A stretch of DNA of 28,610 nucleotides. Source: a virus. Within the stretch, counting starts at the first letter, position 1, and the number at the start of each line of letters is the position of its first letter. The translations under genes and the position numbers were made by a program. The stretch spans positions 1-28,610 of IMG/VR virus record IMGVR_UViG_3300030329_003052; one strand, given 5' to 3'. The notes under the pieces are model-generated. The model ran no database searches. It was not told where the DNA came from and was given only the letters and a program-made list of their open reading frames with translations. Positions 1 to 28,610 of the stretch are shown here, piece after piece.

Positions 1-14
1 CAGCACCGGAAACC
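1..14. repeat. Terminal direct repeat, left copy
   Basis: The 14-nt sequence CAGCACCGGAAACC opens the window and recurs at 28596-28609. The base after it differs (A here, T at the far end). If the molecule is circular the two copies become a 15-nt tandem repeat, lying between the gene at 56-391 and the packaging genes, where cos or pac sites usually lie. It could equally be residual contig overlap. Confidence 0.6.
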
Positions 15-55
15 AGTTATTAAACGTCTTTCAAATAGATTCCTTGGGGCGGGGG

Positions 56-391
56 TCATTTCTTGTGCGCCTGACGATGCCAATGCAAATACTGTCGCGA
101 GTTATTGACCGACCTTTCGAGCCCGCCAACGATCAAATCGACATCAATTTTGAAGCCGGCAAAGGCAATCCAAATCTCGACGCCTCCATCAAAGAAAAAC
201 GTTTTCAAGCTCATAACCTCGGGAACAGTTTCAAACGTGGCAACCGCTTTGGAACTTGTAAGCTTGCCAAGGTTTTTAGGAATTGTGTTGCCGTTCATGT
301 CGATAAGTTTTGCGTGCCTTGCTGCTCGCCAATCGCGAACGCCTTGCTCAATGACTGCCGCGGCTAAGTAGTGCGCGGCGTCTTCATCCAT
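56..391 (-). CDS. Conserved-type phage protein of unknown function
   Basis: This 111-residue protein starts at an ATG directly after the stop of the replication gene, so it is probably translationally coupled to it and is the last early gene before the window end. The N-terminus (YLAAAVIEQGVRDWR) is an amphipathic helix. The C-terminal half has FF, W and D positions resembling small phage proteins with a DW or DYR motif near the start, which I know only as uncharacterised. It has no membrane segment or cysteine cluster. The gene is probably real given the tight spacing and same-strand order. The function is not known. Confidence 0.6.
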   Translation of the reverse strand: MDEDAAHYLAAAVIEQGVRDWRAARHAKLIDMNGNTIPKNLGKLTSSKAVATFETVPEVMSLKTFFFDGGVEIWIAFAGFKIDVDLIVGGLERSVNNSRQYLHWHRQAHKK

Positions 392-1411
392 CTAAGAATC
401 TAAAATTTCTTGATCCACTTGTTTCATTTTCTTTTTCAACTCAATCGCTTGCAGTCTGTCGGATTTGCTTTCGTATTGGAAACCGTCCGCATAGTGATTG
501 CCCCGTGCCCGTAGTTCATCAAGTTGGTCTTGGTACACTCTCCGTTTTTCCTTTAGCTCGGATATAAATGGTTTCTTGCCGTTTGAATAACTTCCGTTGT
601 TTGGCGTTTGTGCTGATTGGTTCATTGCTGACTCCAATGATGCCAACACGCCGCCAATTGGGTTGTTTTCGTATGTTGCCTTGATTCGGTCATTCAACCG
701 CAATTGAAACGCTTCAACGTAATCTTTCACGGGATTCTTGCCCCAACGCCAGTTGCCACGCTCAAACGAGTCAAACACCTCACGAACCTTGGCTTCGTCC
801 CATTTGCTGAATGTCTCCAAGAAGAATGACAGGGGGGGAGGTTGGGTAGGTTGGTTGGTTGGCTTACCGCCTCCGTCCCCGCCTCCGTCTCCGTCTCCGC
901 CTCCGCCTCCGCCTAAGTGTGCATCTGCTATCATATGCTGTGCATCTGCTACGCATCTGCTACGCACGTGCTGTGCATCTTTTGTTTTTTGCTGTTTTAC
1001 TGGGGTTTTTGCATTTTCTTGATTATTTATGCTATGCACGTGCTGTGCATCTGCTATGCACGTGCTACGCATATGCTGTGCATTTTTTGGCGGGCCGGGG
1101 AACTTACTTTGCTTTGCCCTTATTTGCTGATTGAAGTTTGTGACCTCAAGAAACGCCTTTTCCTCGATCATGTAAGTCGTCAACAACGAGAGTTGTTCAC
1201 ACTCAGCCAAATGGGCTGAAACGTCGTCTTCTGTTACTTTGTCGATCAGCAATGGATAACACGAAGACCGCAATAATGTCGGATGCGCTTCGGTTCGCCC
1301 GTAATCGTCAACAACCGACATCAAGCGGCGAAAAAACAATTCTCCGCATTGGCTTAATTGGTTAATTCTTGGGCTTCGCAAAATGCCCTCTCTAAGTATC
1401 CTGTTTGGCAT
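392..1411 (-). CDS. Phage replisome organizer / replication initiation-like protein
   Basis: This 339-residue protein begins three bases after the SSB stop. Residues 1-105 (ILREGILRSPRINQLS, then VVDDYGRTEAHPTLLRSSCYPL) match the winged-helix-like N-terminal region typical of phage replication initiators that recruit host helicase. The middle (about 110-185) is a low-complexity linker. It carries 11-residue repeats starting DAQH and a Gly/Asp tract, both produced by DNA repeats at 868-1084. The C-terminal part (about 190-339) is helical and basic and may bind helicase or a loader. Position in the recombination/replication operon and the embedded iterons support an O-protein-like role, with the origin inside its own gene. 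The helicase partner is not encoded here, so a host helicase is assumed. Confidence is good for replication, moderate for the exact mechanism. Confidence 0.72.
   Translation of the reverse strand: MPNRILREGILRSPRINQLSQCGELFFRRLMSVVDDYGRTEAHPTLLRSSCYPLLIDKVTEDDVSAHLAECEQLSLLTTYMIEEKAFLEVTNFNQQIRAKQSKFPGPPKNAQHMRSTCIADAQHVHSINNQENAKTPVKQQKTKDAQHVRSRCVADAQHMIADAHLGGGGGGDGDGGGDGGGKPTNQPTQPPPLSFFLETFSKWDEAKVREVFDSFERGNWRWGKNPVKDYVEAFQLRLNDRIKATYENNPIGGVLASLESAMNQSAQTPNNGSYSNGKKPFISELKEKRRVYQDQLDELRARGNHYADGFQYESKSDRLQAIELKKKMKQVDQEILDS
868..914. repeat. GC-rich CTCCGC/CTCCGT microsatellite
   Basis: The plus strand reads as imperfect repeats of CCTCCG. On the minus strand it encodes the Gly/Asp-rich linker of the replication protein. 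It directly abuts the 11-nt iterons. Slippage here would change linker length without changing frame only in multiples of three. Confidence 0.7.
915..1084. repeat. 11-bp iteron array, candidate replication origin
   Basis: The plus strand carries tandem 11-nt units with consensus close to TGCTRYGCAYV. Block A at 936-979 has four full units plus degenerate ones at 915-935. Block B at 1030-1084 has five units. Adjacent units create palindromes such as GCACGTGC and GCATATGC. Between the blocks, 980-1029 is a T-rich tract that could melt. An 11-bp period is about one helical turn, so bound proteins would sit on one face. Three units equal 33 nt, which explains the 11-residue repeat in the encoded protein. 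Lambda places its ori iterons inside gene O in the same way. Origin function is inferred. Confidence 0.72.
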
Positions 1412-1414
1412 GGC

Positions 1415-1816
1415 TCAAAACGGCACGTCGGCATCATCAATTGGGCTTTTGTTTGCGGGCTCTTTACTTGGGGCGGCGTTGTCGCTTTTACTTCCCACAA
1501 AGTTGAATTTTTCAAGTATCACGCCGAGCTTGTGCCGGCGTTTGCCCTCTTTGTCGTCCCATTCGTCCATTTTCAAACGTCCCTCAAGCAATATTGCCCG
1601 GCCTCTTTGCATATATTGGCCAATGGTTTCGGCCGTTTTGCCAAAGGCATCCACGTCAACGAATGTTGTATCTTCGACGGTTTGCCCGTCTTTATCGGTG
1701 TATTTTCGATTTAGTGCCAAACTTAGCTTGGCGACTGCCGTGCCTTTTGGCGTGTATCTTAGCTCGGGGTCACGGGTCAGGTTTCCCATTAATATCACTT
1801 TATTAAATGCGTTCAT
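1415..1816 (-). CDS. ssb: Single-stranded DNA-binding protein
   Basis: The 133-residue protein is a complete short SSB. The OB fold is clear from NKVILMGNLTRDPELRYTPKG at the N-terminus, followed by TTFVDVDAFGKTAETIGQYMQRG and the ILLEGRL strand. A flexible Ser/Pro/Lys linker follows, and the acidic tip DDADVPF is the canonical partner-binding tail. It coats single-stranded DNA during phage replication and RecT recombination. The ATG is preceded by an A-rich leader with no Shine-Dalgarno sequence. The 63-nt gap after rusA is one of the few non-overlapping junctions in the early operon. Confidence 0.97.
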   Translation of the reverse strand: MNAFNKVILMGNLTRDPELRYTPKGTAVAKLSLALNRKYTDKDGQTVEDTTFVDVDAFGKTAETIGQYMQRGRAILLEGRLKMDEWDDKEGKRRHKLGVILEKFNFVGSKSDNAAPSKEPANKSPIDDADVPF

Positions 1817-1879
1817 GTTTTGTTTTTTTAGTTGTTAGTTTTTTGAGCGTTTTCTCGCTTAAATTCTTTTTGATTCTGA

Positions 1880-2326
1880 TTACTGGTTTATTTCTGCAAT
1901 TGAAATTTGGCATCCGCTTTTGTCTCCATACTGTTTGGTTGTTGTCAGGTGTGTCACTTGTGAGTCGTCATCCCAAAATTTTAACTCGGTTAACACGTCC
2001 AAAACTGCCTTGGCGAGATTGTCGCAATCTGGCTTTTTGGTGTGAGCTTTCGGGGCGTCGGGCTTTATTAAATGCGAATATTTTCCCGATCTGAAATGCG
2101 ACTTGGGGCGTTCAAATATAAACCCCAAATTGACGCTGATTGAGCCGGCCAATGGTTGCACGGGTTTCACCCCTTCATTGAATACTGCGATTTTTACTGA
2201 TTGGCGCCATCCCTTGACGTTGCTTGGCGTATACATTCGGACAACTCCGCCGATTGCAACGGCCCGCGGTCTTGGTTGTGGCTTTGGGATGCCGGGGGCA
2301 AAGAAGTTGCGAACGTGTGCGGTCAT
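1880..2326 (-). CDS. rusA: RusA-type Holliday junction resolvase
   Basis: The 148-residue protein is a RusA family endonuclease that cleaves four-way junctions. The N-terminus has the GIPKPQPRPR segment. The catalytic core is KPDCDNLAKAVLDVL followed by FWDDDSQVTHL, with the acidic residues that bind magnesium. Start and stop overlap the methyltransferase end by 4 nt (ATGA), so the two are coupled. Its place beside SSB, RecT and an exonuclease fits processing of replication or recombination intermediates before packaging. Confidence 0.95.
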   Translation of the reverse strand: MTAHVRNFFAPGIPKPQPRPRAVAIGGVVRMYTPSNVKGWRQSVKIAVFNEGVKPVQPLAGSISVNLGFIFERPKSHFRSGKYSHLIKPDAPKAHTKKPDCDNLAKAVLDVLTELKFWDDDSQVTHLTTTKQYGDKSGCQISIAEINQ

Positions 2327-3243
2327 TTTGGAATTGCTTTGATTATTTCTTCGGCGATTTTCGGCACGATAGCGTTGCCGAGTCCGCGCAATCGGTGTGC
2401 CCGCTCGGGTATCCCATAAGCCACTCGACCCACGTCGGGCTCAATTGGCCACACTTGTCTGAAACTACCATTGAAAGATTCAATTGTTTGCCTTTTGCAA
2501 TGCGCCTTTTGATTGCCGGCATCGCCAGGTTTCCCCGATCTCGATTGTCGGTTGCGCTCGGCGTTGGCCAAAGTTTCACCGCATTCGGCAGCGTGTCCGC
2601 CGGGTAATTCTTTCGCTTCTGTCTCCCCGCTCCGCTCACACCTTTGAAGTCTCGCGCTGCCGGCGTTGGCCAAAGCTTCACTTGGCCCGTCAACAATTGT
2701 TCGTTTTTGCGGTTGCCTCCCCGACTCGTTTGACCTCCCGTGGCGTTTGCTACTTGGGGAGTCTGCCAAAGTGTCGGTTCCGAGAATCCACACTCGATCT
2801 CGCCGGTGTCGGGCATCGACGGCGCAAGCTGGAATAATAAACGTTTGCGCGGCGTAGTTTTCGCCCTCCAACGAATCAAGCACGTCGTCGAGTTCCATGT
2901 TGACGATTCCAACAACGTTTTCGCCCACAATGTAATTGGGTCGCGCTTCCGTAATAACTCGCAACATTTGCGGCCAAATCGCACGGTCATCGCTTGAGCC
3001 TCGCTTGAGCCCGGCTTGACTATATGGTTGGCAAGGAAATCCCCCTGTGAGCAATTTGACGCCTTTGAATTGCGTGCCGTCAAAGTCGTGGATGTCGTCG
3101 AAGATTGGGACGCTCGGCCAATGCTTTCGCAAGACTCGCTTGCAAAATTCGTCTCGCTCAACAAATCCAACTGTTTCATATCCGCAACGATTTGCCGCAA
3201 TAGCAAAGCCTCCAATCCCGCTGAATAAATCCAAGTGTGTCAT
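2323..3243 (-). CDS. C5 cytosine-specific DNA methyltransferase
   Basis: The 306-residue enzyme transfers a methyl group from S-adenosylmethionine to carbon 5 of cytosine. Motif I is DLFSGIGGF at 5-13. Motif IV is GGFPCQPYS, with the catalytic cysteine at about residue 71. Motif VI is GENV around 107-110. Motif VIII is RHRRDRVWI at about 145-153. Motif X is RGLGNAIVP at about 286-294. The stretch between VIII and X (about 160-265) is low complexity and polar, where the target recognition domain should be. It coincides with a second conserved-looking frame (see next entry). The gene starts right after the TGA of the DnaA-domain gene and overlaps rusA by 4 nt. No cognate restriction enzyme is visible, so it is an orphan, probably protecting phage DNA or acting as a regulator. 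Confidence 0.95.
   Translation of the reverse strand: MTHLDLFSGIGGFAIAANRCGYETVGFVERDEFCKRVLRKHWPSVPIFDDIHDFDGTQFKGVKLLTGGFPCQPYSQAGLKRGSSDDRAIWPQMLRVITEARPNYIVGENVVGIVNMELDDVLDSLEGENYAAQTFIIPACAVDARHRRDRVWILGTDTLADSPSSKRHGRSNESGRQPQKRTIVDGPSEALANAGSARLQRCERSGETEAKELPGGHAAECGETLANAERNRQSRSGKPGDAGNQKAHCKRQTIESFNGSFRQVWPIEPDVGRVAYGIPERAHRLRGLGNAIVPKIAEEIIKAIPK
2343..3179 (-). CDS. Overprinted frame inside the methyltransferase gene, conserved-looking protein
   Basis: The same strand in the +1 frame is open for about 290 codons. Possible starts are TTG at 3215, ATG at 3179 and ATG at 2990. The product is not random-looking. It has WAKTLLESSTWNSTT, RLLFQLAPSMPDTG, repeated LWPTPxAxD boxes (KLWPTPAARDFKG and KLWPTPSATDNRDRGN), then LSPTWVEWLMGYP near the C-terminus. 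I recognise this WPTPTA-D...NPTWVEWLMG pattern as a recurrent phage protein associated with C5 methyltransferases, function unknown. Either it is a separate overlapping protein or a frameshift joins it to the methyltransferase. Translation is not proven from sequence alone. Confidence 0.55.
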   Translation of the reverse strand: MKQLDLLSETNFASESCESIGRASQSSTTSTTLTARNSKASNCSQGDFLANHIVKPGSSEAQAMTVRFGRKCCELLRKRDPITLWAKTLLESSTWNSTTCLIRWRAKTTPRKRLLFQLAPSMPDTGEIECGFSEPTLWQTPQVANATGGQTSRGGNRKNEQLLTGQVKLWPTPAARDFKGVSGAGRQKRKNYPADTLPNAVKLWPTPSATDNRDRGNLAMPAIKRRIAKGKQLNLSMVVSDKCGQLSPTWVEWLMGYPSGHTDCADSATLSCRKSPKK

Positions 3244-3612
3244 TCATGTCAGATCAACAAACTCGGCAAGTACCTTGGCCCGATCTTCGGCCAAATCTTT
3301 GTGAACATCGCAAAAATTGTTCACACGTCTCCGGGCATACGAAACCGTTGAATGTTTACGGTTAAAAACTTTACCGGTTGTCTCTTGGGTAAGTCCGGCA
3401 ATTTGGCAAATGTCCATTGCAACGGCGCGTTGCCATGACAGTAAATCCGTTCGCTTTGTGCTTTTTAGTTGTTCTAATGTTGAACCGTATATTTCGGCGA
3501 CTCGTTGCCCAATGCGTTCACCAAGTTCGATGTTGTTGTTGTTTCGGTTTGGCCGCGTGTTGTGAAATGTTTCACCGTCAAGCGGATGCATTGGCGGGAG
3601 TTTCTCACTCAT
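3244..3612 (-). CDS. Stand-alone DnaA domain IV (DNA-binding) protein
   Basis: The protein has 122 residues from ATG 3612, with a GTG three bases upstream also possible. After a polar N-terminus, residues 33-100 match the C-terminal DNA-binding domain of DnaA: VAEIYGSTLEQLKSTKR, then RAVAMDICQIAGLTQETTG, then the signature-like NRKHSTVSYARRRV. The AAA+ ATPase and domains I-II are absent, so it can bind DnaA-box-like DNA but not assemble an ATP-driven helicase loader alone. It overlaps the exonuclease gene by 8 nt. Being in the same operon as the iteron-carrying replication gene, it could modulate phage origin firing or compete with host DnaA. That role is inference. Confidence 0.88.
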   Translation of the reverse strand: MSEKLPPMHPLDGETFHNTRPNRNNNNIELGERIGQRVAEIYGSTLEQLKSTKRTDLLSWQRAVAMDICQIAGLTQETTGKVFNRKHSTVSYARRRVNNFCDVHKDLAEDRAKVLAEFVDLT

Positions 3613-4672
3613 CACGAAAATCCTTTGCCAAGCTTGGCGCGTTTTGTTTTTCGGTCGTGTTGCCCTCTAAAATGTTGGCAAGCGTTTCGTCGAGTTGCTT
3701 GCCCTTGTGCCCCGTCTTGTCTTTGATCAACGCTTTCAGCTTCGTTTTGTTCACGTCACAAACTGCCGCAAATTCCTGCCCGTCAACGCCGTGAATTGCC
3801 GCTTGGTAAAACACGCCCTCGGGGCTTGTAATTTGTTGGCGTGTGGCGCCCGGCTTTAATTTGTAGCCCGGAATGGCTTCGGGGTTTTCCTTCAATGCCG
3901 CTTTGGCATTTACTTCGATTTGGGCAATGACCTTTTTGACGATGGCGCATTTTTCCAAAAGCTCGGCGTTTGGTACTGCCGGCAAATTTGTTTCATAAAT
4001 TTCGATCATGTTTTTTTCTGTTTCGGGGCACGTTGTTTTTGCTTTGCAATAGCGGCATCCGCTTTCGGTTGCGTTGCGGGGTGGGTTTTCTTTTTCTACA
4101 TCTTCAAGCAAATCTAAAACTTGGACATAAGAAACCATTATTGCTTTGCGATCATATTGGGCAAAAGTTGAAGGGGTTGAATGGTTCCGCGGCTGAATGA
4201 TGCCGGTCTTAATTGTTTCAAATGGCCCAAAATTGTGATCAACCAAAACAAGCAACGCCCGCAATTGCATATTTATTGCCGCTTGCTCAACCGGGATTGG
4301 CCCGGTCTTGTAATCAATCACAAACGCCTCTTTGCCTAGTAGGCAAATCAAGTCAGGTTTGCCGCTAAACTGTTTGACTCCATCAATATCAAACCAAAGA
4401 CGTTTTTCCCGTATTTGTTCAGCGTTTTGATACCCGCAATCTTCAAGCGTGTGTTGTTCGATTTTTTTAATAACTCCAACCGTCTTGGCCGTTTCGTCGT
4501 CAAGCTCATCAATGTGAATTTCACCAGCAAGACAAGCGTGCCCAAGGTCGCCCGCTCGACTCATTTCATTTGATTCGTCGGGCAAACCTTGTTCCGCTTG
4601 CCAACTGCCGCGGCATTTTTCAAAGCGATCAAAATTACTTGCGCTTGGTAAGCCTTGGCGTTCGTCGGTCAT
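3605..4672 (-). CDS. PD-(D/E)XK exonuclease (RecB/Cas4-like, DUF2800-type)
   Basis: The 355-residue nuclease has a clear PD-(D/E)XK core: SGKPDLICL at about 103-111 supplies the first Asp and FVIDYKTG at 117-124 supplies the second acidic residue and lysine. His45 in GHACLAG matches the upstream histidine of RecB-family nucleases. Cysteines at about 20, 206, 209 and 215 (FEKC, CRYCKAKTTC) resemble the Fe-S-binding set of Cas4/AddB. It overlaps recT by 4 nt, and the pair forms a two-component recombination system in which this enzyme resects double-strand ends for the annealase. A C-terminal helical extension (about 230-355) is of unknown role. Cas4 itself is unlikely without any CRISPR locus. 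Confidence 0.88.
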   Translation of the reverse strand: MTDERQGLPSASNFDRFEKCRGSWQAEQGLPDESNEMSRAGDLGHACLAGEIHIDELDDETAKTVGVIKKIEQHTLEDCGYQNAEQIREKRLWFDIDGVKQFSGKPDLICLLGKEAFVIDYKTGPIPVEQAAINMQLRALLVLVDHNFGPFETIKTGIIQPRNHSTPSTFAQYDRKAIMVSYVQVLDLLEDVEKENPPRNATESGCRYCKAKTTCPETEKNMIEIYETNLPAVPNAELLEKCAIVKKVIAQIEVNAKAALKENPEAIPGYKLKPGATRQQITSPEGVFYQAAIHGVDGQEFAAVCDVNKTKLKALIKDKTGHKGKQLDETLANILEGNTTEKQNAPSLAKDFRDE

Positions 4673-5496
4673 TCTTCGGCCTTTGGTTTTTTTGCGATTT
4701 TTTCGATGATCTCTTGTGCTTCTTTTGTCGATTCGCCCATTGGGATTTCGTCGGGCTCGGGAAGCTCGACCGGCGTGTTGAATATTGGCTTGGCCGCGTT
4801 GAACTTTTTGTTGAAATCGGGCGCGTCATCGTCCCTTTCAAGTGAATGCTGAACCTCGGGCGATAATGGCCAACGCTTCGAATGGCGCCGAATTACGGTC
4901 TTGCGGCACATCTCATCAAAATCAGTTTTCCAAGGCCCGGATTGCCCGGCTTTTGACCGTTTGCGGATTGCCTCGCATTCGTCGCGGGTCATCACTTCAT
5001 AATCTAAAAAGTCAAAACCGTCTTGTGACCATTTGGCCCGTGAATAAACGCAAACCAAGTCGCCGCGGGGCTTTGTGTAATCGACTTGATGCTTCACTTG
5101 CGTTGAGCCGGTGCCGTCGTCTTCGATCACTTCAAACAAATCGTTTTCTCGGACAACCTTTGACGTTGCGTTGACGCCGTTTCGTCGAGCCAATGCCAAC
5201 AAGCCTTTGTAAGAAATGATTAGCGTGCATTCTCTTTTAAACGGGATTAAATAGGCGTGTTGCCCGTCTGGCTCAATGCCGGCACTTGCACAATCGAGAA
5301 TGCAACGAAACAAAGTCGCTTGTGTGCAATTTTCAAGCTCCGGTGTTCGTTTCATTGTTGTCTCAGCGACACGAATTAAACGTTCGGGCGTCAAATAGGT
5401 CGGTGCCGCTTTTGCCACTTGCTCGGCAAATTCGTCACTTTGTAAAAGTTCCTTGATTGTTCGCGTGTCTTTTTTCTTTGCTATTTCAGTAGTCAT
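4669..5496 (-). CDS. recT: RecT family single-strand annealing protein
   Basis: The 275-residue protein shows the RecT core: YLTPERLIRVAETTMKRTPELENCT, FRCILDCASAGIEPDGQHAYLIPF, then LIISYKGLLALARRNG. Later come DEMCRKTVIRRHSKRWP and an acidic tail that could bind partners. It anneals complementary single strands exposed by the neighbouring exonuclease. The ATG has an A-rich leader and no Shine-Dalgarno sequence, suggesting S1-type or leader-independent initiation. Length is typical of the family. Confidence 0.96.
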   Translation of the reverse strand: MTTEIAKKKDTRTIKELLQSDEFAEQVAKAAPTYLTPERLIRVAETTMKRTPELENCTQATLFRCILDCASAGIEPDGQHAYLIPFKRECTLIISYKGLLALARRNGVNATSKVVRENDLFEVIEDDGTGSTQVKHQVDYTKPRGDLVCVYSRAKWSQDGFDFLDYEVMTRDECEAIRKRSKAGQSGPWKTDFDEMCRKTVIRRHSKRWPLSPEVQHSLERDDDAPDFNKKFNAAKPIFNTPVELPEPDEIPMGESTKEAQEIIEKIAKKPKAEE

Positions 5497-5511
5497 TTTG
5501 GTTTTTGGTTT

Positions 5512-5829
5512 TTATTTGTCCGCCACACTTTCGCGAGTTCGAAAAAACCCGTCGTGTTTCGGAAATTCTTTGTGAAATTTGCGTGCATAAAAGGGCGCAA
5601 AATTGTTGTTTATTTTGTAATCACCGCCCGAGGTTGCGATTGATGTTTCCCAGCGAATGCGCTGAATGATTGCCATCGAACCAAAGTGATCAGCTTGTGC
5701 CTCAATCACTTCGTGTGCGAAATGGACAAACAATTGCCACACGCGGGGGTTTGCTCGGTCGAAGTCTTCAAACGCTTTTTGTGACGCTGTTTTTGGCGCT
5801 TCAAAGCTCATTTCAAATTGATCAATCAT
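5512..5829 (-). CDS. Conserved phage protein of unknown function
   Basis: The protein has 105 residues from the ATG that overlaps the upstream stop as ATGA. The sequence FDRANPRVWQLFVHFAHEVIEAQADHFG followed by IRWETSIATSG and DYKINNNFAPFYARKF, then GFFRTR, is a pattern I recognise from many phage early regions. It is a small helical protein of unknown function with conserved WE, INNN and YAR positions. It directly precedes recT, so a recombination or replication accessory role is likely but unproven. Confidence 0.8.
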   Translation of the reverse strand: MIDQFEMSFEAPKTASQKAFEDFDRANPRVWQLFVHFAHEVIEAQADHFGSMAIIQRIRWETSIATSGGDYKINNNFAPFYARKFHKEFPKHDGFFRTRESVADK

Positions 5830-6008
5830 AATACTGCCAAAAGTATGATTGCGCTGATTGCAACGGCCGAGTAAACCCAAGCAACGGCTTTGCAAGCGGG
5901 GCAAGGGGGATAAACTTCCGGGCGCTTTTTGCGCGTTGTTTTGATGATTTTGCGGTTGCTTGTTGCTGCAAAACACGCGGCCCAAGTTGCGTTTGTTTGT
6001 GTCTTCAT
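5826..6008 (-). CDS. Small protein with C-terminal membrane anchor
   Basis: The 60-residue protein overlaps both neighbours by 4 nt (ATGA). The N-terminal half is basic, followed by a Cys pair (PPCPACK, about 35-41), then a hydrophobic helix to the last residue (VYSAVAISAIILLAVL). It looks like a tail-anchored inner-membrane protein with its N-terminus in the cytoplasm. The family is not recognised. Confidence 0.65.
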   Translation of the reverse strand: MKTQTNATWAACFAATSNRKIIKTTRKKRPEVYPPCPACKAVAWVYSAVAISAIILLAVL

Positions 6009-6163
6009 TTTGTGCGTCGTTTTTCAAATTTTTTGATTTCCTCCGGTGCAATTCGAATGGTTCGGCTTGTCAATTGTTTGACCTTAAAAAGCTTCGCTTC
6101 TTTCCATCGGTGAACCGTTCGTGTTGAAACGCCGAAATATTCGGCAACGTCTTTAATTGTCAT
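6005..6163 (-). CDS. MerR/excisionase-type helix-turn-helix protein
   Basis: The 52-residue protein is MTIKDVAEYFGVSTRTVHRW at its start, a textbook HTH_17 fold, then a basic wing and PEEIKKFEKRR. It is the size of phage excisionases and AlpA-like activators. It is the first gene of the early operon, directly downstream of three operator repeats, and its stop overlaps the next start. The operator-embedded promoter suggests its expression is the switch controlled by the RHH regulator. It may be the recombination directionality factor for the integrase at 7066-8163. A transcription-factor role is equally possible. Confidence 0.82.
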   Translation of the reverse strand: MTIKDVAEYFGVSTRTVHRWKEAKLFKVKQLTSRTIRIAPEEIKKFEKRRTK

Positions 6164-6171
6164 TTTTTAAG

Positions 6172-6200
6172 TTTAAAAAGGTGAGCCACACCCGCGGCAA
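6172..6200 (-). promoter_or_regulatory. Candidate early promoter with operator in the spacer
   Basis: On the minus strand TTGCCG (6200-6195) and TTTAAA (6177-6172) are separated by exactly 17 nt, and that spacer contains the GGTGAGCCACACC copy at 6180-6192. A protein bound there would block RNA polymerase. The predicted start of transcription falls within a few bases of the ATG at 6163, so the mRNA would have almost no leader. Both boxes are weak matches, so this is tentative. Confidence 0.42.
6180..6192. promoter_or_regulatory. Operator-like repeat copy 1 (GGTGAGCCACACC)
   Basis: This 13-nt site has GGTG and CACC half-sites around a 5-nt centre, typical of an operator for a dimeric regulator. 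It is embedded in a 26-nt direct repeat shared with copy 2, which also includes a trailing CCGCGG motif. Confidence 0.7.
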
Positions 6201-6213
6201 AAAGGGGGCACAA

Positions 6214-6226
6214 GGTGAGCCACACC
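6214..6226. promoter_or_regulatory. Operator-like repeat copy 2
   Basis: It is identical to copy 1, 34 nt away, and followed by the same CGCGGCAAAAA extension. Spacing near three helical turns would let bound dimers interact. Confidence 0.7.
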
Positions 6227-6257
6227 CGCGGCAAAAAAACGCCGCAATTAACATTTT

Positions 6258-6270
6258 GGTGAGCCACACC
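6258..6270. promoter_or_regulatory. Operator-like repeat copy 3
   Basis: This is the exact GGTGAGCCACACC core without the CGCGG extension, 44 nt from copy 2. It lies just downstream of the membrane-protein gene in transcription order. Confidence 0.68.
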
Positions 6271-6298
6271 TTTGATAATAAAAAAAAGCATTGCGTGA

Positions 6299-6820
6299 TC
6301 AGTTAAAAAATTTTTGATCTGATATTTGTGCATTTTCTTTTTCTTTGTTTGCTTTAGTAAAAGCCTCCCATGCTCTCGGGTCTTCTTTTTGCGCTTGCAC
6401 CATTCTTATCAAATCTTCAATTCCATTTGGTGTTTCGTGTAGTATTTCTCGCGCAATAAGGCCGTCATAAAGCAATTGATTTCCAAATTCTGCCGTCTTC
6501 CAAAATGTTTGTTTCATTCTGTTTTCATCGCCAAACAGGGGATTCAATGCAAGCTTGTTGAGGCATTCATTCATTTCATAAACATCGTTTACTTGAGCCA
6601 TTGCAGTCGCTCGCCAAAACAGTTTCCAATATGCTTCGCGGTTTTTTGCATATTTTAGCCGCTCGTTGTGTTTATCGTTAAAATAAAGACCAATGATGAG
6701 AATTGTCACAAATATGATTGCAACACTTTGAAACCTTTGTGTGTTTAAGATTTTAAAAATATTTTTATTTGCACGTTTTGTTTGCGCTTGATGCAAGCGA
6801 GTCATTACTTGTTCTTCCAT
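6299..6820 (-). CDS. Single-pass membrane protein, accessory gene
   Basis: The 173-residue protein has a basic N-terminus, one transmembrane helix at about 32-47 (SVAIIFVTILIIGLYF) and a soluble, Trp/Asn-rich C-terminal domain probably outside the cytoplasm. It overlaps the RHH gene by 16 nt, so the two are co-translated. It is more AT-rich than the rest of the early operon. The family is not recognised. Its location in the control region and membrane topology suggest a lysogen-expressed moron, for example superinfection exclusion, but nothing in the sequence proves this. Confidence 0.65.
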   Translation of the reverse strand: MEEQVMTRLHQAQTKRANKNIFKILNTQRFQSVAIIFVTILIIGLYFNDKHNERLKYAKNREAYWKLFWRATAMAQVNDVYEMNECLNKLALNPLFGDENRMKQTFWKTAEFGNQLLYDGLIAREILHETPNGIEDLIRMVQAQKEDPRAWEAFTKANKEKENAQISDQKFFN

Positions 6821-6999
6821 TTTTTAATTTTATCCCTTGTTATTTTTTCGCTGCCGTCGTTCAACTCCGATATTAAAAACTCGACAACTTCAGTCAAAGT
6901 CATGTCATGTTCATCGGCCAATTCTTTCAGTTTTTCCTTGTCGTTTTCCCAAAGATACATCGACAAGCTACGCTTACGATCATCTCTTTGGTTTGGCAT
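6805..6999 (-). CDS. Ribbon-helix-helix (Arc/CopG-like) transcriptional regulator
   Basis: The 64-residue protein has the RHH layout: basic N-terminus, beta strand RSLSMYL (10-16), helix A ENDKEKLKELADEH (18-31), turn and helix B TLTEVVEFLISEL (34-46), then a basic tail. Such proteins dimerise and insert the strand pair into the major groove of short palindromic operators. The GGTGAGCYACACC sites flanking its operon (7051-7063 upstream, 6180-6270 downstream) are natural candidates for its targets, including its own control region. With no CI-like protein present, it is the best candidate for the lysogeny regulator. Confidence 0.83.
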   Translation of the reverse strand: MPNQRDDRKRSLSMYLWENDKEKLKELADEHDMTLTEVVEFLISELNDGSEKITRDKIKKWKNK

Positions 7000-7050
7000 T
7001 AGGTGTCAACTCTCGTCTGTTTATGTCTTTCAAAGGCGACAACTTGCCTC

Positions 7051-7063
7051 GGTGTAGCTCACC
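7051..7063. promoter_or_regulatory. Operator-like repeat copy 4, inverted
   Basis: GGTGTAGCTCACC here is GGTGAGCTACACC on the minus strand, one change in the centre from the three copies at 6180-6270. It lies about 50 nt upstream of the RHH start and just past the integrase stop, as expected for autoregulation. Confidence 0.65.
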
Positions 7064-7065
7064 CG

Positions 7066-8163
7066 TCAAGGCATTATTGAAAAAAACTTTTCGGCATCCT
7101 CGGGCTCGACCAAGTTAAGGTAAAATTCTTCAATCATTTGCGGTGAATTGCCGGCCGCGTGTGCCGTTTCGTTTTTGTTTTTAAAACGGGCGACATGGTA
7201 CGAACAAAATGAATGACGCATGACGTTTGCGGCCGTTTGCAATTTGGCGGATTTGCGGGCCTTGATGAATTGCGCTTCAGTCGCCGGCTGAACGCATCCC
7301 GCGGCCATTGCGGCCTTGAGCCATGCGACGGCGTTTGGCGTGATCTCGATAATGCGACGTTGCCGCTTCTTTGCTGCCGCGCCTCGGACGGTCACGGTTG
7401 GGGTTTCCTTGTCTAATTTAAACTCTTTTGGCGACGTGTAAATTGCCTCGGACACACGAAGCCCACAAAGCAACACCAAGACGACAACGAGCCCAACCTC
7501 AGGCACTTGAATCGCGGCCCGCAAATACGGTTCAACGTCTTCGATGGCGAAAATCTCGGGGTCGTCGGCGTCGATCTCGATTTTCTCAATGTCGAACGGG
7601 TTAAATCGGCCGACTTCAAAGTTTTGTTTGGAAATCCAATTTCGAAGCGTGTTCAAATGCCCGATGTAATTGTTGACGGTTTTCGGCTCAAATCCTTGAT
7701 CAAGCAACCAGTCTTGAAAATCAACCTTGGCGATCTGGTGAAAATCGCGGTCATCAAAAATCATTCCGACGTGGCTGAATGTGGATTCGTAAGTTTTAAT
7801 TGAACGCGGTCGCAAATTCTTCAGCTTTTTGCCGGCAATAAATCTATCGCGGGCAGCTTCAAACGATAGCGTTGGTAGACACTCGGGGGATTTTTCAAAC
7901 TCCGCGCAAGCGGCGTGAATGTTGTACCCGTTTTTTTCGGCCCGCAAATAGGCGTTGAGCAAATCAATCTTTACATCGTCGGGGAGGGCGTGCAGTTTCG
8001 CGACCGCGCCGGCTCGGTCATTCTTGATTGATTTCAAATGCAACTCGGCGGCGCCCTTTGTGTCAAAAAACCGGCGGGCACGTTTCCCGTCGATTCGATA
8101 TTCTGTCATGTATTTGGTAACGCCGCGAACGTCTTGTTTTGTAACGCCTCTCACTTTTTTCAT
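7066..8163 (-). CDS. int: Tyrosine site-specific recombinase (phage integrase)
   Basis: The 365-residue protein joins phage and host DNA at a tRNA gene. Residues 1-90 are an arm-binding region. Residues 100-190 are a SAM-like core-binding domain (ARDRFIAGKKLKNLRPRSIK). Residues 205-360 are the catalytic domain with Arg236 (LCGLRVSEA), lysines 265-266, Arg316 (VMRHSF) and Tyr348 (IEEFYLNL). The usual His of H-x-x-R is Asn313, and the position before the tyrosine helix (usually GH) is Asn339, so two auxiliary residues are replaced. The gene lies 160 nt from the attP core, as is standard. The C-terminal style suggests a Verrucomicrobiota-related lineage. Confidence 0.95.
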   Translation of the reverse strand: MKKVRGVTKQDVRGVTKYMTEYRIDGKRARRFFDTKGAAELHLKSIKNDRAGAVAKLHALPDDVKIDLLNAYLRAEKNGYNIHAACAEFEKSPECLPTLSFEAARDRFIAGKKLKNLRPRSIKTYESTFSHVGMIFDDRDFHQIAKVDFQDWLLDQGFEPKTVNNYIGHLNTLRNWISKQNFEVGRFNPFDIEKIEIDADDPEIFAIEDVEPYLRAAIQVPEVGLVVVLVLLCGLRVSEAIYTSPKEFKLDKETPTVTVRGAAAKKRQRRIIEITPNAVAWLKAAMAAGCVQPATEAQFIKARKSAKLQTAANVMRHSFCSYHVARFKNKNETAHAAGNSPQMIEEFYLNLVEPEDAEKFFSIMP

Positions 8164-8173
8164 GCCGAAAAAA

Positions 8174-8196
8174 TGTTGGCGTTTCGTTGGCGCGTT
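8174..8196. repeat. attP arm-type direct repeat, left copy
   Basis: A 23-nt sequence with TGTTGGCGTT then TGGCGCGTT matches 8391-8413 at 20 of 23 positions in the same orientation. The pair flanks the tRNA-derived core, the layout expected of integrase arm-binding sites. This copy is 11 nt upstream of the integrase start, so occupancy could also regulate int. Confidence 0.6.
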
Positions 8197-8325
8197 GCCA
8201 AGCCTTTTTTGTCAACTTATGTCATCTTGTTTCGCTTCGTGTCATTTGGCAAAACAAGTCAAAACAATAGGAAACAAGCGTTTTTGCAAGAAAAACAAAG
8301 GGAATTTGACCGAATAACCCAAAAG

Positions 8326-8359
8326 GGATTCGCGAGTTCGAATCTCGCCATCCCGACCA
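8326..8359 (+). other. attP core: 3' end of a tRNA gene (probably tRNA-Pro)
   Basis: The plus strand contains a T-arm (stem GCGAG 8332-8336, loop TTCGAAT, stem CTCGC 8344-8348), then the acceptor strand CATCCCG, discriminator A and CCA (8357-8359). No D-arm, anticodon arm or 5' acceptor strand lies upstream, so it is a fragment, not a gene. The implied first base C paired with G72 plus A73 is typical of bacterial tRNA-Pro. Next to the integrase this is the classic attP identity block that restores the host tRNA on integration. Confidence 0.85.
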
Positions 8360-8370
8360 TTTTTCCTAAC

Positions 8371-8426
8371 AAATAAGCGTTTTTTAAAACTGTTGGCGTT
8401 CTGGTGGCGCGTTTTTTCGCTTATTT
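8371..8426. repeat. 9-bp inverted repeat around the right att arm
   Basis: AAATAAGCG (8371-8379) and CGCTTATTT (8418-8426) are perfect complements separated by 38 nt that contain the second arm repeat. The structure abuts the stop of the last late gene and could act as a weak terminator between the late operon and int, or be part of the integrase binding architecture. Confidence 0.45.
8391..8413. repeat. attP arm-type direct repeat, right copy
   Basis: This is the partner of the repeat at 8174-8196 (20 of 23 identical, same orientation), on the other side of the tRNA-derived core. Confidence 0.6.
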
Positions 8427-8734
8427 TACCATTTGCCAACGGGGCACGCCTCGGCCTTGAGCCAAGTTTTAGCTTTTAAAAAGCAACCACACTTCACGCA
8501 AACGCCTTGCCGTTGAAATTCGCACGTTTGGCAAATCCTTGCCCGCTTGGTTTGTAGTTTAGTTTGGCCCGGTGTGTTGCCCTTGGTGATATGCCAAAAG
8601 TTCCTTACAAGCGATTCTGAGGCGTTCAAAATCCGCCGAAACAGGCTCGGGGGCATATCGACGGGCCAAACGGGTTGCCGGGCCGCGTTTACGCTCAAAG
8701 TCGGCTCAAGCTTTTCGCTAGGGTCAAGGCGCAT
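8426..8734 (-). CDS. Phage zinc-ribbon-like protein, unknown function
   Basis: The 102-residue protein ends the late operon. The C-terminal 40 residues carry RICQTCEFQRQGVCVKCGCFL followed by ACPVGKW, a Cys-rich motif (C-x2-C, C-x2-C-x-C, C) that I recognise from many phage proteins of unknown role, often near tail genes. The N-terminal part is proline-rich and variable. It overlaps the upstream Fn3 gene by 40 nt. A structural zinc site is likely; enzymatic function is not apparent. Confidence 0.75.
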   Translation of the reverse strand: MRLDPSEKLEPTLSVNAARQPVWPVDMPPSLFRRILNASESLVRNFWHITKGNTPGQTKLQTKRARICQTCEFQRQGVCVKCGCFLKAKTWLKAEACPVGKW

Positions 8735-9156
8735 GAATCGTTGACGTTGGTTGTGCTTGCCGTGTCGGTGCCCGAGTAACTAATTGCCGACAGCGTGGCC
8801 GTGTAGGCCGTTGAGCCGATCTTGTATTTCGGATGACCGAGGCCAATTGCCGCAACTTCAGTATGTGCCAAGCCCGAGCAAGACACGCTTAAAGTTGACC
8901 CGCTCGATGTGGTTGAGCCGTCCGTTGCCTTGACCGTGTACTCGTAATTTATCGCGGCCAAGTCGGGCGTCGTTCGCGGCGGGCCAAAGTCGATAAAGTT
9001 GGTTGCGGTTGTCTCGGCCAAATATGCCGGCGTTGTGCCAACGTCTTCGTCCATGCGATAAATCAAATATTTTGTCGCCCCGGTTACGGCATCCCAAGTC
9101 AACTTGATGCCGGCCAAGTTTTCGTAATCTTCAGCAAGGTTGGCAGGGTCAGTCAT
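8695..9156 (-). CDS. Fibronectin type III-like tail-associated protein
   Basis: The 153-residue protein starts 8 nt inside the end of the giant tail gene. Residues 10-90 form an Fn3-like domain: KLTWDAVTGATKYLIYRM, then YEYTVKATDGSTTSSGS. Such domains decorate phage tails and bind surface sugars. The remaining part is Ser/Thr-rich. A similar Fn3-like unit occurs in the preceding 1449-residue protein, suggesting a shared origin by modular duplication. It is probably a tail tip or fibre accessory. Confidence 0.7.
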   Translation of the reverse strand: MTDPANLAEDYENLAGIKLTWDAVTGATKYLIYRMDEDVGTTPAYLAETTATNFIDFGPPRTTPDLAAINYEYTVKATDGSTTSSGSTLSVSCSGLAHTEVAAIGLGHPKYKIGSTAYTATLSAISYSGTDTASTTNVNDSCALTLAKSLSRL

Positions 9157-12100
9157 TGAATTCGTAATCGGCTTCGACTAGATCAATTTTAATCCACATC
9201 GGTTTGGTTGTGAACGGCGTAAAAACTGACGTGCAATGACTACCAAAGCCGGCAAAGTAATTTGTCGCGCTGATTGACCTTTGGTCGTAACTGAACGCGC
9301 TTGATTTGGTAAATTCCGAATAAAACGGGTTTTCGGCCGCGTCGATCACTTGCCCATCTTCAAAAAAGCCACATACGTCAACGTCTTCCTCAATCGCTAA
9401 ATATTTTTCCGTTGTGACGGTGATGGGCGAACCACTTTGCCCGTTTGTGCCGTATGAACCACTTGCGTCGATCTTGTGCCGCTTGAAACTGTGATTTGTC
9501 ACGCCAAGCAATCCCGGCGCCGCGGTGAATTGTGATCGAATCGTGGTCGGCAACGCATATTTAATCGGCTCATCTTGAACGCGAACCTCGCCCTTGTAAT
9601 TGCGCGAAACCAAATAAATATTGCCACTTGTTGCGGTCAATGCGCCTTGTATTTGTGTACTGTTACAATTCAACGTAAATGGCCCGCCTAAATCGACTTC
9701 ATAACTTGAATCAATCGACGTTCCGGTTGCCCATGTAGTTGCATCAGTTACAAGCGCCCTGTCGCTGATTGCGCTGCCTCCGTAAGAGCCGGTTGCTTCG
9801 ACGTTTATGATTCCAAAATTATCAAGTGAGGCAACATTTGTGTCGCCCTCGGAACACTCTAGCGGGTGGTCGTCTGTATCAATTCCGGTGTCGCCTTTTT
9901 CGGTGCCTAAATAAGTGACGGCAGAATGACGATATTCAAACGTCAACGGCAATTCAATGCGGGCTCGTTGCAGCAAGTTCACCGCGCTGACTAAATTGTT
10001 GAAAATTCTGGCGTAAAGGTTGGTGTTTGGAAACGGCCCGAAACCTTGGGCGTTGTCTTCGCGAATGTCGCCCGGCAAAAACTCCATCCATCGTTTTGAG
10101 CCGTTGTAATCGGCTTCGATTCGATATTGCTGTTTTTTTTGCGTGCTTAATAAAGTGATTGGCGAATCGGCATCGAGGGCGCTTGATTTTCCTGCCGTCC
10201 AGCTTGAACCCGTCCAATAAACCCACGTTGATGAAGAATTTCCCCGGCCGCGTAAATAGTAGCGCACGCGGTCAACATCAGTCGCAACCCAATTGATTGT
10301 GTGCCCGCCGGCATCGGTATCGGTCACGGTAAAATCAACAAGCTCGCTTGTGCCTTTGCCGTAACCGTAAGCCAAATAATAACTGTAACTCGTTGACGTT
10401 GTGATCGTCGGCGTGACCTCTTGGGCAATCAAGTGTTTCTCGCCATCGGTATCGACCCCATAAACCGTATAAAGAACGCCCTCGACTGCCTCCCAATCAA
10501 GCGTTGTGCCGTCTTTAGTAACCGCAACGGGGTCAAGATACTTCGGGCCTTGCCTCAACGCTTGTTGGCAAAGATTTGGAAAGGTGTAATCGTAAAGCCG
10601 GCTTTGATGCGTGCAAGTCAGTTTAAGCGTGGATTCCATGTCAACAAACCCGCCGCAAATCGCTTGCAAAATAAATTCCATATAAAGCAACTCGTCCGAA
10701 AATGCCGGCGTGTCGGACGTGTCATAATTGTCGGGCTTATCGTTGTAAACGTGGCGGATGTTTCGGCTGAAATAAAAACGCGGAAAGCAGTTGCCAAAAA
10801 AATCGTTGGTGTAAAAACCTGAGCCATTGTTGGCATCAATCGCAACGTCGCCGGTTCGCAACGTGCAATTTTGGCCGGCGTTAACATACAGCAAATATTC
10901 AAGCACGGCGTTTTCGTCGGTTCGATATTGTGGCGCATAATCTCCCGTTGTTGCGTTCTGCCATCCGGTAGACGTGTTGGCGATGACGATTCCGCTGCCG
11001 GTTGGCGTGATTGGTGCCGACTCGTTTTGCAATCTGCCTTTCAGCGTTACCTTGACGCCGGTTGCCCCGTTTCGCTCGACCTTTTCGATTTCGTAATCCG
11101 GGCGATAAATTTGGCAGCTTTGCAAATGGTTTTTGACGCCCGTGCAATCGGTTGAGCTTGCCGCGTTTGTGCAAGCGCCGGCAATGGTGTTTTGACTTTG
11201 AACCATTGAATTCCAGCCGGGAAAATAATCGTCGCCCGTCCAATGGGTTCCAAGCAAATGCCGGTATCCGGTTGGATTCTCGGGCCGCATGATTGGTTTT
11301 TGGTTATACGTCACATGACGGCGGATTTCTTGGGCTTCGGATGTTGAATGGCGCCACGCATCCGATAAAAAGGTGCAACGGTCATTTAAAAAACCCAACA
11401 CGTCGGCAAACGCCTCGGGTTTGTAAATTGACGAATCGGAATTTTTGTAAACGTTCGTTGAAACAAACATTTGCCATTCATTCGTCTGCCCGCGTAATGG
11501 GTCTTTTTTGTCATCGGGCAGGGGAGTTGATCGAATCCCGTTAGTCGGCACAACATAAGCAACCGGGTCGGCGTCGCTTGGGCTTGTGGTGTAATCCCGC
11601 TCATTGGTCGCCGTGAACGTCTGCCCGTCGGTGTAGGTCGTGCCCTCGTACTCTACCCCATAACTTGATTCATCGCTGACAACCTCGTAAACCTCGCCCT
11701 GCACCAAGTCGCCGCTTGCAACTGAATCGGTCGAAGCAGCAATCCCGCGGAAAACGTCCAAATCTTTATTGTTCATCCCGCGGGCGTAACGGTTGAAATA
11801 TAAAACAGATTTTTTCGTGCTGTTTTCTTCAATAACTTCATACCCCGTCAACAAATGCCGTTCGGCCAAGCGGAGCGAGTCGTGAATCATTTGCCGGCCC
11901 GCCTCATAAACCGGGTTTGTGTTGATTTGATCTTCGCGATCAACGCCGCCGACGTTGCTTGATAAATTGGCAATGCAACCGATCTCAAGCAAGTTTTCGC
12001 CGGCAGCTTTGGCGCTGGAAAACGTTTCGCCGCGTTTGTCCATGCTGCCAGACAATGTGGCGCAACTTGCTAATCGCGTGACAACGTATGCGTCATAAAT

Positions 12101-13498
12101 TCCGGGCGCATAGTTCAGCAACTCGGCGACCTCGATGGTCACGTTTGCCCCACTCGGAAAAAAACTTGCCGTTTTAAATTCAACCAAACATTCGCGCCGT
12201 GGATGCTTGAAGTATTGAAGATGATCGCCGCCCTGACTGAGCGTGAACGTCGTCAACGTGTCGCCGTCGGCAATCACGTCAATTGATATTTCGCCGCTGA
12301 ATGAGCCCGAGACGCTTGCGTAAAATCCCCCAAAACAAAACTTGTCGTTTATTTGGTAAGATGTCGCCGAATCAACGTCAAATGTTCGCCCGCTTTCATT
12401 TGGGCCGTTTTTGGTGAATGACTTATATTGTGCTGTAATGTTGCCGCTTGAAACCGTTCCGTAACTTGGCGCCAACGGGTATTGGCTTGTTAAGAAATCT
12501 TGAAAGGGAAACGCCCGGCTTGAAACAATATCCGTATTGTCGCGCTCGCTTGTTGTTCCTCGGTACTCTTTCGCAAAGAAATTTAAAACCTGGTTGAGTT
12601 GTTGGCCTTTGACTCGTTGCAAATAAGCTTCGTCATTGTACGGGCCTTCATTCCAATCGGCCAACGGTAGTGATTCGACGGTGCCGTTGAATTTAAGCAA
12701 CAAATAAGAGGCGAAACCCTCATAATACAAATAAACGTCGGTCGGGTTTTCCGGGCAAGTTCCAAACGTTTTGTCGGCAACGCCCGAAACTAATGAATCA
12801 AATTTCAGCGTGTAGTTTGGCGAGTAACCATCTTCACAAGTCGGCGTTGATGAATTGATTGCCGGGACGCCGTGAAAACCTCCGTACCCCTTCAGATAAT
12901 ATTGCGACGGGGCATAATCAATTTTGCCATGCTCTTGAGCCGCGGCCAACGCGCAAGCCGTTTTAAAATTGCGATCAAGCGACGGGTTCCATGCGCCGCG
13001 TTGATGCTTGGCCAAAGTCCAATAATGTTCGTTTGTGGTTGGCGCGGTTATGCTGCCGCCGACAACCAAATAAAGCGGAATGCCTGTCGGCGGGTCGGTA
13101 GTTGACTCGGCACCGTCAAAACGTCCATCCGCATTAAGTCTGCCGTCTTCAGCTTCAATCTCGGGCTCGCGTCCATAAATAAACGCGCCCATCGGATTCG
13201 CGACGTTTATGCCCTCGGGCAAACCCGGCCCGGCTTCGGGCCAACGCAAATCGCTATCCTTTGGGATGTGAGAATAAAACTTCCACCATTCATCTTCCGC
13301 GGCCCAATTGTTGCCACCGGCATCCGGGTTTCGCATTCCCCGAAAAAGCGAATGAGCATACCAAAACAAGCGCCAAGACGGGTCGGCGACGCCTTGTTTC
13401 AACCGATCATTGAACGCAAGGGCGAGCTTGTTGTAGTCCCTCGATGATAAGCGTTTGCCCGGCCAAACCTTTTCGGCTTTTGTATATTCAACCGGCAT
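9149..13498 (-). CDS. Giant tail tip / fibre protein (1449 residues)
   Basis: This is the largest gene, in the position of the central fibre or host-specificity protein downstream of the tape measure. The N-terminal 350 residues begin PVEYTKAEKVWPGKRLSSRDYNKLA and include MGAFIYGREPEIEAEDGRL. I have seen this style in marine phage contigs without function. The middle is rich in beta-forming Ser/Thr/Gly. Near residues 1000-1070 is an Fn3-like segment (TTLDWEAVEGVLYTVYG, then SYYLAYGYGKGTSE). It has no obvious catalytic motif or membrane segment. A role in receptor binding or tail tip assembly is inferred from size and place. It starts just after the stop of the 66-residue gene. Confidence 0.8.
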   Translation of the reverse strand: MPVEYTKAEKVWPGKRLSSRDYNKLALAFNDRLKQGVADPSWRLFWYAHSLFRGMRNPDAGGNNWAAEDEWWKFYSHIPKDSDLRWPEAGPGLPEGINVANPMGAFIYGREPEIEAEDGRLNADGRFDGAESTTDPPTGIPLYLVVGGSITAPTTNEHYWTLAKHQRGAWNPSLDRNFKTACALAAAQEHGKIDYAPSQYYLKGYGGFHGVPAINSSTPTCEDGYSPNYTLKFDSLVSGVADKTFGTCPENPTDVYLYYEGFASYLLLKFNGTVESLPLADWNEGPYNDEAYLQRVKGQQLNQVLNFFAKEYRGTTSERDNTDIVSSRAFPFQDFLTSQYPLAPSYGTVSSGNITAQYKSFTKNGPNESGRTFDVDSATSYQINDKFCFGGFYASVSGSFSGEISIDVIADGDTLTTFTLSQGGDHLQYFKHPRRECLVEFKTASFFPSGANVTIEVAELLNYAPGIYDAYVVTRLASCATLSGSMDKRGETFSSAKAAGENLLEIGCIANLSSNVGGVDREDQINTNPVYEAGRQMIHDSLRLAERHLLTGYEVIEENSTKKSVLYFNRYARGMNNKDLDVFRGIAASTDSVASGDLVQGEVYEVVSDESSYGVEYEGTTYTDGQTFTATNERDYTTSPSDADPVAYVVPTNGIRSTPLPDDKKDPLRGQTNEWQMFVSTNVYKNSDSSIYKPEAFADVLGFLNDRCTFLSDAWRHSTSEAQEIRRHVTYNQKPIMRPENPTGYRHLLGTHWTGDDYFPGWNSMVQSQNTIAGACTNAASSTDCTGVKNHLQSCQIYRPDYEIEKVERNGATGVKVTLKGRLQNESAPITPTGSGIVIANTSTGWQNATTGDYAPQYRTDENAVLEYLLYVNAGQNCTLRTGDVAIDANNGSGFYTNDFFGNCFPRFYFSRNIRHVYNDKPDNYDTSDTPAFSDELLYMEFILQAICGGFVDMESTLKLTCTHQSRLYDYTFPNLCQQALRQGPKYLDPVAVTKDGTTLDWEAVEGVLYTVYGVDTDGEKHLIAQEVTPTITTSTSYSYYLAYGYGKGTSELVDFTVTDTDAGGHTINWVATDVDRVRYYLRGRGNSSSTWVYWTGSSWTAGKSSALDADSPITLLSTQKKQQYRIEADYNGSKRWMEFLPGDIREDNAQGFGPFPNTNLYARIFNNLVSAVNLLQRARIELPLTFEYRHSAVTYLGTEKGDTGIDTDDHPLECSEGDTNVASLDNFGIINVEATGSYGGSAISDRALVTDATTWATGTSIDSSYEVDLGGPFTLNCNSTQIQGALTATSGNIYLVSRNYKGEVRVQDEPIKYALPTTIRSQFTAAPGLLGVTNHSFKRHKIDASGSYGTNGQSGSPITVTTEKYLAIEEDVDVCGFFEDGQVIDAAENPFYSEFTKSSAFSYDQRSISATNYFAGFGSHCTSVFTPFTTKPMWIKIDLVEADYEFND

Positions 13499-13499
13499 T

Positions 13500-13700
13500 T
13501 CACAACCAACGGGCGACGACGTGCGTGTTTGCTATGTTTGACGGGCCGGCGTTTGGCCTGACCGCGGTGCCTCGGGTTGTGCGCGACAGTAAAGCGTTTG
13601 GCGCTTGGCTTGCGCGTAAGCCTTCAACTTCCCTTTGTAGCTTTTTAATCGCGTTAGCAATCTGCCCGTCGCCGCTTGGTCTGGTGTGTTGTAATTTCAT
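13500..13700 (-). CDS. Small tail-region protein with coiled-coil start
   Basis: The 66-residue protein has an N-terminal amphipathic helix (QIANAIKKLQREVEGLR) that probably forms a coiled coil, then a Thr/Arg/Asn-rich C-terminus. Its ATG overlaps the upstream stop (TGATG), and the giant tail gene follows two bases after its end, so it is coupled to both. The family is not recognised; it may trimerise as a fibre linker. Confidence 0.65.
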   Translation of the reverse strand: MKLQHTRPSGDGQIANAIKKLQREVEGLRASQAPNALLSRTTRGTAVRPNAGPSNIANTHVVARWL

Positions 13701-14575
13701 CAGCTAGAAATTGCCGTGCCGTAAATGTTGGTATCGTAATCCTCAGAATACCAAAATTCTTTGGTGATCTGATAATTGCCTTCGGTTGTTTGTTCGACGC
13801 TTGGGGTTCGCTTGAGCCAAAACCCGCTTGATATGCCTGACAACATAACGGCCGGCACGCTTTGGCCGTTGCCGCTTGTTGCGGTCATCAATGCGTTAGT
13901 AAATTGACTGCCTACGTTTGCGTGTTCTGGTGATTGATTTGTGGTTGGGGGAACAACCTTGATATTACGCAAAACGTATTGACTGACCGTGAAAAACTCG
14001 GTGCCTCTTAATGCGGAAATGTAAATGTTTTTGACGTATGCCGCTTGCGCCGCGGCGTCCATGCCGTTAGCGGTGCCGCTATATTTTGACGACGACGCAA
14101 ATGGCACGTCGTCCGGGTTTGTTCTGGCGGATGTCGCTTCATCCCAATCTTTTCGAAATGCAGACAAATTTGCGTTTGTCGCGTTCTTAAAGATTGCTTG
14201 CATATCCTCAAGGTGAAACAAATCTTTTTCCAAGTCGTTCCCCTCTAAATACCAAATATTTGAAAGCGTTACGCCGGCAATGTCGCTTGCGCTTGGTTGC
14301 AAGTTCGACGTGCTTGACGATGTTGAGCCAAAATTCGTGCCCGAATAAGTAAGCCGCAAAGTTGCGCTTGGCCCGTCGTATGAAATCGTTGCGTTTGTGT
14401 ATCCTGCAACAATGCTTGCGCCGCTTGAGTCGTTAATGTGACCATCAGAAAATTGCTCAACCTTGGTTTTATTACCGACGTAGATTCGGGTTGTTGTGTA
14501 ACCGCTGACCGAATCCCAAGCGCGTTCAGGCGCTTGCTCGATGACCGATGATGTTCCTTTGAAAGTTGCCGCCAT
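13700..14575 (-). CDS. Tail / baseplate structural protein, unrecognised family
   Basis: The 291-residue protein has a beta-rich N-terminus (YTTTRIYVGNKTKVEQFSDG, then SATLRLTYSGTNFG), a helical segment around 110-190, and a C-terminus ending GNYQITKEFWYSEDYDTNIYG. It is located immediately after the tape measure, where distal tail or baseplate hub proteins lie. No catalytic motif is seen. The role is inferred from position only. Confidence 0.7.
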   Translation of the reverse strand: MAATFKGTSSVIEQAPERAWDSVSGYTTTRIYVGNKTKVEQFSDGHINDSSGASIVAGYTNATISYDGPSATLRLTYSGTNFGSTSSSTSNLQPSASDIAGVTLSNIWYLEGNDLEKDLFHLEDMQAIFKNATNANLSAFRKDWDEATSARTNPDDVPFASSSKYSGTANGMDAAAQAAYVKNIYISALRGTEFFTVSQYVLRNIKVVPPTTNQSPEHANVGSQFTNALMTATSGNGQSVPAVMLSGISSGFWLKRTPSVEQTTEGNYQITKEFWYSEDYDTNIYGTAISS

Positions 14576-14578
14576 TGA

Positions 14579-15748
14579 TCAAAGTTTGTGCTGTATTTGT
14601 TTGTTTAAAGTAACCAATTGACCGTTTGCCTTTTGCAATTCTGATATTTGCTTGTCCGCTTTTTTCAAAATTGGGTCTTGGCGTCCACCAATATAAAGGC
14701 CCATTTTTGCAAGCTGATCAACTGCCGGCTTTGTAACTGCTTGGCTTGTCCCTCCTTGTTGTGAGTCCAACAAGCGTTGCAACTTTTCCATTTGTTGCAT
14801 TCCTGCCGCCTGTTGGTGTGCAGCTTCCGCTTTTGCAATCCTTCTCTGTTTTTTTGCCCTTTGACGGTCTTCGTATGCGCTTGTTGCATCAACTAATTGG
14901 TCTGTGGCTTTGTCAATTCCTTCAAACGGCAACATTCCCAAAGTTTTCCATGATTCAATTATTTCACCATCCCAAAACAAGTCCCAAGCTTTGCCCATTT
15001 CGCCTAATGTACTCGTAAAGCCGGCGCTGAATGAATCCCAAATTGCCTTCAATCCAAAAGTGACATTTTCGGCGGCGTCCATTGCAAACGTTGAAACCTT
15101 GGCAAGTCCCGGCATCATTGTTTGCATAAATGCGGCAAACTCGTCTTTCATGTCGGCAATCTGCTGAACGGTTTCGCTGTCCATAATTGCCCCTAGTTTG
15201 TGTGCCGCTTCTTGCATATCGCCTAAACCTTCGGTCAATAGCCGAAAATTTTCTTTGCCCGATTTTCCCATGATCAAAAATATATCGGAAACGTCTTGGG
15301 CCGTTGGTTTCACTTGTTTAAATTTTTGCGCCAATTGTTCAAATATAGAAACGGCGTCCATGTTTTGAACTTCTCCCATTGAAAATCCAAGTCGCTGAAA
15401 AGCTTCAACCGTTGTCAGCGTGCCGGTCATTGCTTTGCCTTGGGCGTCTTGTATTTTTACAAAAGAATTCGCAACTGATTCAATAGTTGTTCCGCTTTGC
15501 GCCGCCGCAAATGCAAACTCTTGAATTTTAGTTGTTGAAACTCCCGTTTTTCTGGCCAAGTCGTTTACCGTGTCCGCAAAATCAACTGATTTTTTGAGCA
15601 TGGCGCCAATCGCCGCCGTGCCAAACGCCGCGGCCAATTGGCCTTTGATTGCGCTACCAAATCGGCGTGTGCGTTGTTGAGCCCGCGCAAGCCCGGTATC
15701 AAACGCTTTTCCATCAAGGCCAAGTCTTGCTGTTAAGTTTAAGCCCAT
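14579..15748 (-). CDS. Tail tape measure protein
   Basis: The 389-residue protein opens with GLNLTARLGLDGKAFDTGLARAQ, the usual tape measure start, followed by a small hydrophobic patch (AAAFGTAAIGAML). Next comes a region typical of phage tape measures: ADTVNDLARKTGVSTTKIQEFAFAAAQSGTTIESVANSF, then IFLIMGKSGKENFRLL. The rest is helical and coiled, ending in Lys/Gln-rich repeats. At about 1.5 angstrom per residue it predicts a short tail of roughly 60 nm. It is preceded by tail tube and assembly genes. Confidence 0.88.
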   Translation of the reverse strand: MGLNLTARLGLDGKAFDTGLARAQQRTRRFGSAIKGQLAAAFGTAAIGAMLKKSVDFADTVNDLARKTGVSTTKIQEFAFAAAQSGTTIESVANSFVKIQDAQGKAMTGTLTTVEAFQRLGFSMGEVQNMDAVSIFEQLAQKFKQVKPTAQDVSDIFLIMGKSGKENFRLLTEGLGDMQEAAHKLGAIMDSETVQQIADMKDEFAAFMQTMMPGLAKVSTFAMDAAENVTFGLKAIWDSFSAGFTSTLGEMGKAWDLFWDGEIIESWKTLGMLPFEGIDKATDQLVDATSAYEDRQRAKKQRRIAKAEAAHQQAAGMQQMEKLQRLLDSQQGGTSQAVTKPAVDQLAKMGLYIGGRQDPILKKADKQISELQKANGQLVTLNKQIQHKL

Positions 15749-15752
15749 TTTT

Positions 15753-16355
15753 TCAATTTAATTCCGGGTAAATTTGCCGGCCCATTTTTTGAATCCTGTC
15801 GTGATTCTCTTTTGCTATTCTTGCCAAGTCGCGATCATTTTCGCCGACAATATCAATCCCACCCTCAAGCTCGGCAAAAGTGTAATAATCCCAAAGCGCT
15901 TCAACCATTGATAGCGACAAAACTTCATGCCGCGAGTAACCAAGCTTCGATTGAAGGGCAACTTTTAAGTGATAAAGCCAAGGCGCCCCGATAGAATTAC
16001 TGCCCTTACTATCAAAGGTTTCCGGGGGATTTGTGTTTTCGTTGATGTATTCAGTAAACACTTTCACCGACTTGTTGAAAGCGTTTTCATCTTTTGACCA
16101 AAGGCGCGAAAGTCGCCATTGCCAAAAGCGCATTCGCAACGTGAACAAAGGCTTTTTTGTCGCTTGTTCGAACTTGTCCCAATCGTCGCAGCAAACAACA
16201 ACGGCCGTTATCAAATCCAATATTGTTTTGACTGGATTACATTCTAAACGCTCAAGCCAAAAACAATGGCCCAAGGTCAACGGCTTTAATTTTTGGCCAA
16301 GTACAACAAAGGCATCGGGCAAAATCGCCGCCACATGGTCGGCGTCGGTTGCCAT
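15753..16355 (-). CDS. Putative tail assembly protein
   Basis: The 200-residue protein lies between the tail tube and tape measure genes, the invariant place of tail assembly chaperones. The N-terminus (ILPDAFVVLGQKLKPLTLGHCFWLERLECNP) resembles chaperone-like phage proteins in which a helical domain recruits the tape measure. Two cysteines (VVCCDDW) follow. I see no clear slippery sequence for the frameshift that many such genes use; the product appears as a single protein. Confidence 0.6.
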   Translation of the reverse strand: MATDADHVAAILPDAFVVLGQKLKPLTLGHCFWLERLECNPVKTILDLITAVVVCCDDWDKFEQATKKPLFTLRMRFWQWRLSRLWSKDENAFNKSVKVFTEYINENTNPPETFDSKGSNSIGAPWLYHLKVALQSKLGYSRHEVLSLSMVEALWDYYTFAELEGGIDIVGENDRDLARIAKENHDRIQKMGRQIYPELN

Positions 16356-16358
16356 TGG

Positions 16359-16775
16359 TTAAGATGCGTCGGCTGAATAATCAACGTCAAGACCGTTGGA
16401 AAGCTCAAGCGTCCAAGTTGTAATTTCGGTGTTTGATTTTGTTTTTTCGGCGCTTTCCAACATCCAATTTGAGGCAGCTTCACCGTCGTCGGGGTCGGTG
16501 ATTGCACAAGCCACACCAATCACGGGCAAATTGTTTGCAGTCTTCGCGTCGGCGATTGTTGTTGCGGTCGGGTAAACGTTCAGCGTCATGCGCTTTGTGC
16601 GGTTGTAAACAACCCCGCCAACGTCATCACCGTCTTTGTCTTTGTACCGAATTATTTCGGCTTCGTGCCGAATGGTTTGCCCTGTGGGCTCAAGGTCGTC
16701 TGCCGCAACGCCAGCAAAACTGAATCCCGTTGCGGTTATTCCAAAAACAACGCCTTTTCCTTTAATCGTCGCCAT
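16359..16775 (-). CDS. Putative major tail (tube) protein
   Basis: The 138-residue, beta-rich, acidic protein (MATIKGKGVVFGITATGFSF, then NRTKRMTLNVYPTATTIADAK) has the size and position of a tail tube subunit directly before assembly and tape measure genes. Small tube proteins of this kind form hexameric rings stacked along the tape measure. The upstream leader contains the CCCTTGAGATGTT motif and resembles the leader of the gene at 24396. No transmembrane segments are seen. Confidence 0.72.
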   Translation of the reverse strand: MATIKGKGVVFGITATGFSFAGVAADDLEPTGQTIRHEAEIIRYKDKDGDDVGGVVYNRTKRMTLNVYPTATTIADAKTANNLPVIGVACAITDPDDGEAASNWMLESAEKTKSNTEITTWTLELSNGLDVDYSADAS

Positions 16776-16798
16776 GCCTTCAGTTTATTGATTTTGGC

Positions 16799-16811
16799 AA
16801 CATCTCAAGGG
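16799..16811 (-). repeat. CCCTTGAGATGTT motif, copy 1
   Basis: This is the minus-strand 13-mer in the gap between the tail completion gene and the tail tube gene, 24 nt before the ATG at 16775. It is non-coding here. Confidence 0.6.
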
Positions 16812-16815
16812 AAAC

Positions 16816-17421
16816 TTATCTAGCTTTGATGCCATGCTTTCGGGCGCTTTTTTTTAATTTACGTTCAACGTGTTTAATTATCTCGCGGGCTTCAGCGTTA
16901 ATTGCTCTTTGTAAAGCCGGCTTGCCAACGTCGGCAATTCCTTCAGCCAAATTGATGATTGTGGCGCTTGGCGTCCAACCGGGCTTGGCGTGTCTAGCTT
17001 GGCCGTGTTCGCCTTTGCCAAAAACCTTGGTTGCCCTCGATCTGCCGACCTTCATGCCGGCCAACCGGGCCATTTGTTGTGCGGAAGCAAGCCAACCGGA
17101 TTTTAAATAACCAATGCCACGCACGCGCCTCTTGATAAATTCTTCGACCTCGGCACGCATTTCGGCGCCATAATAACCTTTTTCACCATACTTGCCTTGC
17201 AACTTGTTTACTATTAGCGCCGCCAATGGGGCGTTTAGTCTAGCCCTTAATTTCAACGCCCGGCGGATTTTTGCCGGTTTTGCTTTTGGAGTGAAACGAA
17301 TCGCCTTGAACGCAACATTGATTGCCCGCTTGTTCACGATCTCGGGCAAGTCGCGTTTAGTGGTTGGAATGTATTTTAAAAGCGCCCGTTGAAACTCTCG
17401 AGTATCAAGCTCGACACTCAT
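16816..17421 (-). CDS. Putative neck / tail completion protein
   Basis: The 201-residue, strongly basic protein (VELDTREFQRALLKYIPTTKRDLPEIVNKRA) has an N-terminal helix followed by a Lys/Arg-rich middle. It resembles the gp10-like or minor tail proteins that cap the tail at the head-tail junction, and it sits just before the tail tube gene. Its ATG overlaps the o-spanin stop by 4 nt. Assignment rests on position, basic composition and size. Confidence 0.6.
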   Translation of the reverse strand: MSVELDTREFQRALLKYIPTTKRDLPEIVNKRAINVAFKAIRFTPKAKPAKIRRALKLRARLNAPLAALIVNKLQGKYGEKGYYGAEMRAEVEEFIKRRVRGIGYLKSGWLASAQQMARLAGMKVGRSRATKVFGKGEHGQARHAKPGWTPSATIINLAEGIADVGKPALQRAINAEAREIIKHVERKLKKSARKHGIKAR

Positions 17422-17678
17422 TCCGCGGCCTTGGCTTCAAGTTGCTGCAAGATTTCTTGCATCCGCGCATCGGGCACATGATAGCCCGGAATTTCAAAGG
17501 CGTAAGTCTGGCCCGGTTCCATGCGGGTCATCTTCTTGTCCGCCGGGATCACCACTATTTTCGGCGACTGACAACCGGCGCAAAACAGAATCAAGCCGGC
17601 GATTGACGCGATCTTCGTTGCCTGTCGCAATGGCCAAATCAATTTCGCAAAGCGCCTCTTTATATTCGCGTTTTTCAT
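17418..17678 (-). CDS. Outer-membrane spanin-like lipoprotein (o-spanin)
   Basis: The protein has 86 residues from ATG 17678. A basic N-region (NIKRRFAK) precedes a hydrophobic stretch ending in the lipobox LFCAGC, so Cys is lipidated after signal peptidase II cleavage. The mature part (SPKIVVIPADKKMTRMEPG) ends with a helical tail. It lies largely inside the gene at 17494-17754 in another frame, the Rz/Rz1 overlapping arrangement. Together the two would bridge the periplasm and fuse the membranes at lysis, implying a Gram-negative-type host envelope. Confidence 0.75.
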   Translation of the reverse strand: MKNANIKRRFAKLIWPLRQATKIASIAGLILFCAGCQSPKIVVIPADKKMTRMEPGQTYAFEIPGYHVPDARMQEILQQLEAKAAE

Positions 17679-17754
17679 CTTCAAGCGCGTTGATTTTCTT
17701 TTTTGACCAAACGCCGATTACTGCCGCGACAATTGCAAGAATTGCCTCAAGCAT
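17494..17754 (-). CDS. Inner-membrane spanin-like protein (i-spanin)
   Basis: The 86-residue protein has an N-terminal transmembrane helix (MLEAILAIVAAVIGVW) followed by a charged coiled coil (KKINALEDEKREYKEALCEID, then NRRLDSVLRRL), the architecture of Rz-type spanins. The C-terminal third is constrained by the overlapping lipoprotein gene. It begins at a TAATG overlap with the holin-like gene. Confidence 0.7.
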   Translation of the reverse strand: MLEAILAIVAAVIGVWSKKKINALEDEKREYKEALCEIDLAIATGNEDRVNRRLDSVLRRLSVAENSGDPGGQEDDPHGTGPDLRL

Positions 17755-17930
17755 TAAACACCCTTGGCAGCGTCTTCGGTTTTCTTGACGCCGTGACGTA
17801 AGAAAATCGCCAAGATGCTTGTGACGCCGATATTTAAAGCGGCACCAAGTTCAAGCTCGCCGGCCAAGTATGCGCCCGCCGCTGATAAAATTGCCGCAAC
17901 GGCCCCAAGTACAGTTTTTGACTTAATCAT
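17754..17930 (-). CDS. Small two-helix holin-like membrane protein
   Basis: The protein has 58 residues from ATG 17930, which overlaps the previous stop as ATGA. It has two hydrophobic segments (VLGAVAAILSAAGAYLAG and AALNIGVTSILAIFL) joined by a short acidic turn, and a basic C-terminus with HGVKK. Size, topology and position beside spanins fit a holin that permeabilises the inner membrane. Longer upstream extension in the same frame lacks a plausible signal. Confidence 0.68.
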   Translation of the reverse strand: MIKSKTVLGAVAAILSAAGAYLAGELELGAALNIGVTSILAIFLRHGVKKTEDAAKGV

Positions 17931-18094
17931 TTTCCTTTGTTTTTGATTAAAAAAATTGATTTCAAAACAAGATAAATTAAACAGGCAACCGAAACGCCAA
18001 GCTGAACGAATGCGCTGATTTCGTTGATGTACCAAATGCCAACGCCGCTTGTCCCGGCGCCCGCTGCTTTTGCCATATCAACGATTTCATTCAT
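17927..18094 (-). CDS. Small single-helix membrane protein, possible holin partner
   Basis: The 55-residue protein is MNEIVDMAKAAGAGTSGVGI at its start, then one transmembrane helix (AFVQLGVSVACLIYLVLKSIFLI) and a basic tail KNKGK. It overlaps the upstream gene by 8 nt and the downstream gene by 4 nt (ATGA), so it is clearly part of the coupled series although very short. It may be a second holin or an antiholin; the family is not recognised. Confidence 0.65.
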   Translation of the reverse strand: MNEIVDMAKAAGAGTSGVGIWYINEISAFVQLGVSVACLIYLVLKSIFLIKNKGK

Positions 18095-18362
18095 CAATTT
18101 CCCGCCCTAGTTTCGCCGCGGCGAGCCCGCCGATGTATTCATAATCATTCTGATCTTGCCACGCATCCCAAGTATCACCATCAACCGTCATCACTTGCAT
18201 TTCGTTGGTTTTTTCCTCCCAACGATCAAGGCCCGTTCCAAGGTTTTCAGCTTCAAAAACCCTCAAAGTGAACGTCATGCCAAATTCAATAGCGTCGCCG
18301 ACTTCAACATCGACACGCGCCGCCGGCTTTTCGTCTGTCGCTTTTAGTTTAACCGAAAACAT
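18087..18362 (-). CDS. Uncharacterised small acidic protein in the lysis region
   Basis: The protein has 91 residues from ATG 18362 (TGATG overlap with the upstream stop). The sequence is beta-rich and acidic (VDVEVGDAIEFGMTFTLRVFEAENLG) with no membrane segment or signal peptide. It also has no Cys or catalytic motif, so it is not a recognisable endolysin. The function is unknown. Confidence 0.65.
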   Translation of the reverse strand: MFSVKLKATDEKPAARVDVEVGDAIEFGMTFTLRVFEAENLGTGLDRWEEKTNEMQVMTVDGDTWDAWQDQNDYEYIGGLAAAKLGREIDE

Positions 18363-18607
18363 CAATTTTTTTTGTTATATTCCATCAAAAGCGGAAACTT
18401 GGTTTTCTCAACTTGGACGGGGATTTTTTCGGGCTCATACCATTCCGCCTCAAATCCTCCAATCCCGATTTCAACCTCTTTTATTCCCCGCAGATTTAGG
18501 CACCCTTGGCCCACTACCATCGCGATCAAGCAAATGCTGAAAATTGCGGTGTTGCTCGCGAATCTCGGCGAGTCTTTTTTCAACGTTGCAAATCTCTTTA
18601 CGCACAT
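18362..18607 (-). CDS. Small putative lipoprotein overlapping the holin-like gene
   Basis: The protein has 81 residues from ATG 18607, with 137 nt of the gene inside the end of the gene at 18471-18776. A basic N-region precedes a hydrophobic stretch (AIFSICLIAMVVGQGC). The Cys could be lipidated, although GQGC is an imperfect lipobox. The soluble part is acidic/basic mixed (EVEIGIGGFEAEWYEPEK). A shorter product from an internal TTG start is possible. This overlapping lipoprotein echoes a second Rz1-like arrangement. Confidence 0.55.
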   Translation of the reverse strand: MCVKRFATLKKDSPRFASNTAIFSICLIAMVVGQGCLNLRGIKEVEIGIGGFEAEWYEPEKIPVQVEKTKFPLLMEYNKKN

Positions 18608-18776
18608 TGTTCGTCGCGTCGATCAACTTGATCGTGATTTCATACTGGTTTTTTATCTCTGCGGACATATCTCGCAGGACGTAAAAAACCACACGATAAC
18701 CAAACCAACCGACTGCCGCCGCTGATACAACTGGAAAGCCCAGCGTTTGAATCAGATTGACGGTGTCGGTGGTCAC
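18471..18776 (-). CDS. BhlA/UviB-like putative holin
   Basis: The 101-residue protein starts at GTG (18776); in-frame ATGs come too late to include the membrane segment. Residues 10-33 form a transmembrane helix (TLGFPVVSAAAVGWFGYRVVFYVL), followed by a charged coiled coil (AEIKNQYEITIKLIDATNNVRKE). This single-helix plus coiled-coil layout is that of BhlA/UviB-type holins. It is placed right after the S74 fibre gene. Confidence 0.6.
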   Translation of the reverse strand: MTTDTVNLIQTLGFPVVSAAAVGWFGYRVVFYVLRDMSAEIKNQYEITIKLIDATNNVRKEICNVEKRLAEIREQHRNFQHLLDRDGSGPRVPKSAGNKRG

Positions 18777-18787
18777 TCATCGCCGCC

Positions 18788-19579
18788 CTACTCTGCGCCT
18801 TCCAGCGCCTCAACTTTTGCCTTCAATTCTTTAACAGCAGCAACCAGCGCGGCGATTATTGGTCTGCCGTTAAATCCCCAATTATAATCGGGAGTGCCGT
18901 CCTCGTTTGTTGCTGGTTCATAAACCGCTTCAACCGCTTCAACTGCCGGTGTCTTTTCGTCACCTACTGATTTACCTTCGGGAAGTTCATCGCCTTCTTC
19001 ATAGTAGGTTGCCGCTTGTTCTTCCGCCGCTGGAGTTACTAGGTTCTGTTTTTGTTCTCGCGGTGCGGCTTCTGGCAGAAAATCGTAAACATCTTGCGCG
19101 TAAAATCCTAATTGCTGCGTGCTTGATTCGTCGCTTTTCCAGCTAAAATAATGCGGCTTTAAATTGTTGATGATGTCAAGACCGGCAGTCAATTCGCCTA
19201 TATCATTTTTCAGGCGTTTATCTGATGAGGTTATTAAATTCTTACTGCCGTCAGTCTGAACGTCACTCGAAGCCGTTAAATTAGGAACGTTAATTTGGCC
19301 ATCGCCTTTAATTTCCAAATGCACGTTCGCATTGTCATCACCATCGATGAACTTTGTAGAGTTGCCGCTTTTCGCATTAATCCAAAGCGCGCCACCTTTG
19401 TTGACGATGTAGGCGTGTTCGCTTGTGCCGCTACGGGTTAGTTTTAAACCCGCCGCGTAAGCATCAGCGCAAAGTATTGTCGCTTGGTTTTGAATAACCT
19501 CCCCGTCCGCAGGAGTCGCCGCGCTTGTGCCGACCTTTAACTTCCCGACTTTTTCGGGGTTCTTTTTAATACTAATCAT
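18788..19579 (-). CDS. Tail fibre/spike-like protein with S74 intramolecular chaperone
   Basis: The 263-residue protein has a beta-rich N-terminal part (GLKLTRSGTSEHAYIVNKGG) and a C-terminal intramolecular chaperone. SSDKRLKNDIGEL marks the autocleavage site and Ser-Lys dyad (S-D-x-R-L-K), then LDIINNLKPHYFSWK and GFYAQDVYDFLPEA, and GFNGRPIIAALVAAVKELKAKVEALEGAE as the final trimeric coiled coil. The chaperone trimerises the fibre and cleaves itself off. The insert between QDVYDFLPEA and GFNGRP is unusually acidic. This is a receptor-binding protein in an odd place, between head and tail genes. Confidence 0.9.
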   Translation of the reverse strand: MISIKKNPEKVGKLKVGTSAATPADGEVIQNQATILCADAYAAGLKLTRSGTSEHAYIVNKGGALWINAKSGNSTKFIDGDDNANVHLEIKGDGQINVPNLTASSDVQTDGSKNLITSSDKRLKNDIGELTAGLDIINNLKPHYFSWKSDESSTQQLGFYAQDVYDFLPEAAPREQKQNLVTPAAEEQAATYYEEGDELPEGKSVGDEKTPAVEAVEAVYEPATNEDGTPDYNWGFNGRPIIAALVAAVKELKAKVEALEGAE

Positions 19580-19588
19580 TGCCGGCCC

Positions 19589-19897
19589 TTATTTGTCATA
19601 AAACGCAGTTGCACCGTCGCCCGCATTTAATACGTCGATAAAGAATTGCGCGTCGGTAAAATAGTCGTCAGGGCTGTCGGCCGTGAAGGTAATATTATCG
19701 CCGGGCGCCAACGGTATGCCGGCCGTGTCATTGCCGCTTAATGGTTGGATATATACGGTGCCGACGTTGTCGGTTCGCGCTGCCTTCATGCCGACGAACG
19801 TAATGCTGTGCGCTCTGACGGCGCCGCTGCCCAATGCCTCCGGCGTGCCGGTGGCGCTGACTGTCTTGGTGATGCTTCCAAATTGTTGTTGTGCCAT
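19589..19897 (-). CDS. Small beta-rich virion-type protein
   Basis: The 102-residue protein (VSATGTPEALGSGAVRAHSITFVGMKAARTDNVGTVYIQPL, then GDNITFTADSPDDYFTDAQFFIDVLNAGD) is a compact beta sandwich-like sequence common in virion surface or decoration proteins. It has a good AAAGGA Shine-Dalgarno sequence 8 nt before the ATG. It is directly upstream of the S74 fibre gene and probably co-assembles with it or with the capsid. The function is unknown. Confidence 0.65.
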   Translation of the reverse strand: MAQQQFGSITKTVSATGTPEALGSGAVRAHSITFVGMKAARTDNVGTVYIQPLSGNDTAGIPLAPGDNITFTADSPDDYFTDAQFFIDVLNAGDGATAFYDK

Positions 19898-19916
19898 TTT
19901 ATATTCCTTTTAGTGG

Positions 19917-20342
19917 TTAAAGATTAGAGGGCGCCGCCAACATCTCAAGGGATACTTCGGCAAATCGGTTGCGTTCCTCGATGCCTTTGGATGTTGAACG
20001 TTCGTATATGCCCAAAACGTGAAATTCAGAATCGTTTGCGCTTAATGTTGCGGCAATTGCGTCATCAAGAAACAAGTCGCGCATTTTCTCGACATTCGAT
20101 GCGTGAGCGGCCGGCGTTGTGTCGTCGGCGTTGCTGGTCAGGCGAACCGTCAAGGTCACTCGATAATTGCCCGCGCCGTGTTGTTCCTCGGTCGCACTTT
20201 CGACGATACAAACGGCACGCGGCAACCCAAGGTTTTCGTCGTCTTCGCCACAATATGCCGTAACGGTGAAACCGGAATCATCGGCCAACACTTGTCGCGC
20301 CGCCTCTTCAAGCTTTTGCTCCAGCATATTGTAATTACTCAT
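19917..20342 (-). CDS. Putative head-tail / tail terminator protein
   Basis: The 141-residue protein (MLEQKLEEAARQVLADD, then YRVTLTVRLTSNADD) has a helix plus beta-sheet layout like gpU-type tail terminators, with its ATGA overlap to the connector gene. The last codons SLEML coincide with copy 2 of the CCCTTGAGATGTT motif. Assignment is positional. Confidence 0.6.
   Translation of the reverse strand: MSNYNMLEQKLEEAARQVLADDSGFTVTAYCGEDDENLGLPRAVCIVESATEEQHGAGNYRVTLTVRLTSNADDTTPAAHASNVEKMRDLFLDDAIAATLSANDSEFHVLGIYERSTSKGIEERNRFAEVSLEMLAAPSNL
19939..19951 (-). repeat. CCCTTGAGATGTT motif, copy 2
   Basis: This is an exact 13-mer within the last codons of the tail terminator-like gene, reading S-L-E-M-L. 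It is 42 nt upstream of the ATG at 19897. Confidence 0.6.
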
Positions 20343-20641
20343 TGTGTCGCGTGTTGAAGACCAAACCGCACTTCAGCGGCGTCGGCCGGGGTTGTAGTAA
20401 TTCGATTGATTCGATATTGGGTTGAGTCAATTGTGATTTGTGTGCCAATAGCCGGCAACGTCGAGTGATCTTGTTTTTTGCCGATCAAAACCGCGTCAAC
20501 GTCGTCAAGAAATCCGCCCTCGGTCAAATCGTTCCCTTGGTCAATGGTTGCGACGGTGCCGGTGTAAGTTGCCGCGCCAATTGTGTAGCTCACCGGCCAA
20601 TCGGCAATCATCTCGGCAATGTCGTCGGTATATTCGCTCAC
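20339..20641 (-). CDS. Putative head-tail connector protein
   Basis: The 100-residue protein starts at GTG (20641), because an in-frame TAA lies just upstream. The sequence MSEYTDDIAEMIADWPVSYTIG, then GFLDDVDAVLIGKKQD, resembles gpFII-like head-tail attachment proteins. It lies right after an intrinsic terminator that would attenuate transcription beyond the capsid genes. Confidence 0.6.
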   Translation of the reverse strand: MSEYTDDIAEMIADWPVSYTIGAATYTGTVATIDQGNDLTEGGFLDDVDAVLIGKKQDHSTLPAIGTQITIDSTQYRINRITTTPADAAEVRFGLQHATQ

Positions 20642-20645
20642 GGTT

Positions 20646-20680
20646 TAAAAAAGAACCCGGCACGCGGTTAAACGGCCGGG
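20646..20680 (-). terminator. Intrinsic terminator after the capsid genes
   Basis: On the minus strand CCCGGC (20680-20675) and GCCGGG (20661-20656) form a 6-bp GC stem with a 13-nt loop, followed by TTCTTTTTT. It would reduce expression of downstream genes relative to the major capsid protein. Confidence 0.72.
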
Positions 20681-20707
20681 CCCAATCATGTCCAAACAAC
20701 CAAGCTG

Positions 20708-20899
20708 CTAAGCTAAGAGCCGGCGGCGCTTGAAGTGAACCGGCCGGCGAAAAACGCAAATCTCGTCATAAGATGCTGCCTTTTCATCGGTGCCGGCTTT
20801 TTGCTCGTCCATCTTGGCAATCGCCTCGTCAGCGTTTTCGCCGACATACAAGGCTTTGTATTTATTGCCCTTGCGGCCGATTGTTATGATGCACTTCAT
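20708..20899 (-). CDS. Small protein after the capsid gene
   Basis: The 63-residue protein's ATG overlaps the capsid stop (TAATG). It reads KCIITIGRKGNKYKALYVGENADEAIAKM, then ICVFRRPVHFKRRRLLA. The fold looks alpha/beta with a very basic end. The family is not recognised. Tight coupling with the capsid gene argues it is real. Confidence 0.6.
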   Translation of the reverse strand: MKCIITIGRKGNKYKALYVGENADEAIAKMDEQKAGTDEKAASYDEICVFRRPVHFKRRRLLA

Positions 20900-21780
20900 T
20901 AGGCGGAAACGATTCGTTTCAGACTGTTAGAACCAACCAAGACGCCAAAAATTGTCGTGGCCGTGATCATCTGCTTACCGTCTTTGCCCTCATACCAAGA
21001 GCGCAACTGTATCGTCAGACCGGAATCGGGATCAGTTACCGACTCAACGGCGCCAGACCAGTTTTGCGGAATAGCCGGTTGACGTGCGGCGATCAAAAGC
21101 GCCTCCGGGCCACAAGCGAAACCTTCAAGGTTTTCAGAGTTGCTCGGAATATCAGAATATTCGTAAACGTTGAAACCGTGAACACGCGGCACGCTGTGAT
21201 TGCGAATCGAATCATCCAGCGTGGAAGCATACGAGGCTTGAATTGCGTTATCTTGGGCCAAAGCGGCGTAATAGGCCGGCTTGATGATCAAGGCGCGTTC
21301 GTCTTTGGGAACGTTCAGCGTTGTTAAATCGCCGGCCAAAGTTGCCACGTCGTCGGCACCAAAGTTTGATGACGTGACGGTTGCTTTGTTGCCAAACTCA
21401 GAATTGAGAACCAATGCCATCAGGGCATCGACCATCGAATTGATAACGGCGTGAGTTGCAGGACGAACGAAAGTCCGCTCCAGCATATTCATCCCGCCCT
21501 TGGCAATTTCCAAGTCGGTGAATGCCATTGTGAAATGCTTGTGCTGGTTCAACGTCACGGTTTTGGCCGAGCTTGTCACGTCAGTCGCGGAATATCCGCT
21601 TGACGCATCACCGGCAGAAACCGCGGTTGCAATGCGGGTCGTAATGCTTTCGCCTTGGTCGGCAATTTCACTTGAAAAATCGGTAGTGAATGCCGAAACG
21701 GGCGTGTGTTGTGCGCTGAGATTGTCTAGTACAGACTGAGCTATCGCAGCGAGATTAATTCCGTTGAGGGTATTGGCCAT
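20899..21780 (-). CDS. Major capsid protein
   Basis: The 293-residue protein lies between scaffold-like and connector genes. It starts ANTLNGINLAAIAQSVLDNL and has EIADQGESITTRI, then VTLNQHKHFTMAFTDLEIAKGG, NSMVDALMALVL and a C-terminal PQNWSGAVESVTDPDSGLTIQLRSWYEG. These are features of HK97-fold coat proteins of the P22-coat-like group, where the VTL..H...F.+TD.E box is typical. A Shine-Dalgarno-like AAAGGA precedes the ATG. It is probably the most highly expressed gene, consistent with the AT-rich upstream region and the terminator that follows. Confidence 0.85.
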   Translation of the reverse strand: MANTLNGINLAAIAQSVLDNLSAQHTPVSAFTTDFSSEIADQGESITTRIATAVSAGDASSGYSATDVTSSAKTVTLNQHKHFTMAFTDLEIAKGGMNMLERTFVRPATHAVINSMVDALMALVLNSEFGNKATVTSSNFGADDVATLAGDLTTLNVPKDERALIIKPAYYAALAQDNAIQASYASTLDDSIRNHSVPRVHGFNVYEYSDIPSNSENLEGFACGPEALLIAARQPAIPQNWSGAVESVTDPDSGLTIQLRSWYEGKDGKQMITATTIFGVLVGSNSLKRIVSA

Positions 21781-21816
21781 CTAGTTTTATCCTTTATTTA
21801 TAATAGGTTTAAATTG

Positions 21817-22224
21817 TTATTTGATTAGCGGCCGAATTTCGGCGCGATAAAAGCGGGTTTGCTCTTTGGGGGTATCTTTCAAAGTTGCGTAATGCGCCCA
21901 AAGTTCATCAAGAGTTTTTGCGGCCGGCTTTGCTTCGCTTTCGTCAGCGGGCTCGGCACCTTGTTGGGCGACAATCTCCAAAGCTTTCGCGCTGGCAATT
22001 TCATCGACCTTGGTTTTTTCCTGCTCAATCTCTTGAGCGTGTGCCTCGGTAAGTGCCACAATTTTCGCCTCGGCGCTTGTGTTCGCGTTGGCAAGTTCCT
22101 CGACCTTGGCGGTTAGTTCCTCAACCTTGGCATCAGCTTCGCCGGCTAGGGCGTTTGCCGCTTCCAAATCCGCGGTCAACTTTTTGTTTTCTTCAGCAAT
22201 CGTCATAACTGTCTGAACGTTCAT
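21817..22224 (-). CDS. Scaffold-like coiled-coil protein
   Basis: The protein has 135 residues from ATG 22224, with TTG codons further upstream possible. It is mostly alpha-helical, Ala/Glu/Lys-rich coiled coil (ENKKLTADLEAANALAGEADAKVEELTAKVEEL), with a compact basic C-terminus (KEQTRFYRAEIRPLIK). Its place between the S49 protease and the capsid gene is the standard location of the internal scaffold, which the protease degrades. It is possibly a decoration protein instead. Confidence 0.68.
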   Translation of the reverse strand: MNVQTVMTIAEENKKLTADLEAANALAGEADAKVEELTAKVEELANANTSAEAKIVALTEAHAQEIEQEKTKVDEIASAKALEIVAQQGAEPADESEAKPAAKTLDELWAHYATLKDTPKEQTRFYRAEIRPLIK

Positions 22225-22235
22225 TTTGCACAAGT

Positions 22236-23009
22236 TCAAAACATCTCAAGGGCGTTTTTTAGATTTTTTTTCACGCCGTCAATCATGCCGATTTGTGCCG
22301 CTCGTTTGCCGCTAAATGTCTGCCCTTGCATTTTGTCGCCGCCAAGCGCGGGGCGATATTTTGAAACGAACGCAACAAAGTCATCATAAGTTTCGTTTAC
22401 TTCAGCTTGTAGAAACGAACGCACTTCCTTATCAATCGCAACGCCGGGAAATCCTGCTCCTTTGTATTTGCCGGCCTTGATCAACTCCACTTGAACGCCT
22501 TGCTCGCGCAAGCTTTGGCTTGTGTCGATCACGGGCATATAAACACCAATCGAACCGACTTCACTTGATGGTGATGCGTAAATTGCGTTTGCCCCGGCAA
22601 CGGCCCAATAAGCCGCGCTTGCAATCATCGAATCGGTGTAAGCAACGATTTGTTTTTGTCCGCCTCGTTGAACGTCTTCGATTGTTTCCGCAAGCTCGGG
22701 TATCCCGCCGACCGTTCCGCCCGGTGAATCAACATCGAGCAAAATTGTTTGCACGTCTGAATCGGCGGCCGCGTTTTCAACGGCTTCAATCACGTCGATC
22801 GTGTCAACGCCGCCCATTGCTTTTTGGGCCGCGGTCAACTTGTGCCCAAGCACACCATTGATCGAAATGATTGCCGTGCCGTTTTCGGCGTAATATTCGA
22901 AACCTTTTTTTTCTTCGTCGTCGTCGGGCATATTCACCGCGCCAAGCATTGCTTGTGCGGCCGGCACGCAAGCCGGATGAATTGCCATCAATTTCGCTTC
23001 ATTATTCAT
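22236..23009 (-). CDS. S49 (SppA-like) prohead protease
   Basis: The 257-residue serine peptidase has GTAIISINGVLG, then DVDSPGGTVGG at 92-102, the nucleophile Ser131 in SMIASAAYW and the general-base lysine in AGKYKGAG (about 181-183). This family matures phage proheads by cutting scaffold and itself. It overlaps the portal stop by 8 nt, and the last codons ALEMF include copy 3 of the CCCTTGAGATGTT motif. Confidence 0.92.
   Translation of the reverse strand: MNNEAKLMAIHPACVPAAQAMLGAVNMPDDDEEKKGFEYYAENGTAIISINGVLGHKLTAAQKAMGGVDTIDVIEAVENAAADSDVQTILLDVDSPGGTVGGIPELAETIEDVQRGGQKQIVAYTDSMIASAAYWAVAGANAIYASPSSEVGSIGVYMPVIDTSQSLREQGVQVELIKAGKYKGAGFPGVAIDKEVRSFLQAEVNETYDDFVAFVSKYRPALGGDKMQGQTFSGKRAAQIGMIDGVKKNLKNALEMF
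22240..22252 (-). repeat. CCCTTGAGATGTT motif, copy 3
   Basis: This is an exact 13-mer at the very end of the protease gene (A-L-E-M-F then stop), 16 nt before the scaffold ATG at 22224. Confidence 0.6.
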
Positions 23010-24399
23010 TTTCTGTTTGTAATCCGTTTGGGGTTAAAAGTTGCACACGATTGGGGTCGATGCCGGCGCTTCGTGCTGCATCCAATAAAACACGTTGTTC
23101 GTCGATGCGCTTTTGAAGTTCATCTTCCCAATGCAATCCGCGTTCGGCGTAAAGTTCCTGCAACGTCGTTAGCCCAAGCTTGTAATCCTCACGGGCGGCA
23201 TTGGCATCGCGGCCGGCGTCTACGGTCAAACGTCGCGGGCCTTGGTAATGCCAACTGTACCAATCACCACTTGGCGGCATCGGCAAAAGGCCAAGCTTGA
23301 TTGCCTTGGCGATTCCGTAACCGTCAATCCGCCGCGCAATCTTGCGAACCAAGCGTTGATTTTTTTCAATTGTCCGTTGTGCCTTTGCAGCAACCAAACG
23401 AACAACGGCGCCGCCAATCTTTGAGGGATCAAGCGAGAAATCGAACGGCCATTCCAAAGCTTGAAACGCGGCCCGCATGATTGTCGCTTCAAATTCTTGG
23501 GCGTTTTTACTTGGGCGATTTGATTCGACGGTTTCGATCTTTGCACCCGAGCCCGCCCGGAAATAACGAATCGCGCCGCCCTCCAAAGTTTCGACCGTTG
23601 TATCAAGCTCATTCGATTCAATCGTTTGCTCGATGAACGCTTCAGAGTCATCGGCAAGCCCGCTTTCGTTGTGTTCGATCAGCGAAATCGACGCTTGTGC
23701 CTTTTGCGCGGTCAACTCGTATTGCCGCAATTCTTTGACATCTTGCAAGTCGGCAACAACGCCGGCCAATGGAGTCAGGCCGCGGTTTTGGTCACTCCAT
23801 TCGGGGAAATAGCAAAGCGAAAAATCAGTTGCAGAAATGCGCCGGCCGTTTGTGAGTTCATAACCGATTGCCCGACCGTTTGCGTTTGTGATCACGCCGT
23901 TTGTGATCTGCCGGCCTTTGAATGGCCCGTCTGCAATGATGCCATTCGAACGCGAACCAATGCGGTGAGCCGGCACCATTTGAACGGCGGGATATTTGCC
24001 ACGCGATTCAGTTAGCAAAACACCGATGTCGCCGTCGCGTTTAATTCCGATCAAAGCCAAATAAAGCAATTCCTCAAAATCGGCGCGGCCTTGGATGTCG
24101 CACACTTTGTGCCAATCTTTCAGCCACGCTTCAGCTTCAACGCCCCATTCCTTGTCTCTGCCAACATATTGGCAAGTAAACGGCTGAACCGAATAAGTCG
24201 CTTGCTCCAAAAGGGCGCCACGCACCGGGGCAAAGTTTCCAAACAACCAACGGCCGGCTGAAATCAATTGCTGATGCGTGCCCGTTGGAATCAACGCGGG
24301 CGTGTCTTGGGTAAGGCTTCGAATCGGATTACGAAACCGATGGTTGACGTTCGTGTGATCGAACAGATACCCAAGTTTTTTGAAAAAGTTTTTGATCAT
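23002..24399 (-). CDS. Portal protein, lambda family
   Basis: The protein has 465 residues from ATG 24399, which overlaps the connector stop as ATGA. A 25-codon upstream extension is unlikely. Features of lambda-type portals are present: HRFRNPIRSLTQDTPALIP, QLISAGRWLFGNFAPVRGAL, GIKRDGDIGVLLTESRGKYPAVQMVPAHRIG, and the C-terminal LTTLQELYAERGLHWEDEL. It forms the dodecameric DNA channel at one capsid vertex and docks the terminase. Confidence 0.92.
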   Translation of the reverse strand: MIKNFFKKLGYLFDHTNVNHRFRNPIRSLTQDTPALIPTGTHQQLISAGRWLFGNFAPVRGALLEQATYSVQPFTCQYVGRDKEWGVEAEAWLKDWHKVCDIQGRADFEELLYLALIGIKRDGDIGVLLTESRGKYPAVQMVPAHRIGSRSNGIIADGPFKGRQITNGVITNANGRAIGYELTNGRRISATDFSLCYFPEWSDQNRGLTPLAGVVADLQDVKELRQYELTAQKAQASISLIEHNESGLADDSEAFIEQTIESNELDTTVETLEGGAIRYFRAGSGAKIETVESNRPSKNAQEFEATIMRAAFQALEWPFDFSLDPSKIGGAVVRLVAAKAQRTIEKNQRLVRKIARRIDGYGIAKAIKLGLLPMPPSGDWYSWHYQGPRRLTVDAGRDANAAREDYKLGLTTLQELYAERGLHWEDELQKRIDEQRVLLDAARSAGIDPNRVQLLTPNGLQTENE

Positions 24400-24638
24400 C
24401 TGAATTTGGCAAAAGTCCGGGTTGATGCGTAACCGTAGGTTGCAGGGTCTTTGCGTTTTAAGGCGTAACGGCATTCGCGCAAAACCGTATCAAGCGGCAA
24501 CGAAAACTGTTTGGTCGCGTTCCTTCCGCCGACCGAATAACTCATCATCGTTTTGCCATCAGTCACAAGCGTCTTGGCTTTTGCCAAAATTGTTGTGATT
24601 TCAGATGTTGAAAAATCGAGAAATAAACCCTCGGCCAT
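24396..24638 (-). CDS. gpW-like head-tail joining protein
   Basis: The 80-residue protein is located just before the portal, the lambda gpW position. It starts FSTSEITTILAKAKTLVTDGK, then MMSYSVGGRNATKQFSLPLDTVLRECRYALKRKDPATYG. The pattern of helix, SYSVGG turn and ALKR-DPATYG end matches gpW-family connectors that seal the head and provide the tail platform. The leader contains copy 4 of the late-gene motif. Confidence 0.75.
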   Translation of the reverse strand: MAEGLFLDFSTSEITTILAKAKTLVTDGKTMMSYSVGGRNATKQFSLPLDTVLRECRYALKRKDPATYGYASTRTFAKFR

Positions 24639-24661
24639 TCCCCGAGTTTATGGATTTGGCG

Positions 24662-24674
24662 AACATTTCAAGGG
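24662..24674 (-). repeat. CCCTTGAAATGTT motif, copy 4
   Basis: This variant of the late motif (A for G at one site) is non-coding, 24 nt before the ATG at 24638. The sequence from the motif to the start codon aligns with the leader of the tail tube gene. Confidence 0.58.
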
Positions 24675-24699
24675 CAATTGCGCCCCTTAAAAGGCAGGA

Positions 24700-24723
24700 C
24701 GCCCGAGCTTTAACACTCGGGCG
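24700..24723 (-). other. Strong GC hairpin in the 24.64-24.80 kb gap
   Basis: CGCCCGAG and CTCGGGCG form a perfect 8-bp stem with an 8-nt loop. The nearest T tract on the minus strand is 8 nt after the stem, so it is not a typical terminator. It may be part of a structured leader for the head operon. Confidence 0.55.
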
Positions 24724-24760
24724 CTGGTGTGAAGTAAGAACCTAAACCATTTAAACTATG

Positions 24761-24791
24761 AAAAAAGCGACTCCATTCAAAACGAAGTCGC
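24761..24791 (-). terminator. Intrinsic terminator after the small-gene cluster
   Basis: On the minus strand GCGACTTC pairs with GGAGTCGC (8 bp with one G-T) around a 9-nt loop, followed by TTTTTT. It lies 8 nt after the zinc-ribbon gene stop and separates packaging and small genes from the head genes, implying a separate head promoter or antitermination. Confidence 0.75.
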
Positions 24792-24793
24792 CG

Positions 24794-24805
24794 ACATCTC
24801 AAGGG
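24794..24805 (-). repeat. CCCTTGAGATGT motif, copy 5
   Basis: Here the motif contains the TGA stop of the small zinc-ribbon gene, a different frame from copies 2 and 3. It is immediately followed by the terminator stem. Confidence 0.58.
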
Positions 24806-24966
24806 GTTTTTTTACGCGGCCGACCGCGTGGCTTTTTACCGGGGGCAGGGGGTTTGCTTGCGTTGGCTTTTGCTGCCGCCGCTTTGGCTTCGCTTGTGAC
24901 GCTGCCCAAAATCTGACCTATGTTGATTGGCTTGTTGCAATGAGGGCATTTGATTGGTTTTTTCAT
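24799..24966 (-). CDS. Small zinc-ribbon / AT-hook protein
   Basis: The 55-residue protein's ATG overlaps the previous stop (ATGA). It begins MKKPIKCPHCNKPINIG with one CxxC knuckle, has an Ala/Lys-rich linker, and ends in KKPRGRPRKKTP, a typical AT-hook core (GRPRK) that binds the minor groove of AT-rich DNA. It may bind phage DNA or regulate late transcription. It is not recognised as a family. Confidence 0.68.
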   Translation of the reverse strand: MKKPIKCPHCNKPINIGQILGSVTSEAKAAAAKANASKPPAPGKKPRGRPRKKTP

Positions 24967-25160
24967 TGCGTGTTGCCTCGCAACTCTTTTTCGTAATCAT
25001 TCAAAATTTGCATATGTTCCGGGTTGTTGATTTGAAATTTTGCAAATTCGTCATTTTTTGAATCGGCAACTTCTTTGCCATTAAAATAAACTTTTGCTTG
25101 GCCAATTCCCTGTTTGTATTTTTTCAGTCTTTTGCAAGCGTCAAAAAAAGTTTGAAACAT
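24963..25160 (-). CDS. Uncharacterised small charged protein
   Basis: The 65-residue protein (MFQTFFDACKRLKKYKQGIG, then VYFNGKEVADSKNDEFAKFQ) overlaps the upstream gene by 20 nt and the downstream by 4 nt. It is mixed alpha/beta and charged with no clear motif. The tight overlaps argue it is translated. Confidence 0.62.
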   Translation of the reverse strand: MFQTFFDACKRLKKYKQGIGQAKVYFNGKEVADSKNDEFAKFQINNPEHMQILNDYEKELRGNTQ

Positions 25161-25263
25161 TATATGAGTTTATTGCATCCTCGGACAACCAAAAAAGCGG
25201 CCCCGTTTGACCCTCTGCCATGTCGTCTTTGCCGCAATGCGGACATTCGATTTTTTTTATCAT
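25141..25263 (-). CDS. Tiny CxxC zinc-binding-like protein
   Basis: The 40-residue protein from ATG 25263 starts MIKKIECPHCGKDDMAEGQ and ends with a hydrophobic/aromatic part (LFWLSEDAINSYNVSNFF). It has a single CPHC knuckle like its neighbour at 24799. Its ATG lies two bases past the previous stop. An upstream in-frame extension is less likely. The function is unknown. Confidence 0.58.
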   Translation of the reverse strand: MIKKIECPHCGKDDMAEGQTGPLFWLSEDAINSYNVSNFF

Positions 25264-25264
25264 A

Positions 25265-25456
25265 TCAACAACCGTCAGGCATATCAGGCGCGTCATCATA
25301 CTCGACCAATTTGCAAGAGATGACTTTCCGCTTGCCCCATTGCGTCCAAACGTAGCTACCAACCTCGCGCCTCCCAACAATAGTTATCCCATTTTCGAGC
25401 GTACTAACCCAAACAACCGCGGCCAATTCGTTTTTTGTGAATGTGATTTTTTTCAT
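25265..25456 (-). CDS. Uncharacterised small protein
   Basis: The 63-residue protein (KKITFTKNELAAVVWVSTLENGITIVG) is beta-rich with a C-terminal DAPDMPDGC. It has an AAAGGA-type ribosome site about 12 nt before the ATG. The family is not recognised. Confidence 0.6.
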   Translation of the reverse strand: MKKITFTKNELAAVVWVSTLENGITIVGRREVGSYVWTQWGKRKVISCKLVEYDDAPDMPDGC

Positions 25457-25484
25457 TTGTTTGGTTCCTTTCCAGAGGCGGCGC

Positions 25485-25685
25485 TTATGCGCTCGCCTTT
25501 GTTTGTTTTATTCCTGCCAACTCTGCCGCTTTTTGATAAGCTCCCCAATTACTAGCAAAAAAGTATTCGCTGCCATTTAGTGCAACTCGATAATTTTTCA
25601 TATCGTTGCAACCGGCGCAAAACTCAATATTTATAACAACTCCAGTTTTGGAGTTCCAAACTTGCTCGTCTACAAAGTAGCGCAT
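25485..25685 (-). CDS. Uncharacterised small protein, first of the cluster
   Basis: The protein has 66 residues from ATG 25685. A TTG 18 nt upstream is in frame but lies within the -10 region of the promoter. It reads YFVDEQVWNSKTGVVINIEF, then CAGCNDMKNYRVALNGSEYFF, with a Cys pair CAGC. It may be transcribed from the TTGACA promoter just upstream as a near leaderless mRNA. The family is not recognised. Confidence 0.58.
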   Translation of the reverse strand: MRYFVDEQVWNSKTGVVINIEFCAGCNDMKNYRVALNGSEYFFASNWGAYQKAAELAGIKQTKASA

Positions 25686-25691
25686 GGACAA

Positions 25692-25720
25692 AGTAAAACC
25701 CAACTGTTAGGTTTTGTCAA
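25692..25720 (-). promoter_or_regulatory. Sigma70-type promoter upstream of the small-gene cluster
   Basis: The minus strand has TTGACA (25720-25715), a 17-nt spacer and TTTACT (25697-25692). The -35 box is perfect and the -10 has four matches. A T-rich tract (25727-25752) lies just upstream and could act as an UP element. The predicted start falls about at the ATG at 25685. Confidence 0.6.
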
Positions 25721-25756
25721 CAGGAAAAAGAAAAAAAATTAAAAAAAATTTTGCCC

Positions 25757-27490
25757 CTAAAAATCTCGCAACACGCGCCCCATCAAAGCCGCCACAACTT
25801 GCATACACTCACAATCCCAAAGGTGATTTTGTCGCTTGCCGATTTTCCGCCATTCGTAAACGGCTTGCCCGGCCCGGTCGTGGCGCTGAACTTTTCGCTC
25901 GGAAAACATTTGCGCTTCATAATCTTCGCCGGCTTCAGAGTACGCCAACCATTCGGCGCCCTTTCCGTCACGCAAGTTTGCCAAAATATCTTTGCAAGTC
26001 GGGTTTGACCAATGAAAAAGAGGAACGGTTTTGAGCCGGCCGGCTTTGCTTGTGCCTTGTCCGGGGTCGATTTGGATTTTCTGACTGAACGCCCGCTTGA
26101 TGGTTTTGCCGTCGCGACTCTTGTGCGTGAAGTCTTTTGCCGCGCCGCCTTTAAGGCACGTCCAACCGTATTGATTACAAGCGGAATAAACCCGGTTGGC
26201 TGAATAGCCCGAGTCGATGAACAGTAAATGTTTTTCAACTTTGTGTTCAATCCGCAACGCTTCCAAATCTTCAAAGCTTGTCGGCTTGGCCCAATGCACT
26301 AAACGGCTTTGCCCGTCTTCCGCCCATGCTCGCACCAGAAAATAATAATGATCTTTCTGAACATCGACAGTCGCGAAACGATATTTTTCACCGTCCCAAG
26401 GCCAAGCGTCGTCGTGCTTTGCCAAATCAATTTCGGTTTCTTCTTCGGATAACTCAGTTGACCAAGGCAACCCAAGCGATTCGCAACGAAAAGTTTTGAA
26501 CGGTTCAACCGAGCCCACTTTCATCGCTGCCCGCGCCGCCAAAAATTCTTGGACCAGGTCGGCCCAACGTACCCACGGGGGAAGCAACGCCGACCATCGA
26601 AAAGAAACTTTTTGTGTTGGCGCGTCCGGGTTGGTCGCTTTCCAAATTCCAGAATTGGCAATCTGTTTCCGAATGTCAGGACGGTCAGGCAACTCGGCTT
26701 GGCACTTGGGGCAGACATAACGAATCGTCGGGGTCAGAACGTCAAAATCCCATTTGTTGTCTCGATACGTTGTTTCGTCTGTTACCCATTTCAGATTTTC
26801 AAATTCCAATTCGTGACGCTCGCCACACTCGGGGCACGCGATCAAATAAATGCGTTGATCACCTTCTTTGAAAGCTCGGTCAACGTGGTCATCAACATCG
26901 TTTGGCGTGCTGATTAAAACCTTTCGCGCATTCCAAAAAGCCCGCGTTCGTTTGCTTACCATTTCAAACGCGCCGGCTGGGTAGTTTCGAACCTCGTCAA
27001 GAAACAACCAACGAATCGGCTTGGATTGAAGTTTGCTTTGGGAGTTCGCGCCGTTAATAACCAAAGGCATCGAGGCGAAATTTATTTCCAAAGTTGTTTT
27101 GCTGTGACGGTCTTCGGGGAACAAAGCGGCAACGGGGTCGCACGCTTCAAGCGTCGGCATCAATCGAGTTTTGGCAAAAGTTTTAGCTTCGTCTTGCGCG
27201 GCTTGTACCCACATCGCCGGGCCGGGGTCTTCGGCAATTGCCCAAGCCAAAAGAATCATCACCATTTGCGTTTTGCCCGATTGCGCGGAACACATGATTG
27301 ACAACTCGCGCACGCGGTTATCGGCAAACACTTCCATCGGTTGCATCGTCCAAGGCGCCGTCGTCGATTTGTACTTGCCGGGAAACGGTGAGGTTTTATC
27401 GACCGTGATATTTTTTTCGGCCCAAAGCCAAGGGGCGTCAGTTGACCGGGGGCGGATTGCGGCTCGGGCTACTTGTTCGACGTAGGTCAT
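25757..27490 (-). CDS. terL: Terminase large subunit (GpA family)
   Basis: The protein has 577 residues from ATG 27490 (ATGA overlap with terS, Shine-Dalgarno GGAG well placed); ATG 27496 is possible. The ATPase has a Walker A-like CSAQSGKTQ at 67-75 and Walker B WLFLDEV at 161-167. Two Cys pairs (CPECGERH and CPKC) form a zinc site seen in GpA terminases. The nuclease half has TVDVQKDHYYFLVRAWAED and LLFIDSGYSANRV with metal-binding Asp residues. It cuts concatemers and drives DNA into proheads through the portal. Confidence 0.96.
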   Translation of the reverse strand: MTYVEQVARAAIRPRSTDAPWLWAEKNITVDKTSPFPGKYKSTTAPWTMQPMEVFADNRVRELSIMCSAQSGKTQMVMILLAWAIAEDPGPAMWVQAAQDEAKTFAKTRLMPTLEACDPVAALFPEDRHSKTTLEINFASMPLVINGANSQSKLQSKPIRWLFLDEVRNYPAGAFEMVSKRTRAFWNARKVLISTPNDVDDHVDRAFKEGDQRIYLIACPECGERHELEFENLKWVTDETTYRDNKWDFDVLTPTIRYVCPKCQAELPDRPDIRKQIANSGIWKATNPDAPTQKVSFRWSALLPPWVRWADLVQEFLAARAAMKVGSVEPFKTFRCESLGLPWSTELSEEETEIDLAKHDDAWPWDGEKYRFATVDVQKDHYYFLVRAWAEDGQSRLVHWAKPTSFEDLEALRIEHKVEKHLLFIDSGYSANRVYSACNQYGWTCLKGGAAKDFTHKSRDGKTIKRAFSQKIQIDPGQGTSKAGRLKTVPLFHWSNPTCKDILANLRDGKGAEWLAYSEAGEDYEAQMFSERKVQRHDRAGQAVYEWRKIGKRQNHLWDCECMQVVAALMGRVLRDF

Positions 27491-27963
27491 GCCCATTTCT
27501 CCCCGTTCAATTGTTCGAACGCCTCACCCAATGCTTGCCGCAAATGCAATTGGATTTCCGCCGCCTTTTGTCCTTCAAGCACCGGGGGCGATTCAGCTTC
27601 AAGTTTGGTATAAAGCACCGACTTGAATTGCGCGATCATCCGCGTCAACTCGGTTTGCACTTCGCCGCGGGGTAACAAGTCGCCGCGCTTTACATCAATG
27701 TCGATCTGCAAAAGTTCATTCTGCTTGGCAAGCTTGTCGCGTTGAAGGTCGCCAAGTGTTTCGTTTTTAACGTCGGGCCGGCGCGACTTTAAACCGTTGT
27801 CGATGATGAATTGGCGCCATGCGGTCACGTTAAATTCTGACGCACGCTTGGCCGGCACGCCCGGCAACTCTTTCCATTTGTAATATGTGTTTCGCTCAAT
27901 GCCTAATATTTGGCAAAGCGCGGTGATATTTTTGGCCCACTCAATTTTTCTTTTTGCCACCAT
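27487..27963 (-). CDS. terS: Terminase small subunit (Nu1-like)
   Basis: The 158-residue protein has an N-terminal helix-turn-helix (ITALCQILGIERNTYYKWKELPGVPAK), a long coiled linker (DLQRDKLAKQNELLQIDIDVKRGDLLPRGEV) and a C-terminal helical part for large-subunit contact. It recognises the packaging site, probably the region between 28533 and 56 across the window ends. It overlaps the nuclease gene by 23 nt. Confidence 0.9.
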   Translation of the reverse strand: MVAKRKIEWAKNITALCQILGIERNTYYKWKELPGVPAKRASEFNVTAWRQFIIDNGLKSRRPDVKNETLGDLQRDKLAKQNELLQIDIDVKRGDLLPRGEVQTELTRMIAQFKSVLYTKLEAESPPVLEGQKAAEIQLHLRQALGEAFEQLNGEKWA

Positions 27964-28315
27964 AATATTCGACCGCGTGACCTTCCTCGATCAGTTGCTC
28001 GTTGATGTCTAAATCGTCAACGTAAAGAATCCCCAACACGCGCCCAAATTTCCCCTTGCGATCAAGCCGTGTCGCAATCACGCAACGGTTGTCAGCAAAT
28101 CCAAGAATCTCGATCAATCTGGCTTTAGCTGCCAATCCAAGGGCTTTTTCGCGTTTGTCCCGCGTGCGACATTCGGGGGTATTTATTCCCCACAATCGGA
28201 CACGTTGGCGGGAGTGCATATCGAATCCCAAATCAATCAAGACATCAACGGTGTCACCATCGACGACGCGATCAATTTTGGCTTTGTAGTGATAAAGTTT
28301 TTCGTCGGTCTTCAT
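27941..28315 (-). CDS. Staphylococcal nuclease-like (thermonuclease family) protein
   Basis: The protein has 124 residues from ATG 28315 (ATGA overlap); an upstream GTG is less likely. The SNase fold is clear: RVVDGDTVDV (Asp21), VRLWGINTPE (Arg40 and Glu48), ALGLAAKARL, DRKGKFGRVLG (Arg92) and LIEEGHAVEYYGG. It hydrolyses single- and double-stranded nucleic acid using calcium. No signal peptide is present, so it acts in the cytoplasm, possibly degrading host DNA or trimming packaging substrates next to the terminase. Confidence 0.92.
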   Translation of the reverse strand: MKTDEKLYHYKAKIDRVVDGDTVDVLIDLGFDMHSRQRVRLWGINTPECRTRDKREKALGLAAKARLIEILGFADNRCVIATRLDRKGKFGRVLGILYVDDLDINEQLIEEGHAVEYYGGKKKN

Positions 28316-28470
28316 TTCCAAAATTGCCACCACTTCGAAAGCTTTAAAATATCTTCGCCTTGCCCCTCTGCACGAATCCGAGCTTGGTCAAGTTGCGACT
28401 CGGTGAACAGATACGGTTTTGTTCCTTCGGGCGATTCAAGCCAAGTGTGAATGTATTGTGCGTTTGCCAT
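28312..28470 (-). CDS. Small phage protein upstream of the nuclease
   Basis: The protein has 52 residues from ATG 28470, whose A-rich leader resembles those of ssb and recT. An earlier ATG (28533) or TTG (28554) would add a basic extension. The core SPEGTKPYLFTESQLDQARIRAEG resembles small phage proteins with a YLFTE-Q..ARxRA motif of unknown function. It ends with KWWQFWK. Confidence 0.62.
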   Translation of the reverse strand: MANAQYIHTWLESPEGTKPYLFTESQLDQARIRAEGQGEDILKLSKWWQFWK

Positions 28471-28595
28471 TGGATGTTTGTTTTTATTTTTAACAATAAA
28501 CAAACGGCCGGGCTTTACTTTTGTTCGTTTCATTTTTAATCGGTATTTACTCAATGTTTATTCAAGGATATTTTCACTTATAGAGGTTCGACGGT

Positions 28596-28609
28596 CAGCA
28601 CCGGAAACC
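28596..28609. repeat. Terminal direct repeat, right copy
   Basis: This is an exact copy of bases 1-14 (CAGCACCGGAAACC), followed by T rather than A. It closes the intergenic stretch upstream of the packaging genes. Confidence 0.6.
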
Positions 28610-28610
28610 T

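Follow-up and report, generated by a model that had tools for sequence, protein, structure and literature searches.

The locus that we analysed very probably encodes a C5-cytosine methyltransferase (C5-MTase) that is split into two polypeptides, both encoded by one DNA segment in two different frames. The locus lies on the minus strand of a virus record, and the whole stretch of 28,610 nucleotides that was analysed is called the window here. In the arrangement that we propose, alpha (frame 0) would supply the catalytic domain with motifs I-VIII together with motif X, and beta (frame +1), which overlaps nearly all of alpha, would supply the target-recognition region (TRD) and motif IX. The one enzyme that alpha and beta would then form together is most likely an orphan methylase with which the phage marks its DNA, for instance as a protection from host restriction. 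We also think it rather likely that the C5-MTases of phages and bacteria include a large family in which catalysis and recognition are divided over two frames in this way, and that the TRD boxes, motif IX and motif X have switched frame in actinophages.

The features of the locus and the neighboring genes are listed in Table 1. A preliminary description of this DNA had noticed that the minus-strand frame at +1 to the methyltransferase is open for about 290 codons. That is indeed the case: no stop interrupts the frame over 298 codons, as far down as position 2343, and 290 codons are counted from a TTG. The motifs that had been quoted from this frame are also all present, namely ESSTWNSTT, RLLFQLAPSMPDTG, three LWxTP boxes, and LSPTWVEWLMGYP, the last of which lies within positions 2391-2450. 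The LADS/LANA filler repeats of alpha are encoded by the same DNA as the LWxTPxxxD boxes of beta, and EPDVGRVAYGIPERA of alpha by the same DNA as the motif IX-like segment of beta. Judging from the codons, the conserved EPxVGRVAxGxPxR of alpha may largely be motif IX of beta seen in the other frame. Because the motif IX-like segment of beta ends just ahead of motif X of alpha, the order VIII-TRD-IX-X is kept along the DNA of the window even though the frame changes.

A replication and recombination module surrounds the locus on the minus strand (positions 1415-8163). The longest ORF of the window, with 1449 codons, is also on the minus strand (positions 9149-13498).

Table 1. Features of the alpha/beta locus and its neighborhood in the window
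Feature	Position	Strand	Remarks
SSB	1415-1816	-	
RusA	1880-2326	-	
Alpha, C5-cytosine methyltransferase catalytic subunit (predicted), motifs I-VIII and X	2323-3243	-	306 aa; PF00145 E 3e-41 over residues 1-211
Beta, overprinted +1-frame protein	2343-3215	-	up to 290 aa from TTG; exact start uncertain
Alpha motif X, GLGNAIVPKI	2356-2385	-	weak alignment to HhaI 297-319; invariant LGN in alpha alignment
Beta motif IX-like GQLSPTWVEWLMGYPSGHTD	2391-2450	-	10 invariant columns in 73 sequences; hhalign to actinophage in-frame IX
Beta LWxTPxxxD boxes, three	2547-2774	-	spacing 96 and 102 nt
Beta box LWPTP	2547-2576	-	
Beta box LWPTP	2649-2678	-	
Beta box LWQTP	2745-2774	-	
Alpha motif VIII, ARHRRDRVWILG	2779-2814	-	
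Beta conserved core, SSTWNSTTCLIRW...RLLFQLAPSMPDTG	2802-2906	-	predicted beta hairpin; RLLFQLAPSMPDTG itself at 2802-2843
Alpha motif VI, GENVVGI	2905-2925	-	
Alpha motif IV, GGFPCQPYSQAG	3010-3045	-	catalytic Cys
Alternative beta start ATG (MKQLDLL...), putative	3177-3179	-	overlaps TGA of 23-codon ORF from ATG 3247
Candidate beta start TTG	3198-3200	-	GGAGG 8 nt upstream (3209-3213)
DnaA C-terminal domain protein	3244-3615	-	
DUF2800/PDDEXK	3605-4672	-	
RecT	4669-5496	-	
Weak integrase match	7066-8163	-	

Conservation and selection in the two frames

An open run as long as that of beta arose in 15 of 20,000 permutations of alpha's own synonymous codons. Against a beta-family profile that was built without the window, the beta of the window scored 348 bits, whereas 1000 synonymously permuted alpha genes scored 115 +/- 18 bits and 177 bits at most. 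A chance ORF was rejected on these values, and the earlier impression that the motifs of the second frame exceed chance was borne out. The resemblance to the beta profile alone is not proof, because the permuted genes still score 115 bits. That is, the conservation of alpha leaks into the second frame, as would be expected if this frame merely reflected how alpha is conserved and which codons it uses. Tests of selection were therefore run.

The third codon position of alpha is the second position of beta. In pairs with 90-99% alpha identity, the differences per codon position were 0.053, 0.027, and 0.16 outside the overlap and 0.055, 0.005, and 0.024 inside it; the third-position value thus fell from 0.16 to 0.024. 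For frame-aware rates, single changes were sorted by their effect in both frames in 24 disjoint pairs. The dN/dS values were 0.12 (bootstrap 0.09-0.16) and 0.13 for beta, and 0.21 and 0.19 for alpha, and the rate of doubly silent changes (0.243) was close to the synonymous rate outside the overlap (0.229). In the TRD-IX-X part, which follows motif VIII, beta was stricter (0.04-0.10) and alpha was relaxed (0.28-0.70). The order was reversed at alpha codons 55-110, where alpha was stricter; of the two estimates for beta there, that of 0.82 depends on a single doubly silent change.

These results indicate that purifying selection acts on both frames of the family and not on the methyltransferase frame alone. 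The evidence from selection is for the family and not for the window, because the window is absent from the pairs (its nearest relatives are about 50% identical). Considering the codon-position signature, the frame-aware rates, the 348 bits against the maximum of 177 in the shuffles, and the full-length MTases described below, which do not show the beta signal, the probability that alpha alone accounts for the second frame is negligible. Dual coding is established at the level of the family. For the window itself dual coding is well supported, through its conservation and the shuffles.

Because beta is more constrained over the recognition region, the so-called recognition domain of alpha is of low complexity. 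The preliminary description had regarded this low complexity as the price of dual coding. The direction of that proposal holds, in that alpha is relaxed and beta is constrained, but the cause is likely to be different: the segment of alpha would be filler, since recognition and motif IX are likely encoded in beta.

Occurrence and translation start of beta

By tblastn, 121 phage records matched beta at E below 1e-5, and relatives of beta were encoded in at least 582 of 599 candidate stretches of viral contigs. In the first set of loci, which consisted of the best 80 of the at least 582 viral relatives, seven named phages, and the window, all 88 loci had beta nested in alpha with the same +1 relation of the frames. 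The second set comprised 93 loci, from 80 bacterial contigs and 13 additional phages. In 92 of them the +1 overlap was found; four of these 92 also had the C-part in the MTase frame, and the one remaining locus was intron-split. For the third set, 80 viral loci were retrieved by means of the alpha profile only, and two E. coli loci were added. Beta was present in 82 of 82 loci of this set, although some of its contigs are common to the first set. Homologues of the second frame with the overlap intact are thus present in independent genomes. Beta without alpha was not seen in the loci fetched for the three sets. The first and second sets were picked by similarity to beta, and because of this beta-based selection the statement that beta is never alone draws more strength from the second and third sets than from the first.

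Methyltransferases in 20 bacterial genomes that contain the alpha/beta loci served as a control. All 22 full-length MTases in these genomes, that is, those matched by PF00145 end to end or nearly so, were without the C-half of beta, and two of them had weak matches to the N-part of beta over the PCQP region. In contrast, beta was carried by seven of the eight MTases that were matched over the catalytic part only.

We considered whether the job of beta, as a genuine overprinted protein, is a separate one, for example that of a regulator or an anti-restriction protein, with alpha being a complete MTase alone. Beta is selected as its own protein, its N-terminal half, which lies over the catalytic motifs of alpha, is conserved and is itself no MTase motif, and the first structure search of beta matched nothing; all of this would agree with such a job. 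However, the invariable presence of alpha beside beta in the loci fetched, the contrast between full-length and partial MTases, and the TRD-like boxes, IX, and X of actinophages, which occur in either frame as one two-part enzyme would give, make a separate job of beta unlikely.

As to annotation, the relative of beta in phage Shelly is called 'g55 internal gene', that in phage K1ind2 is called 'putative Mte8-like protein', and in the two E. coli records alpha is annotated and beta is not. The beta of the window matches phrog_1008 (PHROG 1008, 'DNA methyltransferase') at E 4e-39. A single chromosome assembly of a Roseovarius MAG (OX638333.1) contains the alpha/beta locus five times, with identical match statistics, which suggests repeated prophages or an assembly artefact. 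In one viral contig (L038, positions 1708-2766) the matched region of alpha has one in-frame stop and the beta frame is open.

In 55 short-type relatives beta has an internal start, mostly near codon 56 of alpha. The first possible start codon is ATG in 44, GTG in 7, and TTG in 4 of them, and it is generally located 1-5 codons past an in-frame stop. The mean anti-Shine-Dalgarno energy before the internal start was -6.9 kcal/mol, compared to -2.9 kcal/mol at control positions and -5.5 kcal/mol at alpha starts, and a strong Shine-Dalgarno match was found in 85% of the 55 relatives. The Lys codon that forms the Shine-Dalgarno site was AAG in 39 of 39 cases, against 61 of 100 elsewhere (p 3e-7).

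In another group, of 13 relatives, the starts of alpha and beta are 4 nt apart in the arrangement RTGAATG. The window falls in this group, yet it has no beta-frame ATG at the usual site. At the start of alpha it has ATGAATG (3241-3247), the second ATG of which is in the frame of alpha. The start of beta in the window is uncertain, and TTG 3200 and ATG 3179 are the candidates. The overlap of the latter with a TGA is a possible coupling site.

An overprinted partner protein and a frameshift-fused alternative C-terminus had both been proposed for the second frame. The former is strongly supported by the independent homologues, the undisrupted overlap, the purifying selection in both frames, and the internal Shine-Dalgarno starts in relatives. 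The latter would require a programmed ribosomal frameshift that joins motifs I-VIII of alpha to the C-half of beta in a conventional single chain. A fused chain seems viable in principle, because gp70 of phage ShiLan is of this kind (see below). But frameshift fusion is not needed, because the relatives start beta internally with its own Shine-Dalgarno site, in most short-type relatives at a conserved start codon just behind an in-frame stop. Moreover, a single shift would drop the conserved motif X of alpha, and the N-terminal half of beta is itself conserved. We therefore consider a frameshift very improbable.

Distribution of the enzyme motifs between the frames

Alpha has the marks of a C5-MTase, namely motifs I, IV (PCQ), VI (ENV), VIII (RxR), and a weak X (GN). 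The alpha profile aligned to residues 12-174 of M.HhaI, which contain motifs I-VIII, and weakly to residues 297-319, which contain motif X. In this alignment no counterpart of HhaI 175-296, that is, of the recognition domain and motif IX, was detectable in alpha; the TRD and motif IX that lie in frame between VIII and X in a single-chain C5-MTase were not found there. The earlier statement that the same DNA provides MTase motifs and the TRD holds for motifs IV, VI, VIII, and X, which are encoded in the MTase frame, but neither a TRD nor motif IX is recognisable in that frame. The preliminary description had named neither motif IX nor the precedent of M.EcoHK31I. In agreement with the alignment, the AF2 model of alpha was confident for most of residues 1-160 and had a C-terminal helix at the motif X end, and it matched HhaI with Z 21.2 and rmsd 2.8 over 182 aligned residues. 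For most of residues 185-288 the pLDDT was below 50, with no structure.

Beta has the near-invariant end GxLxPxWVEWLMGYP. This C-terminus matched the in-frame PRLAPAFSEWMMGWPAGWVT of actinophage MTases with an hhalign probability of 93.6 over 19 columns, and in the single chain of ShiLan gp70 the PRLAPAFSEWMMGWPAGWVT-type segment is preceded by the recognition region and followed by motif X. Motif IX of HhaI, LTPRECARVMGYPDSY, fits the end of beta without gaps. From the 19-column profile match, the position, and the pattern, the end of beta looks like motif IX. Pfam gave no match to pieces of beta, motif IX included, NCBIfam gave no match to beta, and PDB sequences gave a chance-level match only. 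A short actinophage profile of IX and X had weak matches in the PDB to a plant DNA methyltransferase (4onq/4onj, E 0.87), which are suggestive only. The AF2 model of beta alone had a pLDDT of 61, and no MTase domain or meaningful fold match was found for it with Foldseek and VIA-align. This poor model is uninformative and gives no evidence for a new fold of beta.

The actinophages differ in the frame that carries the modules. Motifs IX and X are both in the beta frame in Upyo (Gordonia phage) and GaugeLDP (Mycobacterium phage), and ReT1v-1 and CheeseTouch have the boxes in the beta frame and IX in alpha. In ShiLan, motifs I-VIII, the boxes, IX, and X all lie in the single ORF of gp70, with a remnant of the +1 N-part. 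Over these five phages and Samy, motif IX, and X where it is visible, occurs in either frame. Each motif comes from one of the two frames, as a joint enzyme predicts. The TRD boxes, IX, and X of actinophages appear to have moved between the frames, which is apparently new. The annotated start of the second methylase ORF in actinophages often misses its overlapping N-terminal half.

The alpha/beta arrangement, which was first recognised in the E. coli enzyme M.EcoHK31I, is widespread in phages and bacteria, and the second protein is usually absent from genome annotations. If our reading is right, many records with a single 'DNA cytosine methyltransferase' would be half-enzymes, alpha cloned without beta would be inactive or altered as an enzyme, and predictions of specificity would look at the wrong region. 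Same-strand dual coding would also be represented in this family by a large number of natural, long-lived cases, with the enzyme half that is missing from one frame kept in the other. Models of the evolution of overlapping genes and of enzyme modules changing frame could be tested there.

Comparison with known methyltransferases

According to PMC3404938, M.EcoHK31I of E. coli (YGGCCR) consists of two polypeptides, the larger of which has motifs I-VIII, X, and a predicted TRD and the smaller of which has IX only, and M.AquI (CYCGRG) occurs naturally as two separate polypeptides, each complementing the other. The window resembles M.EcoHK31I in that its large subunit has motifs I-VIII and X without IX, and its small subunit carries the IX-like motif, which is at a collinear position and to which Pfam is blind. 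The beta of M.EcoHK31I is reportedly made from a second reading frame inside its alpha gene; in the window and the family, too, the small subunit is in another frame inside the large-subunit gene. The published TRD of M.EcoHK31I was predicted in the large subunit, whereas our data favor a TRD in beta. Unlike the E. coli enzyme, the locus of the window lies in a virus record, and no restriction endonuclease was recognised among the neighbor genes tested with Pfam.

The window shares with M.AquI the split into two polypeptides. However, M.AquI is split in tandem and has X and half of the variable region on the small subunit. In the window the genes are nested and motif X is in alpha, so that IX and X are not both on the small subunit; Upyo and GaugeLDP look more like M.AquI than the window does. 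Alpha is similar to M.HhaI and other single-chain C5-MTases in its catalytic part and fold, and differs from them in having no detectable counterpart of HhaI 175-296. The annotations of PHROG 1008, Shelly, and K1ind2 are likenesses at the level of names, without a mechanism; Mte8 is presumably UniProt's name for M.EcoHK31I.

In the open literature searched, we found no description of the breadth, dual selection, or module movement of a widespread overprinted MTase subunit. We therefore think that the alpha/beta arrangement is of a known, little-noticed kind, and that its breadth, the dual selection, and the frame-changing TRD and motif IX appear new.
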